Part shown: piece after piece, positions 1 through 64,000 of the stretch | Numbering within the stretch: the first letter of the stretch is position 1 | Layout of the letters: each line of letters opens with the position of its first letter | Source: Methanosarcina vacuolata Z-761 | Lineage (GTDB): Archaea; Halobacteriota; Methanosarcinia; Methanosarcinales; Methanosarcinaceae | Assembly (NCBI RefSeq): GCF_000969905.1 | Contig: NZ_CP009520.1 | Location: 2,170,001 to 2,234,000 of the forward strand | Reading direction: 5' to 3' | Length of the DNA stretch: 64,000 nucleotides | The notes under the pieces: model-generated | The model's database searches: none | Told to the model about the DNA's origin: nothing | The model's input: only the letters and a program-made list of their open reading frames with translations | Made by a program: the position numbers and the translations under genes

Positions 1-115
1 TCGTATCAAGCTCATTATTGATCTCTTCAATGGTTCGAGGCTTTTCTTTGAGGAGGAGAAGCAGGTCAGTCCTTTTTTCGGAGGACAAAAGAATTGTGAT
101 CAGGTTAGATCTCAT
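1..115 (-). CDS. HTH transcriptional regulator, N-terminal part (cut by window edge)
   Basis: The reverse strand from an ATG at 115 reads about 38 codons without a stop to the window edge: MRSNLITILLSSEKRTDLLL followed by a run of leucines and an EEI segment. This is how the winged-helix (ArsR/DUF1724-like) regulators common in Methanosarcina begin: a short hydrophobic lead, a helix with KRxDLLLLL, then the turn before the recognition helix. A purine stretch (AAAGGTG) touches the ATG and the AT-rich DNA at 125-160 could hold its promoter. Only the first part is visible, so the effector domain and target are unknown. The family assignment is an inference from the N-terminus alone. Confidence 0.6.
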   Translation of the reverse strand, partial: MRSNLITILLSSEKRTDLLLLLKEKPRTIEEINNELDT

Positions 116-364
116 CACCTTTACTTTATAAAAGATAAATATATATTTTTTCATCCTTAAATTTAAATTCCTTAATAAATTAGTTCAAGGATTTTGCTTA
201 GTAGAAAAGTCCTGTTTTTCAAATAACATTACCAGAAAATAGATAGACGTGTTTACTCTCAATAAAATGGATAAAATAGAAAAAGCATATTCATCCTGCA
301 ATATATTTCAAAAAATTCATCCAACCTTAAATCTTCTCATATTCTTTCGAGCTATTGACCATTT

Positions 365-1969
365 TTATATCTTAGTTTGCGGAGGAACCAAAATTTCAGG
401 TGGCAGAAAGATTGAGACAATTATACCAAGTATCGCAAAAACCCCCAGTCCCCAGAGGGAAGCTTTTATCCCGTGGATGCGGACGATTTCGTTTACTCTC
501 AAGACCTTCTGTGAAAGGTCAGGAGGAGCATCTTTCAGGATAGCTGTCAGTTCTTCATTGCTCAAAAAGCGGGCGTGATCCTCTACTGCCGATATCACGG
601 AAGGCTTGAGCTCCTCTGGAATAGCGGTACTGTCATTAATGAGGTTAGTGGCTCCTCCTACCAGGCCCACAATAACTATGGAACCCATCAGGGCAGTTCC
701 AATAGCCATGCCCAAATTCTGGGAAGTGCTCATAAGAGCAGCTGTCTCGCTTGTTCTTTCAGAAACTACCTGAGAGAGGACGAGGTTCATTATCTGCGAT
801 GCTATAACTCCTGCGCCTATGCCTATTAAGGCAAAACCGGTCAGCAGGGCAAACCCTTTGACCTCCACATTAATGGTTGCAATAGCCAGTAACAGCCCTG
901 CTATAAGTACGAGTAGCCCTACCTGAATAATGCGCTTTGGGGCTATGCGGGAAGATAACCGAGATGCTGTGAGCGAAGCAATTAAAAGTGGCATGGAAAG
1001 GGGAAGGTAGAGAAAGCCTGTCTGCATAGCATTGAGGCCCAGGGCTATCTGGAGGAAAAGAGCCATGCTGAACAGGAAACCTCCTATAAGAACGGTCTGA
1101 ACCATCTGTACAAAAATACCTGAAGTGACCCTGCGGTCCCTGAGCACGTCAAGTCTTACGAGTGGCATTCTACCCAGATTAATGACATGAAGTTCCCATA
1201 GGGCAAAACCCACCAGGATAATGCCTGCTGCAATAAATACAGGGGTAGGAGAAAGGCCGAATGGAGAAATTTCAATTCCTCCTATTGAGAAGGGATGACG
1301 CGCCTCCCACCAGCCATAGGTCCCTGCCAGTAATATCCCAAAGACAATAAGCCCCATTCCCAGCGCAGAAATTATAGAGCCGACTATATCCAGCCTGGGT
1401 TTTTCTTCAGTCTCAAGGGGTGCATCCAGAATATACCGGCTTAACAGTAAGATTATGAGCACGATAACTACTTCCCCGCCAAAGGCAAGCCTCCAGGTGT
1501 ACTCAGTTGTCAGCCAGCCTCCTATAATGGGCCCGAGTGCAATCGCGCTTGCAACGATTCCCCCTAATATGCCGTAAGCAAGTGCACGGTCCTTTCCGCT
1601 GTAGTTTGAGGTCACAAGCGTCTGAATGGCAGGCATTACAAGGGTAGCTCCTAGCCCTTCAAGGATTGACCAGCCTATAAACAGCACGGCCATTGTCGGG
1701 CTGATTGCAGTCAGGAAAGAACCGGTACCGTAGATGATCAGTCCTGTCCTCAATGCCCTTTTTCGGCCAATAATATCTCCAAGCTTTCCTCCGGTGATCA
1801 TAAGTGATGCCATTACAAGAGAATAGAGTGTAATGGCAGCCTGGACAGTGGCAACGTTAGTGTCAGAATCTTTGATGAGTGTAGAAATAGAAACATTCAT
1901 TATCGTCGTATCAATAACAAGCACAAACATTGCAAGCACGAGAGCAGCAAGTACAGTCTTTCTTTCTAT
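365..1969 (-). CDS. MFS multidrug exporter of the DHA2 (EmrB/QacA) type, apparent ATA start
   Basis: A membrane protein with about 14 hydrophobic segments. TM1 contains the DHA2 signature VLVIDTTIMNVS and the first cytoplasmic loop contains GGKLGDIIGRKRAL, the MFS motif A. The family exports drugs or other hydrophobic compounds by proton antiport. The first conventional start is a GTG at 1939, but it lies inside TM1. The frame continues upstream as ERKTVLAALVLAM, which looks like the missing start of TM1. The frame closes at a TGA about 60 nt further up with no ATG, GTG or TTG between. GGAGG at 1977-1981 lies exactly 7 nt before an ATA at 1967-1969, so I place the start there (534 aa). Alternatives are a strain-specific start-codon mutation or a shorter GTG product. 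Family call is firm, start is inferred. Confidence 0.88.
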   Translation of the reverse strand: MERKTVLAALVLAMFVLVIDTTIMNVSISTLIKDSDTNVATVQAAITLYSLVMASLMITGGKLGDIIGRKRALRTGLIIYGTGSFLTAISPTMAVLFIGWSILEGLGATLVMPAIQTLVTSNYSGKDRALAYGILGGIVASAIALGPIIGGWLTTEYTWRLAFGGEVVIVLIILLLSRYILDAPLETEEKPRLDIVGSIISALGMGLIVFGILLAGTYGWWEARHPFSIGGIEISPFGLSPTPVFIAAGIILVGFALWELHVINLGRMPLVRLDVLRDRRVTSGIFVQMVQTVLIGGFLFSMALFLQIALGLNAMQTGFLYLPLSMPLLIASLTASRLSSRIAPKRIIQVGLLVLIAGLLLAIATINVEVKGFALLTGFALIGIGAGVIASQIMNLVLSQVVSERTSETAALMSTSQNLGMAIGTALMGSIVIVGLVGGATNLINDSTAIPEELKPSVISAVEDHARFLSNEELTAILKDAPPDLSQKVLRVNEIVRIHGIKASLWGLGVFAILGIIVSIFLPPEILVPPQTKI

Positions 1970-1981
1970 GTCAACGCCTCC
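1967..1981 (-). promoter_or_regulatory. Shine-Dalgarno site followed by ATA instead of ATG
   Basis: On the reverse strand GGAGG, a 7-nt spacer (CGTTGAC) and ATA follow one another. The spacing is ideal for initiation, and the downstream frame is the exporter frame. This decides the start proposed for the exporter. Confidence 0.55.
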
Positions 1982-2012
1982 TGTAGTAAAATATAAAGGC
2001 GTAATCTCTGCG

Positions 2013-2140
2013 GGAAGAAGCTTACCTCATTCTGTTTATCTACAGAAAGAAGCTTACTTCATTCTGTTTATCCACAGGAAGAAGCTCACATAATTATGTT
2101 TATCTGCAAGAAGAAGCTCACATAATTATGTTTACAGCCA
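2013..2140. repeat. Tandem repeat, about 32 bp x 4, upstream of the exporter
   Basis: Four degenerate copies of about 32 bp, each starting near GAAGAAGCT and containing CATTCTGTTTATC or CATAATTATGTTTA. They lie 40-170 bp upstream of the exporter start. No coding potential is visible. Confidence 0.8.
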
Positions 2141-2230
2141 GTAGACCCAGAAATTAAAGAAGAAGCAGGAAGGCATAAACTTTTTTCATTACTTAAGAAC
2201 CGTAATCTATGCCACCTGCATCTTCGCTCG

Positions 2231-2611
2231 TTAACCCATTCTGAATGCTTCCCTTACACCCGGCAGCATGATATAGATGAGAATTAGGGTATTCGCGAGA
2301 ACTGATAAATTCACATCATACCATGAACCTCCTGTAACCAGTAGCACAAAATCAATACACAGGTTGAATATCGTAATAATAGCCAGAAACATCCAGGCTT
2401 GCTGGTCCACCTGCCAGAGCATCTGAGCCAGCCACACCCATATGTAGGCGAGCAGGCCATAAAGCAGTGCATACCATAGACTGAAAACACGGCCCTCGAT
2501 TACCCCTAAAAAAGGCAAAAAGCCGAGAAACCGAAGCATTACAATAGCGTTTAAAAACGCCAGAACAACAGCTACAAAAGTCAGTATTGTGACACCAATA
2601 GGTCTTTCCAT
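2231..2611 (-). CDS. Small four-helix membrane protein, function unknown
   Basis: A 126-aa hydrophobic protein with about four membrane-spanning segments separated by short loops. I chose the ATG at 2611 over the in-frame TTG at 2617 because GGGGAG lies about 8 nt before the ATG and too close to the TTG. It follows the HdeD-like gene by about 30 nt on the same strand, so the two are probably co-transcribed. I do not recognise the family. The pairing suggests an envelope or stress role, which is inference. Confidence 0.7.
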   Translation of the reverse strand: MERPIGVTILTFVAVVLAFLNAIVMLRFLGFLPFLGVIEGRVFSLWYALLYGLLAYIWVWLAQMLWQVDQQAWMFLAIITIFNLCIDFVLLVTGGSWYDVNLSVLANTLILIYIMLPGVREAFRMG

Positions 2612-2644
2612 ACTCAAATCTCCCCTGTGCTGCGATAACCTGCG

Positions 2645-3214
2645 TCAGGTTCTCATTTTTAATCCCCAGATAAGTGACCCGATTCCTCCGAGAATAAGGA
2701 AAAAACCGAATATCCATGGCAAAAACAGGACTCCTACCAGAGAATTGGTTAGAAGAAGCAGGCCGAGAATTATGGTGAGGACACCGATGATTCCTATTCC
2801 CCATCCTCCTCCTTTAAGGGCCAAGACAATTTTTACGACCCCGTTGATAATAGCCCATACCCCTATGAAAATAACGAATAATGTAAGGACTATGAAAGGA
2901 CTGTAGATTGGGTACGTCAGTATAACAACTCCTGCAATAATGCTCAGGATACCCGAAAGCAATTTCCATACCCTATTTCCCGAAAATATCAATGCCCCTA
3001 TGACAGAAAGAATTCCTTCTGCCAGCCAGAAAATACCAAGAATCTGTACAAGAAAAACAGTGGTTCCTGCAGGCCTGTATAAGAGGAATAATCCTACAAG
3101 GATGGCAATGATCCCTTCCAGAAGAACCACCCACCAGGGTACCTGCAGTATTTCATACCCAATTTCATATTCAGATTCAATTGATTGTCCCGTGACATCA
3201 GCTGGTTGTTCCAT
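2645..3214 (-). CDS. HdeD/DUF308 family membrane protein
   Basis: A 189-aa protein with six evenly spaced hydrophobic helices and short glycine-rich turns (GIIAILVGLFLL, GILSIIAGVVILT, GVLTIILGLLLL), the pattern of the HdeD/DUF308 family. In enteric bacteria HdeD is linked to acid resistance; the archaeal members have no proven role. A longer frame begins at 3322, but the ATG at 3214 is preceded by GGGGAGTG about 6 nt away and starts a short hydrophilic leader (MEQPADVTG), so it is preferred. It is probably the first gene of a two-gene operon with the small membrane protein downstream. Confidence 0.82.
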   Translation of the reverse strand: MEQPADVTGQSIESEYEIGYEILQVPWWVVLLEGIIAILVGLFLLYRPAGTTVFLVQILGIFWLAEGILSVIGALIFSGNRVWKLLSGILSIIAGVVILTYPIYSPFIVLTLFVIFIGVWAIINGVVKIVLALKGGGWGIGIIGVLTIILGLLLLTNSLVGVLFLPWIFGFFLILGGIGSLIWGLKMRT

Positions 3215-3850
3215 ATAGTTCACTCCCCAAACATTTAGTTCTTCAACCAGTACTCCCTGCGGCTGGAATATAGACCTGAGCACCGTCAAAGGAATATCTT
3301 TTGTCCCTATATGGGACTTCATGTTTCTGGATGACTTATTTACACTTAGAAATAGCCAGAGTCAAAGAGAATATCCTTCCCCCTCTCAAAGAAGAATAGT
3401 CTCCTTCTCCAGGTTCAATTCATCGATGGAGCCAGCCATAATTGTGCAATCTCCCCTCATAAATACCGCATAACATTGCTGTTAAAGAACATTGACTGAA
3501 TGCACTTTTACTAAATGCAATTTTAATGAATACGCTTTTTCCATCGCGAATTACCGGTATGACGCAGGCTAACGTAAAATGTTTATTTATCGCTCAACAT
3601 CACGAAGATAGGATACTATAAAATATCAGTTTTCAATATTTATCCATCTTCAAGCTTTACCAGAGACGAAGCAGTGGTCTAAATAATTATATATTAATTA
3701 TTATATATAAACTATTTTATTATTTGTTTTCAAAATATTTTCGAGTTAATAATAAATGTTCGATAACATTCCGCAGGCAAGCAGATAAAAGAGAAAACAG
3801 GTAAATAAGGAAGCTGTTTAAATAGTATCTCATCGTCCAGAGGATCAGTA
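3215..3850. other. Intergenic region between divergent genes
   Basis: No gene is supported here. It separates the HdeD-like gene from the forward tsr3 gene. The strongly AT-rich stretch at about 3680-3725 (runs of TATATATTAATTATT) could carry the tsr3 promoter, though it is about 130 bp from the start codon. Confidence 0.5.
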
Positions 3851-4372
3851 ATGAATCCGACAAATCAACGGGATATTCCCCTTTATATCTATCATGCCGG
3901 GCAGTGTGACCCGAAAAAATGCACCGGAAGGAAATTGGCTCGCTTTGACCTTGCCCGTCTTTACGACAGGATCTCAAGGTTGCCAAGGTCAGCGATCCTT
4001 CTTGACCCTACTGCAGAAAAAGCCATTTCTCCTGCCGACGATTACAGAAAAGGAATCATCGTACTCGATTGCTCCTGGGAAGAAGTGGAAAGGGTTTTCC
4101 CCGAACTTGCGAAGCTGAACCTTGAGCACAGGGCCCTTCCATACCTGCTTGCAGGCAATCCTGTAAATTTCGGAAGGCCCTTCAAACTTAATTCAGCCGA
4201 AGCTTTTGCAGCAGCTCTCTACATTCTGGGGTATAAAGAACAGGCTGAAAAAGTCCTCTCCAAGTTTAACTGGGGGCACAGTTTTCTTGAACTCAATAAG
4301 GAACCACTTGAAGAGTATGCAACCGCAAAGAACAGTACGGAGATCGTGGAAATTCAGAGTCATTACTTCTAA
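3851..4372 (+). CDS. Tsr3 / DUF367 rRNA aminocarboxypropyltransferase
   Basis: A 173-aa protein matching the archaeal Tsr3 family over its length. It starts with [18 protein letters not shown], the conserved front of the SPOUT-like fold, continues with [14 protein letters not shown] and [10 protein letters not shown], and has the [25 protein letters not shown] block that forms the SAM site. The family transfers an aminocarboxypropyl group from SAM to small-subunit rRNA during ribosome maturation; this is known from yeast and archaeal structures. The length is normal. A tandem repeat begins 7 bp after the stop codon. Confidence 0.92.
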
Positions 4373-4378
4373 TTACAT

Positions 4379-4490
4379 ATTGTGCATTATCTCTGACTAT
4401 CCATTGTCTATTATCTCTGACTATCCATTGTTCATTATCTTTGACTATCCATTGTCTATTATCTCTGACTATCCATTGTCTCTAACTATT
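4379..4490. repeat. Tandem repeat, 24 bp x 4.5, after tsr3
   Basis: Units start at 4379, 4403, 4427 and 4451, with a partial fifth at 4475. Each begins ATTGT and ends TCTGACTATCC; the copies differ by only a few bases. The repeat fills the space between tsr3 and the next gene. Confidence 0.9.
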
Positions 4491-4569
4491 TTTGACAGCC
4501 AGCAAATCGGGCTTATTCAAAGAAAAAGACTCTTAAAAGACCTGAAATGAAGAAAAGGGTGTTTGCGCA

Positions 4570-5088
4570 ATGAACGTACCTGTGAAAGCAGAGGCCAGAA
4601 AACAGATAGGAGTTATAGGTGCAGGGGCTTGCGGCAGCGAGGTCAGGGCTCTTGCAGAAAGGGTGGGAAGAGAGATCGCAAAAAGAGGGGCGGTTCTGCT
4701 CTGCGGAGGTCTGGGCGGAGTTATGGAGGCTGCTGCATACGGAGCAAAGCAGGAAGGAGGAATAACCCTGGGGATTTTGCCCGGAGCCCAGAGGGAAGAA
4801 GCAAATCTCTGGATAGATATTGCGGTTGTTAGCGGAATGGGGCATGCCAGAAATGCTCTTATAGCGCAGTCCTCGGATGCATTGATTGCGGTTAATGGAG
4901 AATACGGAACACTTTCAGAGATAGCTCTGGGTCTGAAGATGGGGAAACCTGTAGTCGTGGTTGAACCAGGCTGGAAAATCGAAGGCGTTCACAGGGCAAA
5001 AAATCCGGAAGAAGCCGTAGAACTTGCTTTCAGGCTGATTGAAGATAAGGGAGCATCTTTAAAGGAAAGTACTGGGGAAAATTACTAA
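4570..5088 (+). CDS. TIGR00725-type SLOG/LOG-like nucleotide-binding protein
   Basis: A 172-aa Rossmann-like protein. IGVIGAGACGSE is the first nucleotide-binding loop, LLCGGLGGVMEAAAYGAKQEGG carries the GGxxGxM signature, and NALIAQSSDALIAVNGEYGTLSEIALGLKMGKPVV has the family's GxxGTxxEI motif. LOG enzymes release the base from nucleoside monophosphates, but the TIGR00725 branch has no established substrate, so only the fold and a nucleotide-related role are supported. The start at 4570 is the only ATG before the first beta strand. It lies 3' of tsr3 in the same direction, separated by the 24-bp tandem repeat. Confidence 0.82.
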   Translation: MNVPVKAEARKQIGVIGAGACGSEVRALAERVGREIAKRGAVLLCGGLGGVMEAAAYGAKQEGGITLGILPGAQREEANLWIDIAVVSGMGHARNALIAQSSDALIAVNGEYGTLSEIALGLKMGKPVVVVEPGWKIEGVHRAKNPEEAVELAFRLIEDKGASLKESTGENY

Positions 5089-5089
5089 A

Positions 5090-5320
5090 AAAACAGCTAA
5101 ATACAGTTTAATACCGTTAAATACAGTTAAATACAGCTTAATACATCTTAATACAGTTTAATACTTCTTAATAATTCTTAATACATCCTAATATACCCTA
5201 ATACATCTTAATACCACTAAAACACAGCTAAATACCGCTTAATACAACTAAAACACAGTTAAAAAACAGCTAAATACAGTTAAAAAATAGTTAAATACAG
5301 CTAAAAAATAGCTGAAAAAT
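5090..5320. repeat. Phased 10-bp repeat array, about 22 units, upstream of topA
   Basis: From 5101 to 5220 twelve consecutive 10-bp blocks of the form ATAC-N3-TTA/TAA line up exactly, for example ATACAGTTTA and ATACATCTTA. Further units continue with small phase shifts to about 5320. The DNA has no coding sense. A 10-bp period close to the helical repeat with A/T runs predicts bent DNA. Confidence 0.85.
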
Positions 5321-5644
5321 TTGGGAAGACTTAAAATATTGAAAAGAATTAACAGGAAAAATATCCCATAGAAAATCGTATCCCATAGAGTTGTGAAGAG
5401 AGGAATAAGGACAGATAAGTAGAAGAGTTTAACGGATGGATGAAGACTCTTGAAAGGCAGATGAAGAGCTCTGAGCCTAATTATAGTTACGGATGACAGC
5501 GTATTTTATGATTCAATCCAAAAATATATATTGGAAAAGGAAACTTCAAAGAATTAGGAGGCAGGCTTTGTCTCAGACTGGAAGGAGTTTTGGGGTACGC
5601 TAGTATTCCTCCAGAGAATTTAAAAAATTATACCGGAGTGTTAG
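5321..5644. other. Leader and promoter region of topA
   Basis: No open frame is supported. AAAAATATATATTGG at about 5520-5534 is the best TATA-like element, and CCGGAGTG close to the start at 5645 is the likely ribosome-binding site. Confidence 0.4.
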
Positions 5645-7978
5645 ATGCACCTTATTGTAACGGAAAAAAATATAGCAGCAAGGAGGATAGCTGCGATTCT
5701 GGCTCCAAAAAACCCAAAGAAAGATAGAGTCAGCGGAGTAGACGTATACCGGTATGAGATTGTGTCCGATGGAGAGAAGCAGGAGACTGTAGTTGTAGGG
5801 CTGTCGGGCCATATCGTGGGGATCGATTTTCCCAAGGAGTACAATAACTGGCAGAAAGTGGAGGCTAAAACTCTTATCGACGCCGACATCATAACGACTC
5901 CTATCAACCGGAAGATCGTAACTGCCCTTAGAAGCCTGGGAAAAGAGGCAAGCAGGGTTACGATTGCTACTGACTATGATCGAGAAGGAGAACTTATAGG
6001 AGTCGAAGCCCTCAATATTATAAAAAAGGTGAATCAGGATGTTCCTTTTGACCGGGTGCGCTACAGTGCAATAACCCCAAAGGCGATAGACGCTGCATTT
6101 TCAAATGCAACAGATGTTGATTTTAATCTCGCAGACGCCGGCCATTCCAGACAGGTTATTGACCTCGTCTGGGGTGCAGCCCTTACCCGTTATATTTCTC
6201 TTGCTGCAGGCAGGCTAGGGAAGATGTTCCTTTCCGTAGGTAGGGTACAGTCGCCAACTCTTTCTCTTATTGTTGACAGGGAAAAAGAAAGGAATGTTTT
6301 TGTCCCAATTCCTTACTGGGAAATCTATGCCGAACTTCAAAATACAGACGGAGAAACCTTCTCAACTCAGCACTCAACCCGCCGTTTCCTGGATAAAAAG
6401 GAGGCAACAGGAGTCTTCAAAAAACTGGGAAAAAAGGCCGAATTAAAGGAAATTGAAAAAGGGAAAAAAACCGATCAGCCCCCGACTCCGTTTAATACCA
6501 CAGGTTTCATAAGCGCAGCAAACTCAATCGGGCTCAGCCCCGCAAACGCGATGCGTATAGCTGAATCTCTATATACTAATGGTTATATTTCGTACCCCAG
6601 AACTGACAATACGGTTTATCCCGAGACCCTTGACCTGAGGGCGCAGATTGAGATTTTCAAAGAAGGCCCCTTTAAAGAATACGCAGACGCCCTGCTTGAG
6701 AAAGCCGAACTCACCCCTACGCGAGGAAAAAAGGAAACTACCGACCATCCACCTATTTTTCCGGCTTCCCTTGCAAAAGAGTCCGACTTAAAAGAGGAAG
6801 AATGGAAAGTCTACGAACTTGTAGTCAGGCGCTTTTTTGCGACCTTTGCCGGGCCAAGCGAGTGGGAAACTATGCGCCTGAGGCTCGACATCAACGGAGA
6901 AGAGTTCAGGGCAAACGGGGCAAGGCTTGTTGAACCGGGCTGGAGATGGTACTATCCTTACAATGCGCCTGAAGACAGGTTGTTCCCTGAACTTCATGAA
7001 GGCGAGTCCCTGAAAGTGATTAAAACAGAGATGCTGGATAAAGAAACCCAGCCTCCAGGCCGTTACGGACAGGGAAGACTTATCAATATTATGGAAGAGC
7101 TCGGGCTCGGAACAAAAGCAACGCGACATGAGATAATCAGCAAGCTTTATTCCAGGGCCTACATCCACGGAAATCCTGTGCAGCCTACGAATACCTCTTT
7201 TGCAGTAATGGATACTCTTGAGAAGTATTCTCCTACTATCACAAAACCGGACATGACAAAGCTGCTTGAAGAAAACATGGACCTGATTGCTGAAGGCAAG
7301 ATCAAAGAGTCTGCCGTTCTTGAAGAATCGCGGGATATATTAAAGCAGGTCTTCTCTGAACTCGATAAAAACCGGGAAAAAATCGTGGAATCTCTCCAGG
7401 CAGGCCTCAGGGAAGACAAAATCATAGGCATTTGCTCAGGCTGCGGAAACGAACTTATTATCCGGCGTTCGAAAAGGGGAGGCCGTTTTATAGGCTGCAA
7501 CAATTATCCTAACTGTACCTTTTCCCTCCCTCTGCCCAGAAGCGGACAGATTATAGTTACTGACAAGGTCTGTGAAGCTCACGGCCTGCACCATATCCGT
7601 ATAATTAATTCAGGAAAACGGCCCTGGGACCTTGGCTGCCCTCAGTGTAATTTCATAGAATGGCAGAAAACCCAGCAGGAAGAACAGGCCAAGCAGCCCA
7701 AAAAAGAAAAGCCCAAATCAATTAAGGACCTGGAAGGCGTTGGAAAAGCCATAGCAGGAAAACTGGAAGAAGCCGGTATTACAAGCGTAGAAGCTCTGGC
7801 AGAAGCCGACCCTGTAGAGCTTGCAAAAGCAATAAAGACCAGTGTAAAGAGAGTAAAAAGCTGGCAGGTCTCATGCAACGGCACAGTTACAGTAGAAAGC
7901 AATAGCACAGATGAGGGCAGTAGTACAGTTAAGGGCAGTAGTACAATTAAAGGCAGTAGTACAGTTGAAGACGCATGA
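5645..7978 (+). CDS. topA: DNA topoisomerase I (type IA)
   Basis: A 777-aa type IA topoisomerase that relaxes negative supercoils through a covalent 5' phosphotyrosine. The TOPRIM domain fills residues 1-150 with the acidic triad TDYDREGE at 109-116. The active-site tyrosine is in GYISYPRTDN, near residue 317. A four-Cys zinc ribbon (CSGCGNEL...CNNYPNC) and a second Cys cluster (CEAHG...CPQC) follow near 600-670. A helix-hairpin-helix segment (IKDLEGVGKAIAGKL) sits near 690. The last 25 residues are a Ser/Thr tail of three GSST-V/I-K repeats encoded by an 18-bp tandem repeat. The start at 5645 has GGAGTG just upstream. The archaeal TopA identity is firm; the tail is unusual and may be dispensable. 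Confidence 0.96.
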   Translation: MHLIVTEKNIAARRIAAILAPKNPKKDRVSGVDVYRYEIVSDGEKQETVVVGLSGHIVGIDFPKEYNNWQKVEAKTLIDADIITTPINRKIVTALRSLGKEASRVTIATDYDREGELIGVEALNIIKKVNQDVPFDRVRYSAITPKAIDAAFSNATDVDFNLADAGHSRQVIDLVWGAALTRYISLAAGRLGKMFLSVGRVQSPTLSLIVDREKERNVFVPIPYWEIYAELQNTDGETFSTQHSTRRFLDKKEATGVFKKLGKKAELKEIEKGKKTDQPPTPFNTTGFISAANSIGLSPANAMRIAESLYTNGYISYPRTDNTVYPETLDLRAQIEIFKEGPFKEYADALLEKAELTPTRGKKETTDHPPIFPASLAKESDLKEEEWKVYELVVRRFFATFAGPSEWETMRLRLDINGEEFRANGARLVEPGWRWYYPYNAPEDRLFPELHEGESLKVIKTEMLDKETQPPGRYGQGRLINIMEELGLGTKATRHEIISKLYSRAYIHGNPVQPTNTSFAVMDTLEKYSPTITKPDMTKLLEENMDLIAEGKIKESAVLEESRDILKQVFSELDKNREKIVESLQAGLREDKIIGICSGCGNELIIRRSKRGGRFIGCNNYPNCTFSLPLPRSGQIIVTDKVCEAHGLHHIRIINSGKRPWDLGCPQCNFIEWQKTQQEEQAKQPKKEKPKSIKDLEGVGKAIAGKLEEAGITSVEALAEADPVELAKAIKTSVKRVKSWQVSCNGTVTVESNSTDEGSSTVKGSSTIKGSSTVEDA
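7915..7968 (+). repeat. 18-bp x 3 tandem repeat inside the topA 3' end
   Basis: Three 18-bp units (7915, 7933, 7951) of the form GGGCAGTAGTACARTTAA are translated in frame as the Ser/Thr tail of topoisomerase I. Confidence 0.85.
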
Positions 7979-8621
7979 AAATAGTACTCAATGGAATCGT
8001 TTTTTCTATTTTTGCCTGTTGTCATATAATTGATGTATTTGGCAAAAGTAGAAGGTTGGTGTTGTATCCTGAAATGATTTCGCAGATTCAAGACTATTTG
8101 GAAGTTAATATACGATACAACAGCAAGCGACTCAAAAAATTAACTTGATTTAATTACAATTCTATTTTGATACTATAGAATGATCATGTAAAATGAACCA
8201 AATTTGAAGTTGAAGTAAAATGGTGAGTCATTTGTACGCAATATATAACTGCAATAAAAGAAATTTAAACAGCGAAATAATTTTGGGATAAAACAAAAGT
8301 AGAAGGTTGGAAAATTGAATATAAATTCTGACCCATGTAACCTTATTCGCTGTCCCATGTCGTTTATATCACGCTCGACGAAGGAGAGCGGTCTTGCAAA
8401 ATAGAAGAAAAAGAAGAGAATTGGCAAATAGTAATCTATCTCTTTTTACTCCTTTTTACATATCCTCTTCAAATTCAATGGATAATTTTCCAACTCGAAA
8501 AATATGCAATATTTTATTATACAATTATAAAGTTGAATGCGTTTCTGCGTTTCTTCTCGTATCCTGCCTGATAATAACCCCGATAATAACCCCGAAAACA
8601 ACCTGTTTCAATGAGGATATT
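7979..8621. other. Intergenic region after topA
   Basis: No convincing gene. The 16-base string AAAAGTAGAAGGTTGG occurs twice, near 8043 and 8294. TGTTGTATC near 8063 and GATACAACA near 8112 form an inverted pair about 50 bp apart, possibly an old mobile-element end. Confidence 0.4.
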
Positions 8622-8780
8622 TCACAAGCCACTTCTCACCCGAACACGCCAGCCCGTAGACGGTTTTACTGCGCATTCTCCATTATCGAACCATGCGCAT
8701 TGTTCCTCAAGGCATGCTGCAAAGTCAGGTGCTCTGTTTCCTATGGGAGAATTCGGACGCATTGGACATAATTTTGTCAT
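8622..8780 (-). CDS. Cysteine-rich mini-protein, 52 aa
   Basis: The reverse strand from an ATG at 8780 gives 52 residues: it starts MTKLCPMRP, then has CLEEQCAWFDNGECAV before a basic tail. AAGGAG lies about 10 nt before the start. The pattern CP...C..xxCAW(W/F)....CA is one I associate with small metal-binding-looking proteins of phages and archaeal proviruses. The last 14 residues after CAVKP look less regular and may be read through a frameshift. It sits at the edge of a patch of broken genes, which fits a mobile-element origin. No function is assigned. Confidence 0.55.
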   Translation of the reverse strand: MTKLCPMRPNSPIGNRAPDFAACLEEQCAWFDNGECAVKPSTGWRVRVRSGL

Positions 8781-8963
8781 CTTAGTTCAACTCCTTGTAA
8801 TCCAAAACTGATTTAATATGTTTATACTGTTACTAATAGATAAGATCTTTTCTATGGAGTCCGGTCAAAAGAGAAATCTTGCCTGAAGTGCAACTAATAT
8901 CGCAGAAGGGTAACTATTAAGAAAATAAGGAATCTCTACAAAGCCAGAAAACGATCTATAAGT

Positions 8964-9260
8964 TCAGGTAATGTGTTTTATAACCTGTAGAGCCGTGCGC
9001 AAACCACCTTCGATAAAGCCCTGGAAATCCGAGTAAGCCTCGCCACATATATGAATATTTTTATTTGATAGCAGTGAACCCTGTAATGAGAACGCAGTTA
9101 ACTTTTTTATTGCCTCTTCAGCACGGACGCCAGCTTTCCAGATATGACAACCCGCTTCAAACGGCTCACGGCTCCAGTCCCTTATACCGAAACAACTTAT
9201 TAGTTCCTCTGCTTCTATTTTTTTAACGTCGGTATTGTCAGGACTTGACACTAGTGTCAA
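8964..9260 (-). pseudogene. C-terminal fragment of a flavin-dependent amine oxidase
   Basis: The 98-codon frame ends with NIHICGEAYSDFQGFIEGGLRTALQVIKHI, matching the FAD-contacting C-terminus of monoamine-oxidase-type enzymes (GEAxSxxQGxxEGAL). Before it is WSREPFEAGCHIWKAG, the usual preceding loop. The N-terminal FAD domain (GxGxxG) is absent. The frame closes upstream at 9267-9269 and begins only with a TTG inside a perfect 18-bp palindrome. This is a remnant of a roughly 400-500 aa enzyme, probably not functional. Confidence 0.7.
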
Positions 9261-9261
9261 G
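9244..9261. repeat. Perfect 18-bp palindrome at a gene break point
   Basis: CTTGACACT followed directly by its reverse complement AGTGTCAAG. It coincides with the point where the amine-oxidase frame is lost, so it could be a recombination or insertion target, or an operator. Confidence 0.7.
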
Positions 9262-9329
9262 AAAATTTAGTTATTGGTTATTTAAAGCTCAGAGTCGCAT
9301 TCCTGCCGAAGAAATCGTTTCTCAAGGAG

Positions 9330-9515
9330 TATCATAGTTTATTTGGCCAGTTAACAGAGAAAAATGAAGATTTAAGAAAGAAAAAAAGAGAAATCACTAA
9401 ATTATGAAACTGAGTCGCAAAGCAGGAAGAGAAAATAAAGAAACTTAAAGATGACCTTGCTAGACGACAGGAGCAGCTTAATAAGCTGGCAGAACGAGTT
9501 AGAGAGGTAGAATAG
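9330..9515 (+). pseudogene. Broken coiled-coil reading frame with two in-frame TGA codons
   Basis: One frame reads as an amphipathic, Lys/Glu/Leu-rich coiled coil (QLTEKNEDLRKKKREITKL, then EEKIKKLKDDLARRQEQLNK) and is interrupted by TGA at 9405 and 9411 before ending in TAG at 9513. The heptad character continues across both stops, which suggests a decayed gene. The parent family is not recognisable. Confidence 0.4.
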
Positions 9516-9523
9516 GGTAAATT

Positions 9524-9673
9524 ATGATAAAAAGAAAAAGAGATAAAAGCAATTTGGTAAATGATGGAATAAAATTAATAGTTCTATGCAAATACGGAGG
9601 ACTTTGTATTAAGCATCCTAGGACTATGGCAGATGTTATTTGCTTAGGATGCGAGAGAGAAGTAAAAAGGTGA
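9524..9673 (+). CDS. Small Cys-containing basic protein, 49 aa
   Basis: An ATG at 9524 opens 49 codons ending TGA. The product has a Lys/Arg-rich N-terminus (MIKRKRDKSN) and four cysteines: LCKYGGLC, then CLGCERE near the end, a possible zinc-knuckle arrangement. AGAGAGGTAG lies about 15 nt upstream, so the ribosome-binding site is only fair. Neighbours are decayed, so it could be a remnant, but the frame is intact. No family recognised. Confidence 0.4.
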   Translation: MIKRKRDKSNLVNDGIKLIVLCKYGGLCIKHPRTMADVICLGCEREVKR

Positions 9674-10207
9674 AAATACATATTTAAAAGCTGAATCAAA
9701 GTCGCACTGACTCACCTTGCTGCAAGAAACTGAGTAGTCAGCCCCAAAATCTAGCTTACTTCTCTCCCATAGCCTCTACACTCAATTAAAAACAGCTACC
9801 TTACCTCTTTTATCCCGAAACATCTTTAGATAATTATTCAATAAGTCTATATATTGACACTGTTGTGACAGATCTGGCACAACAAGGAAACATAGTAGAA
9901 AGTTCTAATGAAAGCAAAGGATATAAAGGTTTAAAGCACTCATTTACTCATTTAAATTGCTTGTAAAGCTGTCAGGGATATTATTCTTGTTATTTCTATT
10001 TCATAACTCTTTATTTTTAGGCTCTGTAAAAATCCTCAGAAATATCCAATTTTCATAATTTGACTGAGTAATATGATGAGGTTTTAGTCATTTATCTTTA
10101 GTCTTTTATAGCTGATTTAGATAGGTTGTCTACAGAGCCTATTTTTAAATTCAATGACAATGAAAGAGGAAATTAAGAAAAGGAATTCAAACCTTCCTTT
10201 CCTCAAT
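9674..10207. other. Intergenic region containing a MITE
   Basis: Nothing coding is visible between the small Cys protein and the permease fragment. The right half contains the MITE-like element at 10019-10140. Confidence 0.5.
10019..10140. mobile_element. MITE-like element, 122 bp
   Basis: Ends are AGGCTCTGTA at 10019-10028 and its exact inverse TACAGAGCCT at 10131-10140; one more base on each side (T/A) also pairs. There is no reading frame between. The structure is that of a non-autonomous insertion sequence; the parent IS is not in the window. Confidence 0.65.
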
Positions 10208-10516
10208 TTATTCATATCTAAGTGCATCTACGGGCTTTAGTTTAGAGGCTCTATATGCAGGGATAACTCCAGATGTCACCCCTGTTAAAACTGCAAGGAC
10301 AAGACCTTCAACTATTAGGTAAGGACTTATTCCACTTCCTGAGGTCATATCTCCCATCATTGACTGAAGACCACTTGAAATAGTAGATCCAAGCATAACT
10401 CCAAGAAGCCCTCCAACAAAACCTACTAATGCAGAATTAAATATTAATATCATGAGAATATCTTTGTTTTTCGCTCCAATGGCTTTCATAGTTCCTATTT
10501 CTTTTGTCTTTTCCCT
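10208..10516 (-). pseudogene. C-terminal fragment of a MacB/FtsX-type ABC permease
   Basis: The frame reads REKTKEIGTMKAIGAKNKDI, then two hydrophobic helices and the terminal VIPAYRASKLKPVDALRYE, which is the conserved last loop and C-terminus of the FtsX-like permease domain. A TAA at 10517-10519 stops the frame immediately upstream. The first helices and the periplasmic domain are missing, and DNA beyond the break is unrelated. It is a remnant of a lipoprotein-release or macrolide-type exporter of the class found intact at 36678-37883. Confidence 0.75.
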
Positions 10517-10577
10517 TTATTTCAGTCAAACGCTCGAATCAGGTTAGTGCATAAGAACCGGATCTTTAACATAACCT

Positions 10578-11378
10578 TTGAAGCATACAAGGTTATTTCA
10601 GATACCTTTCGGAGAATTAAAAAGTCAAACAGGAGTTTACTTCCTTGAAAAATATACAATTAATTATGCTAGTTCGATTGCTGTAATAAAACAAAATATG
10701 GAAAGTAAAAGTCTAATAAACCCTTCTATAAATTTAGATCTGCTTGCTCTTGTAAACCCTAAGCCTCTTCTGAATCCAAAACTACAATCACTTGATTTTG
10801 CTGAAAATAATTTTTACCGAATTAGTGAATTCTATAATACTTGTACAGTTTTTAAAGGAAATGAAGCTACAAAAGAAAGGTTTAGAGAAGAAGCATCGAA
10901 ACACACGGTAATTTTTTTAGTGACTCACGCAGAAATATCTAAGAATAGCTCATTAAATCCTTATATTGCCCTGGCAAGAACTACTTGTGACGAAGGACTT
11001 TTTGAAACTTCTGATATTTTTACTTTAAATTTGTGTGCTGACCTAGTAGTCTTACTTGGATGTAAAACAGGTGTAGGAAAAATTACAGGGGATGGAGTAA
11101 TAGGTTTAAGCAGAGCTTTTACATGGGCTGGAGCCTCCTCGCTAATAATAAGTCTTCTGGATGCTCCAGAAGAACAAAGTTTACAGCAAATTTATGAATT
11201 TAATGAAAATTGGTTAAGAAAAGGAGAATCAAAAATACAAGCTCTTCGGAAAGTTAATGTGGTCTTTTGCGTCTCCAAGGTCTACAAACACTGCTTCACA
11301 GAACAGACACGGATAAAAGTTTTCCATGTAAAAATTTACACGCGCCTACTATATAAAAATATTAAATATGTTGTGTGA
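10578..11378 (+). pseudogene. CHAT-domain (caspase-like) protease fragment
   Basis: Residues about 75-226 form a CHAT domain, the caspase-family protease module: FLVTHAEI with a candidate catalytic His near 117, and DLVVLLGCKTGVGKITGDGVIGLSRAFTWAGASSLI with a candidate catalytic Cys near 162. CHAT proteins normally carry an N-terminal TPR array of several hundred residues; here only about 75 residues precede the domain. After QALRKVN the normal C-terminus is replaced by an unrelated 39-residue basic tail. So both ends look truncated. The dyad is intact, so residual activity cannot be excluded. In bacteria CHAT proteases act in defence complexes; no partner is visible here. Confidence 0.6.
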
Positions 11379-11632
11379 TGCTCGGATCTGCCTATAATTG
11401 GAAAGTTCTGCTTGGTTAATGTATAAAGCAGGAGAATTCCCGAGCCATTTAAGTCAATAATAAAAATATTCATCGATTTCTGAAAAATCAAGAAGTTAAA
11501 AAGGCCTGAGAGATGAACAAAAAAACTGAAATATCGAATGGATGAAGAGCCCATTTCTTCATTATATGATTTCATGTTTCTAGTTTTACCTTTTCCGGCT
11601 TCTTCACCTTAAGAAAAGACTATCTATAGTTC

Positions 11633-12676
11633 TCAGATTTGTAAGTGAATTATCTTCATTCTTCCTTTCTCGTCCGTGTAATTCATGAATTGCCTGATTG
11701 ACGTACTCAGCGAAGGATCACGTGGAATATTTTTAAACATGGAAAACTGTTCTACAACTTTAATGCGGTCGTCCCACTTTGTCATTTCATTTGCATCATC
11801 CAGTGCCCATTTACAGGTGATTCCAAGGGATGCTCCAAACTCATGCATTGTCTTACTTTTTTCCTGAGCATTTAGCTCATTCCACCATGTTTCGATATCA
11901 ACCCATTCTGTTCCGCTGGGTTTGGTAGCTGTTGTCAGAGTACCTAGCACTTTATCTTTCAAACTCTGTGGAATTGCCTTCCAGGCGTTCTTAAACGACT
12001 TGAAACGCTCTGCTAGCATTGCGTCTCGTTTTTTAGGTTCATCGTTACTCCATCCTGCTCCGTAGCCTCCTCCATCAGCATCACTGCTCGATTTTGATTC
12101 TATATCAAACACAACTTCGCAACCCGGGAAATGATCTGCAAGTAAAAGGAAGAGCTGGCGCACCTTTGCTTCATCGAAGTAACGCAGAAGCCCACAGGCG
12201 ATGATAAGTACGCCATTTTGAGTGTCAATATCCGTACACCATTCTGGATCTAGAAACGACTTTGCAATGCATGTTGACCTATCCGTTTCCGGAAGCAACT
12301 GCTTTCTGACTTCAATTAGCTCGGGAAGGTCAAGATCATACCAGTGGATTTTGCCGTTATCAATGCGATAAAATTCCGTCTCAAATCCAGCCCCAAGATT
12401 AACCACAAATGCAAGAGGATGCTTTGTGATGTACTCCTTTACCTTGTTGTCAAATTGCATCGCTCGTGCTGCGGAAGCAAACAATAAATAATCAGTAATT
12501 GCCTTTTCAGTTGAAAAATCGTAATCCAATCGTTCAACGAGCTCAAGTGCTTTAGTATCATTGAATAATGAGCCATGCTCTTTACTCACCTTTGCTCGTC
12601 CATAAAGGATCAATAAGGAAGTTTGCGGTATGCCACTTAAGTCAACTTTTATTTTGCTCTGTTGCAAATCTATCAC
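11633..12676 (-). CDS. SAM-dependent methyltransferase of the LCM (leucine carboxyl methyltransferase) family
   Basis: A 347-aa protein. FVVNLGAGFETEFYRID near residues 90-107 is the SAM-binding glycine loop in the form typical of the LCM/PPM1 family, and HWYDLDLPELIEVRK supplies the acidic residue that usually binds the SAM ribose. LIIACGLLRYFDEAKVRQLF matches the later LCM motif. Relatives methylate carboxyl or hydroxyl groups, including polyketides; the substrate here is unknown. It starts at GTG 12676 with GGATGA just before. It is longer than many LCM proteins and stands alone between a decayed patch and a repeat-rich region, so recent acquisition is possible. Confidence 0.78.
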   Translation of the reverse strand: MIDLQQSKIKVDLSGIPQTSLLILYGRAKVSKEHGSLFNDTKALELVERLDYDFSTEKAITDYLLFASAARAMQFDNKVKEYITKHPLAFVVNLGAGFETEFYRIDNGKIHWYDLDLPELIEVRKQLLPETDRSTCIAKSFLDPEWCTDIDTQNGVLIIACGLLRYFDEAKVRQLFLLLADHFPGCEVVFDIESKSSSDADGGGYGAGWSNDEPKKRDAMLAERFKSFKNAWKAIPQSLKDKVLGTLTTATKPSGTEWVDIETWWNELNAQEKSKTMHEFGASLGITCKWALDDANEMTKWDDRIKVVEQFSMFKNIPRDPSLSTSIRQFMNYTDEKGRMKIIHLQI

Positions 12677-13114
12677 TCATCCATTTTAACATTCTGGCGT
12701 GGATATTGTTCTATTATTCCAAGACTTTAGTACCTATGGTTAATCTTTCACCGGTACTTGAATAGTTAAAAATGAAATATTTTTCAGATATAATCGTTTT
12801 GAAATTGCCTACTTTTTGTCTATCTAACTGTAAAACCCTGGAACTAAGCTCCTTGAAACTAAACTCCTTGAAACTAAACTCCTTAAAACTAAACTCCTTG
12901 AAACTGCATAACTCTTCCAAACTGTCCCTGGTCAGAGTCTTGCATGACTGTGAAAACCGTGAGAAAAAACATAAAGAAGATAAAATTGACATGTTTCATA
13001 TAACTGCAGTATACAGCAGTATACAATGGAACTTTGCTTTTTGGAGAGTGAATACAGTTGAAAACAGCCAGAGAACCGCTCGAAATAATAAAATAAGCAA
13101 AATTATTGAGAACT
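12677..13114. other. Intergenic region with short repeats
   Basis: No gene is supported. A 114-codon forward frame and a 92-codon reverse frame exist, but both are largely translations of the 15-bp tandem repeat and lack a family match or a good ribosome-binding site. Confidence 0.5.
12841..12900. repeat. Tandem repeat, 15 bp x 4
   Basis: Four contiguous copies of AAACTAAACTCCTTG (the first is GAACTAAGCTCCTTG, the third ends in A). The period is a multiple of three and keeps frames open on both strands. Confidence 0.9.
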
Positions 13115-13115
13115 A

Positions 13116-13191
13116 AGCTTATTAAACTATTAGGCTTAATAATTTAATAAGCTGAATAAATGCGATAGAATTTATTAAATTTAATAAATTC
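13116..13191. promoter_or_regulatory. Two adjacent inverted repeats upstream of the beta-CASP RNase
   Basis: First pair: AGCTTATTAAA (13116-13126) and TTTAATAAGCT (13143-13153), exact. Second: a perfect 24-bp palindrome at 13168-13191 with half-site GAATTTATTAAA. Both share a TTATTAAA core. They end 24 bp before the proposed start, so they could be an operator or promoter-overlapping structure. Confidence 0.5.
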
Positions 13192-13203
13192 ATAAATTTT
13201 AAA

Positions 13204-13217
13204 GAGGTTTTATTCTG
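13204..13217 (+). promoter_or_regulatory. Shine-Dalgarno site followed by CTG instead of ATG
   Basis: GAGG (13204-13207), a 7-nt spacer TTTTATT and CTG at 13215-13217. No ATG, GTG or TTG lies between this site and the TTG at 13263. Confidence 0.5.
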
Positions 13218-14456
13218 GAACTTACCTTTAAAGGCGGGTGCAGGGAAGTAGGACGTTCGGGTTTGCTGGTAAACGAGGAGATTCTGCTTGATTACGGCAT
13301 AAAGACTGGGGATATCCCGGAGTATCCTCTCAACGGCATGGAACCAAAGGTTGTGCTCGTCTCACATGGACATCTTGATCACTGCGGGGCTGTTCCAAAC
13401 CTCATGTACCAGAATCCTGAGGTTTTCATGACCCCGCCGACTGCAGATCTAACTTTCCTGCTTGGAAAAGACACCCTGAAGATTGCAGAAAGAACGCTGT
13501 CAGGAGTGTCTCCTTTTGATCCCGATGACCTCCAGAAGCTTGCCAATCGGACACAAAAAATCGATTATGACAAACCTTTCAAAAGTCATGGGTACAGAAT
13601 CTGTTTTTACAACGCGGGTCACATCCCTGGAGCATCTGGAATCTTCCTTGAGTCGGAATCTGGAGAAAGTCTGTTTTATACCGGGGATTTTAGCCTTAAA
13701 GAAACAAGGCTTGTGCCCGGTGCAGCCGAATTTCCCGAGGCCGATACTCTTATTCTCGAGAGCACATATTTTGGGGAAGAACATATCCCGCGAAAAGAGA
13801 CCGAAGAGAGGTTTATCGAATCGATCCTTAGCACTATAGATAGGGGAGGCACTGCCCTTATCCCTGCATTTGCCATAGGCAGAACTCAGGAGATACTTAT
13901 GCTGCTTGATGCCCACGGAATTCAGGCTTATGTGGACGGCATGGGCAGGGACGTTTACAAGCTCCTTAAAAAATATCCGGAATACCTTAAAAACCCCAAG
14001 CTCCTTGACCGGGCTTTCGGGCGTGCCATTTCCGTAAAAGACCATCAGCGGGATTCAATACTTAAAGAGCCTTCGGTTATTGTTACTACAGCCGGGATGC
14101 TGAACGGAGGGCCTATACTTTATTACCTGAGCCGGCTTTACAAAGACCCCAGTTCCAAAGTCCTGCTCACAGGTTACCAGGTTGAAGGCACAAACGGCAG
14201 GCTGGCTCTGGAACATCGGATGATAGAAACCAACGGAGATGTCCTGGCTCTCAAACCCAGGGTAGAGCAGTATGACTTTTCCGCACACAGTGGAGACGGT
14301 GAACTCAAAAAAGTTGTGAAGGATTTCTGCAGGAAAGGTACGGAAAGGGTATTTGTAATGCATGGGGACAAAACCGAAAGCTTTGCACAGTGGATTTCGG
14401 AAGAAATCGGCGTGGATGCATATGCGCCCGCAAACGGGGAGTTGTTTACTTTTTAA
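13215..14456 (+). CDS. Beta-CASP metallo-beta-lactamase-fold ribonuclease, apparent CTG start
   Basis: A 413-aa MBL/beta-CASP protein. VLVSHGHLDHCG is the HxHxDH zinc motif, NAGHIPGASG and FYTGDF give the next metal ligands, and the beta-CASP part has PAFAIGRTQE and a final HGD motif (VMHGDKTESF). The family (archaeal aRNase J or CPSF-like) processes RNA ends. The first ordinary start is TTG at 13263, but the frame reads upstream as LELTFKGGCREVGRSGLLV, matching the conserved first strand of such enzymes. GAGG at 13204-13207 is 7 nt before a CTG at 13215, so I place the start there. No KH domain is present, so it is the short type. Family is firm; start is inferred. Confidence 0.88.
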   Translation: MELTFKGGCREVGRSGLLVNEEILLDYGIKTGDIPEYPLNGMEPKVVLVSHGHLDHCGAVPNLMYQNPEVFMTPPTADLTFLLGKDTLKIAERTLSGVSPFDPDDLQKLANRTQKIDYDKPFKSHGYRICFYNAGHIPGASGIFLESESGESLFYTGDFSLKETRLVPGAAEFPEADTLILESTYFGEEHIPRKETEERFIESILSTIDRGGTALIPAFAIGRTQEILMLLDAHGIQAYVDGMGRDVYKLLKKYPEYLKNPKLLDRAFGRAISVKDHQRDSILKEPSVIVTTAGMLNGGPILYYLSRLYKDPSSKVLLTGYQVEGTNGRLALEHRMIETNGDVLALKPRVEQYDFSAHSGDGELKKVVKDFCRKGTERVFVMHGDKTESFAQWISEEIGVDAYAPANGELFTF

Positions 14457-14834
14457 TGAAGATAATGAACTTTTACATTAAAATGCATAGAAAATGATAA
14501 AAAGCATTTTTAGCTTTTGCAACTGTTGGAATTTTTAACTCTTGAAGCATAAGAGAAATAACTTTTTAGGAACCGCGAATTACTTTATTTTAGCTTTTTA
14601 TATAAAGAAGGACGCGGAATTCTGCTGACAGAGGATGCCGATGCAGCCATTCTTACATTTTCTTAAATGTTCATGTTCATAGCTGCAATGGGTATGAATC
14701 ATGTGTTGATTTTAGAATTGTGGTATGAATCATGTGTTGATTTTATAATTGTGGTATGAATCATGTGTTGATTTTAGAATTGATGTTAGCACTTTCACTT
14801 ATAAAGCTATATTCTATTGTCAAGTTTTGTTCTG
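14457..14834. other. Intergenic region with a 31-bp repeat
   Basis: No gene seen. The region contains the 31-bp tandem repeat at 14691-14783 and otherwise AT-rich sequence. Confidence 0.5.
14691..14783. repeat. Tandem repeat, 31 bp x 3
   Basis: Copies begin at 14691, 14722 and 14753 with GGTATGAATCATGTGTTGAT; the second has one internal substitution and the third differs at its last base. Confidence 0.9.
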
Positions 14835-15057
14835 GAAGCTGTAAATACTACAGAAGCCGCTTGACTTTGCTCTGAAACTCCAGGTATAAGGTTCTTTGAA
14901 GAAGTTTCAAAGGTAAAACTTGAAACGATGGCAGCGAGACATGAATAAATAGTTGCTCCAGGACAGTATAGCATTGGTTGAAATACCATAGATGCCTGAT
15001 TTACTCGTGGGAGCTGTCACCTGCAAAGCCTTAAACTCCAGAAGTTCCATTAACTGA
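14835..15057 (+). pseudogene. Possible decayed coding fragment
   Basis: Protein-like segments appear in two forward frames broken by stops: RFFEEVSKVKLETMAARHE, then IVAPGQYSIG, and in another frame PDLLVGAVTCKALNSRSSIN ending just before the next gene. The change of frame and the stops suggest a decayed gene. The family is not recognised. Confidence 0.25.
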
Positions 15058-15059
15058 AT

Positions 15060-15605
15060 ATGATTCTCAATCCTGAATCCGAAGTGCTTGAAACACTTGC
15101 AAAGAGTATACTTCTGGCTGCACGGACTGCCCCGAAAGCCAAAGGCGTAGATGATATAGTGACTGCCCTTGTTGAGAAACCTGATATCGAAGTACTTGCC
15201 TCGACAATGGAAAGGCTGGCAGAGGAAAAAAGCGCAGGGTTTGCTTTTCTGAAAAGGGATGCTGCAAATCTTCGAAACGCAGGGGCTGCTGTTCTTATCG
15301 GTGTTAAAACCAGTGGGGCTGCAGGCCTGGACTGTGGAGCCTGCGGCTCTGAAACCTGTGCTGAGATGCTGAACCGGCAAAAGATAGAAGGAGATTTCAG
15401 GGGTCCGAATTGCATGCTCAAATATGTGGACCTGGGAATAGCTATAGGTGCAGCCGTTGCAAAGGCTAAGGATTTCTGCATAGACAACAGAGTAATGTAC
15501 TCAATTGGTGCAGCTGCCAGGGTTTCTGGTTTGCTTGATGCAGATGTCGTTTTTGGAATTCCGCTGAGTGTAACCGGGAAAAATATCTTTTTCGATAGAA
15601 AATAA
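15060..15605 (+). CDS. DUF2148 (ferredoxin-domain-containing) protein
   Basis: A 181-aa protein. The first half is helical with ETLAKSILLAARTAPKAKGVDD, the usual DUF2148 opening. The centre carries LDCGACGSETCAEM, a Cys cluster that could bind an iron-sulfur centre together with the later GPNCMLK Cys. The end has DVVFGIPLSVTGKNIFFDR, the conserved DUF2148 close. The family is frequent in anaerobes and methanogens and has no proven function. No clear Shine-Dalgarno precedes the ATG at 15060. A 27-bp tandem repeat starts 16 bp after the stop codon. Confidence 0.85.
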   Translation: MILNPESEVLETLAKSILLAARTAPKAKGVDDIVTALVEKPDIEVLASTMERLAEEKSAGFAFLKRDAANLRNAGAAVLIGVKTSGAAGLDCGACGSETCAEMLNRQKIEGDFRGPNCMLKYVDLGIAIGAAVAKAKDFCIDNRVMYSIGAAARVSGLLDADVVFGIPLSVTGKNIFFDRK

Positions 15606-15906
15606 TGCTTGTAAGAAAACAAGACTTGTAAAAATAAGGCTCATGTCAAGGCTTGTAAAAATAAGGCTCATATCAAGACTTGTGAAAATAAGGCTCATAT
15701 CAAGACTTGTAAAAATAAGGCTCATATAAGGACTCTCAAAAAAGACAGATTTTATATAAAAGAGAAATTTATTCCGGCCTGGCATCCAAGGTGTCTGGCC
15801 AGATTATTTTTAATGTTCTAATCTTTAGAATTAATGAAAGCGTCTCTGAAGTTGTAAAGGTGATGAGAGCCTCTCTAAAGTTTAGAACTTCTTCAAGTGC
15901 AGTCAG
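15606..15906. other. Convergent intergenic region with tandem repeat
   Basis: Lies between the ends of two convergent genes (DUF2148 and DapL). It contains the 27-bp repeat array; the remainder (15730-15906) shows nothing further. Confidence 0.5.
15621..15728. repeat. Tandem repeat, 27 bp x 4
   Basis: Copies begin at 15621, 15648, 15675 and 15702; each starts AAGACTTGTAAAAATAAGG with one or two substitutions and ends CTCATATC. No spacers separate the copies, so it is not a CRISPR array. Confidence 0.92.
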
Positions 15907-17064
15907 TTAGAATTTCAGTTTTTTCATCCTATCGACTGCTTCTTTAATTCTATCGACCGGTTTTGTAAGGGCAAACCTGATGTAACCTTCTCCAGCGTCT
16001 CCGAACCCGACACCAGGGGTTGCAATGATTCCGGCTTCTTCGAGGAGGAGTTTTGCAAAACTCATTGATGTAAAACCTTCAGGTACCGGAGCCCATATGT
16101 AGAAAGTAGCTTTTGGCGGCTTTACTTTAAGGCCTATCGCTGTAAGCCCTTCTATGAGAGCATCCCGCCTCTCCTGATAGATTTTATTTGTTTCTTCAAC
16201 ACAGTCCTGGGAAGAACAGAGAGCTGCAATGCCCGCGATCTGAATCGCGTCAAAGACGCCTGAATCTACGTTGGATTTGACCTTGCCGAGCCCTTTTATA
16301 AGGTCTTTATTTCCGACTGCAAACCCGAGCCTCCAGCCTGTCATGTTATAGGTCTTGGAATGGGAATAGAGTTCCATGCCAATATCCATTGCCCCGTCGG
16401 CAGCAAGGAATGAGGGAGATTCGTACCCGTCGTATGTCATCTGGCAGTAGGCGTTGTCATGCACTGCAATGATGTCATTCTTTTTGCAGAACTCAACGAC
16501 CTTTTCAAAAAACTGCATATCAGCAGTTGCAGCAGTCGGGTTGTTCGGGTAATTAAAGAAAAATAGCTTTGCTTTTTTCAGGACATCCTCAGGAATTGAG
16601 TCCAGGTCAGGCAGGAAATTATTTTCGGCAGTCAGCGGCAGCGGATATGGTTCTCCACCCGCAAACATTGTTCCTATTTTGTAGACAGGATACCCGGGAT
16701 CAGTATAGAGCACGACATCTCCAGGGTTGACAAAAGCGAGCGGAATGTGTGCAACCGCTTCCTTTGACCCGAGCAGGGCAAGGACTTCAGTTGCAGGGTC
16801 AAGCTCAATCCTTTTGTACTTCTTACACCAGTCCGCTGCCGCTTTTCTGAATTCCGGCATCCCGGCATAAGATGGATAATCGTGCGTTTTTGGGTCGCAG
16901 ACAGCTTCTCGCATAGCCTCCACAATGTGCGGGTGCGTCGGCAGGTCAGGATCTCCTACGCCAAGGTCGATAACATCGACTCCCCTGGCAATCAGTTCGT
17001 CCCTCGCTTCGTCTATAGTAGCAAAAAGATATGGGGGTAGTGCATTGATTCTATCAGAGTACAT
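15907..17064 (-). CDS. dapL: LL-diaminopimelate aminotransferase (DapL type)
   Basis: A 385-aa PLP-dependent class I aminotransferase. DLGVGDPDLPTHPHIVEAM is the DapL opening, FFNYPNNPTAATA and VHDNAYCQMTYDG are the substrate and PLP contacts, and YSHSKTYNMTGWRLGFAVG holds the PLP-binding lysine. GYIRFALTKP near the end has the carboxylate-binding arginine. DapL makes LL-diaminopimelate from tetrahydrodipicolinate in one step in lysine biosynthesis, the route known in many methanogens. A GTG at 17076 would add four residues, but it is part of the AGGTGA Shine-Dalgarno placed 8 nt before the ATG at 17064. It is transcribed alone. Related class I enzymes are possible, so the substrate is a family inference. 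Confidence 0.87.
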   Translation of the reverse strand: MYSDRINALPPYLFATIDEARDELIARGVDVIDLGVGDPDLPTHPHIVEAMREAVCDPKTHDYPSYAGMPEFRKAAADWCKKYKRIELDPATEVLALLGSKEAVAHIPLAFVNPGDVVLYTDPGYPVYKIGTMFAGGEPYPLPLTAENNFLPDLDSIPEDVLKKAKLFFFNYPNNPTAATADMQFFEKVVEFCKKNDIIAVHDNAYCQMTYDGYESPSFLAADGAMDIGMELYSHSKTYNMTGWRLGFAVGNKDLIKGLGKVKSNVDSGVFDAIQIAGIAALCSSQDCVEETNKIYQERRDALIEGLTAIGLKVKPPKATFYIWAPVPEGFTSMSFAKLLLEEAGIIATPGVGFGDAGEGYIRFALTKPVDRIKEAVDRMKKLKF

Positions 17065-17189
17065 TGATAAAGTCACCTGAAGATGATTGGCGTGCGTAAG
17101 TTTTCATAGTTACGGTATTTGGAATATTAAAAGGTATGGGATAAATGAAAACTGTGAACTTTAACATATGTATGGTTAACAGACGTAAA

Positions 17190-18395
17190 TTAAGAGGCAT
17201 CCAAAGAGTTGTTGCTTTTTAGGAATAACTCGTCCGATTTTTTAACAGGAACTTTAAGTTCGATTCCAACTGGGCCAGACTCTACAAACTCAACTTTCTT
17301 ATCATTAACTTGAATTCCCAAAATTTGAGTTTTTATATATCTATGTTCTCTTTTTATTATTAACTCGTCATTAGTTTTCATCTTAGGAGACAGATCTAGA
17401 AGAATAACTTTTCCATTATGCAATATCTTCACTGGTTCGTCTAATGAAACACAGTTTTGAGGTGAAAATTCAATCAATCCATATTTTAATAAAGCTTTCC
17501 GTGCTTCTTCTTTTGATATACAGCCATTTTTTATGGAGAAGTACAAGTTAAATAACTGCCACGTTGTCAATAAACCTCTTTTATCACTTTCAGTATCTTG
17601 TATCTGTTCCCTTTTAAACGGAGGATTTTCTCTTAATAATGGAGGCTGATATCTTTGATGATTGACAATATATAAGCCAAAAACGTCAAAATTCTGTCTC
17701 TCCTGCATCCTTCTGTTTTTTATTTTTTCAATTTGACTACACTGTCCGTCTGTTGATGTGCCTCCAATACCTTTGATTTCTATAACTAGCAATCCATCTT
17801 CAGTATCCACTTGTAAATCTTCTTCCAATAATCCTTCACTTGCATCATCCATGATTCTTATTTTCTTAAAGCCTAACCATTCAAGAAAAGCCTTTACGGA
17901 TTTTACAAGTTCATCCCCACTTTCTGTTAATAAACGATGTAGGCATTCATACTTTTTGTAGTTAGCTTCAATTTCTTTTTCTTTTTGTTCAATTTCTGCA
18001 TCGAATCTTTTAATTAGAGATTCTTTTTCTTCAAGCAAGTGTTCTACATTCGGTAACATATACGCTTCTTGTTCAAGCCATTTAAACTTTGAATTAAATG
18101 GAAATAGATTTGGCCATAAGGTAGGTAATTGATTTGTCAGTAATTCTTCTAAAAATGAACTTTTTTCTACAATTTGGGGAAATACAAAAAGTAGGCAATT
18201 GTCAAAGAATCTAAAAAAAGAAACAATTTCCCCATGAGAGTTTTTAATCAAAGGCAGGAATACTTCAGTTTCTTTATTAATATCTGGATTGCTAAAAAAA
18301 ATATGATAAGTAGCTCCCTCAGAGTATTTGTTCAAAAAATCATGTAGATTCAGTAGATCTGATTCTTTTTGTATAACTAATTCTCTACCAAATTT
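17190..18395 (-). pseudogene. C-terminal part of a PD-(D/E)XK-nuclease-like protein, separated by IS66
   Basis: About 398 codons remain on this side of the insertion. A coiled coil (residues EEKESLIKRFDAEIEQKEKE) precedes a candidate PD-(D/E)XK core, LQVDTEDGLLVIEIKGIGG, with the D...ExK residues of restriction-endonuclease-fold nucleases. The last 60 residues (VGIELKVPVKKSDELFL) resemble an EF-Tu domain-2-like barrel. The frame is open upstream of the first possible TTG start through RELVIQKESDLLNLHDFL and meets the IS66 left edge at the target duplication. It joins in frame to the piece at 19924-20543. The intact protein would have about 605 residues. Target unknown. Confidence 0.75.
18388..18395. 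repeat. Target-site duplication, left copy
   Basis: CCAAATTT directly abuts the left end of the IS66 element and is identical to 19924-19931. Confidence 0.95.
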
Positions 18396-18407
18396 GTAAC
18401 TATTCAG

Positions 18408-18456
18408 GTAGCCTTGTTAAGGCTACACAATTTTTCCTCGTTCCGAGGAAAAATTG
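18408..18456. terminator. Double hairpin inside the left end of IS66
   Basis: GTAGCCTT-GTT-AAGGCTAC (18408-18426) is followed by a perfect 13-bp stem, CAATTTTTCCTCG with its inverse at 18444-18456 and a 3-nt loop. This resembles structures that block outside transcripts or hide the ribosome-binding site when read from a neighbouring promoter. Confidence 0.6.
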
Positions 18457-18484
18457 GATATAAAATGAACCATTTTCTTCCTTG

Positions 18485-19915
18485 ATGAAACGTGAAGAGA
18501 TTCTTGCTTTGTGTGCTTCAAACCCTGAAGTTATTGCTTATATTATAAGTCTTGAATCTCAAATTAAAGACCTCACTGAAAGATTGCAAGTTTTAGAATT
18601 TCGCTTAAATCAAAACAGCCGAAACAGCAGTAAACCTCCTTCTAGTGACTATATTTCCAAAGGAAAACCTAATCCAAAAAGTCTCCGTAAACAGAGTGGC
18701 AAGAAACCTGGAGGTCAAGAAGGTCATCCAGGAACAACTCTCGAAATGGTAGATAATCCTGATTAGGTAATAGAGCATTCTTTGAACTGTTGCGAAGAAT
18801 GCGGCCAGAATCTTGAGGATGTTGAAGTTGAAGCTTATGAGGTAAGACAGGTTTTTGATATTCCGCCTGTAAATCTTATTGTTACAGAACATCAAAGTCA
18901 GATTAAGATCTGTCCTTGCTGTGGAAGGTTAAATAAAGCTGAATTTCCAGAATCAGTAAATTCCCCAGTTCAATATGGTCCTAATATCGTAGCTTCAGCA
19001 ATTTACTTTAAAAATCACCATTTCATTCCTTATAAAAGGATTTCTGAATTGTTTCATGATGTAATGGGGATAAAAATCAGTTCTGCTACCATTATTGAAG
19101 CAGAAAGAGAATGTTTCCAGAACCTTGAAGAATTTGAAAACGTAATTCGAGAAAAGTTACTCTCTTCTCCTGTTATCCATTGTGATGAAACTGGAATGAA
19201 AGTTCACGGAAAAAGACATTGGCTTCATGTAGCTTCTACTGACAAATACACTTGTTATTTTGCTCATCCGAAAAGAGGATCAGAAGCTATTGATGCTATG
19301 GGAATTCTTCCAGAGTTTAAATGGGTAGCAGTTCATGATGGATGGAAACCTTACAACGGTTATAATTGTGATCATGCTCTTTGCAATGCCCATCTCCAAA
19401 GAGAACTTATTGGAATTGAGGAGAGTTATAAACAGCAATGGGCTAAAGATATGAATGAGCTGTTATCTGAAATGAAAAAGTATACTGATGAGTGCAAAGA
19501 GCAGGGCAAATATCTGGATTTTGAACAAGTTAAGGCATTAGAAAAAAGGTTCGATACTGTAGTCGCGAAAGGAATTGAAGAAAATCCACCTTCTCTAAAT
19601 CCTGAAAGACAAGGAAAACGTGGTATGTATCCAAAAACCAAAGCAAGGAATCTGCTTGATAGGTTTATAGAACATAAAGAAAAGATTCTGAGATTCCTGA
19701 AAGACTTGAAAGTTCCGTTTGAGAATAATCAAGCAGAAAGAGATGTCAGGATGATGAAACTACAGCAGAAAATATCAGGAACTTTCAGAACTACACGGGG
19801 AGCGGAAGCTTTCTGCAGAATTAGAGCATATATTTCCACAATAAGAAAGAATGGTTTACCTGTTTTAGAGGGTATTCTCGCGGCGCTCAAAGGAGCGCCG
19901 CTAGCTATACCCTGA
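18485..19915 (+). CDS. tnpC: IS66 transposase (TnpC) with an in-frame UAG codon
   Basis: One frame of 477 codons, interrupted only by TAG at 18764-18766. The N-terminus has a leucine-zipper segment (LESQIKDLTERLQVLEFRL) and NSRNSSKPPSSD, the standard IS66 opening. After the TAG a zinc-finger-like CCEECGQNLED...CPCCGR follows. The DDE domain shows HCDETGMKVHGKRHWLHV, VAVHDGWKPY and DCNAHLQREL-like sequence (CNAHLQREL), and the end has FENNQAERDVRMMKLQQKISG. The TAG replaces one codon in NPD-x-VIEH. In Methanosarcina UAG can be read as pyrrolysine or act as a stop, so the element may still make full-length transposase. Whether this strain has the pyl genes cannot be seen here. Start: ATG 18485. 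Confidence 0.9.
19880..19901. terminator. GC-rich hairpin near the right end of IS66
   Basis: GCGGCGCTC (19880-19888), a 4-nt loop AAAG, and GAGCGCCGC (19893-19901). The stem lies in the last codons of the transposase and is strikingly GC-rich for this DNA. Confidence 0.6.
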
Positions 19916-19923
19916 ATAGTTAC

Positions 19924-19931
19924 CCAAATTT
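19924..19931. repeat. Target-site duplication, right copy
   Basis: CCAAATTT directly after the right end of IS66, identical to 18388-18395. Confidence 0.95.
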
Positions 19932-20543
19932 ATTAGTTGCATAGGGTATTTTAGAACAAAAATCATAGTTATAATACGTTTGCACTTCTTCCAAATGAGT
20001 TCCAGAGCTTGTGTATGTGGCAAACTGATATTCTTTTTTTACGTAAGCACTAGCAAAAATAATTAAAATAAATTGATGGCCATTATTCTTAGCAATTTCA
20101 CACCTCAATACATAAGAACCGTAAGGTCTTGGATCAAACAAATTTTCTGGGTATTGACTAAGAAAAAAGCCATCTGAAAATCCTTGAATATACTTTTTAG
20201 AATGATGGCCTACATTATATGGAATTACTTCCTTATTTTCCAGATCTAGTACAATAATTTCATACTCATGAAGATTCGGAGGAAAAGATAAATTTGAGAG
20301 GCACTTATGACTATTGGAATTATAATTATCTTCATTCGAAACTTTAATTGCTTTACCCAACGTTCCAGATTCGACATTAAGCCCCTTTTTCGTTAAATTC
20401 TCCTTAATTTTATCCTCAATATCTATGAGACATATTTGAGGTTTTTCTTGAAAGATAACTTCTTCTTGGACTTTATCCTTCTCCACTATTCCACTAATAT
20501 TTTTTTCACTTTCTTTTTTGCCTTTCACTAGCTTTCCCATCAT
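19924..20543 (-). pseudogene. N-terminal part of the IS66-disrupted nuclease-like gene
   Basis: From ATG 20543 the frame runs about 207 codons and stops only after entering the IS66 end (TAA at 19920-19922). It has a charged N-terminus, then a mixed alpha/beta region including HEYEIIVLDLENKEVIPYNVG and QFILIIFASAYVKKEYQFATY. I do not recognise this domain. Joining ...TNKFG at the duplication to RELVIQ... on the other side continues the frame exactly, so this and the 17190-18395 piece were one gene. A separate truncated product could still be made from this side. Confidence 0.75.
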
Positions 20544-21083
20544 TAATTCTCACATTATTTTATTAATTTATGCTTTTAATAAGTTAGACTGATTGTATAA
20601 ATACTAATTGAGTTTCTTCATTAAACCAAAATTTCGAGATGAGATAAAACACTTTTGACAGTAACATATGCCATACTTTGTTCCTTTCCAAGATTCCTTT
20701 CGTAACTCATAATTCTCAGATTTTTTTGCGGCTTGTGAAGTCTACACCTACTTTTTCTAACTTCTCAATTCACTTTTTCTTGTTTTTTCTACAAATCGGC
20801 AGATTTTGATAAATTTATTCTATGAATTATATCTGTGCCTTTCAGCACGCTTTTTATCATCAATGTACAACCGACGGCCAGGAAATAAATATAAATAAAG
20901 AGAAATTAGTGTTACAGGACTTACACGTTTGAGGGGGTATAATCAAACACGAACGAATTTTTCATATTCTTGTAGTCAAGACAATTAGAAGTCTAATGCT
21001 TTGATTTTTCCCTCAACAGCCATGTAAGTCCCATGAAAAACAATTAAACAAGGATAAATGAAATATAAAGAAGGCAATAAAAA
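20544..21083. other. Divergent intergenic region with a MITE
   Basis: No coding frame. It separates the disrupted gene from the PKD protein and contains the MITE at 20917-21031; the rest is AT-rich leader. Confidence 0.5.
20917..21031. mobile_element. MITE-like element, 115 bp
   Basis: Left end GGACTTACA (20917-20925) followed by TTGAGGG; right end CCCTCAA followed by TGTAAGTCC (21023-21031). The outer 9 bp and inner 7 bp are inverse copies with different spacing. No reading frame inside. It lies 50 bp upstream of the PKD-protein gene and may supply or disturb its promoter. Confidence 0.55.
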
Positions 21084-21842
21084 ATGAAAAATAGGGAAAA
21101 GTTGTATGTACTTTTAGCTTCAACAGCCCTTATTTTATCCTTTTCAGTTTCTGCTTTATCCATTTCATCGGCGTCGAGTGACCAGAATGGTCCGGTAATT
21201 GTTACTCAGACTCAGGTTATGACAAGCAATGGGACAGTAATCAATGAGTCGTCCTCGCAGTCCTCTCCTATTGTCTACAGCAGCAAAGTCGTATGGCATT
21301 ATGACAACAGCACTGATAATGGTAGTGTAGATAGTGTAAATATTTATGCTTCCAACGTCTCGACTTCCAGAAATGTTCAGATAGTCTCAAATGAGGCTAA
21401 TCAGTGGCTGTCGGATGTTCCATTTCTTTCCAGTGAAATAAATAATTTGAGACCTTTTATCTCAAATGACAGGACAATATGGGACAAATGGTTCAACGGG
21501 TTCATAAACAAGGACTTCAATAATGACATTAATTCAGATGATTGGTTCAATGACCTTCTGAATGACGATTTACGCATGGATTCTCTTGACTCGAACCTTC
21601 AGAAAGTTGATTTTTCCGCAACTCCAACTTCAGGAAATGCGCCACTGAAAGTCGCTTTCACTGATAATAGTACAGTATCGCCCACATCATGGAACTGGGA
21701 CTTTGGAGATGGGACGAATTCGACAGAAGAGAATCCTGTGCACACGTACAACAGCTCAGGACAATATACAGTTACTTTAACAGAGAAAAACAATACCTAC
21801 TGTGGCACTAAATCCGTATTTGACTATGTCAAAGTCGCATAA
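21084..21842 (+). CDS. Secreted PKD-domain surface protein
   Basis: A 252-aa protein with a signal peptide (basic start, [16 protein letters not shown], cleavage near SSASS). Residues about 170-252 are one PKD domain: [20 protein letters not shown], then [21 protein letters not shown] and a TVTLTEKN strand. Residues 38-110 ([13 protein letters not shown] and [15 protein letters not shown]) resemble one blade of the beta-propeller in the larger protein at 60005-61582, so this looks like a shortened relative. PKD domains occur in archaeal surface layers and adhesins. It lies next to a MITE and stands alone. Export is inferred from the leader. Confidence 0.82.
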
Positions 21843-22108
21843 GGGAAGTGAATGCCTTAAATTGAAAAACGATGAAAAGTGAAAAACAGTAGTGGGTAAA
21901 AGTGGGGGTTATTTTTCTTTTTCTACAGAAGCTTACTTTTCTGTAGAAGCTTACTTTTCCGTACAAGCTTATTTTTCTACATCGGCTTCTTGTTTAGAAA
22001 CCTCATTAATTATTTTATATTGGGTAAATTCCTTGACTGTTACACTTATACCTCAAATGTTCTGTCCTTAAATGAAGTTTATATCTTCTAACTCCATACT
22101 CTTATAGC

Positions 22109-22630
22109 ATGGCATCTTCTTTATTGAGTCCTCTGGCGATGCCTGAAATAGAAGGCATCCGAATCCCAATGAATTTTTATGTAGTTCTTAAGGAACCTGT
22201 ACCTCTGGCTGGCATGTCTTATCCCGGAATGTACACGCCCTGGAAGAAAATTAGAAATGCAGGTTTCTCAAGCGTTGTATGTCTCTGTGATTCCGAAGTA
22301 TCTTATAACCCCTATCCTCTCAAGGTCCTTTTTTCTGCAGAATTAGAAGACCTTCATCATGGCAATTTTCCATATGACCCTGATACACTGGAATGGCTCG
22401 TAAGAAGGGCAACTAATGTAATATTAAAAGAAATAGACGCAGGAAAAGGCATTGTTGTCCATTGCATGGGAGGTATAGGCAGAACTGGAACCGTTCTTGG
22501 TTGTGTGCTCAAAGATCTTGGTTTTCAGGCTGATGAAGTGATAAATTATCTGGACGATATAAACAAGTTGAGAGGATTTAGAGGCTGGCCGGAAACAGAA
22601 TGGCAGGCGGAAATGGTACGCAGGTATTAA
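22109..22630 (+). CDS. Dual-specificity / tyrosine phosphatase-like protein
   Basis: A 173-aa cysteine phosphatase. VVHCMGGIGRTGTVLG contains the CX5R P-loop with the nucleophilic Cys near residue 119 and the Arg six residues later. The general-acid Asp is probably in the FPYDPDTLE loop near residue 90. RGFRGWPETEWQAEMVRRY closes the fold. Relatives dephosphorylate phosphotyrosine or phosphoserine; the physiological target is unknown. The start is the ATG at 22109; M21 could be an alternative start of the conserved part. Single-gene unit. Confidence 0.85.
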   Translation: MASSLLSPLAMPEIEGIRIPMNFYVVLKEPVPLAGMSYPGMYTPWKKIRNAGFSSVVCLCDSEVSYNPYPLKVLFSAELEDLHHGNFPYDPDTLEWLVRRATNVILKEIDAGKGIVVHCMGGIGRTGTVLGCVLKDLGFQADEVINYLDDINKLRGFRGWPETEWQAEMVRRY

Positions 22631-22945
22631 TTCATTTGAAAATTAGTTATTAACGAATATGAGATCAGTTTAATGATGCCGTTCTCATTTTTGAGTTTTA
22701 TCAATTTAATAGATATTAATGGATATTTATAAATATTAATCGTAAAATAAAGAGATAGATTAGACTCAACCAGATGAAGCTGACTCATAGAGAATAATTG
22801 AAAAAATAGAATTACATGCCCCTGAGTTTTAAAAAAGTTTGATGTATAGCTAAGTAACTTAGCTTACTATACACTCGTTTTATTCTTTTCAGATTATATC
22901 CTTTTCAGATTACCTTTTCGGGATTGCTCTCAAGTCTACTTTAAT
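22631..22945. other. Convergent intergenic region with an inverted repeat
   Basis: GCTAAGT-A-ACTTAGC at 22849-22863 is a perfect hairpin nested in TGTATA/TATACA. It lies between the ends of convergent genes and may end transcription from one or both sides. No gene is visible. Confidence 0.45.
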
Positions 22946-23152
22946 TCAGGCGTTGTAGGCGTCATAGAGCTGCCATACCCATATAATCGGCCATAATAAA
23001 AATCCAGCCCCGAAAATATGCATCGTCCCTGTGATAATGAAGGCTATCCAGATGCCCAGTGCCTTGAAAAGATGTCCCTTTACAAGCTGACCCAGGCCAG
23101 GGAAGAAAAAAGAAAATAAGGCTGGAATTCCGTGTGTTCTGCAATAGTTCAT
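22946..23152 (-). CDS. Small TM2-like membrane protein, 68 aa
   Basis: Two hydrophobic helices joined by a short turn: FSFFFPGLGQLVKGHLFKAL and IWIAFIITGTMHIFGAGFLLW, then WVWQLYDAYNA. The GLGQ...KG motif between helices is typical of TM2-domain proteins. AAGGTAAG lies 6-8 nt before the ATG at 23152. Function unknown. A decayed copy of the same family lies just upstream at 23422-23583. Confidence 0.75.
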   Translation of the reverse strand: MNYCRTHGIPALFSFFFPGLGQLVKGHLFKALGIWIAFIITGTMHIFGAGFLLWPIIWVWQLYDAYNA

Positions 23153-23421
23153 AGAACTTACCTTCTTTAAGTACTTAATAAGAGGGTGTATATAAATAGT
23201 TTACATAAAAAGACCTTTCCCTTTAATATAAAAATCTTTTCTTTTTAAATAGTCCCCCTCTAAAAAATATACCTTTCAAAAGTAATTAAACAGCTCAAAA
23301 AGTAATTAAACAACTCAAAAAGGAATTAGACATCTAAAAAATGAATTAAACAGCTCAAAAAGGAATTAAGCATTCCAAAAAGGAATTAAGCATCTATTAT
23401 AAAAGTTTCTTAACCTGTTTT
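23153..23421. other. Spacer with a 19-20 bp tandem repeat
   Basis: From about 23275 to 23398 six degenerate units of AACAGCTCAAAAAGGAATTA type are seen. No gene is present between the TM2 protein and its decayed paralogue. Confidence 0.6.
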
Positions 23422-23583
23422 TCATGCACCATAAGCATCGTAAATCTGCGCTATCCAGACAATAATTCCGATTAAAAATCTGATTTCTATGACGCTCTTG
23501 AAGATTATAACATTGATCCAATTTGACGGTAAATTGAAAAATTCTGAAGTTGAACTCTTAAGTTGAACCCTTAGCTTTAATCC
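23422..23583 (-). pseudogene. Decayed TM2-like paralogue
   Basis: A 53-codon reverse frame ends FLIGIIVWIAQIYDAYGA, closely parallel to the FLLWPIIWVWQLYDAYNA end of the intact TM2 protein 270 bp downstream. A TAA closes the frame upstream and no start codon or first helix is present. It is best read as the remains of a tandem duplicate. Confidence 0.55.
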
Positions 23584-23796
23584 TTAAGTTTTATCCTTTC
23601 TTCTAACTTTTTGAAAATATATCCCCAAATTAATAAATATATATATTATTAAACTATGAGATATATTCTAATTGCGATGCAAAAAAGAATCGAATGTGTA
23701 ACTTATATTTCAGGTTACCTTTCCTGAAAAATATTGTTTTTCAACCTGCTAAACATGGTTGTTTGTTTTAATTTATAGGTTGTACGGAGTCTAATT

Positions 23797-25011
23797 ATGG
23801 ATAAAGAGGATAGTAATAATTCAATTGGGGAAAAAATTAAGTCAATGTGGAACTCATTGCCAGAATTTTTAAAATTATTAGGTACCATCCTGAGTATAGC
23901 TATAGCTCTAAAAGCTCTTTTTCCTGCGGCGGCGGTCGGAATTAGCAATTTTGATGCCGGCCCGGAAATTATCGTACCTGGAGGATCTTCTGTTTTGAAC
24001 TGGGACGTTTCTGGAGCTGATAATATTACAATAGAGCCTGGTATAGGACCTGTAAGTTCAAATGGATCCATTTCTGTATCCCCTTCAGAGACTACAACCT
24101 ATAAATTGATAGCGACTGGTAGAAGAAATGAAAAAGTTGCGCTCTGCACGGTTACGGTCAATAATGAATCTAATGAATCTCAAGAGCCTTTTCTTATCAG
24201 CTCATTTGATGCAAGTCCTGATTCCATCACACCAGGCGAGAGTGCAGTTCTCAACTGGCACGTTTCCGGGGTCTCGAATGTTACTATCGAGCCTGATATG
24301 GGAGTTACAGAGCCCACAGGAACATTTAATGTGTCTCCTGCCGGTACTACGACATACAAACTTACAGCTTCAAATGGCGAGAAAGAAGACGAAGCTTACT
24401 GTACTGTTGCAGTTGAGGAAAATGCTGCATCCTCCGAAAACGCTTCCACATCAAATATTCAGTCTTCGGAAGAAAGCCTGACATCTCAGGAGAGTTCATC
24501 GACTAAGGAAAATCCGACATCGGAAGATACTCAGGCTTCCCAGGATACTCAGGCATCGCAGGAAAGCCAGTCATCGGAAGATAATCAAGCATCACAAAAT
24601 AATTCGGCACTTAAGGAGAGTCAAACATCTAAAGAAAGCCTTCCATCTATCGGTTCGTTTAATGCGAATCCTGATACTATCGAGGAAGGGGAGAGCTCAA
24701 AGCTTGTCTGGAGCGTTTCTGGGGCTTCGAAAGTTTCTATCAAACCTGGAATAGGAACCGTAGGTTTAACTGGCAGCCAAAGCATATCCCCCAGTGAAAC
24801 CACAACTTATACCCTGACAGCCACAAATGAGGTTGGAAGCACGGTGGTTACTAAAGTCGTACTTGTAAAGGAGTCCTCCGCGTCTTCTTCTCAACAAACG
24901 GCTTCTAACTCTAGTACGTCAACTTCAACGCAAGAACAGCCCTCAACGGATAATGAGACAAAACTCAATGATTCAACCTCAGGGACTGACTCCTCTGAGA
25001 ATGGGACATAA
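23797..25011 (+). CDS. Membrane-anchored surface protein with three Ig-like repeats
   Basis: A 404-aa protein. Residues 20-50 form one membrane helix (LLGTILSIAIALKALFPAAAVG). Three repeats of about 85 residues follow, each with ISNFDAxPxxIxPGxSxxLxWxVSGAxxVTI and VSPSETTTYKLTA, the pattern of bacterial/archaeal Ig-like cell-surface domains. They start near residues 49, 136 and 289. Between repeats two and three and at the C-terminus are long Ser/Thr/Gln/Glu-rich linkers (SQDTQASQESQSSED), likely glycosylated. No cleavage site is obvious, so the helix probably anchors the protein. Function is presumably cell-surface or adhesive. The ATG is preceded by TTGTACGGAG. Confidence 0.8.
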   Translation: MDKEDSNNSIGEKIKSMWNSLPEFLKLLGTILSIAIALKALFPAAAVGISNFDAGPEIIVPGGSSVLNWDVSGADNITIEPGIGPVSSNGSISVSPSETTTYKLIATGRRNEKVALCTVTVNNESNESQEPFLISSFDASPDSITPGESAVLNWHVSGVSNVTIEPDMGVTEPTGTFNVSPAGTTTYKLTASNGEKEDEAYCTVAVEENAASSENASTSNIQSSEESLTSQESSSTKENPTSEDTQASQDTQASQESQSSEDNQASQNNSALKESQTSKESLPSIGSFNANPDTIEEGESSKLVWSVSGASKVSIKPGIGTVGLTGSQSISPSETTTYTLTATNEVGSTVVTKVVLVKESSASSSQQTASNSSTSTSTQEQPSTDNETKLNDSTSGTDSSENGT

Positions 25012-25175
25012 TAAAAGAGTTAATCTACGATTAAATCTGTAAACTGAGATAAGCATTTGATTTCAATACGTAGTTTCCAATAAAGAATGAAATATTTTCA
25101 GTACAAAAACTTCCAAAAAACGAAAAATTTCCGGTAAAAAGAAAAAACTCTGCAAGAAAAAACCCTGCCAAAACT

Positions 25176-26369
25176 ATGATTTGCAAAAAACCGACCTCAA
25201 ACCCTCCGGAATGGGACCCACCTGCCCCTTCAACAGTCTATATCAAAATTAAAAACATCCCGTACGAGACTTTCAAAGCACGGCTGAATGAGGGGTTGGT
25301 TACAACTGAGCTTGACCAGATCCGGTACCGACTGGAAAGGAGAATCTACTGCTGTGAGGTATGTTCCAGGCGCGTTAACGGATACTGCGTTGTTACAAAC
25401 CGGAAAGTTGAATCTGGATGGATTTGCAAGTCTTTTGTGCCAAAAGAAGAATTCATATACCTCGATTCAAGGCCTGGCTCGGAAACATCTCCGGATTTCA
25501 GATACCTTTCAGAAACCGGACTTCGAAAAAGCTATCCTGAAGGCGAGGGTCCGGAAGAAAGTAACCCGAAAAGTGCAGAGAGCTTCTATGAGGAAGGAGT
25601 AATTCTTTACAGGCAGGGCAGGCTCAGGCTTGCACTTGAGGCTTTCGATACGGTACTTTCTGAAAACCCCAGGCATTTTCCAGCTCTTTTTCATAAGGGA
25701 AATACCCTGTTAAAACTTAAACGCTATGAAGAGGCCCTTGAAACGTTTGAAAGTGCCTCCAGGATAAAACCGGATCATCCAGGGCTCTGGACCAATACCG
25801 GGTTTGCGCTGCTAAAGCTTGAGCATCTCAGGCAGGCACTTGAAGCTTTTGAGAGGTCTATTTCCCTGAACCCGGTGCAGAAAAATGCCTGGGATGGGAA
25901 GGAAACTGCGCTTGTTAGGGTGCATAAGTGCGAAGAGAAGCTGAAGGAATTTGAAAAAATCCTGGAAATAAATCCTGATGATGCAGGCATCTGGTTCGAG
26001 AAAGGCAAATTGCATTTAAAGCTTGGAGAAATTGAGGAATCCAGAAAAGCTTTTGGAAAAGCCCTTGAGGAGAAACTTGAGAATGCAGAGGCCTGGCACC
26101 TCAGAGGAAAAGTACTTTTTGAAACCGGCTCTGAAAAAGAAGCCCTGCACGCTTTTGAAATGGCAACCCGGAAGAAACCAGACTTTCCTGAAGCCTGGTA
26201 TGAAAAAGGCAGGGTTTTCCTGAAGCTTGGAAACCCGAAAGGAGCAGAAAATGCTTTCAAAATCGCGGCTGATCTCTGGAAAAGCAAGGGTCTTGAGGCA
26301 AATGCTGAAACTGCTCTTGCAAGGGTTAAAAGCCTGGTTCTGGAGAAAAATGAATTTTCAGGGAATTAA
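25176..26369 (+). CDS. TPR protein with an N-terminal Cys-rich module
   Basis: A 397-aa protein. Residues 55-88 hold cysteines in YCCEVCSRRVNGYCVV and GWICKSF, a likely zinc or cluster site. Residues about 130-385 are seven TPR-like repeats, each with the A-x-x-x-F-x-x-A/S-L and P pattern, for example AESFYEEGVILYRQGRLRLA and AWYEKGRVFLKLGNPKGAEN. TPRs mediate protein-protein contacts; the partner is unknown. Methanosarcina carry many such proteins. The frame is open upstream of the ATG but with no better start. Alone in its orientation. Confidence 0.82.
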   Translation: MICKKPTSNPPEWDPPAPSTVYIKIKNIPYETFKARLNEGLVTTELDQIRYRLERRIYCCEVCSRRVNGYCVVTNRKVESGWICKSFVPKEEFIYLDSRPGSETSPDFRYLSETGLRKSYPEGEGPEESNPKSAESFYEEGVILYRQGRLRLALEAFDTVLSENPRHFPALFHKGNTLLKLKRYEEALETFESASRIKPDHPGLWTNTGFALLKLEHLRQALEAFERSISLNPVQKNAWDGKETALVRVHKCEEKLKEFEKILEINPDDAGIWFEKGKLHLKLGEIEESRKAFGKALEEKLENAEAWHLRGKVLFETGSEKEALHAFEMATRKKPDFPEAWYEKGRVFLKLGNPKGAENAFKIAADLWKSKGLEANAETALARVKSLVLEKNEFSGN

Positions 26370-26790
26370 AAAACTGAATGGTCCATCTTTATTTGATTAA
26401 TGTTTTAAAGCACCTGAATGTCAGCAGTTCCTTTAAAGTCCATATTGAGTCCACAATTCTTGCTTTTTTGCAGGTGTAGTGTCGTATGCGCCTGGAATAT
26501 TTTTGTCCTCTTGAAACGGTTGAGTTTTATAGGTTTGCTACTTCTTTACAGGGATTTTAGTTCTAGAATTATTGTAACTACTTAGCCTAGGAAAAACAAC
26601 ATCATTAGCCTGATTTAACAGAATTCAATTGGCAAATTTCAGAAAATGTATTTTATTTAATTGTTGGCTATCGGTTGCGTTTTTTCAATTCTCACTGGTC
26701 AGAATTCAGACATGCCGATTTCATCAAAATCGATAACGATAAATAGATTCTGGCCTGAATAGTTACACTTTTACTTTATGGGGCTGTAAA
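26370..26790. other. Intergenic region with an isolated IS66-type end
   Basis: CCTGAATAGTTAC at 26754-26766 matches all 13 bases of the IS66 right terminal repeat of 18396-19923, only 24 bp before the next gene. A weak left-end-like GTAACTACTTAG lies near 26573. No gene is seen. Confidence 0.5.
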
Positions 26791-27363
26791 ATGAAAAAAG
26801 ATCTGGATTTAGGGTGGTTTGACTTAAAAAAGGCCCTACAAAACACAGATAGAAAAGAACTTATTAATATTATTCGGGATCTTTACAGGTATTCTGAGGA
26901 AAATAGAAGGTATCTGCTTGCCAGATCCATAAATACAAATGCCGAGCCCGGAATTCTGGAAGCTTACAGGGAAGTAATAAAAAATGAGTTTTTTCCGGAA
27001 AAATGGCATGGGACGCTCAGGTACTCGGTTGCAAAAAAAGCAATTAGCGACTATTCAAAGGCTTCAGGGGATTTTGCAGGGACAATGGAGTTAATGCTTT
27101 TTTACGTCGAAAATGGGGTGGAATTTACCTGTAAATACGGGGATATAGACGAGGAGTTTTATCAAGAGATATACAGCGCCTTTGAAGAGTTCTGCACCAG
27201 GTTAGAAACACCTGAAGGCAAAACCCTTTATGCCGGTTTCAGGGAAAGGCTTTTGAAGATCCGCAGGAAAACAAAAGGAATGGCATGGGGATTTGGAGAC
27301 GGAATAAAACTGCGTGTGAAAGAAATTGAAATTTTTTTTGAAGACGCGCAAAGTGATTCATAA
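26791..27363 (+). CDS. DUF6155-like helical protein, first of three tandem copies
   Basis: A 190-aa, mostly helical acidic protein. It starts with WFDLKKALQNTDRKELINII, then RYSVAKKAISDYSKASGDFAGTMELMLFYVENGVEF, and ends EIFFEDAQSDS. The layout (a LKKxLxxxDxKELIxLI helix, then a long helical hairpin) is like the DUF6155 family, which has no known function. Two paralogues follow at 24-nt intervals in the same direction, so all three are likely in one operon and arose by duplication. Confidence 0.78.
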   Translation: MKKDLDLGWFDLKKALQNTDRKELINIIRDLYRYSEENRRYLLARSINTNAEPGILEAYREVIKNEFFPEKWHGTLRYSVAKKAISDYSKASGDFAGTMELMLFYVENGVEFTCKYGDIDEEFYQEIYSAFEEFCTRLETPEGKTLYAGFRERLLKIRRKTKGMAWGFGDGIKLRVKEIEIFFEDAQSDS

Positions 27364-27387
27364 CACAAAAAATGGAGGTGGGTTTTC

Positions 27388-27969
27388 ATGGAAAAAGCAG
27401 ATTCTGTAAAATGGGCACAGGTGAAGAAAATCCTGCAGAAAGCCGAAAAAACAGAACTCATCGATCTTATTCGTGAACTTTATGGACATTCGGTTGGAGA
27501 CCGCATGCTCATAAATTCCAGATACCTTGGGGAGAGCATAAAGACGAAAATGAATAAGATGCTGGAGCAGTATCGGGAAATCATTAAAGAAGAGTTTTCA
27601 ACGGAGAATGTATCAGGAAAAATCCGTTACTCTACAGCAGAAAGAGCTATCAGTGATTATTCAAATTCTTCGGGAGACCTTATGGGGACTCTGGACCTGA
27701 TGCTTACATACGTTGAAGGAGGGGTTCAATTTGCCCGTGTTTATGGAGTCATAGACGATGAATTCTATGACAACATTGAAGGGATGCTGGAGAGGTTTTG
27801 TGAACAATTAATAACTGAGGAAGGACAGAAATACTATCATTTTTTCAGGGAAAGACTGCTTAAGGTCGATGTGGGTCTGGAAAATGTCGGATGGGGTTTT
27901 GAGGAGGCAATTTACGACCTCGTATCAGATATTAAAGATTTCTTTGAGGAAGAGCAAAGTGACTCGTGA
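27388..27969 (+). CDS. DUF6155-like helical protein, second tandem copy
   Basis: A 193-aa paralogue with the same order of elements: KWAQVKKILQKAEKTELIDLIRELYGHS, RYSTAERAISDYSNSSGDLMGTLDLMLTYVEGG and IKDFFEEEQSDS. The final QSDS and the spacing to the neighbours match copy one. GGAGGTGGGTTTTCATG shows a strong Shine-Dalgarno. It is closest in sequence to copy one. Function unknown. Confidence 0.8.
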   Translation: MEKADSVKWAQVKKILQKAEKTELIDLIRELYGHSVGDRMLINSRYLGESIKTKMNKMLEQYREIIKEEFSTENVSGKIRYSTAERAISDYSNSSGDLMGTLDLMLTYVEGGVQFARVYGVIDDEFYDNIEGMLERFCEQLITEEGQKYYHFFRERLLKVDVGLENVGWGFEEAIYDLVSDIKDFFEEEQSDS

Positions 27970-27993
27970 ATCAAAAAACTCAGGTGAGTTTTA

Positions 27994-28593
27994 ATGGCAG
28001 AAGAAGCAACTATAAAATGGTCTGAATTGAAGAAATCGTTACAAGAATCAGACCAGAAAGAACTTATCAACCTGCTGCACGATTTGTACAAAAAATCCGC
28101 TGACAACCGCAGGTACATCACTGCCAGGTATGCAAAAACAGAAGACGAGAGCAAAATTCTTGAGGCATACCGGAAAAAGGTTATAAATGCATATTATACC
28201 CCACGGGGGGCAGCCAGTAGGCCCCAATATTTGGTAGCAAAACAGGCTATCAACGACTATTCAGAGGCTTCCGGAAACATAAAAGGGATAATGGATCTGG
28301 CTCTTACACTTGTGGAAAACATTATGAAGTATATTCATGAATTTTCAGGCATTGACGAAGCATCTTACGTTGGTGGATCTGATATGATGGAAAAGTTTTG
28401 TGAGCTGGCCAGGACTGAAGAAGGGCAAAATTTTTACCCGTACTTCAGAGATAGGCTTCATAAACTATACCGGAAATCGGAAAATAGCCCTTACGTAATA
28501 GGGGACAATTTACAGTATTATATCTCTAATCTGGTTGATGATATCGCGGAACAGGATGACGATTTTTGTGAAGAAGACGTGCAGGACAACTGA
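27994..28593 (+). CDS. DUF6155-like helical protein, third tandem copy
   Basis: A 199-aa paralogue: KWSELKKSLQESDQKELINLLHDLY, then YLVAKQAINDYSEASGNIKGIMDLALTLVEN. The C-terminal part has drifted more (VGGSDMMEKFCELARTEEGQ, then a DDDFCEED acidic tail) and it lacks the QSDS end. It follows copy two by 24 nt. It is the most divergent member, so the order of duplication was probably third copy first, then one and two. Confidence 0.78.
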   Translation: MAEEATIKWSELKKSLQESDQKELINLLHDLYKKSADNRRYITARYAKTEDESKILEAYRKKVINAYYTPRGAASRPQYLVAKQAINDYSEASGNIKGIMDLALTLVENIMKYIHEFSGIDEASYVGGSDMMEKFCELARTEEGQNFYPYFRDRLHKLYRKSENSPYVIGDNLQYYISNLVDDIAEQDDDFCEEDVQDN

Positions 28594-28720
28594 TGGTTAG
28601 TCCGTCCCGTTTTATTCTGGTTTGTGAGAAGGGAAGTTTCCCTGTGGGAATTAATAATAGATGAATCAATTTTCAAACATCTACAAAAATTTAAATAAGA
28701 TAAGTCGGTTAAATAAGTAC

Positions 28721-28816
28721 ATGGAACTACAGTTAAAAAAAGATTTAATTTCAGCCATTGGTTGGCTTGTCCTCTGGATTATTATCAGAAGCTACATAAA
28801 TGCCTGTACCTCTTAA
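28721..28816 (+). CDS. Possible single-helix mini-protein, 31 aa
   Basis: An ATG at 28721 opens MELQLKKDLISAIGWLVLWI and ends shortly after in SYINACTS. A charged start followed by one hydrophobic helix is plausible for a small membrane peptide. There is no good Shine-Dalgarno. Low certainty. Confidence 0.3.
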   Translation: MELQLKKDLISAIGWLVLWIIIRSYINACTS

Positions 28817-28975
28817 TTTTGGGACTCTAACAAAGAAACTTAAATAATTTTCAAAGGGAATTCAAAATTACTGAAAGCTGCATAAAATAATTTATGGTTT
28901 AACCTTCAGATTTGAAGGCACTGCAGGGAGATTACAAGAAACAATTTTTTATATTTAAAATCCAATTTATTCCCA

Positions 28976-29569
28976 ATGGCTGCTTCCTGGTCTCGATCAA
29001 AAACCCTTGGGACAAAGCAGAAGGTCTTTTCCTGGCGGATAGACAGTCGAGGAAACCTTTTCATAAAAAGGAAGTTCAGAAAGAATCGTTTTCCCCGAAT
29101 CGATAAGATTAGCTGCCGCCATCTTGACAGGCTCTGTGAATTCATGGAGGATAGGGAATGGAAGACCCTTGCAAACAATGCTGCAAAACTGTGCATGGGC
29201 ACGGAAAAGGACGGCATCGGGAAATCCCTTTATAAACTCCGTCCCGAAGTCTCTTATGCTCAACTTTCAAGCCAGTTAGGAGCTATTTTTTACCAGGCTG
29301 GAGTGTGGGAATGGAATGAGCAAAAAAGAGGGATGAAGTTCTTGCTGCTTTCGGAAAACTGGCAGGAAAAAACAACAGAGTATTATAGAGATTCGCTAAG
29401 TCCAGAAGATGAAGCCGCTTTTTTTGATAACATTCTTGAGCCTGTTTTTGAGCCCGGACTTGAGCTTGGAGAAATAGTAAAATCTAAGAAACAACAAAAT
29501 CAGGAAGGTCAAAGTAAATCAATCCAGAACATCGAGCAGATGAAACTTTCGGCTTTTTTCCGGGATTAA
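28976..29569 (+). CDS. Hypothetical protein, helical
   Basis: A 197-aa frame. The first 60 residues are basic and of uncertain translation. From DRLCEFMEDREWKTLANNAAKLC onward it is a regular helical protein with VWEWNEQKRGMKFLLLSENWQEKTTEYYRDSLSPEDE and a Gln/Lys-rich tail. No family recognised. An internal ATG at about 29144 (MEDREWKTL) could be the real start. No good Shine-Dalgarno precedes the ATG at 28976. Confidence 0.5.
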   Translation: MAASWSRSKTLGTKQKVFSWRIDSRGNLFIKRKFRKNRFPRIDKISCRHLDRLCEFMEDREWKTLANNAAKLCMGTEKDGIGKSLYKLRPEVSYAQLSSQLGAIFYQAGVWEWNEQKRGMKFLLLSENWQEKTTEYYRDSLSPEDEAAFFDNILEPVFEPGLELGEIVKSKKQQNQEGQSKSIQNIEQMKLSAFFRD

Positions 29570-29680
29570 AAAAGAATAAAAATTCAGAAATTGGGGACTC
29601 ATTGAATAATCTAAAAAAGAAAAACCGGAAAAAAAAGAGTTTAGAATAAAAGAATTTTTTTGACGAGTTTCTCTATCATA

Positions 29681-29947
29681 TCAGATAGTTTCAGTCTCTA
29701 TTTCGATGCCTCCAACCTGTTTTGCAACAATATTATATATTGTGCCAATAAGAAATCCCGCTATTGCTCCCGCAATCCCATAAAAAACAATAAGGAATAC
29801 AGCTATGAATATACCTTCAGTAAGACCTGTCCCATCCATACTTACCATGAAAAGAATAAGCGGCGAAAATACAATTGCAAAGCAGAGATACATAAGACTC
29901 AGGACTTTTGCCAGAGACATGCTATTTAAAGCTGTGATACGCATCAT
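29681..29947 (-). CDS. DUF3566-like small membrane protein
   Basis: An 88-aa protein with two long hydrophobic helices: VLSLMYLCFAIVFSPLILFM and IFIAVFLIVFYGIAGAIAGFLIG. The opening MRITALNSMSLAKV and the closing IYNIVAKQVGGIEIE are like the DUF3566 transmembrane family. GGGG lies 7 nt before the ATG at 29947. It is oriented opposite to the neighbouring symporter gene. Function unknown. Confidence 0.72.
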   Translation of the reverse strand: MMRITALNSMSLAKVLSLMYLCFAIVFSPLILFMVSMDGTGLTEGIFIAVFLIVFYGIAGAIAGFLIGTIYNIVAKQVGGIEIETETI

Positions 29948-30192
29948 ATTAAATCCCCTAAAAAATAAAAAGATTACTTAGTATAAAAATTTACTCTGTT
30001 TAACGGGGGAGAAGGTAACCTTTTGCTTGTGGGGATATTTTTCCACATATTTTAAACTCGAAACTCAGTTTTACAGCGAAAGTGCCTGAACATCAAAGTT
30101 TAAGACCAGCCTGGAACAAATACTGAGTTAAAATTATCTCAAGACTATGCCTTTTCTTAAACTATCTTTTTGCTTTCTGGGGGCTGGCTTTA

Positions 30193-31593
30193 ACGGAATT
30201 ATCGGGTGTTAATGTACTTGAGATCCTTACAGGAATAGATCAGTTAATCTGGGGACCACCACTTCTGGTTTTACTTGTAGGGACCGGGATTTTCCTTACC
30301 TTGAAACTCGGAATGATTCAGGTCTTCAGGCTGCCTCTTGCTCTCAGGTATGTGCTTAATTCCAGAAAAGCCGAAACTGGAGTACAGGGAGACGTTTCGA
30401 GTTTTGGAGCTCTCACCACTGCACTGTCCTCAACTATCGGGACAGGGAATATAGTTGGGGTTGCAACTGCAATAAAAATGGGAGGTCCAGGCGCTCTTTT
30501 CTGGATGCTTCTTGCGGGCTTTTTTGGGATGGCAACCATGTATTCCGAGTCCCTGCTTGCAGTCAAATACAGGGTCGTGGACGCAAAAGGGCAGATGTCA
30601 GGAGGGCCTATGTATTATATCAAAAATGGGCTTGGGCAGATGAAGTACAGCCGCGTTCTTGCAGACGCTTTTGCTTTTTTTGGGATGAATGTAGCCCTAT
30701 TTGGAATAGGAACATTTCCGCAGGTGAATGCCATTGTCGATTCGGCAAGGATTGCCTTTAATATCCCTGAAAACCTGAGCGCTTTTGTAATAAGCCTGCT
30801 TGTGGCGTTTGTAACGCTTGGCGGGATCAGGAGGATTGCAGCAGTAGCCCAGCTGCTTGTGCCTTTCATGGCAATAAGTTATGTATCGAGCTGCCTGATA
30901 ATTCTTGGGTTAAACCTTGAGAAAATTCCTGAAATCCTTTCTTTGATAATAAACACTGCATTCACAGGAACTGCTGCACGGGGAGGTTTTCTTGGTGCAG
31001 GGGTGATGCTTGCAGTAAGAATGGGAATTGCGCGTGGAATATTCTCAAACGAGTCTGGCCTTGGAAGTGCTCCAATAGCCGCTGCGGCTGCAAAGGTAAA
31101 AGAACCGGCCAGGCAGGGGCTTATTTCCATGACAGGAACTTTCTTTGACACCATCATTATCTGTTTCATGACCGGAATCGTCCTGATCGCGACGGACTCC
31201 TGGACAGGCAACCTTGCAGGTGCCTACATGACAAGCTACGCTTTTTCCACCATACTTGCAGAGGCCGGAAATTACATCGTAACAGTCGGGCTCATTTTGT
31301 TCGCCTTTACAACTATTCTGGGTTGGAATTACTATGGTGAACGATGTGCGGAATATCTCTTTGGCGTAAAAGGAATTCTCCCTTACAAAATAATTTACAT
31401 CCTGATTGTTGCCTCAGGTGCTTTCCTGACTATAGATATTATCTGGGTACTTGCCGATATAGTAAATGGGCTCATGGCTATCCCAAACCTTATTGCCCTG
31501 CTGGCTCTGCGAAAAGTTGTTACGGCCGAGACCAGGCAGTATTTTGAGAAACTTAAGTCTGAAGCCTCGAGTTCGAGAGAGGTATCAAAATAA
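30193..31593 (+). CDS. Sodium:alanine/glycine symporter (AGCS), apparent non-ATG start
   Basis: A sodium-coupled amino-acid carrier with about 10 helices. FGALTTALSSTIGTGNIVGVATAI and FSNESGLGSAPIAAAAAKVKEPARQGL are the AGCS signatures for sodium and alanine/glycine binding. The first ordinary start is TTG at 30301, after the first helix. The frame extends upstream as SGVNVLEILTGIDQLIWGPPLLVLLVGTG, which is the normal AGCS N-terminus (xxLIWGPPLLxLLxGTG). No ATG, GTG or TTG lies in that part; ACG at 30193, nine bases after GGGGG, would give MELSGVNV. I use that position (466 aa) as a best guess; CTG at 30184 is the alternative. Family is firm. Confidence 0.88.
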   Translation, partial: TELSGVNVLEILTGIDQLIWGPPLLVLLVGTGIFLTLKLGMIQVFRLPLALRYVLNSRKAETGVQGDVSSFGALTTALSSTIGTGNIVGVATAIKMGGPGALFWMLLAGFFGMATMYSESLLAVKYRVVDAKGQMSGGPMYYIKNGLGQMKYSRVLADAFAFFGMNVALFGIGTFPQVNAIVDSARIAFNIPENLSAFVISLLVAFVTLGGIRRIAAVAQLLVPFMAISYVSSCLIILGLNLEKIPEILSLIINTAFTGTAARGGFLGAGVMLAVRMGIARGIFSNESGLGSAPIAAAAAKVKEPARQGLISMTGTFFDTIIICFMTGIVLIATDSWTGNLAGAYMTSYAFSTILAEAGNYIVTVGLILFAFTTILGWNYYGERCAEYLFGVKGILPYKIIYILIVASGAFLTIDIIWVLADIVNGLMAIPNLIALLALRKVVTAETRQYFEKLKSEASSSREVSK

Positions 31594-32618
31594 TCCAAAC
31601 GGACCACTTCCTGCTGAAACCCAAGATTTTCGATCAACCCTTTCTTATTTGAATAAATACCTTTTTGTTGCCTTATTGTTTTTTAGAAAGTTCGATTTTT
31701 TTGTTATCTGACAAAAACCTAAAATTCCTTCTTTTATAGTTCTTGCCTCAATTAAATACACTTTTAATTTTAGGATGGAAATTTTCCATCCATTTCTTTG
31801 CAAATGATAATGACTTCCCTATTCTTGCAAACTCATCTTTGATTATTTCCATTAGATGTTCTTTTTATCTCATATCAAATGAAATTCAGAACGTTGAACA
31901 AAAAGGTATCAATTTCTGCTGTCAATGAAATTATGAAGTATCATAATCCTCTGAACGCGATGAATAGCAGGTTAAAAGGATCATAATCTTTGATATTTTA
32001 ATTGAAATAGGATGAATTCCCGCTATTGATACTGGTAAGTCTATATTTTTGCTGGAACTGGTTGTAAATTTATAGTAGATAAGGCTCTCAATTAAGAGAG
32101 ATAGGATTTGCAGAGTGGGAAAATGAATAAAAATCTTTTAAAATCATGGGGCAGATGGGATAAAAAAGTAAGTAGAATCCGAAAAAAGAAGTTAATCTGA
32201 CAATGTCAAGGTAGTTGAGATTTCGCTTTTTTCAATTTCTTCTCCAAGATGCCCTTCTTTTCGACTTTCTCAAGTTTTATGCACAACTTCAAAATCATGC
32301 ATAGCGATTCTCCTGTATTAATTCATAGATATTCACATAGATGATAATAATTTATTTGCATTTCATACCATAACCAAATCCAAATGGGAAACCCTTTGAT
32401 TGAAAATCACTTTCAAGCTTGATGTTTCTATTTTTGCCTAACTATTTTCAACACACAAAACAGTGAAGAGCCATATTTCTATTGTAATTCTTAGAGTAAA
32501 AGTATCTAATGCACCTCTATATAATTATATTTATATGAAAAAATTAAAGAAAACGCTTATATTTTAGTTACACTTAGACTGTTTTAAAAGATTAAAAAGT
32601 TGTTTTTGGTGTACACAT
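31594..32618. other. Intergenic region with only tiny frames
   Basis: No firm gene. A reverse 34-codon frame at 31748-31852 (MEIIKDEFARIGKSLSFAKK...) and a forward 25-codon basic frame at 32123-32200 with GAGTGGG upstream may be remnants. A broken reverse frame lies at 32192-32302. The stretch 32303-32618 is AT-rich leader for the lipoprotein. Confidence 0.4.
32192..32302 (-). pseudogene. Short frame with strong SD and an in-frame TGA
   Basis: AGGAG lies 7 nt before an ATG at 32302. The frame reads MHDFEVVHKT, then TGA, then continues as ESRKEGHLGEEIEKSEI to a TAA. The charged character continues across the TGA, so it may be a small gene broken by a point mutation, or a 10-residue peptide. 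Confidence 0.3.
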
Positions 32619-34184
32619 ATGAGAGCTGCGTTTAAAACCTCGAAAAAAACAAAAATGACGATAACTGTACTTTTATTAATATTTGGAATTGTCATGTTAA
32701 GTGGTTGTTTAGAAAATTCTAAACAGAAGGGATCAGGTGGAACAACGGAAGAAACTACAGATTCAGTTAGCCTCCTCCCATTGGCAGAGAATATTTCTAG
32801 TGACTATGGTATTGTATCTGAATATAAAGAAGGTTTGTCTGCAAAAAGAATTATTGTGTTTGAGGAAACTCATGATTCAAGGGCAGTCCAGATTGAAACC
32901 GCAATTATGCTTAATCGGCTATATAACAATGGTGTTAGGATTATCGCCTTAGAAGGACTCAAACAAGGGGAAACATTAGATGTTGAATGGTTTCATAGCC
33001 TTTCCGATGATCCTATAAAAGAAGATGTTGCTGTAGGACTTCTAGGAGATGGCGAAATAAGTAATGCAGAATTCATGGCCCTTTATTATCCAGACGTTGA
33101 GGTAATTGGAATTGAAGATCCTAAGGAATATGAAGTGGATATATCAGAAGACGCGGCAAATTCATTTTTATTTTATTTATTAGCGATTGCAGAAAATTCG
33201 CTATCAAATGAGCAAATAGATCAGGCAAATAATCTAATTGAACAAGAAGACTACAATGGATACATAGATTTTGTAATAAATGCAGATCCCTGGACCAGCG
33301 AGCGATACAAGACGTTTCTAGAAGCAAATCAAACAAACTCCTTAGAGGACCAATTGGGTATTTTAAAAGAAATTGAAGAAAAAGCAACATCATCTGGAGC
33401 AGAAATTGACGAGGAAACTGAATCAGACTTTGAAGATTTAAAAGCATTCTATCAAGCTGCATCAGCACGCAGTAATACAATGGTTAATAATGCTATCCCT
33501 CTATGTTCAAAGAGTCCAGACGCACCTATAGTTATGATTATTGGTGCAGCACACACTGATAAAGTGATAGATTTACTAACGGATCAATCTGCTGCATTTG
33601 TGATCATTTCACCAAAGTCTTTGGAAAAATCGGATGATAAGAGCGAACTCGATTCTGCTGCTTATGAAAGAAAAAATAATGCCTTATCAGTAGATTCTGA
33701 CGGCTTGCTTGGATCTTATTTGGACAGAAGACCTGTTAACTATAAGAAGCCACCTTCTGTCACGGGGGAGACATGGTTTAAATCCAAAGCTGAAATGTAT
33801 TTTGTAACAGAAACAATTGCCACAGCCATCAGTGGAGGAGCTAAAGAACCCTATGACTTCTTGGACAAATTTGATGACCTTGATGATATTAAAGTGGATA
33901 ACTCGTCTATAAATGTCAAAGATGATTATATAACCTTTAATGCTATGGTATTGGATGAAGAAAATCATGAAATAAAGATTTATGTCCTTGCGCATCACAT
34001 AGATGCAGGATCTACAGTCAATCTTGAAGATGTTCTTAAAGAGATATTAACAGATGTAACTAATTCAAACACAGATGACAGCGAACGTCTTAATAAAATA
34101 ACTCAAAACACAGAGGCTATGTATAGTACAGATGTTGAAGAGATAAATGAAGAGTTAAGGAAAAAAATGGTTAGTGATACTTAA
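32619..34184 (+). CDS. Lipoprotein of the ChaN/EreA-like superfamily
   Basis: A 521-aa protein. A basic start and hydrophobic stretch end in VMLSGCLENS, a lipobox, so the mature protein is probably lipid-anchored outside the cell. Residues about 70-330 hold RIIVFEETHDSRAVQIETAIML, GVRIIALEGLKQG and VMIIGAAHTDKVIDLL, the His/Glu-bearing signature blocks of the ChaN/EreA/TIKI-like fold. Some members bind heme, others hydrolyse esters; the substrate is unknown here. The C-terminal 150 residues are acidic without a recognised domain. No good Shine-Dalgarno precedes the ATG at 32619. Confidence 0.72.
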   Translation: MRAAFKTSKKTKMTITVLLLIFGIVMLSGCLENSKQKGSGGTTEETTDSVSLLPLAENISSDYGIVSEYKEGLSAKRIIVFEETHDSRAVQIETAIMLNRLYNNGVRIIALEGLKQGETLDVEWFHSLSDDPIKEDVAVGLLGDGEISNAEFMALYYPDVEVIGIEDPKEYEVDISEDAANSFLFYLLAIAENSLSNEQIDQANNLIEQEDYNGYIDFVINADPWTSERYKTFLEANQTNSLEDQLGILKEIEEKATSSGAEIDEETESDFEDLKAFYQAASARSNTMVNNAIPLCSKSPDAPIVMIIGAAHTDKVIDLLTDQSAAFVIISPKSLEKSDDKSELDSAAYERKNNALSVDSDGLLGSYLDRRPVNYKKPPSVTGETWFKSKAEMYFVTETIATAISGGAKEPYDFLDKFDDLDDIKVDNSSINVKDDYITFNAMVLDEENHEIKIYVLAHHIDAGSTVNLEDVLKEILTDVTNSNTDDSERLNKITQNTEAMYSTDVEEINEELRKKMVSDT

Positions 34185-34274
34185 GTGATTAAGAATCTCA
34201 GCTAACTTATGACTTATACTCCTCTATCAATTTATTTTTTTATTAGGGACTTCCAAATTAGGAATGGTTTTTTT

Positions 34275-34721
34275 ATGAATTTTACTGACATGCTTGGTGT
34301 TCTTTTAGCATTTATCTCATTAATTGTGGCTATTTTAGCGTTGAAATCCGCAGAAAAGGCTCTAAAAGCAACCAATCACTCCTTGTTGTTGTCTATATGC
34401 TTGCATAAGAGAACTGATTTGATTAATAGTCTTACTTATTTTTATTATCCATTGAATGAGTATCTATTGATTCAAATCACTTCTCAAAGAATTTCTTCAA
34501 AAGAATCAGAAGTGGTCGATCTTGAAAAAGAATTGATGCGTGTTTTTAATGAACATATGTATTTAGACGACTCTAACATTAAGGGTGATTTGCCTAAATT
34601 AATTAGTTATACTGAAACTGATTTAAGAGATCTAAAACTTCGTGTGAAATCAATAATGACTAATAAAGAAAAAGAAATAGACCAATTGACAAAGAGAATA
34701 AAAGAACTTAACGGAGAATGA
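34275..34721 (+). CDS. Hypothetical one-helix protein with coiled coil
   Basis: A 148-aa protein with a hydrophobic helix (LGVLLAFISLIVAILAL), KSAEKALKATNHSLLLS and a C-terminal charged coiled coil (DLRDLKLRVKSI..., KEKEIDQLTKRIKELNG). I chose ATG 34275 over 34209 because GGAATGG lies about 8 nt upstream and the extra residues (MTYTPLSIYFFIRDF) look unconserved. Function not recognised. It follows the lipoprotein gene. Confidence 0.6.
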   Translation: MNFTDMLGVLLAFISLIVAILALKSAEKALKATNHSLLLSICLHKRTDLINSLTYFYYPLNEYLLIQITSQRISSKESEVVDLEKELMRVFNEHMYLDDSNIKGDLPKLISYTETDLRDLKLRVKSIMTNKEKEIDQLTKRIKELNGE

Positions 34722-35046
34722 TTATTGTGAAATTATTAATTCAATAATTAGCGGCTTTTTTTGGAGGAATCTGTTCTAGTCGATCCTGTCTCGGAAGCTA
34801 GATACGTTCGCTCACATCTTTTGATTGATGCCAATAACATACTCCTGCATCACCACTATAGCCATTGAAAAGGGTTTGTGTGAACGGTTGTGCCACAACC
34901 GTTAAGACGCAACCGTTGCGCCGGTTGATCACGCCGCTGTCAGGAGCTTTTCGATCAAACCTTTTTTGAAAAGGCTTGGAATACAACATATTATAGGTTG
35001 CAAATAAAGTGTAACCGTTATAAACTAGGCATAAGGACTGTTATAT
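34722..35046. other. Spacer with paired hairpins
   Basis: Apart from the two GC-rich hairpins at 34883-34920, this holds no convincing gene. A 63-codon reverse frame at 34798-34989 lacks a family match and is mostly the hairpin region. GC content is clearly higher than on either side. Confidence 0.45.
34883..34920. repeat. Two consecutive perfect hairpins with shared CAACCGTT core
   Basis: AACGGTTGTG-C-CACAACCGTT (34883-34903) is followed 4 nt later by CGCAAC-C-GTTGCG (34908-34920). CAACCGTT occurs in both, and AACCGTTA recurs near 35010. It could be an operator, a small RNA structure or a mobile-element relic. Confidence 0.6.
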
Positions 35047-36552
35047 ATGAAGCCCGCCTGTCCAGAAAAGCGTTCCTGCATCGGGAAAAAGAAGCAGAAG
35101 TTAATAGATCAAATGTCCGCAGACCGAAAATTGATGAGTAAAATATCGGGAGATCGAAGTTCAGTAGACAATTCAGTAGACAAAACATTGGAAGATAAAA
35201 GAGCAGTAAGTAAGACATTTGTAAATCGAAAAGCAGTAAGTAAAACACCGGGAAATCGAAGAGTGGTAGATAAAATACCGGGAAATCAAAAATCGGTAAA
35301 CAGAACACTAACAGATAGAAGCTCGGTATTGCCTCTTCGTTTTGTACTTGCCTTATTGATGATAACTGTCTTTTTGACAGGCCCGGCTTCTGCAGTTGTA
35401 GTGTCAGGAAACACTCACCTTGGAGTTGAGGTCTCGGAAATCAACCCCAATCCTGCCAGGCCGGGTGAAGATCTGCTCATAAAGATCAATATTCAGAATG
35501 CCGGAGACGAGCCTGCAGAGAACGTGATAGTAGGAATTGAGGAAATTCATCCTTTCATTTTTAAGTATAGTACGTCAGAACTTTACGGTTCCGGGACGAA
35601 CACGGAGCGAACTTTCCGGATTGAACAGATACAGCAGCGTTCCAAGGTAGAACTGAACTTCTATTTGAGGGTAGATCCAGAGGCTGAGTCAGGGATCTAT
35701 CAGATCGAGTTTACTATCAAAGACAAGAGCGGAACAAGTTTTTCTAAAAGAATTCCTGTTCGGGTGGAAGGAAATCCCGACCTTGTACTCAGCGGCACTG
35801 AAATTCTTCCTGTAAATGATGGAAATTCTTCTTCAGGAGCCATAGTTCCTGGACAGGAGTTCTACCTGAGGACAACAGTTAAGAATGCGGGAAATGGAAA
35901 CGCAAAAAATGTCAGGGTAATGCTTAACCTCAACAACTCGTCACCTTTAATCCCGCTGGAAGATAATGTTCGTTTCTTTGAGAACCTGAGTGCAGGCAGT
36001 TCCGAAAACCTTTCTTTCAAACTTCTCCTGGGCAGCAACGCCGATGTGAAGCCTTACAGGATTCCACTGCGGATAACAGCCTCGAATAATACGGAGACCT
36101 TCAAGATAGAAAAGGTCCAGGAAATTGGAATTAACGTACTTAATCGGGCGCAAATTGATATTTCAAGCCTGAAATTTGACCCGGAGATTCCTGTGAAAGG
36201 ACAGCAGGCATCCCTTACTTTAAGGCTCGAAAATGTTGGGGAAGGAGAAGCTCGCTCAGTTAAAGCCAGGCTTGAAGGACTTGAGGGCAGCGGGAGTACG
36301 GGTGCTTTTCTCGGGCGGCTGGATAAAGACGATGATGCTCCTGCAGTTTTTACATTCACTCCTGAAAAGACAGGTGATCAGAATGTGACCCTGCTGGTAG
36401 AGTATGAGGATGATTTTGGCGAGCACCAGATTAGCGAGCACCTCACTTTTAATGTGCAGAGGCAGGAGGGAAGCGTTCTTCCAATTGTGCTCGGAGCCGT
36501 TCTGGTTCTTGCAGCTGTCAGTTTCTATATGAAAAAGAAAGGCAAGATCTAA
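35047..36552 (+). CDS. COG1361-type surface protein of an ABC export system
   Basis: A 501-aa protein. The first 94 residues are a basic Lys/Arg/Ser-rich region of about seven degenerate decapeptides (DKRAVSKTFV, NRKAVSKTPG, NRRVVDKIPG). A signal-type helix follows (FVLALLMITVFLTGPASAVV). Then come three CARDB/COG1361-like beta domains with PNPARPGEDLLIKINIQNAGD, VPGQEFYLRTTVKNAGNG and PVKGQQASLTLRLENVGEGE. A C-terminal helix (LPIVLGAVLVLAAVSFYM) anchors it. A permease and an ATPase follow, the usual partners. Translation might start at TTG 35329 just before the signal helix, making the decapeptides untranslated; the ATG at 35047 is the only ATG. Confidence 0.82.
   Translation: MKPACPEKRSCIGKKKQKLIDQMSADRKLMSKISGDRSSVDNSVDKTLEDKRAVSKTFVNRKAVSKTPGNRRVVDKIPGNQKSVNRTLTDRSSVLPLRFVLALLMITVFLTGPASAVVVSGNTHLGVEVSEINPNPARPGEDLLIKINIQNAGDEPAENVIVGIEEIHPFIFKYSTSELYGSGTNTERTFRIEQIQQRSKVELNFYLRVDPEAESGIYQIEFTIKDKSGTSFSKRIPVRVEGNPDLVLSGTEILPVNDGNSSSGAIVPGQEFYLRTTVKNAGNGNAKNVRVMLNLNNSSPLIPLEDNVRFFENLSAGSSENLSFKLLLGSNADVKPYRIPLRITASNNTETFKIEKVQEIGINVLNRAQIDISSLKFDPEIPVKGQQASLTLRLENVGEGEARSVKARLEGLEGSGSTGAFLGRLDKDDDAPAVFTFTPEKTGDQNVTLLVEYEDDFGEHQISEHLTFNVQRQEGSVLPIVLGAVLVLAAVSFYMKKKGKI
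35122..35328 (+). repeat. Decapeptide (30-bp) repeat array at the N-terminus of the COG1361 gene
   Basis: About seven degenerate 30-bp units of the type AAATCGAAAAGCAGTAAGTA, ending CACCGGG or similar. The period is a multiple of three, so the array stays in frame. It resembles the intergenic arrays elsewhere in this window. Confidence 0.75.
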
Positions 36553-36559
36553 TATCCGG

Positions 36560-36634
36560 AAACAAGAATTTTGGAAACAAGAATTTCGGAAACAAGAATT
36601 TCGGAAACAAAAATTTCGGAAACAAAAATTTCGG
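36560..36634. repeat. Tandem repeat, 15 bp x 5
   Basis: Five copies of AAACAAGAATTTCGG with one or two substitutions, starting 8 bp after the COG1361 stop codon and ending 43 bp before the permease start. It may separate their expression. Confidence 0.92.
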
Positions 36635-36677
36635 AAACAAGCCCGAAAATGGAATTAACCAGAAAGGATGGCCTATT

Positions 36678-37883
36678 ATGCTCGAAAAAGCGAGAGTTTC
36701 CTTATTCCTTGCCAGCCGCTCCATAACCAGAGGTAATAAAGGGATTACAATCTTTACGGTTTTTGTCCTGACCCTTATCTTTATACAGCTTGTGCTTTTT
36801 TCAAGCATGCTGGCCGGGGTTACGCTCAAGTTCAATGAACTTATGGTGAACTTTCAGACCGGAAACGTCGTGGTCGAACCGAAGGAAGAAGAACGCTATA
36901 TAGAGGACGCATCAGCTCTCCAGAAGAAGATAGAAAGTCTCCCGCAGGTAGTAGGGACTTCGGCTCGCTTGAAAACTACTGGAAACTTCCGCTATAAAGA
37001 GAAGGAAATAGGAGCTACGGTTTATGGGATAGATCCTGCGGATGAGATTTTTGTAACAGGCCTTGAAGACGCTATAATAAGTGGGGAATTTCTGAGCAGG
37101 CCTGATAAAGGAGAAATAATTCTGGGCAGGGAGGTCTCGGGAGGTTTCGGAGCCCTTATGGAATCAAGGTCTTTAGGTGGTGTGGAAGTAGGAGACACCG
37201 TTGAACTCACAATCGGAGGCGTAACCCGGGAGTTCAGGGTAAAAGGAATTTATACAACGCGCTATTTCATGGCTGATGCCTCGGCTTATCTTACCAGATC
37301 TGACCTTGAAGATATGCTGGGTATTGAGGGCAGGGACCTTGCTCAGGAAATAGCCGTTAAAACCGCAGATGGCACACCTGAGGACGATACCAGGACTGCG
37401 CTCCTTTCTCTTGGCATCAGTGAGAATATCCGTACCTGGCATGAATTTGCAGGTATCCTCCGGCTGATCGAAAGCACACTTGGGCTGGTCCGGAATATTA
37501 TGAATGCTATCGGCTTGCTAATTGCTTTTGTGATCATCTTTGTGGTTATTTACGTAAATATTGTGAACAAAAAAAGACAGATAGGGGTTCAGAAAGCAAT
37601 AGGGATAGAACAAAACGTGATAGTTGCATCCTTTGTGCTCCAGGCCATGCTTTACGCAGGCGCAGGCGTTATACTTGGCTACTTGTTTATGCGCTTTGGG
37701 CTTGTGCCTTATACGGTTTCCCACCCTGTAGAAGTCCCGCTTGGAGACATGAGCCTCAAGCTGGACAATGCAGAAGCCTTAAACCGGGCAGTCCTACTGT
37801 TTCTTTCTTCTGTAGTTGGCTCGGTAATTCCTGCGTACAAACTGGCTCAGAAAGATCTTCTTGACCTGATATGGGGCAAATAA
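36678..37883 (+). CDS. ABC transporter permease, MacB/FtsX type
   Basis: A 401-aa permease with one N-terminal helix (ITIFTVFVLTLIFIQLVLFSSM), a large extracellular domain of about 220 residues (ETxxIGATVYGIDPADE, DTVELTIGGVTREF) and three C-terminal helices with KKRQIGVQKAIGIEQNVIVASF and the final VIPAYKLAQKDLLDLIWG, the FtsX-like ending. This class couples to an MacB/LolD-type ATPase and moves lipoproteins or peptides by a piston-like mechanism. It lies between the COG1361 gene and its ATPase. AAGGATGG lies about 8 nt before the ATG. Confidence 0.9.
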   Translation: MLEKARVSLFLASRSITRGNKGITIFTVFVLTLIFIQLVLFSSMLAGVTLKFNELMVNFQTGNVVVEPKEEERYIEDASALQKKIESLPQVVGTSARLKTTGNFRYKEKEIGATVYGIDPADEIFVTGLEDAIISGEFLSRPDKGEIILGREVSGGFGALMESRSLGGVEVGDTVELTIGGVTREFRVKGIYTTRYFMADASAYLTRSDLEDMLGIEGRDLAQEIAVKTADGTPEDDTRTALLSLGISENIRTWHEFAGILRLIESTLGLVRNIMNAIGLLIAFVIIFVVIYVNIVNKKRQIGVQKAIGIEQNVIVASFVLQAMLYAGAGVILGYLFMRFGLVPYTVSHPVEVPLGDMSLKLDNAEALNRAVLLFLSSVVGSVIPAYKLAQKDLLDLIWGK

Positions 37884-37920
37884 ATGAGGTAAATAAATGG
37901 GGCAAATAAAAGGTGAAACT

Positions 37921-38715
37921 ATGAAAATAATCCAAAAGCAGGCTGAGGAAGCAGTAATAAGTGTGGATAAAATCCGAAAGCAGAATGGGGATGCAGTAAA
38001 AAGGATAGATGAAATCCAAAAACCGATAGATAATACTATTGTAGATACTATTATAGAAGGTATCGATATCGTGCGAACCTTTAAGATGGGAGAAGTAGAG
38101 GTTCGGGCCCTGCGCAGCGTAAATGTGAGAATCCGGCGTGGAGAGTTTATTGCAATCATGGGCCCGAGCGGTTCAGGCAAGACCACGCTTTTGAACCAGC
38201 TCGGCCTGCTTGATACTCCAAACTCGGGAAAGATCCTTATAGACGGTACGGATACCTCCAGACTGTCGGACAGCGAAAAAGGCAAATTCAGGCTTCATAA
38301 CCTTGGTTATGTCTTTCAGGACTATGCTTTACTTCCAGAACTCAATGCTATGGAAAATGTCTATATCTCTCTTATGATGCAGGGCAAAAGTAAAACCGAA
38401 TGCGAATCCGCAGCCGCCGAAATTCTTTCTGCAGTTGGGCTTGGCGACCGCCTGCAGCAACTCCCGTCCAAAATGAGTGGCGGCCAGCAGCAAAGAGTCT
38501 CAATAGCAAGAGCTCTTGCCCATTCCCCAGAAGTCCTTTTTGCAGACGAGCCTTGTGCCAACCTTGATTCCGAGACCTCAAAGGAAGTCCTTGACCTTTT
38601 CGAGAAATTCAATCAGGAAAAAAGGCAGACGATTGTAATGGTTACACATGAAGAATGGCATGCCGAATACGCAGACAGAGTAATAAGGTTGAAAGATGGA
38701 ATCGTTCAGGAGTGA
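37921..38715 (+). CDS. ABC transporter ATPase, MacB/LolD type
   Basis: A 264-aa ATPase. Walker A is GPSGSGKTT, the Q-loop lies in VFQDYALLPELNAMENV, the signature is MSGGQQQRVSIARAL, Walker B is VLFADEP and the H-loop is VTHEE. This matches the LolD/MacB branch. The first 45 residues are charged and contain short repeats (DKIRKQNG, RIDEIQKP). The ATG at 37921 is chosen because AAGGTGA lies 5 nt upstream; a frame from 37897 would add eight residues. The 37-nt gap to the permease and the same direction support one operon. Confidence 0.9.
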   Translation: MKIIQKQAEEAVISVDKIRKQNGDAVKRIDEIQKPIDNTIVDTIIEGIDIVRTFKMGEVEVRALRSVNVRIRRGEFIAIMGPSGSGKTTLLNQLGLLDTPNSGKILIDGTDTSRLSDSEKGKFRLHNLGYVFQDYALLPELNAMENVYISLMMQGKSKTECESAAAEILSAVGLGDRLQQLPSKMSGGQQQRVSIARALAHSPEVLFADEPCANLDSETSKEVLDLFEKFNQEKRQTIVMVTHEEWHAEYADRVIRLKDGIVQE

Positions 38716-39492
38716 AACTTCTGTGCAGGATTCTATTTTTCAAAAATTACCTTAGCCAAAATCAATGCTTCTTTTCAAAACTTAGCGAGTTCATCCCTAA
38801 ATTCAACCTTGGTTCTCTGAATCTCGAATTTTAAAAGATCAATCGAGTTTCTTGTCGTGGAATATAGCTCTAAAATTTGTATTGGTTTAAATATAAATTT
38901 AGTAAGATGAACTCAGTGAGGATGAACTCAGTGTTATCTGAACTGGATTTTCAGAGGTTCTCATATTGTCCCAGAAGCTTTGAACCCCATCATTAATGGC
39001 GCACATTATGTTAGGGTTACCCCAAATGGAAAGGGTGTATTAAAGCAATTCAGGACATGATTTTATTTAATAGCAAGATTTCAAAAATTATAAAAAATTA
39101 GTCTACGTTTTAGAGGAAAATAGTATTTTTGTTCAAATAGATGTATCCAAAATTAAAATAAAAACTGTAATTTTATTTAATTACATAAATTAATTGGAAC
39201 CTATTATAATTATTGTAAAACGAAATATATAAGAAAAGTCATACTGAATAATAAGAGTATAAAATACAGGAATTATTATGTGAAGAGAATTCTATGAAAT
39301 CCTCTCTGGAGGACAGGAAAGTAAAATATTAAAATTTTATAAAGGGATGTAAAAATATATGATTTTTCGGATATCCTTACCCGATTAATTTTAATAGGTT
39401 TATAACCTTTACAAAGAAAGAGAGTGAAAAACAAGAAAAAGCCTAAAAATCAATAGCATTGGCCCTCTCAGATTCATCCAGGAGCGAATAAT
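38716..39492. other. Intergenic region, AT-rich
   Basis: No gene supported. GATGAACTCAGTG occurs twice in tandem at about 38906-38932. The rest is AT-rich leader of the next gene. Confidence 0.45.
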
Positions 39493-39957
39493 ATGGAATA
39501 CAGCTATGACCTTAAAGGAAATAATCTCTACATTGGGGATAACCAAATAAATGCTTATAGCCTGGAAGAAAATGAGATTGGTAACTGCACCATATGCGAC
39601 TCTATTCTTATGAGCCTTAGTTATCACACGGCAGGAGAAAGAAACGTAGTAGTAACAAAATGCATCTCTTGCGGGTCTTTTTATGCAAACATCTATGATT
39701 CTGAATGGAACTGGGTGGATGAGGTCCAGATATCTTTGCTTCCTATTCCAATTCCTATAAGCAGTCAGAGGATCGATGACTGGAAAGGTCTTGAGTCAAT
39801 TCCCATAAAAAAGCTTGAAGCTGTCTTCTCTAAAGGGGAAATAGAAGCTCTTTTTGCAAGGGCAAAAGATGAAACTCCCATCCGTCAGTACCTATACAGG
39901 GCCCGCAAAAAATACAAACTTTTTGAAGAAATATTTGACCTTGAGCTGGCATTATAA
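39493..39957 (+). CDS. Hypothetical protein with a zinc-ribbon-like Cys pair
   Basis: A 154-aa protein. CTICDSIL near residue 32 and CISCGSFY near 56 form a CxxC...CxxC pair, a likely treble-clef or zinc ribbon. A central WVDEVQISLLPIPIPISSQR and a C-terminal helical part (IEALFARAKDETPIRQYLYRARKKYKL) follow. No family name is recognised. It stands alone, before a 2.3-kb region without genes. Confidence 0.7.
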   Translation: MEYSYDLKGNNLYIGDNQINAYSLEENEIGNCTICDSILMSLSYHTAGERNVVVTKCISCGSFYANIYDSEWNWVDEVQISLLPIPIPISSQRIDDWKGLESIPIKKLEAVFSKGEIEALFARAKDETPIRQYLYRARKKYKLFEEIFDLELAL

Positions 39958-40356
39958 TTTTATTATATATTTTTAGATTTCTCTTATTTTTTGAAGAGTA
40001 CGGTGCTTTAATTTGTATTTTTAATTGTAATTATATAATAATACATAAAAATTTGTTAAATGATCTATATAATAATTATTAAATTTATCTATTATTTTAT
40101 AAAAATATGTATGAAATCAATATATTATTAAAGTTAAATACTAATTTTTTAAACTATATTTTTTAATATATTTATATATTATCTTTAAATAGTATATTGA
40201 TATTCATGTAATCTCTCAAAATTTAAAGAGTAAAACTAATTTTTATATGTTATTTAAGATCTCTATATATTTTAATCGATAAATCTTAAAGCACGTTCTT
40301 GGGGAAAATTGAGTGAATTGTTGGTATGTTTTTTTATTAATTTTTCGCATAGTAAG

Positions 40357-40425
40357 TCTACACCAATTGAGTTAAAAAGTATTATATAAATATAGGGGCA
40401 TAATAAGTGAACGTTTATTTTTATA
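40357..40425. repeat. Promoter-like duplicated element, copy A
   Basis: TCTACACCAATTGAGTT, then AAAAAG, TATATAAATATA and AACGTTT. Copy B at 41205-41265 has the same order with substitutions. Confidence 0.45.
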
Positions 40426-40529
40426 TTGTACGTAATATATATTTGCTATATAAATAAAAGTTGGATTGAAAAAGCTTAAGAGAAATTTACAGAAATATAC
40501 AAAAAAACTAACTTATTCAGACAGACTTC

Positions 40530-40660
40530 GAGGCTATCCCAAAACCAATTTTATTCTCAAATCGATAGGTTTTTTAGAATTGTTTTCGTGATCCGAAGTT
40601 CAATTAATTATTCCAAGTTTGATATTCAGAGATGTAATTTTGAGTTTTGGGATTAGCTCT
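40530..40660. mobile_element. MITE, family 1, copy 1 (about 130 bp)
   Basis: Left end GAGGCTATCCCAAAACC, right end GTTTTGGGATTAGCTC. The interior shares AGAATTGTTTTC and ATTCAGAGATGTAATTTTG-type segments with the copies at 58300 and 58524. No reading frame. Confidence 0.7.
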
Positions 40661-41204
40661 TCGTCTATTTTTCCATGTATTCCTTATATTCCTTTATAAT
40701 TATCTGGAAACTCTTACTGAAACTCTTACTGAGTGAACAAAGCTCGGTTTTTGTAATAAATTGTATATCTGTTTATATTGGATATGCATAACAAGAATAT
40801 TATTTCATGCTGTTTGTTTTATGAAAATTTTCTGCAGGTTCAGACAGCTAAATAAAAGAATCTATTCCTATATATTATAAGCATGTGATTGAAAATTTTC
40901 ATAAAATCGTTTTTAGACCCCAATTTTGTAAACTCATCTGTTACAATGACTATAAGAATATGGTGTATTTGGCCGACAACCGCCACAGTAAATGCATAAA
41001 ATAATAAAAGAAAAAAGACAAAGAACTTAACAGAATTCATACTCATATACTATAAGAATGCTTACATTTTTTTCATGCAGAATATAAAAAGGTCTTTATT
41101 TTGAAATATCATTATACTTGTCCATCTGTCAACATGCTAGATATATTATAAGATTATTTGTTCCTTTTATAAATATGTGTATTAGTCAAAATTTAAACTG
41201 ATTA

Positions 41205-41265
41205 GTGTACACTAATTAGTTGAAAAAGCATATTATAAATATAGTGTTATATTAATAACGTTTTG
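41205..41265. repeat. Promoter-like duplicated element, copy B
   Basis: GTGTACACTAATTAG, then AAAAAG, TATAAATATA and AACGTTTT; aligns with 40357-40425. Confidence 0.45.
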
Positions 41266-42252
41266 TAAAAATAATTAAAAATCAGAAAATACATATATAT
41301 ATATTTCAAATGTTTCTTTGAATTAGATTAGTATGTTGAGTGTATATATTTGTTTTAAGGAGTAACTATATTTAATAATATACTCTAATATCGTTTTTAT
41401 CAAACAATCAAAATGATGATTATTATTCGTAATAACTAGGAAGCAATAATATTAAGATACATAATATACAATACATATCTTTAAATGAAGTATCTAGTTT
41501 ACAACGTCTTGTCAAAATACATATTCAAAAATACACATTTTAAGTATATCATTTTATAGATATACATGATAAATACAATAAAACATACATTCTAAAATAT
41601 CTTTACTTAGGCCAGAATAAAATGTTACAAAATAAAACAGTTTATTCATAATCTATATCATATTGAATATTTTTAACTATACGTATTATTTTATGTATTC
41701 TTATTATACAAATTACAGATCATTAAAAACATACTTTAAAATATAGGTATATTTGTAAACTATTATAATATAAATTTAAGTATGCTATATACTCTGTATT
41801 AAATTATATTGTTTTTTTGCATATTAATAGTTTATTAATACTAAATAGAATTAACTGCTAACTATATTATCTATGGTGACTAAATACAATATATATACTT
41901 AAAATCTAATAATTATTAAGCTATGGTTATAAAATAGTTTTCTGTTCTGTTTGTATAGACTTTTATGGATGAATATTGAGCGAAACGAATACTTTGTTCC
42001 ATAAGTAGGAATTTTCATTATTTTCTATAACATGGTCTAAATATTATCAATTTATGGAATCAGACAATTGATATATATGTTAATTGAAAATAAGTTAACA
42101 TCTGCAAAAAGACGAAACTAAATTAAATGCAGGTTACGTATCATATTTATTCAGAAAGCTATTATACCCAATTAACTAAATCTTATAAGCCTATATTAAA
42201 ATATATTATTACTGAGATTAATTTTAATTTAAAAAAATAAGCAGGGCCATTT

Positions 42253-43761
42253 ATGCTTGAAAAAATAGATATCTCCAAGACAATAACAACTGCCGAGTAC
42301 AAAAAAAATCAAAAAGCATTTAAAGCCATCCTCGGAGAACTACAGCGCAAAGCCTGGGATTTGAAGATACCTGTTATCCTCGTTTTCGAAGGCTGGCACG
42401 TGTCCGGAATGGCAGAGGATATCAATCGTTTTATTCTTTCTCTTGACCCCAGAGGATACGATTTTCATACCATGACCAGGCCCTGCTATGAAGAACTCCT
42501 TAAGCCCTTTATTGTACGCTACTGGTCTAGAGTTCCTGTGAAGGGAAAGATTGGAATCTTTGATAGAAGCTGGTACAGCAGGGCAATTATAGAGTGTCTG
42601 GAAAAGAACAAATCTGAAGAAGAACTGGGGAAATACCTGGAAGAAATAAACTATTTTGAGCGACAACTTGCCGATGATGGGTATCTTTTAATAAAAGTTT
42701 TCCTTCACATCAGTGAAAAAGAGCATAAAGAACGTTTTAAAGATCTTAAAAAAATTGATATCCCAATATTTGACGAGTATGAGGATGAAGCAAGACCGGA
42801 CCTTGACTTCATCCATAAATACAATGAGTATATGCCGCTTGTCGAGAAGATCTTAGAGAAGACCGATATGCCTTATGCCCCCTGGACAATAGTGGAAGCT
42901 AATGACCGAAACTTTGCAACTTTAAAAATTATGACGACGGTCATCCATGCGATTGAAGACTCTATTGAACAGGCAACTAGAACACCGGCTGAACAGACCC
43001 TCAAATATCTTGATACGGAAACCCCAGAGGTCCCCCAGCTTAACAATTCCATTCTAGAAAAGGTTGAGCTTTCCAAAAAGATGGATACCGATGAATATAA
43101 AAAATCAAAAAAGATATACCAGCAAAAACTTGCAGACCTCCAGTATGAGCTTTTTGAGAAAAAACGTCCCCTGATTCTGGTCTTTGAAGGCTGGGACGCG
43201 GCTGGCAAAGGAGGAAACATTTACCGCTTTGTAGAAAATCTAAATCCCAGGCTTTACAGGGTAGTTCCTGTGGGTTCGCCAAATGACATCGAAAAAGCCC
43301 ATCATTACCTCTGGCGTTTCTGTGAAGGAATCCCTCGAGCCGGCCATATAACAATTTTTGATCGGAGCTGGTATGGTCGCGTCATGGTAGAAAGAATTGA
43401 AAGCTTTTGCAGCGAGGAAGAATGGAAAAGAGCCTACAGGGAGATCAATGAATTTGAAGAAATCCTGACACAGGCCGGATCAATTGTAATTAAGTTCTGG
43501 CTTCACATTGATCAAGAAACTCAACTGGAACGTTTTAACAGTCGGCAACATGACCCTGAGAAAAAATGGAAAATTACAGACGAGGACTGGCGGAACAGAA
43601 GCAGATGGGAAGATTATAAAATCGCAGTCGATGAGATGCTTCAGAAAACAAGCACAACAAATGTCCAGTGGATTATTGTAGAATCAAACGACAAACGGTA
43701 CTCCAGAATCAAAGTACTGAGAAGTGTTGTTGAAACCATTGAAAAAGAGCTGAAAAAATAA
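42253..43761 (+). CDS. Two-domain PPK2, polyphosphate:AMP phosphotransferase-like
   Basis: A 502-aa protein made of two PPK2 domains. The C-terminal one has an intact P-loop in VFEGWDAAGKGGNIYRF, FDRSWYGRVMVER as lid and Walker B block, and the final TTNVQWIIVESNDKRYSRI. The N-terminal one has FEGWHVSGMAEDINRF, where the AGKGG of the P-loop is lost, so it is probably structural. This is the class II PPK2 layout, which phosphorylates AMP to ADP with polyphosphate. Both halves start with the same kind of EKxxxSKxxxxxEYKKxxK helix, which shows internal duplication. The start at 42253 follows GCAGGGCC. It is transcribed alone after the AT-rich gap. Confidence 0.9.
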   Translation: MLEKIDISKTITTAEYKKNQKAFKAILGELQRKAWDLKIPVILVFEGWHVSGMAEDINRFILSLDPRGYDFHTMTRPCYEELLKPFIVRYWSRVPVKGKIGIFDRSWYSRAIIECLEKNKSEEELGKYLEEINYFERQLADDGYLLIKVFLHISEKEHKERFKDLKKIDIPIFDEYEDEARPDLDFIHKYNEYMPLVEKILEKTDMPYAPWTIVEANDRNFATLKIMTTVIHAIEDSIEQATRTPAEQTLKYLDTETPEVPQLNNSILEKVELSKKMDTDEYKKSKKIYQQKLADLQYELFEKKRPLILVFEGWDAAGKGGNIYRFVENLNPRLYRVVPVGSPNDIEKAHHYLWRFCEGIPRAGHITIFDRSWYGRVMVERIESFCSEEEWKRAYREINEFEEILTQAGSIVIKFWLHIDQETQLERFNSRQHDPEKKWKITDEDWRNRSRWEDYKIAVDEMLQKTSTTNVQWIIVESNDKRYSRIKVLRSVVETIEKELKK

Positions 43762-44206
43762 CATTATTTCAATAGATAATTTTAATAAAATTTTTTCAAT
43801 AAATATTTTTAATAAAATTCTTTCAATAAATATTTTTAATAAAATTATATTTTTGTTTTATTCTGAAATAATTTCACTTTAAACTTTTTTCATTTTTCCA
43901 TATTTCACAACCCAAACAATATCATTCCTGTTCTGAATTAAATTCAAAAATATTCTCCGAAACTCTTTTATATATTTTTAGATAATAAGAACTTATAGTA
44001 AATTTTTATTCTGTACTATATTACAACTAATCACTATATAATTTCCTTTAATTTACTCTAATTTACTCTAATTTACTCTAATTTACTCTAATTTACTCTA
44101 ATTTACTCTAATTTACTTTAATTTACTCTAATTTACTCTAATTTACTCTATGATTGGCGTCGTATCTTATTTGCCTGTAAATGTCGGGCTTTCAGGAGCC
44201 TTAAAG
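43762..44206. other. Intergenic region filled with short repeats
   Basis: Three imperfect copies of about 27 bp (TTCAATAAATATTTTTAATA) lie at 43768-43850, and the 10-bp array occupies 44051-44150. No gene is present. Confidence 0.6.
44051..44150. repeat. Tandem repeat, 10 bp x 10
   Basis: Ten contiguous copies of ATTTACTCTA; one copy carries a T for C substitution. The array ends 56 bp before the ABC ATPase start. Confidence 0.95.
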
Positions 44207-44932
44207 ATGATTGAAGTAAGAAATCTTTCTAAATCCTACGGAAGTACAAAGGCAGTAAATGACATTTCCTTTTCAGTTGGAAAAGGTGAGCTTTTCGGGC
44301 TTCTGGGTCCTAACGGGTCAGGAAAAACAACCATAATCAAAATGCTTACTGGTCAAATAAAACCAACTTCAGGTTCAATCAGGGTACTGGGAGTGGATGT
44401 GCTCGAAGACCCTGTTCGGGTTCGGAAACTTGCAGGTATTGTTCCTGAACAGGAAACCCCCCCGAGTTTTTTGACGGCAGAAGAATACCTCTATTTTGTT
44501 GCAAATATCCGGAAAATGGAAAACTATGAGAAAGCCTGTGAAAAATGGTTCGAATTCCTGGATTTTGGCGACCAGAAAAATTCACTGTGCAAAGACCTCT
44601 CAAGAGGCACAAGGCAGAAACTGATGTTTGCCCAGGCTTTTCTGCATGAGCCGGAGCTAGCAATTATTGATGAGCCTCTAATCAATCTGGACCCTGTAAT
44701 GCAGAGAAAAGTAAAGGATTTTCTCGCAGGCTATGTGAAAAGCGGGGGAACAGTTTTTATTTCAACACATATCCTCGAAATTGCAAAACAGATCTGTACC
44801 AGCATTGGGATCATTTACAAAGGAAAACTGGTATATACAGGCCACCTGGACGATCTTACCCTTCAGGAAAGAAACTTTGAAGAATTCTTTCTGGAACTGG
44901 TAGGCCAACCAGGGAATTCGGCATTGGTTTGA
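44207..44932 (+). CDS. ABC transporter ATPase, CcmA type
   Basis: A 241-aa ATPase. It starts MIEVRNLSKSYGSTKAVND; Walker A is GPNGSGKTT, the signature is DLSRGTRQKLMFAQAF, Walker B is LAIIDEP and the H-loop is STHILE. RGTRQ in place of SGGQ is usual in CcmA-type drug or Na+ exporters. A frame starting at 44150 would arise from the end of the 10-bp repeat; AGGAG 9 nt before the ATG at 44207 favours the latter. The permease for it is at 45185-46597, after a second repeat array. Confidence 0.9.
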   Translation: MIEVRNLSKSYGSTKAVNDISFSVGKGELFGLLGPNGSGKTTIIKMLTGQIKPTSGSIRVLGVDVLEDPVRVRKLAGIVPEQETPPSFLTAEEYLYFVANIRKMENYEKACEKWFEFLDFGDQKNSLCKDLSRGTRQKLMFAQAFLHEPELAIIDEPLINLDPVMQRKVKDFLAGYVKSGGTVFISTHILEIAKQICTSIGIIYKGKLVYTGHLDDLTLQERNFEEFFLELVGQPGNSALV

Positions 44933-45014
44933 TTATATCTGCACAGTATGCATAACAACATTTCAGGATGTGAGACTCTTTTATCACGCAGGAACTCGCA
45001 AATTTACACAAAGA

Positions 45015-45113
45015 TAAGAGCAAAAATCCGCCTGAAATAAAGAAGAAATTGCCTGAAAATAAGAGCAAAAATTGCCTGAAAATAAGAGCAAAAATTGCCT
45101 GAAATAAGAGCAG
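45015..45113. repeat. Tandem repeat, 23 bp x about 4
   Basis: Units of GCCTGAAAATAAGAGCAAAA plus ATT, at 45051 and 45074, with degenerate copies on both sides. Lies between the ABC ATPase and permease genes. Confidence 0.85.
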
Positions 45114-45184
45114 ATATCACAAAAACAAGCGTCAAATGGCGCGAAATCAAGACTGAAACTCGGACTATATATAGAAGGGATTTT

Positions 45185-46597
45185 ATGTTTGAGATTTTCA
45201 AAAGCATGCTCAAAGAAGAGTGGCGAATGCATTCAAATCTTTTCGGGAACAATGGGTTTTCCCTATTTCCGGTTTTTATTTTCCTGTTTACTTTCTGCGT
45301 AAGTCTGGTTCTGCCGGTTTTCAGCGAAATCTTTACGTATGCCCAGATCGCACTCGGAATGCATTATCTTTTCTTGCTTCTGGGAGGCATGGTAGGCGCC
45401 TTCGGGCTTATGAGCAGAGAGTTTATGAACCGGCGTTTCGGGCAAGCAAGTCTGATAGCATATTCTGCAAGGACGCTTCCTGTTTCAGAAAGATTGATCT
45501 TTGCAAACTTTCTTATAAAAGATATCGTATACTATTTTGTCCTCTATGTGATGCCTTTCATTGCAGGTTTTGCGCTTGCTGTAGCCTTTATCCCGGCAGG
45601 AAACTTCCATTTTCCTGTTATCCTTCTCCTTCTCCTGACACTTTCTCTTTCTTTTATGATCGGGCTTTCCCTGGTGTTTTTCTTATCTACTATCTATGCC
45701 TATTCCGGAAAACTGTTGACCTGGGGTTTACTGGCAGGCTGCGTTTTCCTGCTTTTTATTTCCGGAAATCTGGATTCAAGAATCTTTTATAGCTTACCTG
45801 GCCTTTCTCTTTTCCTGCTTCCTTCAAAAAGCTGTTTCCTGCTTTCCTCTGGGCTTATAATCATTCCTTCAGCTTTATCCCTGCTTTTCCTGAAAGTGGA
45901 TTTTCCCCAGGCAAGAAAGAGCTTTTCAAATTCATTTTCCAGGCTCTGCAAGGAATTTGGTTCTTACAGGTATGCAGCTTTTGTCGCAAAGGATTTTCTT
46001 GACCTTAAAAGAAGTGAGGGAGGACTCGGAAAGTTAATTTTTTCATTTCTGCTGCCTGCAGCTCTTATCTGGATGCTCCTTTCAGCCCTGGAAAAGGTTC
46101 TCCCAGCTTTAAATATTTTAATCCTGTTTTCCCTTGTTCTGGGAGTACTTTCCTCTTCAATGTACAACTGGCTTACAGAATACGATATCTTTTCCTCATA
46201 TGCTTTCTTTCCCCTGAAAGTTTCGGATATGATAAGGAGCAAACTCAACAGTTACCTTTTCTTGAATCTGGTTCCGCTTATACTTCTTATCCTGCTAATC
46301 CTTAAAAAAGACCCTGCATTTCTACTACCAGCCCTGCTGCTTTTTCTTTCAATGTCGTTTTACATGGTTTCGATACTTATTTACCTGACAGGGCTTTCCC
46401 CTTCGATAAACCTCTATAACGGCAGGACTTTCGCAGTATATGTACTCTCAGTCATGCCTCTTTTGCTGGTTAACATTATTCTGTCAATGTTTGGCCCGTA
46501 CTATGTGCTTGTAAACTTCCTGCTGGTGCCTCCTTCCCTCTATCTGCTTGGACAAAGCTTCAGAAAGTGGGACAGGATTGAAAGCCCGCGCTTCTAA
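45185..46597 (+). CDS. ABC transporter permease, about 10 helices
   Basis: A 470-aa hydrophobic protein starting MFEIFKSMLKEEWRMHSNLF. About ten membrane helices follow (for example LFPVFIFLFTFCVSLVLPVF and VNIILSMFGPYYVLVNFLLV). No substrate-binding domain is seen, as in ABC-2-type exporters. ATG 45185 is chosen because GAAGGGA lies 5-6 nt upstream and the preceding 30 residues of the longer frame come partly from the tandem repeat. It pairs with the ATPase at 44207-44932. The substrate is unknown. Confidence 0.8.
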   Translation: MFEIFKSMLKEEWRMHSNLFGNNGFSLFPVFIFLFTFCVSLVLPVFSEIFTYAQIALGMHYLFLLLGGMVGAFGLMSREFMNRRFGQASLIAYSARTLPVSERLIFANFLIKDIVYYFVLYVMPFIAGFALAVAFIPAGNFHFPVILLLLLTLSLSFMIGLSLVFFLSTIYAYSGKLLTWGLLAGCVFLLFISGNLDSRIFYSLPGLSLFLLPSKSCFLLSSGLIIIPSALSLLFLKVDFPQARKSFSNSFSRLCKEFGSYRYAAFVAKDFLDLKRSEGGLGKLIFSFLLPAALIWMLLSALEKVLPALNILILFSLVLGVLSSSMYNWLTEYDIFSSYAFFPLKVSDMIRSKLNSYLFLNLVPLILLILLILKKDPAFLLPALLLFLSMSFYMVSILIYLTGLSPSINLYNGRTFAVYVLSVMPLLLVNIILSMFGPYYVLVNFLLVPPSLYLLGQSFRKWDRIESPRF

Positions 46598-46700
46598 TAG
46601 TCGTATAATATCTCAGTCATCTCCCAGTTACGTCAGAATTTACAGCTTGAACATACCTTTTTTTAATCTCAGATTGAAAATATGTTTGGAGAGAAAGATA

Positions 46701-47111
46701 ATGATTCCTTTTCTTTACACATTCTGGACATTTCTGAAAACACTAAAAACGCTGCTTAAAGATCCGAAGTTCAGGGCCCTCCTATATCTAACTGTGATAA
46801 CTCTCGCAGGAGGTACTGTCTTTTATCATAAAGTCGAAGGCTGGAGATGGCTCGACTCTTTTTATTTTTCGGTTATAACCCTGGTAACGGTGGGATATGG
46901 AGACTTTGCCCCTAAAACGGACCTGGGAAAAATTTTTACTGTAGTTTATATTTTTATAGGGCTCGGAATCCTGATTGGTTTTATCAATCCGATTGGAGAA
47001 TATATTATAGATAAAAGGTTCGAAGTAGTGGAGAATAAAAACGAAGTCAAAAATTCTGAAAACAAATTTTATTTCTTAGGATACCTGGGAAAGATCAGGA
47101 AGAAAAAATAG
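46701..47111 (+). CDS. Two-helix potassium channel
   Basis: A 136-aa protein with two membrane helices: FRALLYLTVITLAGGTVFYH and IFTVVYIFIGLGILIGFI. Between them is FYFSVITLVTVGYGDFAPKT, with the TVGYGD potassium selectivity filter. The C-terminus is short and charged, with no RCK or cyclic-nucleotide domain, so it is a bare pore. The ATG at 46701 has GGAGAG 9 nt upstream; a longer frame from 46548 overlaps the permease end. Family is firm. Confidence 0.9.
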   Translation: MIPFLYTFWTFLKTLKTLLKDPKFRALLYLTVITLAGGTVFYHKVEGWRWLDSFYFSVITLVTVGYGDFAPKTDLGKIFTVVYIFIGLGILIGFINPIGEYIIDKRFEVVENKNEVKNSENKFYFLGYLGKIRKKK

Positions 47112-47262
47112 CATTTATAACAGGAAAAAGCTATGCTGAGAAACTGAACTGTTCGACTTACTTATTATGATCACCTTCTCAGTACTGTAAATGTGCGCAT
47201 GGCTATACATAACTTGTCCTTTAACCTGTTTCAATCTTATCTCGATAACTTTTCAGAGTATT

Positions 47263-47352
47263 GTCTCTGACTCATATGTCGTCTCTTACTCATGTATTAT
47301 CTCTGACTCATATGTCGTTTCTGACTCATGTGTTATCTCTGATTCATGTATC
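47263..47352. repeat. Tandem repeat, 18 bp x 5
   Basis: Units begin at 47263, 47281, 47299, 47317 and 47335, of the type ATCTCTGACTCATATGTC, with two or three substitutions each. Word content resembles the 24-bp repeat at 4379. Confidence 0.9.
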
Positions 47353-47386
47353 GGAATATAATCATCTCAATTTCCATAAAATCTTT

Positions 47387-47512
47387 TTAGAGATGTGTTA
47401 CCTTAATGCAGATGATTATCCCTAAGAGACTTACTGCCATTGCAATAGCAGTTATGAAAATAATCAACGCGAAACTGTCTTTCTCAATTAGATCATTGTT
47501 CTTATATTCCAT
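47387..47512 (-). CDS. Single-helix mini-protein, 41 aa
   Basis: A reverse ATG at 47512 opens MEYKNNDLIEKDSF, then a membrane helix (ALIIFITAIAMAVSLLGIII) and CIKVTHL before TAA. The charged start and single hydrophobic span are typical of small membrane proteins. No Shine-Dalgarno is visible, and TATATAATA lies immediately upstream, so it may be leaderless. No family is recognised. Confidence 0.45.
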   Translation of the reverse strand: MEYKNNDLIEKDSFALIIFITAIAMAVSLLGIIICIKVTHL

Positions 47513-47702
47513 ATTATTATATATGTAATCTCTACATAAAAGCATTACAATTTTCATTTAATTATTGGGCAGAAACATATTGAACAATCCTTTAATTTAT
47601 TTATGAAGGCTGCAAAACTCAGCCAGGAAGTCTTTTTATTTTTATTTATATCCGGAAACTCTTTTATTTCATTATATTTTTCGGAAGCTCAAATGCCTGA
47701 GC

Positions 47703-49106
47703 TCAAATGCCTGCTTTTTTCAGAGCTTTTTGGAATTTCTCAAGTCCAGAGTCGAGTTCTTCATCTGTAATAACCAGCGGTGGAGAAAAACGAATTACCG
47801 AATCCCCGCAGGGGAGGAGCAGAATTCCTTCTTTAAAGGCTTCCCTCAGAATCCTATCCCTTCGTATCGGGTCTATTGATTTATCAGGTTTTACAATCTC
47901 GACTCCGACCATCAGGCCGAGGCCGCGTACATCCCCTATGCATGGAAAGTTTTCCTGAAGTTCCCCCAGGCGTTGCTTCATCTGGGAACCAAGCTCCTTT
48001 ACTCGGTCCTCAATATTTTCCTTTTCCAGAAATTCGAGAGATGCGAGAGATGCGGCTGAAGCCAGAAGATTTCCTCCAAAGGTGTTTGAATGGACACCCT
48101 GGGGCCAGTCCATAATCTCGCGGTCTGCAAGCATTGCTCCCAGTGGAAGCCCTCCTCCAAGAGCTTTTGCAAAGCATGAGATCTCAGCCCTGACCTCAAA
48201 ATTTTCCATTGCAAGGAAAGGACCTGTCCTGAAGCAGCCTGCCTGGACTTCATCCGCTACAAGGAGGACATCATTATCAGTGCAGATTTGCCTTACTTCC
48301 CTATGAAACTCAGGAGGAGGGACGATATATCCACCTTCTCCCTGGACCGGTTCCACAAAAACTGCAGCAGTGTCCATTGGGCTCAATTCCCGCCTGAAAA
48401 TCAGGTTTTCAAGCTCTTTTGCACACTCGATCCCGCAGGAAGGATATTCGAGTTTAAAGGGACAGCGGTAACAGTAAGCATAATGGGAATGAGCTGTGCG
48501 AAGCGCAGGAAAATGTTCCTTTTGCCTGGCTTTTGAGCAGGTAAGAGAGAGGGAGCCCAGAGTCCGACCGTGAAATGAGTTATAAAAAGAGATAAGACCC
48601 TGCCGTTTTGTTTTCCAGAAGGCAAGTTTGATTGCAGCTTCCACGGCTTCAGTCCCGCTGTTACAGTAAAATACCTTTGAATAGCCTGAGAGCTCTGATA
48701 ACTTTTTTGCAAGCTTCACAGGAGGCTCGGCAAAGAAATCCCCGTATCCGCAGTGAGTCATTTTTTCAAGCTGGGCTGAGATTGCAGCTTTAACCTCAGG
48801 ATTGGAGTAGCCTGCGTTCATAACAGCAATTCCTGCAACCAGGTCAATGTATTCTCTTCCGTCAATATCCCTGATTACGGAACCCTTTGCGCTGTCCACA
48901 ACCAGAGGATAGGGACGGGCTGTACAGGCTGATGTTATTTTACAGTCCTGTTCGATTATCTCCCTGGCTTTCGGGCCAACGGTATTAAACATTCCTGCTT
49001 CATGCTCAAAAAAATCAAAATACTGCCCCGCTTCCATTGCTTTATTTTTTCCCGGCTTTTCCACTCCCTGCGCCTTTTCAAATTCTTCGGTTTTTTCCTG
49101 AGCCAA
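47703..49106 (-). CDS. Class III aminotransferase (GABA/acetylornithine type)
   Basis: A 467-aa PLP enzyme. FYCNSGTEAVEAAIKLAFWKT, SFHGRTLGSLSLT and VFVEPVQGEGGYIVPPPEF are class III blocks, and LLVADEVQAGCFRTG has the PLP-contacting Asp. The PLP lysine is in CFAKALGGGLPLGAM. These enzymes take the omega-amino group of GABA, ornithine or related amines. An insertion with YCYRCPFKLEYPSCGIECAKEL adds Cys residues. GGGGAGGAG lies 6 nt before a TTG at 49106, so I chose that start over the upstream TTG at 49175, which lies inside the ALDH gene. It follows the aldehyde dehydrogenase by about 50 nt. Together they would take an amino acid to a carboxylate through the semialdehyde. Confidence 0.85.
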   Translation of the reverse strand: MAQEKTEEFEKAQGVEKPGKNKAMEAGQYFDFFEHEAGMFNTVGPKAREIIEQDCKITSACTARPYPLVVDSAKGSVIRDIDGREYIDLVAGIAVMNAGYSNPEVKAAISAQLEKMTHCGYGDFFAEPPVKLAKKLSELSGYSKVFYCNSGTEAVEAAIKLAFWKTKRQGLISFYNSFHGRTLGSLSLTCSKARQKEHFPALRTAHSHYAYCYRCPFKLEYPSCGIECAKELENLIFRRELSPMDTAAVFVEPVQGEGGYIVPPPEFHREVRQICTDNDVLLVADEVQAGCFRTGPFLAMENFEVRAEISCFAKALGGGLPLGAMLADREIMDWPQGVHSNTFGGNLLASAASLASLEFLEKENIEDRVKELGSQMKQRLGELQENFPCIGDVRGLGLMVGVEIVKPDKSIDPIRRDRILREAFKEGILLLPCGDSVIRFSPPLVITDEELDSGLEKFQKALKKAGI

Positions 49107-49158
49107 AATGCACTCCTCCCCAGTTTCTCCACACCCTTGAAGTTTAATCCTGTGAATT

Positions 49159-50640
49159 TTATTCCGTTGAATCAATCTGGGCTTTTTGCAGCCTGCCGCT
49201 GTAGTCTATATACACAGCTTTTACCTCGGAAAACTCCTTGACGGCCTCAGTACCGGCTTCCCTAAAACCGTTTCCTGTCCCTTTCACGCCTCCAAAGGGG
49301 AGATGGACTTCAGCCCCTATTGTAGGAGCATTAACATATGTGATTCCGGCTTCGATTTTCTCGATTGCCCTGAAAGCGTTTCCTATATTCTCGGTGTAGA
49401 TTGCCGAAGAAAGCCCGTATCTGGTATTATTGGCAAGCGTTATTGCCTCTTCAAGGTCTGAAACCGTAAAAACCCCGAGGACTGGCCCGAAGATCTCTTC
49501 CTGTGCAATCCGCATGTCTGGCCTGACATCCGTAAATATTGTGGGCTCGAAGAAATAGCCAGGAAGCCCGGGATCGATTCTGTTTCCCCCATAGAGAAGA
49601 GTTGCTCCTTCTTCTTTTCCTATTTTCACGTATCTCTCGATCTTCTCAAGCTGCGCTTTGTTGATTACAGGCCCGATGTCTGTCTCAGGAAAGAGTCCGC
49701 TACCTATCCTGAGAGCTTTTGCTTTTGCAAGCAGCCTTTTCATGAATTCGTCCTTTATTTTCTCATGCAGAATCAACCTGCTCGTAGCAGTACAGCGCTG
49801 CCCTGTAGTCCCAAAAGCTCCCCACAGCACGCCCTCAAGGGCCAGTTCAAGGTCGGCATCATCCATAACAATTACCGGGTTTTTGCCTCCGAGTTCCAGA
49901 GAGACTCTTTTCATGGTTTTTGAACACTCTTCCATTATCCATTTCCCGGTATCAAGGCTGCCTGTAAAGGAAATAGCCTTTATGTGAGGGTGCTGGACTA
50001 CAGCTTTACCGACAGTTACTCCGGGCCCTGTTACCAGATTTATCACTCCGGGAGGCAGGCCTGCTTCACTAAGCACCTCTATCAGCTTGAAGGCAAGCAG
50101 AGGCGTGTCACTTGCAGGCTTGAAAACAATCGCGTTTCCAGCTACAAGGGCTGGCATAATCTTCCACGCGGGAATAGCAATAGGAAAGTTCCAGGGCGTT
50201 ATTAAGCCAACTACCCCTATCGGCCTGAGTATGGTCATGCAGAATTTTTCCTTGAGTTCGGAAGTCGTCGTCTCCCCAAGCATCCGCCTTCCTTCCCCTG
50301 CGGCATAATTTGTGATATCAATGGCTTCCTGTACATCTCCCCTTGTCTCAGGCAGCACCTTTCCCATCTCTTCTGTCATAAGGACAGCAAGTTCTTCCTT
50401 CCTTTCCTGCAAAATCCGGGCTGCCCTGAAGAGTACCTCAGCTCTTTTTGCAGCCGGGATATCGCTCCATAGCCTGAACCCTGTTTCAGCAGCTTCAACT
50501 GCCCTGTCCACGTCCTCTGCTCCAGCGACCTGTATTGCTGCCAGGCTTTCCAGAGTAGCCGGATTTATATCCTCAAAAGTCTCTCCGGTTGAAGAGTCTT
50601 TAAATTCTCCCCCTATAAACAGCTTGTACTCCTGAACCAT
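49159..50640 (-). CDS. NAD(P)-dependent aldehyde dehydrogenase
   Basis: A 493-aa aldehyde dehydrogenase. PWNFPIAIPAWKIMPALVAGN is the cofactor-binding start, SLELGGKNPVIV contains the base Glu, and GTTGQRCTATSRL the nucleophilic Cys. GPVLGVFTVSDLEEAI and PFGGVKGTGNGFREAG finish the domain. The sequence type is close to semialdehyde dehydrogenases (succinate- or aminoadipate-semialdehyde). The ATG at 50640 has GGGGGG about 6 nt upstream; seven codons before it are excluded. It is upstream of the aminotransferase on the same strand, so the pair probably degrades an omega-amino acid. That pathway is unusual for a methanogen; the substrate is not known. Confidence 0.9.
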   Translation of the reverse strand: MVQEYKLFIGGEFKDSSTGETFEDINPATLESLAAIQVAGAEDVDRAVEAAETGFRLWSDIPAAKRAEVLFRAARILQERKEELAVLMTEEMGKVLPETRGDVQEAIDITNYAAGEGRRMLGETTTSELKEKFCMTILRPIGVVGLITPWNFPIAIPAWKIMPALVAGNAIVFKPASDTPLLAFKLIEVLSEAGLPPGVINLVTGPGVTVGKAVVQHPHIKAISFTGSLDTGKWIMEECSKTMKRVSLELGGKNPVIVMDDADLELALEGVLWGAFGTTGQRCTATSRLILHEKIKDEFMKRLLAKAKALRIGSGLFPETDIGPVINKAQLEKIERYVKIGKEEGATLLYGGNRIDPGLPGYFFEPTIFTDVRPDMRIAQEEIFGPVLGVFTVSDLEEAITLANNTRYGLSSAIYTENIGNAFRAIEKIEAGITYVNAPTIGAEVHLPFGGVKGTGNGFREAGTEAVKEFSEVKAVYIDYSGRLQKAQIDSTE

Positions 50641-50764
50641 AAAATCCCCCCATAAAAGCATGAATATACAAGGAAATAAATATATTCCAGAAATCTTTTG
50701 TAGCAGATGAAAATAACATTATTAAAGGTTAATAACATTATTAAAGGTTAAATAATAGATATGT

Positions 50765-51757
50765 ATGTCTCTCGCACAAATTAATAAAAGGTTACTAATT
50801 ATCTTGTTGTTAATTATTATCGCTTCGGCATTTTATATTTTCCATACAAAAAATAGTGAAGTATATCCCGAAACATGTCTTGGTAATATTAATAACAATT
50901 CAATAAATGCTGAAGTGTACCCAGGAGATTCAATACAAAACGCGATAAACAATGTCAGTTTCGGTGGCACGGTTATTGTTCACCAAGGACTATACAAAGA
51001 AAATTTGATTGTAGGCAAACCACTGAAGGTTATAAGATCAAACGAAGGAGAAGCCGCATATGCTGCCATTCAAGCTGCAGACCCAGAAAAAGATGTATTC
51101 CACATAACTGCGGATAATGTGACAATTATCGGCTTCAATATAACTGGGTCACAGGATAAAGCCGGCATCTATTGTAGCGGGTCTGGTGGCAACATAACTG
51201 GAAATAAACTAAGTTATAATAACTATGGAGTTTACCTTAACGATTCAAGCAGGAATATCCTGGAAAATAATGAAGTGAATAACAATTCACTTGGAATCTA
51301 TCTGAGAAATTCTAATAATAACCAATTAAAAAGTAACAATATCACAGGCGTTGGGATATTTGTTGGCTTAGAGAATAGTGCAACGGGAATTTATCTGGAA
51401 GATTCAGACAACAATAAATTAATGAATAACACCATATCAAAGTTATGGGATGGTGTAAACTTCACTGAGTCTTCTAATAATGAGCTAAATAATAACTCGA
51501 TTTTACATAACTACTTCAGCCTTAGTCTTGTTAATTCAAATAATAATAAAGTTTTGAATAACACTATTTTGAGACGTGGCTATTCGTTTTCAGTTGTTCT
51601 TGCCGATTCTCAAAATAACACGTTTCAAGGCAACAGTAAATATTTAAATACTGATTTCAAAATATGTTATAGCTTTAAAAGCACAAATAATACGTTAGAA
51701 GGGGAACTCTACACTTCAAACGAACAGGGTACTGGCGGTGTTTTCAGAGTAAAATAG
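50765..51757 (+). CDS. Secreted NosD-like right-handed beta-helix protein
   Basis: A 330-aa protein. An N-terminal helix (LLIILLLIIIASAFYIFH) acts as leader or anchor. About ten short repeats of 22-25 residues follow (GIYLRNSNNNQLKSNNITG, GIYLEDSDNNKLMNNTISK), rich in Asn and with NN turns, the pattern of NosD/pectate-lyase-like beta-helices. The front has SIQNAINNVSFGGTVIVHQGLY, the usual start. Such proteins occur on archaeal surfaces and may bind polysaccharide; activity unknown. It lies opposite to the aldehyde dehydrogenase gene with a short promoter region between. Confidence 0.82.
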   Translation: MSLAQINKRLLIILLLIIIASAFYIFHTKNSEVYPETCLGNINNNSINAEVYPGDSIQNAINNVSFGGTVIVHQGLYKENLIVGKPLKVIRSNEGEAAYAAIQAADPEKDVFHITADNVTIIGFNITGSQDKAGIYCSGSGGNITGNKLSYNNYGVYLNDSSRNILENNEVNNNSLGIYLRNSNNNQLKSNNITGVGIFVGLENSATGIYLEDSDNNKLMNNTISKLWDGVNFTESSNNELNNNSILHNYFSLSLVNSNNNKVLNNTILRRGYSFSVVLADSQNNTFQGNSKYLNTDFKICYSFKSTNNTLEGELYTSNEQGTGGVFRVK

Positions 51758-52809
51758 CGTAAAAGTTTACCTATATGTAAAGAAGTTATTTTTGTAAAGA
51801 AGTTGTCTTCCTTATGTAATTCCAATAGTAGCGTGCTGCTTTCAGTGAATCATGTTGCTATCAAAGTCTGGCGCACGTGGATGATTATAGGCAACTGCTA
51901 TGGGTGATAATTTTGCAGTCAAAGCCCGGTTGCACATTCTCCTCGCTACTAGGCTGGGGGAGCAAGAGTATTCAAGATTTTTAACAAATAGATGTACACC
52001 TGCACATTGCACATATATGCATACCCAAATCCCTGGCCACTGATTTTTGATTAGTTCTCCACCAGTTTCCCTGACCACTGATTTTTGATTAGTCCTCTAC
52101 CAATTTCCCTGACTACTAATTTTTGATTAGTCCTCTACCAATTCGGATTTACAGCAGATCTAAGTATTAGAAAACATTGATTTTTATATTGTCTTCTCAA
52201 TATATCTGTATAAGGATGTATTATAGAAACCCTTATATTATCACAAAAACAAATATTATTTATGTTATGTTATAAAAAAGTAAGTTTAAGCTCCCATTTT
52301 TGCTTAATCGACTATGCACACAGATTTCAAATTTTTACAGTCTTGTCAATTTTTCTTCTAATATTATTAAAAAATAACCCAACATTGATAAAGATATTGA
52401 GTTGAATCCCCTTGATAAAATAAAGGTTTTGATTTTGTATAAAACACCTATATTTTTATTCAGTTCAAAAGATAAAGTATAGGGATATGTAAAAGTAACT
52501 GATTTGTGACTGAGCGCCTAGTTCACAACTGAGTGACAAATTAATTGATAAGTAATAACTGAACTGGTATTAGCAAATTCATGAACTTGAACTGATAAAA
52601 ACCCTCTCAGTTTAAAAAAAGTCTTTGTTGATCAGCTGTACCAACCTGACTTTTCTGTATAGTAAAATGCCATAGATACACGGTTCTGAATTATGGTCCA
52701 GAAACTCTCAGAAATTATAACTTTCAAGTTATATGTAAAACATATTAAAAACTGATTGACGTAATCATTAACATTCAACATAAAACACAGATATATGGAG
52801 TCACCAATT
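51758..52809. other. Intergenic region and long hdrA leader
   Basis: Contains the 38-bp repeat at 52031-52144. A reverse 78-codon frame at 51842-52078 overlaps the repeat and has no recognisable family. From 52145 to 52794 nothing coding is seen; this may be a long 5' leader for hdrA. Confidence 0.45.
52031..52144. repeat. Tandem repeat, 38 bp x 3
   Basis: Copies begin at 52031, 52069 and 52107. Each starts TCCCTGACCACTGATTTTTG with a few substitutions and ends CTACCAATT or CACCAGTT. Confidence 0.92.
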
Positions 52810-55188
52810 ATGCGAATCGGAGTCTACATTTGCCACTGCGGGCTAAATATTGCTGGAGTAATAGATGTATTAGCTCTGCAGGAAATGGCGGCTAAACTGG
52901 AAGATGTGGTGCTCGCCCGGGAAGTACAGTTTCTATGTTCCGATTCCGGACAGGAAGGCATCATTAAGGATATAAAAGAAAATAAAATCGACAGGGTTGT
53001 AATAGCTGCCTGCTCCCCAAGGCTGCATGAAAAGACCTTCAGGCATGTAATGGAAAAAGCCGGGTTGAACCCTTACCTTATGGAGATGGTAAATATAAGG
53101 GAGCAGTGTTCCTGGGTACACGCCGATGACCCCCAGATGGCGACCCAGAAGGCTTTTGACCTTATAAGGATGGGAGTCGCAAAGGCAAAGTTCCTCAAGG
53201 AACTCAGTGCAACAAGTTCAAAAGCCAGCAGAAATGTCCTGATCATAGGAGGAGGGGTCGCCGGAATCGAAGCAGCCCTGAACCTTGCAGAAGCCGGTTT
53301 TCCAGTCACAATGGTAGAAAAGGAATCCACAATAGGGGGCAAAATGGCCCTGATGAATGAGGTCTTTCCTACAAATGACTGCTCCATCTGTGTGCTTGCC
53401 CCTAAAATGACGGAAGTTCAGAACCATCCGAATATTACACTTTACACCTACTCCGAAGTTACCGATATTTCCGGATCTGTAGGCAAGTTCCACGTAAAAG
53501 TCACACGCAAGCCCAGGTTCATACTTGAAGACAAGTGCAAAGGCTGTGTCGACCTCTGCTCTGCGGTCTGTCCTGTAGAAATCGATAACCCTATGAATTA
53601 CGGGGTCGGAAAGTCCAGAGCCATATATATGCCAATTCCCCAGTCTGTCCCGCAGGTAGTGCTCATAGACCCTGACCACTGTGTAGGCTGCGGGCTGTGT
53701 TTACAGGCCTGCCCTGCCGATGCTGTGGATTACGAGCAAAAACCTGAAGAGATTGAGTTTGAAGCCGGAGCAGTTGTTGTTTCAACAGGTTACCAGCTCT
53801 TTGATGCATCACGGAAAAAGGAGTACGGATTTGGGAAATATCCTGATGTTATAACAAATATGCAGCTTGAGCGCATGCTTAACTCTGCAGGACCTACAGG
53901 TGGAAGAGTCGTTGTGCCTTCAACGGGCAAACCACCAAAAAGCGTTTCGTTCATCCAGTGTGTCGGGTCAAGGGATAAAACCGTTGGCAATGAGTACTGC
54001 TCAAGAGTTTGCTGCATGGCTGCACTCAAGAATTCCCAGATGGTTAAGGAACGCTACCCTGATACCGAGATCACAATCCACTACATTGACATCCGGGCTG
54101 CAGGGGAGATGTATGAGGAATACTATGTAAGGACGCAGGAAATGGGCGTGGATTTCATCCGGGGAAAAGTTGCCGAAATTTACGCAGGCGAAGACGGCAG
54201 GCCTGTACTCCGTTATGAAAATACCCTTGAATCCCGGGTCGAAGAAGAAGCCTGCGACCTTGTTGTGCTTTCAACAGGTTACGAGCCCAGCAAAGCGGCA
54301 GAAGGCATAGGCCGGATGCTAAATCTTGCCCGGCGGCCTGACAGGTTCTTTGCAAGTGCCCACCCGAAAATGCGTCCTGTAGATGCCCCGGTCAGCGGGG
54401 TTTTCCTTGCAGGCTGCGCCTCAGGACCCAAAGAGATTCAGGTTTCGATTGCCCAGGGAAGTGCATGCGCATCCAAGGTTATGCAGCTCCTCGGGACAGG
54501 AGAACTTGAAGCCGATCCTATGGGAGCTCATGTTGACCCTGAAAAATGTATAGGATGCAGGACCTGTCTTGATGTCTGCAAGTTCGGGAAAATCAAGATA
54601 GAGAATAAAAAAGCTGTTGTAGACGAGGTTTCATGTTATGGCTGTGGAGACTGCAGTGCTGCATGTCCTGCAGGGGCAATCCAGATGCGAAACTTCGAAA
54701 ACGAACAGATTCTTGCCCAGGTTCGGGCTGCAACTGCTCACAGGTCCCAAAGTCCTTTTGTTGTGGCTTTCCTCTGTAACTGGTGCAGTTACGCCTGTGC
54801 AGACCTGACCGGGATGTCAAGGCTCCATTACCCGACAAACATCAGAGTTATCCGTACTATGTGCTCGGCAAGGGTAAACCCGGAATTCGTGCTTGAAGCC
54901 TTAAAAGGCGGAGCCGACGGAGTGCTTGTTGCGGGCTGCAGGATGGACGAGTGTCACTATATCCACGGGAACTTTGACGCAAAACAGAGGATGGATGTCT
55001 TAAAGGAAGTTATAAAGGAAATCGGACTTGACCCCAGACGGCTGAGGACCCTCTGGATCTCGGCTGCCGAAGGAGAACGGTTCTCAAACACAATTAGCGA
55101 GTTTGTAAAGGAACTTGAAGAAGTCGGGCCCATAGGAACCGAACTCAAGCTTGGAGAACCCGAAGCTGAACCTGAGGAGGTGGCATAA
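52810..55188 (+). CDS. hdrA: Heterodisulfide reductase subunit A with fused MvhD domain
   Basis: A 792-aa flavoprotein that is the electron-handling subunit of a soluble heterodisulfide reductase. After the N-terminal Cys segment (ICHCG), VLIIGGGVAGIEAALNLAEAG near residue 145 binds FAD and NDCSICVLAPKM supplies further Cys. Four iron-sulfur motifs follow: CKGCVDLCSAVCP, CVGCGLCLQACP, CIGCRTCLDVC and CYGCGDCSAACP. The last 130 residues are an MvhD-like domain (FLCNWCSYACADL, VLVAGCRMDECHY). Fusion to MvhD is known in Methanosarcina. The ATG at 52795 lies in the GGAG Shine-Dalgarno, so 52810 is chosen. hdrB and hdrC are not in the window. Confidence 0.95.
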   Translation: MRIGVYICHCGLNIAGVIDVLALQEMAAKLEDVVLAREVQFLCSDSGQEGIIKDIKENKIDRVVIAACSPRLHEKTFRHVMEKAGLNPYLMEMVNIREQCSWVHADDPQMATQKAFDLIRMGVAKAKFLKELSATSSKASRNVLIIGGGVAGIEAALNLAEAGFPVTMVEKESTIGGKMALMNEVFPTNDCSICVLAPKMTEVQNHPNITLYTYSEVTDISGSVGKFHVKVTRKPRFILEDKCKGCVDLCSAVCPVEIDNPMNYGVGKSRAIYMPIPQSVPQVVLIDPDHCVGCGLCLQACPADAVDYEQKPEEIEFEAGAVVVSTGYQLFDASRKKEYGFGKYPDVITNMQLERMLNSAGPTGGRVVVPSTGKPPKSVSFIQCVGSRDKTVGNEYCSRVCCMAALKNSQMVKERYPDTEITIHYIDIRAAGEMYEEYYVRTQEMGVDFIRGKVAEIYAGEDGRPVLRYENTLESRVEEEACDLVVLSTGYEPSKAAEGIGRMLNLARRPDRFFASAHPKMRPVDAPVSGVFLAGCASGPKEIQVSIAQGSACASKVMQLLGTGELEADPMGAHVDPEKCIGCRTCLDVCKFGKIKIENKKAVVDEVSCYGCGDCSAACPAGAIQMRNFENEQILAQVRAATAHRSQSPFVVAFLCNWCSYACADLTGMSRLHYPTNIRVIRTMCSARVNPEFVLEALKGGADGVLVAGCRMDECHYIHGNFDAKQRMDVLKEVIKEIGLDPRRLRTLWISAAEGERFSNTISEFVKELEEVGPIGTELKLGEPEAEPEEVA

Positions 55189-56645
55189 TGAGCGAGGAAC
55201 ACACCGAACAGGAAGTTCACATCTGCAGAGGCTGCTGCGGGGCCGGAGAAAACGAAGTTACGGAACCTGAAGCCACTGTTGAGACCGAGGATTTTGAAGC
55301 CGAGGACCTCGAAGCTGAAGCTCCGGAGACTGCTGAGGATGAAGCCCAGGAAAAGATCACAGTTACGACCGGTATGGACCTTCAGGGCTCCCATTTTATT
55401 TATACCCAGACAACCGAGAAATCCATTAAAACTCTGGATTATGATTACAAGCGCTGCAATGGTTGTGGAATCTGTGCAGAAATCTGCCCAACAAAAGCTC
55501 TTGAAATGGGGCCCCTTCATGAGATTGCAACCGGGCTTGATGCGCCTGCGGTGATGATGGACCTTGAGAAATGTACCTTCTGCAGGATGTGCTCAAACCT
55601 CTGCCCTGTGCATGCCATAACCTTTGAGGCTGTGGGGGAAATTCCTGATGAGAAACGGTATCCTAAGTACGATGCCTTTGTTAAGATTAACGAGAAATGC
55701 CTCCCCTGCGCTCTCTGTGAGGGGGCCTGCCCTCAGGATGCAATCGAAGTTGAATTCACCTTCCCGAAAAAAGAGGAGATTGCGCCTTTAAAGGAAGGGG
55801 CAGAAGGAGAGATCGAAATTGACACTGAGAAGTGCAATTTCTGCGGAATCTGCGCCCGGTTCTGTGATGCCTTCATCCTGCTCGAGCGTGAGCCCACACC
55901 TGATAACCCCGTGCCTTTCGAGCAGATCCTTGTGGACGAGGATAAATGCGATTATTGTGTACTCTGCCAGGACATCTGCCCTGAAGAAGCAATAAAGGTT
56001 AAAGGGGAACGCCCCTGCGAGGCTCCGAAAGTTGAGGGGAATGTTAAGGTAGACGAGCTGAAGTGTACACAGTGCGCCCGCTGCAAGACCGTCTGTCCGT
56101 ATGAAGCCATAGACCTGCAAAAACCTATGGAAGGAGGACTGAACCTTATTGAGACAAACCTGAAGGAATGCGATCCCCAGGGCTGCCGCGGCTGTTTCAA
56201 TGTCTGCCCTTCCAAACTCTGGTATGTGCCCACAGATCCTGAAGACCCGCGAAAAATTGCTTTTGCAGCGGATTTCTGTACCTATTGTGGAGCCTGTGTG
56301 AAGGCATGTCACCTTGACGCTATTAAAGTGGAAAGGACCGATGTCCACCACACCGATATTCCTGATGCTCCCTGGGCTGCCCAGTGGAGGGATGCAATCG
56401 AGTCCCTGAAAACTGGAGTAAGGAAAGGAGTAGACCGTGCAATACCCAGGGAAACCGAGACCCTTAAAGCCCAGAAGTTCATGGGCATAACGCCCCCTGG
56501 AGTTGACGAGGAAATGCTTGCAGCCGTGCAGGCGAAGCTTGAGGCTTTAATGCCAGCTCTCAGGAGCGCGAAAGTCAGGAAACTCTGGGAAACTGACTCT
56601 CCGAAAAATGCAGCTGCAGCTGTGAAAAAGAAAATAGAAGGTTAA
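55188..56645 (+). CDS. Polyferredoxin partner of HdrA
   Basis: A 485-aa ferredoxin-like protein. It has an acidic Glu-rich N-terminus with CRGCCG, then eight cluster motifs: CNGCGICAEICP, CTFCRMCSNLCP, CLPCALCEGACP, CNFCGICARFC, CDYCVLCQDICP, CTQCARCKTVCP, CDPQGCRGCFNVCP and CTYCGACVKAC. It probably carries electrons between a donor (ferredoxin or F420H2) and HdrA. Its ATG overlaps the hdrA stop codon by one base (TAATG), with GAGGAGGTGG upstream, so the two are translationally coupled and one operon. The remaining Hdr subunits are elsewhere. Confidence 0.93.
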   Translation: MSEEHTEQEVHICRGCCGAGENEVTEPEATVETEDFEAEDLEAEAPETAEDEAQEKITVTTGMDLQGSHFIYTQTTEKSIKTLDYDYKRCNGCGICAEICPTKALEMGPLHEIATGLDAPAVMMDLEKCTFCRMCSNLCPVHAITFEAVGEIPDEKRYPKYDAFVKINEKCLPCALCEGACPQDAIEVEFTFPKKEEIAPLKEGAEGEIEIDTEKCNFCGICARFCDAFILLEREPTPDNPVPFEQILVDEDKCDYCVLCQDICPEEAIKVKGERPCEAPKVEGNVKVDELKCTQCARCKTVCPYEAIDLQKPMEGGLNLIETNLKECDPQGCRGCFNVCPSKLWYVPTDPEDPRKIAFAADFCTYCGACVKACHLDAIKVERTDVHHTDIPDAPWAAQWRDAIESLKTGVRKGVDRAIPRETETLKAQKFMGITPPGVDEEMLAAVQAKLEALMPALRSAKVRKLWETDSPKNAAAAVKKKIEG

Positions 56646-56984
56646 ACAGTGAAAGTTGAAGAAAGTAAAAGTGAGAATTGAAGAAAGTAAAAGTTAATGG
56701 CTCTTCGTCATTCCCTGTGGATAAGACGATTTTCAATTCGAGACCGCATTGGTTTTTATGAAGACATTATGAGGATATCCACACAAAACAAAGAAGAGCC
56801 GAAATTCTCACTTTACTATTAAACCATTTTTACTTATTGGAAAAGACCTTTACAGAAAAACCTAATATATTGACCCAACATATTATTTAAGGTCTGCCTA
56901 TTTGGAATTCATAAACTTATAATTCTGAAAACCGTACTTTCTTTTTAAAATAAAACAGTTATGAGGATGAAATTGGTGAGAAAT
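56646..56984. other. Intergenic region with repeats and a MITE
   Basis: GTTGAAGAAAGTAAAAGT-type units appear at 56651-56695, followed by the MITE at 56699-56800. The rest is AT-rich leader. Confidence 0.55.
56699..56800. mobile_element. MITE-like element with ISL3-like ends, 102 bp
   Basis: Left end GGCTCTTC...TGTGGATA (56699-56723), right end TATCCACA...GAAGAGCC (56776-56800). About 19 of 25 end bases pair as inverse. GGCTCTT ends are typical of ISL3-family elements, which is family knowledge. No reading frame inside. Confidence 0.65.
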
Positions 56985-57200
56985 ATGCCAGAGAACATGA
57001 ACTTAAAAATCGGAGAAGCTGCAGGAGTGTTGTATCACAAGCTCGAAGAAGGTGAATGCAGTTTGAACCAGGTAAAGATTCACCTAAGTGCCAATGGTTT
57101 TGATTCTCAAATGGCTTTGATGTCTATTGGCTGGCTTGCTAGAGAAGATAAGATCAACATTGATAAAGAATCCAATCGTTGGTATGTCCGATTGAAATAA
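56985..57200 (+). CDS. Winged-helix protein of the DUF2582 type
   Basis: A 71-aa protein: LKIGEAAGVLYHKLEEGE, a helix QVKIHLSANGFDSQMALMSIGWLAREDKINI and a beta wing NRWYVRLK. This is the small winged-helix DUF2582 fold seen in methanogens and other anaerobes; a DNA-binding role is likely but unproven. I chose the ATG at 56985 because GGTGAG lies 5 nt upstream; the ATG at 56961 lacks one. Transcribed alone, downstream of the MITE. Confidence 0.78.
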   Translation: MPENMNLKIGEAAGVLYHKLEEGECSLNQVKIHLSANGFDSQMALMSIGWLAREDKINIDKESNRWYVRLK

Positions 57201-57265
57201 CCCTTCTTGAATTTTTTGATAATATACTCTGTTTTACATCAAAATGATTCTCCATTATGTTTCTA

Positions 57266-57733
57266 TTAGCTTGCTTTTTCTTCAGACTTGCTTTTTTCTC
57301 TTACAACCATAACAGGGACCTTTGAGTGCCGTACAACATTTACGGCAACGCTGCCTAAAAGCAACCGATCAATTCCTGTTCTGCCAAGAGTACCCATGAC
57401 AATAATATCCATTTTCTCTTCTTCGGCGTATCGGATCAGCTCAGTGGCAGGGTGACCTTCAAGCAGGACACACTTGACATTGACATTTTCCATTTCTCCT
57501 ATTCCTTTTACATAATTAACGGCTTTGCATCCGTCTTTTCTCAAAGCCTCATGCATTCTCTCCCAGTTAAAATCCACAGCCATCGAAGAAAAATACTCCG
57601 TTGATATTACATAAACTGCGTAAACCGTCCCTCCACTTAACCTGGCAAGTTCTATTCCTCTATTGGCAGCAAGCCTTGAGCAAACCGAGCCGTCAGTTGC
57701 AATCATTATTTTGTTAAAAGTAACGTTCTCTAT
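57266..57733 (-). CDS. Universal stress protein (UspA family), apparent ATA start
   Basis: A 155-aa UspA protein. KIMIATDGSVCSRLAANRGIELAR is the conserved first strand and helix, and IIVMGTLGRTGIDRLLLGSVAVNVVRHSKVPVMVV contains the ATP-binding GTxGRxGxxxxxxGS. The first ATG (57706) starts directly at MIATDGS, leaving no N-terminal strand residues. The frame extends upstream as ENVTFNKIM, a usual Usp start, to an ATA at 57731-57733. GGGGG at 57741-57745 lies exactly 7 nt before it. No ATG, GTG or TTG is in that extension. I place the start at ATA; starting at ATG 57706 would remove the first half of strand one. Confidence 0.88.
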   Translation of the reverse strand: MENVTFNKIMIATDGSVCSRLAANRGIELARLSGGTVYAVYVISTEYFSSMAVDFNWERMHEALRKDGCKAVNYVKGIGEMENVNVKCVLLEGHPATELIRYAEEEKMDIIVMGTLGRTGIDRLLLGSVAVNVVRHSKVPVMVVREKSKSEEKAS

Positions 57734-57745
57734 GCAAAATCCCCC
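57731..57745 (-). promoter_or_regulatory. Shine-Dalgarno site followed by ATA instead of ATG
   Basis: On the reverse strand GGGGG, a 7-nt spacer ATTTTGC and ATA follow one another, the same geometry as at 1967-1981. Confidence 0.55.
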
Positions 57746-57993
57746 AGTTATTCATTCACTTGCAAGAAATATAATAGCATCGGGTTTCATGAAGTGAGGC
57801 CAGGAAATCCATTCGAAAATTTTTGATCTTTCATAAAAGATATAGTGGTGGAAGAATATTTTAAAATTATGAAATTTTCTACAAGAAATACAAGGCAATG
57901 CAAACCCCCAACTAATGCAAAGGAATCTGTTATTAATTTGTCGAATTTATCGATGGATTAACCAGATCTCTATTATTTTTGCTCTTCTTCTGT

Positions 57994-58155
57994 CTAATCA
58001 GTACATTTTATGTTATGCAAACTACGCTTACCTTTGTAATGACCAATTAAATAGCCTACACATAAGCCTTTAACAAAACCAATTAAACCAACGCCCACAA
58101 CAACACCAAAAGCTATTTTTGCAGCTTTTTTGCACATTCTTTTAAACTCACCCAT
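57994..58155 (-). CDS. Glycine-rich single-helix mini-protein, 53 aa, ends at TAG
   Basis: A reverse ATG at 58155 with GAGGTG 6 nt upstream opens MGEFKRMCKKAAKIAFGVVV, then a glycine-rich helix (GVGLIGFVKGLCVGYLIG) and a basic tail ending CTD. The length and helix are typical of a small membrane protein. The stop is TAG; after it the frame reads six codons (TEEEQK) to a TAA, so a UAG read-through product would differ only slightly. No family recognised. Confidence 0.65.
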   Translation of the reverse strand: MGEFKRMCKKAAKIAFGVVVGVGLIGFVKGLCVGYLIGHYKGKRSLHNIKCTD

Positions 58156-58299
58156 ATATACACCTCTATTATTTTAATTTTTGATTAAGTTTTTCTTTAT
58201 TTCATTGTACTGCTTTAGTTTTATACTACCAAGTGAATATACATTTTGCTATGCTTGGCTCATCGTTGAGATCTATGCGCCAACTAGCTTCATTTTTAT

Positions 58300-58425
58300 G
58301 AGCTCGTCCCAAAACCAATTTTTTCTCAACCAGTAAAAGTTTCAGAACTATTTTCCAAGATAAGAAACTGATTGATCATTCCAAATCCGAGATTCTGAAC
58401 ATAATTTTGGGTTCTGGAATAGGCT
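58300..58425. mobile_element. MITE, family 1, copy 2 (126 bp)
   Basis: Starts GAGCTCGTCCCAAAACC and ends GGTTCTGGAATAGGCTC; shares the internal TTTCAGAAC and ATTGATCATTCC segments with copies 1 and 3. This copy has drifted most in the right end. Confidence 0.7.
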
Positions 58426-58523
58426 CTATATATATTTTTGAATATGAGTTGGGGTGTATACTCAAATAAATTACTTGTGGCCAAATCATCCAACAATCAA
58501 GGATTCTGAAATAATTAATGATT

Positions 58524-58655
58524 GAGCTCATCCCAAAACCAATATTATTCCCACATCAATAAGAGTTTCAGAATTATTTTTCAGGATTAGAAGCTCTTAT
58601 TGATAATCCAGAATACGATATTCAGAGAAGCAATTTTGCGTTTTGGGATCAGCTC
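58524..58655. mobile_element. MITE, family 1, copy 3 (132 bp)
   Basis: Starts GAGCTCATCCCAAAACC and ends GCGTTTTGGGATCAGCTC. Interior shares TTTCAGAATTATTTTTCA and ATTCAGAGAAGCAATTTTG with copy 1 at 40530. Confidence 0.75.
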
Positions 58656-58788
58656 ATTCGAAAAAAAGTATGAAAAATGGATAGTTTAATGATCTGGTGA
58701 AAAAGTTTGTGGCTTATATATAATGTATTAGTAATAGTTTATGGAGTTCAAAAGTACTTTCCAGGTAACCCAAACGCACATCTATTAA

Positions 58789-59097
58789 ATGATGGATGAA
58801 GTGGTTGCTATTGATGACCAGACATATTATTATAGAACAAGCAGATCTGAAGGAGGGTTAGGGAAAACTGGTTCATTTGACGATGGGACTCCAATTTTTA
58901 GTCAACTTACCTCCAAAATAAAAAACAATAGACATGTAGTTAGTCTGATTCCAGGGCATGTTCAAGTCTGTAGAGGATACTCAGATTCTGGCGTTGGACT
59001 ACACTATTTGAAGATTAATGCTCCACTACCCATTGGATCGGGGCACCAATTTCTAGAAACTTGGGGAGCTGAAACTTGTCATATATATGTGAAGTGA
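58789..59097 (+). CDS. Hypothetical protein, 102 aa
   Basis: A short frame starting MMDEVVAIDDQTYYYRTSRS with a central KNNRHVVSLIPGHVQVC and a C-terminal LPIGSGHQFLETWGAETCHIYVK. No family recognised. There is no good Shine-Dalgarno, and the MITEs lie just upstream, so the N-terminus may be missing. A strong terminator hairpin overlaps its stop codon, which supports real transcription. Confidence 0.55.
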   Translation: MMDEVVAIDDQTYYYRTSRSEGGLGKTGSFDDGTPIFSQLTSKIKNNRHVVSLIPGHVQVCRGYSDSGVGLHYLKINAPLPIGSGHQFLETWGAETCHIYVK

Positions 59098-59121
59098 AGA
59101 GCTAAAACTCTTCACTTTTTT
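59092..59121 (+). terminator. Hairpin terminator with T run
   Basis: AAGTGAAGAG (59092-59101), loop CTAAAA, CTCTTCACTT (59108-59117) then more T. A perfect 10-bp stem followed by a T tract, starting in the stop-codon region of the hypothetical gene. Confidence 0.75.
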
Positions 59122-59133
59122 GGGGTAATTGGT

Positions 59134-59718
59134 ATGAGTAGAATTAACAAGAAAGTTGCTTTTTTTATTGTTTTTCTGATTCTAGTAATAATTGCAGGGT
59201 TATTTGTAAAAACACCAGTAGATACGGAAACGCAAGTTAACGATGAGCTTAAGGTAGGTGATATGTATATTCAATTTGAAGATGGAATTTCCGATTCGGA
59301 AGTTCAAACCATTCTTGAAAGCTACAACCTTACTATGAACTATAGCATAAAGTACAATATTGATCACCCGGCGGACAAATACTACATAATGTTAGACAAA
59401 GACAATTGGGATATAAGACGTGAACTAAGTCAAAAAATGAAAGAGGAAAAAAAAGATTGGATTACATCTTCTCCTGCTCATGTAATCAGGAAAGGAGATG
59501 ATTACGTATTTACGGTATCTGAACAAGCTGTTCAAGATGAAAATTTTCTTGAAATACTCGATAAATATGATATTCAAGTGAAAAAGTCTACCTGGTGTTA
59601 TATTCGTTTTGAAGATGGGTCCAAGAATTGGATTCCGGAAAAAGATGCAATCAGAATAAAAAGTGAGCTCGAAAAGAACGAAAATATTTTCTCTATATAT
59701 CTTGATTACCGTTATTAG
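59134..59718 (+). CDS. UPF0228 family protein
   Basis: A 194-aa protein with a membrane helix ([18 protein letters not shown]) and two similar extracellular halves: [28 protein letters not shown] and [38 protein letters not shown]. This matches the UPF0228 family, which I know only from Methanosarcina. Function unknown; it is probably a membrane-anchored extracytoplasmic protein. It follows the terminator of the small hypothetical gene and so has its own promoter. Confidence 0.88.
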
Positions 59719-60004
59719 CTGTATCCTCTTCAAACTTTATGGGTAAAAGTAAATTTCATATATTTACTGAAAATTTAAAAATATCTCCATTTACATTATA
59801 AATTTGTTCACATGAAAGAAATATAACGCTATCGGATAATGCCCTCAGATTTCAGAAAGTGAAGATCTCCGGTGTTATTTCTTTTTATTTTGGGATTATT
59901 TTTTTTGGAACAGAGTCTTCGAACGAGAAAGTTTAAAAATTTAAATAACCAAAGTATTAACATTTTTTATATTAAATATAAAAGGAAGACATAGGAATAA
60001 GATA

Positions 60005-61582
60005 ATGAAAATTAACAAAAAATTGCATTCAACAATGTTAGCATTAGCAGCTTTGATTTTTCTAATTTTCGTTATATCTACAGCATCGGCAGCAACCGCA
60101 CAAAATAATTCACCACTGATCACTGAAACCCAGATCAGTACCAGCGGATCAGCACCTGCTATCTACGGGGATAGGATAGTCTGGCAGGATGACCGCAATG
60201 GAAACTGGGATATCTACATGTATGATCTTTCCACTAAAAAGGAAACCCGTATTACCACCAATAAATCAAATCAGATCAACCCCGCTATTTACGGAAACAG
60301 AATCGTCTGGGATGATGATCAAAATGGAAAACGGGATATCTACATGTACGATCTCTCCACTAAAAAGGAAAGTAAGATTACAACCAGTGGAAAAACATTG
60401 AGGCCCAGAATCTATGGCAACAGGATTGTTTGGATGGATGGCCGCAATGGAGGAAGCCTGGACGAAAGTAACTGGGCTGATGGAAACTGGGATATCTACA
60501 TGTACGATCTTTCTACCTGCACCGAATACCAGATAACAACTAATGAATCAACACAGGAATATCCCGATATATACAGAGATAAAATTGTGTGGGAAGACAA
60601 TCGCAATATAGATCATCATAGATTCGATATTTTCATGTACGATCTTTCCACTAAAAAGGAAACTTGCATTTTTAAAGAGGAATTCCAGAGTCATGATCCC
60701 AGGATTTACGGGGACAGGATCGTATGGATGTATGAAGATGGAATGGGAGAATACCTTATTAATATGTATAATATCTCCAATCCCACCGAACCAGGTCCCT
60801 CTTTCGAGTATATCGAAAATTTCTTACCTGCAGTCTATGGTAACAGGATAGTGTGGACTGATGGTCGTAACTCCTGGGCAGGAAATGATAACTATGATAT
60901 TTACATGTATGACCTCTCTACTTCTACGGAAACCCAGATAACTACTGATGAATCATATCAGGGCAGGCCTGCCATCTACGGGGACAGAATAGTGTGGGAG
61001 GACGGTCGCAATCCAGGAGGTATTTACATGGCTACTCTCAGTTATGGCCCAAGCCTTCCAGTTGCTGATTTTTCTGCCTCTCCTACTTCAGGAAAAACAC
61101 CATTAAACGTTAAATTTACTGACACAAGCACTGGATCCCCAACTTCCTGGTACTGGAACTTTGGAGATGGGTCAAAGTCATACCTCCAGAATCCCACGCA
61201 TAAGTATTCCAAAGTAGGGAGTTATACTGTTAGCTTAACAGTAAAGAATGCTAAAGGCAGTAACAAGGTAACAAAAACAGATTATATAATAGTGATAACA
61301 AAACCTGTTGCTGCATTCTCTGCATCTCCTACCTCCGGAAAAGCACCATTAAAAGTTAAATTTACTGACAAGAGTACAGGAACACCAACTAAATGGAAAT
61401 GGAGTTTTGGAGATGGAACAATTTCAAGAGAAAAGAATCCAACACATCAGTATACACAGAAAGGAAACTATAAGATTACGCTTACAGTAAGCAATGCCGC
61501 AGGCAGCAATACTATAACGAAGACAAATTTCATAAAAGTGACAACAGATACAAGACCTGGTATATATTCTGAAAACAAATAA
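60005..61582 (+). CDS. Secreted beta-propeller protein with two PKD domains
   Basis: A 525-aa surface protein. The signal peptide ends near ISTASAATA. Residues about 38-345 contain seven blades of a TolB-like propeller, each with YGxRIVWxDxRNGxWDIYMYDLSTxxE. Two PKD domains follow (about residues 350-430 and 437-517), with WYWNFGDGSKSYLQNPTHKY and WKWSFGDGTISREKNPTHQY. The C-terminus is short, with no visible anchor. AGGAAT lies a few bases before the ATG. Such proteins are typical of Methanosarcina surfaces. The N-terminal blade is shared with the shortened relative at 21084-21842. Confidence 0.9.
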   Translation: MKINKKLHSTMLALAALIFLIFVISTASAATAQNNSPLITETQISTSGSAPAIYGDRIVWQDDRNGNWDIYMYDLSTKKETRITTNKSNQINPAIYGNRIVWDDDQNGKRDIYMYDLSTKKESKITTSGKTLRPRIYGNRIVWMDGRNGGSLDESNWADGNWDIYMYDLSTCTEYQITTNESTQEYPDIYRDKIVWEDNRNIDHHRFDIFMYDLSTKKETCIFKEEFQSHDPRIYGDRIVWMYEDGMGEYLINMYNISNPTEPGPSFEYIENFLPAVYGNRIVWTDGRNSWAGNDNYDIYMYDLSTSTETQITTDESYQGRPAIYGDRIVWEDGRNPGGIYMATLSYGPSLPVADFSASPTSGKTPLNVKFTDTSTGSPTSWYWNFGDGSKSYLQNPTHKYSKVGSYTVSLTVKNAKGSNKVTKTDYIIVITKPVAAFSASPTSGKAPLKVKFTDKSTGTPTKWKWSFGDGTISREKNPTHQYTQKGNYKITLTVSNAAGSNTITKTNFIKVTTDTRPGIYSENK

Positions 61583-61845
61583 AAGGTTAACATAAAAGGA
61601 GTGGGGAACTTTTTATAATGTTTGCCTATGTGAGACTAAATTGAAGATAGGTAGATGGTTAAACCAGTACCATCAGGCTTGAGATAAAACATATCTAATT
61701 CTACACCTTTTCTTGCGCGATCCGGCATAGAGTTAGAAAAACAGTAGAGAGGATGCATTAAACATTAGGTTTCTTCCATATCAATGTTAAAACTAAATAT
61801 ACAGGATTATGGTTTTCAGTAGACAATCCAAATCCAGTTCCAGAT

Positions 61846-62865
61846 TTATCCTCTTCTCAGATCAACAGTCTTTCCCCTATTTTCTTCAAACCGCCTGCAG
61901 TATTCTTCAGGGCACTGTTTTCCAGGGCATCCGCAGATATACTCCATAATATCGCTAAATTTTGCGCTGGCAACTGATACCGAGGTATCGGCAGCTCCGT
62001 AATAAATGCGGAGTTCATCGTTTACTACGACCCATCCACAGGGAAAAACAACGTCATTGACATCTCCACTGCGTTCGTATGGCTCACGAGGCCCGAAAAT
62101 CCAGCCTTCCGACCTGCGGAGCACTTTTGTGGGATCTTCAAGGTCAAGAAGAGCCAGCCCGAGCCTGTAACTAATTTTGGAGGTCGTCTGGCGTACTCCA
62201 TGGTACATAATTAGCCAGCCTTCAGGTGTACGGAGCGGCTGCGGGCATAAACCGATTTTATAAGCATCCCACCATCCACCTTCTCTGGCATATAGAAGAA
62301 CTTCGGGTTTTTCCCAGGATTTCATATCATACGAAAAGGAGATCCAGATATTAGCCTTCAAAGTGTGAGTAGTAGGCGCAGGCCTGTGTAATATAGCCCA
62401 TTTGCCGTTAAACCTTACAGGAAAAACGGCAGCGTCTTTATTATCTGGAGGCATCAACGGTCCTGCTCGGTCAAAGTTACGAAAATCCTCGGTAAAGGCA
62501 AGAGCTGGCAAAGGGCCACTATCCGAAAAAGCCACATATACTATAGCCCACTTTCCCATCTCATCGATGTAAGTTATGCGCGGGTCTTCAATGCCATATA
62601 TCTCTTCAGGATAATTTGCGGGGTCCGGAAAAAAGGTTGGCTCACTGTCAATTTCCCAGCCATCAATTCCGTTTTCACTCCTTGCAACTGTAAAATGAGA
62701 AAAACCCCTGTGGTCCTCAACCCTGACCAGCAACAGAATTTTACCATCGATTATGGCAGCTGCTGGGTTAAATACTGAATTGGCTCTATAAGGCCAGTCT
62801 TCAACCGTAAGTATTGGATTTTTTCTAGACCGTATAAATAGCTCCCCATGGTCTTTCCAGGTCAT
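61846..62865 (-). CDS. GH130-type glycoside phosphorylase
   Basis: A 339-aa five-bladed propeller enzyme. FNPAAAIIDGKILLLVRVEDHRG, YGIEDPRITYIDEMGKW with the catalytic Asp in EDPR, and GWLIMYHGVRQ are GH130 signatures. Members split beta-mannosides with phosphate to release mannose 1-phosphate; the specificity here is unknown. Some members act as hydrolases. ATG 62865 is preceded by AAGGGG about 5 nt away; a frame from 62898 would overlap the preceding gene more. It lies directly downstream of the debranching-type gene on the same strand, so the two are probably co-transcribed for oligosaccharide use. Confidence 0.88.
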   Translation of the reverse strand: MTWKDHGELFIRSRKNPILTVEDWPYRANSVFNPAAAIIDGKILLLVRVEDHRGFSHFTVARSENGIDGWEIDSEPTFFPDPANYPEEIYGIEDPRITYIDEMGKWAIVYVAFSDSGPLPALAFTEDFRNFDRAGPLMPPDNKDAAVFPVRFNGKWAILHRPAPTTHTLKANIWISFSYDMKSWEKPEVLLYAREGGWWDAYKIGLCPQPLRTPEGWLIMYHGVRQTTSKISYRLGLALLDLEDPTKVLRRSEGWIFGPREPYERSGDVNDVVFPCGWVVVNDELRIYYGAADTSVSVASAKFSDIMEYICGCPGKQCPEEYCRRFEENRGKTVDLRRG

Positions 62866-62881
62866 ATTATTCCCCTTCAGC

Positions 62882-64000
62882 TTATGTTGTTTTCTCATTT
62901 ATCTTCATAGATGAGAAGCTCATCATATCCATTTCCTGGGATATTGTGCTTAAGACTACCGGGGATATTGTGCTTAAAAGTGGCCTGACCTCAAGCACAT
63001 CCTCTACATATGCTCTAAAAATTTCTGCAACGCTCCAGGCCTGAGCTATGCACCCGCCTGGAGAATGAGGATAATCACCATTAAAAACTTCGGAAATGGT
63101 ACCAAAGCCTGCGGTTTCGAAATGCGTGTCAAAGCCCTCAAGGAGAGCCCTCATATCTTCAAGACTCTTTTTGGAATAATTGTTAACTTTCCGGTAAGCT
63201 CTCACATAAGCGCCAAGGAGCCAGGGCCAGGCTGTCCCGTTATGATAAGCTGTATCTCGGGTGAATGCATCCCCGTGATACTGTCCTTTGTATAAAGGAT
63301 GATCACTCGAAAGACTTCTAAGCCCAAAAGGCGTCAAAAGGTCTTTTTCAACTCTGTCCACAATCGCTTTTTCTTTATCAGGGGGGAGCATGGTATTAGG
63401 AAGAGCTACTGCGAAGATTTGATTGGGGCGAATTGCAGGGTCTTTAACCTCGTTTCCGGCTTCATCCTGACATACAAGGTCAAAGAGACAGTTAGTTTCC
63501 GGGTTCCAGAAAGTGCTTTCAAAATTTGAGGCAACACCATCTGCAAGCATCTCATATAAAAAGACCTCTTTTCCAAGAATAGTACCCAGGCTGGAAGCAA
63601 TTTTCAAGGCGTTGTACCAGAGGGCATTGATTTCACAGGCTTTACCTGCTCTTGGAGTTACTGCCCGCTCTCCAATTTTAGCGTCCATCCAGGTTAATTG
63701 AGGCCCCTGTTGAATAAGATGATCAGAATCCATGCAGATTCCAAAGTTCGTACCTTTACGGTAGTTATCTATAATAGCCTCTATAGTGTCCCAGATATCT
63801 GCGAGGAAAAGAAAGTTGCCCGTATATGCAAAATAGCGGCTAACAGCATGGATAAACCAGAGAGAAGCGTCTACCGTATTATATACTGGCTCTCCTCCAA
63901 AAGACGGAAAAGTGTTGGGAATTAAGCCTTTCCTGCAATATTTAGCAAAATTCATGAGAACGGACCTGGCCTCTTCATGACGATAAGGAATTAGATACAG
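62882..64000 (-). CDS. Glycogen debranching enzyme / amylo-alpha-1,6-glucosidase domain (5' end outside window)
   Basis: A frame open to the window edge, 372 codons visible. It reads LYLIPYRHEEARSVLMNFAKYCRKGLIPNTFPSFGG, then NTVDASLWFIHAVSRYFAYTGN, the (alpha/alpha)6-barrel with Asp in VDASLW, and later TWMDAKIGERAVTPRAGKACEINALWYNALK and DTAYHNGTAWPWLLGAYVRAYRKV with the second acid region. This is the C-terminal domain of archaeal glycogen debranching enzymes. The N-terminal region lies beyond 64000. The last 30 residues (LSTISPVVLSTISQEMD) are encoded by a small direct duplication. It overlaps the frame of the GH130 gene start. Confidence 0.9.
   Translation of the reverse strand: MYLIPYRHEEARSVLMNFAKYCRKGLIPNTFPSFGGEPVYNTVDASLWFIHAVSRYFAYTGNFLFLADIWDTIEAIIDNYRKGTNFGICMDSDHLIQQGPQLTWMDAKIGERAVTPRAGKACEINALWYNALKIASSLGTILGKEVFLYEMLADGVASNFESTFWNPETNCLFDLVCQDEAGNEVKDPAIRPNQIFAVALPNTMLPPDKEKAIVDRVEKDLLTPFGLRSLSSDHPLYKGQYHGDAFTRDTAYHNGTAWPWLLGAYVRAYRKVNNYSKKSLEDMRALLEGFDTHFETAGFGTISEVFNGDYPHSPGGCIAQAWSVAEIFRAYVEDVLEVRPLLSTISPVVLSTISQEMDMMSFSSMKINEKTT

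Follow-up and report, generated by a model that had tools for sequence, protein, structure and literature searches.

Putative AUA start of a universal stress protein gene

In the window, i.e. the whole stretch of 64,000 nucleotides of Methanosarcina vacuolata Z-761 that was analysed, the gene encoding a universal stress protein (Usp) very probably begins at AUA rather than AUG, as judged from its sequence and from the start codons of its orthologs. Initiation at this codon, through a Shine-Dalgarno (SD) sequence and the initiator Met-tRNA, is in our view highly likely to be one case of a Methanosarcina-wide and, at least in part, family-wide use of near-cognate start codons, which would concern about 3-4% of genes.

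57266..57733, minus strand: Usp gene including the N-terminal extension, 155 aa (Pfam PF00582, 117.4 bits, profile positions 2-141)
57731..57733, minus strand: putative ATA start codon, aligned with the ATG/GTG starts of orthologs
57704..57706, minus strand: internal ATG, the sole canonical start near the 5' end of the gene, no SD
57741..57745, minus strand: SD sequence GGGGG, 7 nt to ATA, pairing with the anti-SD CCUCC
57767..57774, minus strand: TATA-box-like element TTATATTT, identified from sequence and kept in several orthologs

The start region reads TAACTGGGGGATTTTGCATAGAGAACGTTACTTTTAACAAAATAATGATTGCAACTGACGGC on the minus strand. The arrangement described in an earlier note on this DNA, GGGGG followed by 7 nt (ATTTTGC) and ATA, proved correct in coordinates, strand and frame. 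From the ATA, which is one base away from AUG, the frame runs ATA GAG AAC GTT ACT TTT AAC AAA ATA ATG, the last codon being the ATG at 57706. An in-frame TGA lies 7 codons 5' of the ATA, and no ATG, GTG or TTG occurs between this stop codon and ATG 57706. The SD energy at the ATA was -9.1 kcal/mol at a spacing of 7 nt, the GGGGG being weaker than the SDs of the best near-cognate cases; for ATG 57706, the best SD pairing amounted to just -4.4 kcal/mol and was 20 nt off.

Membership of the UspA family was supported by a Pfam match of 117.4 bits, above the curated cut-off of 24 bits for PF00582. The score was 117 bits with profile entry at position 2 when translation was taken from the ATA, and 110 bits with entry at position 6 when taken from ATG 57706, in line with the earlier proposal that the extension restores the first strand of UspA. 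The position of the TATA-like element suggests a transcript start about 10-14 nt 5' of the ATA, so that the SD would probably lie within the mRNA; unlike this, the TATA-like element of the exporter gene described below would leave nearly no leader.

Distribution of the Usp start codons across Methanosarcina

Usp orthologs from other Methanosarcina genomes were aligned at the conserved IATDGS motif. Most species had ATG at the codon aligned with the ATA, and G003, G009 and G019 had GTG; this codon always stood nine codons 5' of the internal Met of KIMIATDGS, with no indels, and an SD-like stretch was present at equal distance in most orthologs. This internal Met is a conserved residue, even where orthologs start at the upstream ATG or GTG. 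The ATA was present in eight species with an intact gene (G000, which is the present genome, G028, G029, G002, G021, G015, G007, G018), and a ninth case was found on a partial contig of UBA11020. The SD at this position was retained throughout the ATA clade. A maximum-likelihood tree with 25 rows placed the seven ATA genes included in a single group (100/98 support), which gives ATA one origin. The Usp gene probably lost its ATG when G changed to A in the common ancestor of this clade, in which AUA would then have been retained.

These data also bear on a strain-specific mutation or a sequencing error changing ATG to ATA. Such an origin has a precedent in the ACG of porB, seen in this genome alone among the orthologs checked, but for Usp it is refuted by the conservation of the ATA across eight separate species genomes with an intact gene, besides the partial contig, and its probability is close to nil.

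Within the ATA clade, the body of the gene showed 33 synonymous versus 21 nonsynonymous codon differences per pair, and this excess of synonymous differences indicates purifying selection and therefore a functional gene. The extension, only 8 codons long, showed 0 synonymous and 1.8 nonsynonymous codon differences per pair, a count too small to be interpreted. Three genomes (G002, G018 and UBA11020) carried an in-frame ATG 7 codons 5' of the ATA, with the SD just about 3 nt from it, and therefore have an alternative Usp start; the homologous ATG of G000 is out of frame. In G022, the ortholog (L020) is a pseudogene with a one-base deletion, hence a frameshift, after the ATA and two internal stop codons, which means that the gene is dispensable somewhere.

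Translation could instead proceed from the internal ATG 57706, the ATA and its GGGGG being a decayed former start preserved by short divergence. ATG is a stronger codon than ATA, the eight intervening codons lack synonymous changes in the ATA clade, and Pfam recognises the Usp domain even in the protein lacking the extension. However, ATG 57706 has no SD, whereas the SD at the ATA position was kept across the clade; a start at the internal ATG would also cut the first beta strand, and the in-frame, spacing-specific excess of near-cognate codons found genome-wide and absent in E. coli (see below) argues against it as well. Overall, a start at ATG 57706 appears unlikely.

Other putative near-cognate starts in the window

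Four near-cognate codons of the window, including the ATA of Usp, aligned with the start codons of orthologs, in agreement with the earlier suggestion of several near-cognate starts in this segment. Its CTG and ACG cases were probably those at 13215 and 30193.

365-1969, minus strand: MFS exporter gene (GGAGG, 7 nt, ATA)
1967..1969, minus strand: putative ATA start codon of the exporter, same codon aligned across species
1977..1982, minus strand: SD sequence AGGAGG of the exporter, 7 nt to ATA, -13.0 kcal/mol
13215..13217, plus strand: putative CTG start codon of an MBL/beta-CASP (RNase J-like) protein, CTG in 6/6 Methanosarcina
30193..30195, plus strand: putative ACG start codon of a sodium symporter-like protein, placed by ortholog alignment

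The exporter shared the geometry of the Usp start, as had been claimed, with GGAGG, 7 nt and ATA at 1969-1967. Eight species had ATA at its aligned start codon; G014 had ATC, G003 had GTA and five others (G007, G019, G022, G025, G030) had GTG. The GTA of the G003 ortholog (L046) is two changes away from ATG and has a good SD in front. No canonical start was found ahead of the RNase J-like coding region at 13215, and another genus has ATG at the start position of this gene. The symporter start codon was ACG in G000 and G002, and ATG in G003, G014, G021 and G025.

The earlier note had considered the equal spacing at two ATA codons 56 kb apart as hard to attribute to chance. The non-random character of these sites was upheld by the ortholog alignments, the ATA clade and the genome-wide excess; the equal spacing itself is weak evidence, as SDs in this organism ordinarily lie 7 nt from the start codon.

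Genome-wide scan for near-cognate codons behind SD sequences

Two blocks of the M. vacuolata genome, 2.0 Mb in total, were scanned, with genes called by codon usage. Among the 1187 scored genes, 313 lacked an ATG, GTG or TTG close to the 5' end whose SD reached -6 kcal/mol or lower. For these 313 genes, all codons preceded at 6-8 nt by an SD of -8.5 kcal/mol or lower were tallied by codon type, and the expected counts were taken from the other (non-near-cognate) codons and compared by Fisher test. ATA, ATC, ATT, CTG and ACG together were observed 50 times versus about 15.5 expected (p = 2e-10), and ATA alone 21 times versus 3.8. In the same 2.0 Mb, AAG behind a strong SD was not enriched and AGG was weakly so (4 versus 1.5).

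The control for frame and spacing covered spacings of 0-18 nt in three frames. The near-cognate excess was limited to the frame of the gene and to spacings of 7, 8 and 9 nt (ratios 4.9, 3.7 and 2.3, respectively), with ratios of about 1 in the other frames and spacings; the SD spacing of canonical ATG starts peaked at 7 and 8 nt. At 7-9 nt, a bin picked after the spacing scan and coinciding with the peak of canonical ATG starts, 58 near-cognate sites were observed versus 15.0 expected (p = 3e-14), i.e. an excess of about 36 per 1000 scored genes. Two separate 500-kb parts agreed on this excess, whose confinement to one frame and spacing indicates that SD-near-cognate sites are used as a class. 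The genome-wide excess that the earlier note had suggested looking for was thus found on 2.0 Mb, and the note understated the case, as the phenomenon is genome-wide and family-wide.

As ATA is a common isoleucine codon in this genome (2.1% of codons), G-rich stretches may precede it by chance, and a single SD-ATA combination is not rare. This explanation was refuted by the controls for frame, spacing and codon, with an excess over non-near-cognate codons at the p value given above, absent in other frames and spacings, and by the alignment of the Usp ATA with ortholog start codons; its probability is very small. An artefact of the scan as the general cause of the excess was ruled out with 500 kb of E. 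coli K-12, where the identical pipeline gave 1 site versus 3.2 expected, hence no excess. The contrast beyond Methanosarcinaceae is drawn from E. coli and from single orthologs.

Conservation of putative near-cognate starts in other genes

Twelve strong-looking candidates, chosen by eye from the scan list, were aligned in five other Methanosarcina, and most of those checked retained a non-AUG start in the other species. KsgA had CTG in 12/12 genomes, six further species included, and ATT was found in 6/6 Methanosarcina both for an MtbC-like corrinoid protein and for the small subunit of AcnX (aconitase-X), as was ATA for a phosphoesterase. Across the Methanosarcina compared, a PhoU-like protein had ATC or ATT, ManC had ATA or ATT, and a NifS-like protein retained ATA. 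A DUF255 protein had CTG but TTG in one species; for DUF790, five species had CTG and one had ATG.

Hps had ATA or ATC in the initial Methanosarcina set; six further species confirmed a near-cognate start, and a near-cognate codon (ATA, ATC or ATT) was found family-wide. An in-frame stop lies 3 codons 5' of its ATA, no canonical codon occurs in the next 13 codons, and no canonical start precedes its conserved first strand; given this upstream stop and these 13 codons, there is hardly scope for a different start. In the other genera of Methanosarcinaceae, Hps always had ATC or ATT, the MtbC-like protein ATT, ACG or ATG, and the small AcnX subunit ATT or ATG. Outside the family, Hps had ATA in one family (f5), and the other cases were mostly canonical or unclear. 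The N-termini predicted from the near-cognate starts are (M)VRSLLK for KsgA, (M)SKEELLQELADAIISCK for MtbC and (M)VPIIQVALDLLELDR for Hps.

In manC (G000:C2 909189, minus strand; L171, L173, L176), an ATG is embedded in the SD (GGAGATGA); some species have it in frame, but in G003 and G025 it is out of frame and ATT alone fits, and the ATA or ATT 3' of it is retained whichever frame this ATG has. In G032, from another genus of the family, two MtbC-like paralogs (L245, L251) both have ACG at the start position behind a strong SD.

Proposed mechanism and comparison with known systems

In the proposed mechanism, the 30S subunit would be placed at the Usp gene by pairing of GGGGG with the anti-SD of the 16S rRNA, and the initiator Met-tRNA(CAU) would be used at AUA with the third-position mismatch tolerated, the predicted product from ATA 57733 being Met-ENVTFNKIMIATDGS... 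More generally, AUA, AUU, AUC, CUG and ACG would act as regular starts given a good SD 7-9 nt upstream. From the positions of these codons, their alignment with canonical starts, their conservation, SDs and spacing, and the genome-wide excess, we infer initiation itself at near-cognates, Met insertion, the use of the initiator tRNA and the efficiency of the process. As a guess, such a start may lower the translation rate and hence have a dosage-setting role.

A relaxed start rule in Methanosarcinaceae, with AUA, AUU, AUC, CUG and ACG ordinary in a few percent of genes, kept by selection across genera and start annotation of the family systematically wrong, is likely; as part of that reading, it likely extends to conserved metabolic and translation genes. 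Such a rule may be connected with an archaeal initiation complex of lower discrimination, or with weak starts being used for regulation. Neither a duplication of aIF1 nor a non-AUG start of this factor accounts for it, aIF1 being unremarkable, single-copy and ATG-started in 7/7 genomes checked.

Archaea possess aIF1/aIF1A in place of IF3. Near-cognate starts might be a controlled device, acting through an initiation-fidelity factor (like IF3 in bacteria) and keeping stress and repair proteins at a low or regulated dosage, which would add to the proposed mechanism rather than replace it. The long retention of near-cognates beside strong SDs, as in KsgA with CTG in all genomes compared, suggests more than mere tolerance, but aIF1 is single-copy with an ATG start and the affected genes are diverse, catabolic enzymes among them, which makes such a device possible but rather doubtful.

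In bacteria, the starts of infC in E. coli and Streptomyces (AUU/AUC) and of sigR in Streptomyces (GTC) are repressed by IF3 (PMC5472188). They resemble Usp in having a start other than AUG, GUG or UUG behind an SD and an annotation shifted to a nearby canonical codon; however, they are single bacterial genes under IF3 control, whereas tens of archaeal genes with no known regulator are concerned in Methanosarcina. In Sulfolobus, aIF1 disfavours non-canonical starts (PMC6237735, PMC8211752). Archaeal start codons are given as AUG, GUG and UUG in a review, which also reports about 15% of leaderless mRNAs in M. mazei (PMC7531240).

Within the same genus, Ribo-seq of M. mazei indicated a CTG start at 5% of unannotated small ORFs, according to the accessible part of the report (PMC11456600). 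That part deals with small ORFs and ATG, GTG, TTG and CTG starts and describes no ATA, ATT, ATC or ACG starts, whereas the present cases involve these four codons in conserved full-size genes. The main text of a report on M. mazei N-termini, Table 2 aside, makes no mention of non-canonical starts (PMC4350412). Belinky et al. followed 61,358 AUG starts in 36 prokaryote genome groups; the codon had switched to CUG in 2 cases and to AUU in 1, and SDs were stronger at non-AUG starts (PMC5622118). Codons of this kind are involved here as well, but the switches in that survey were rare and derived from annotated starts, whereas such codons are common and conserved in Methanosarcina. Non-AUG starts of chloroplasts are likewise conserved over long evolution, but they belong to an organelle and the starts tested were AUG, UUG, GUG and CUG (PMC9845219). 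The literature searched, with most subscription journals outside it, contained no earlier report of AUA, ATT, ACG or unusual Methanosarcina starts.

Dozens of genes in this genome seem to start at codons outside the set of textbooks and gene finders. Gene finders for archaea usually accept AUG, GUG and UUG alone. If a few percent of the genes of the family are indeed concerned, dozens of N-termini per genome would be corrected, the absence or truncation of enzymes (Hps, KsgA, MtbC, RNase J-like) would be explained, and a natural system would be available in which to study how faithfully start codons are chosen when initiation is of the archaeal/eukaryotic type.

Additional near-cognate candidates

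The gene encoding the pyruvate ferredoxin oxidoreductase beta subunit, porB (G000:C2 2670579, plus strand; L129-L168), has ACG with an intact SD, and ATG in the other Methanosarcina orthologs checked. Its ACG appears to have replaced ATG recently, in a central enzyme, and, being confined to G000, indicates that some isolated cases may stem from recent mutation or from error. A second aRF1-like release factor (G000:C2 1118252, minus strand) has ACG in G000, G002 and G029 and ATG or GTG elsewhere; an ATG-started aRF1 paralog is present in other Methanosarcina genomes checked. Two more Usp genes (G000:C2 2301376 and 467880, both on the plus strand) seemingly have ACG and ATA starts, respectively, with strong SDs.
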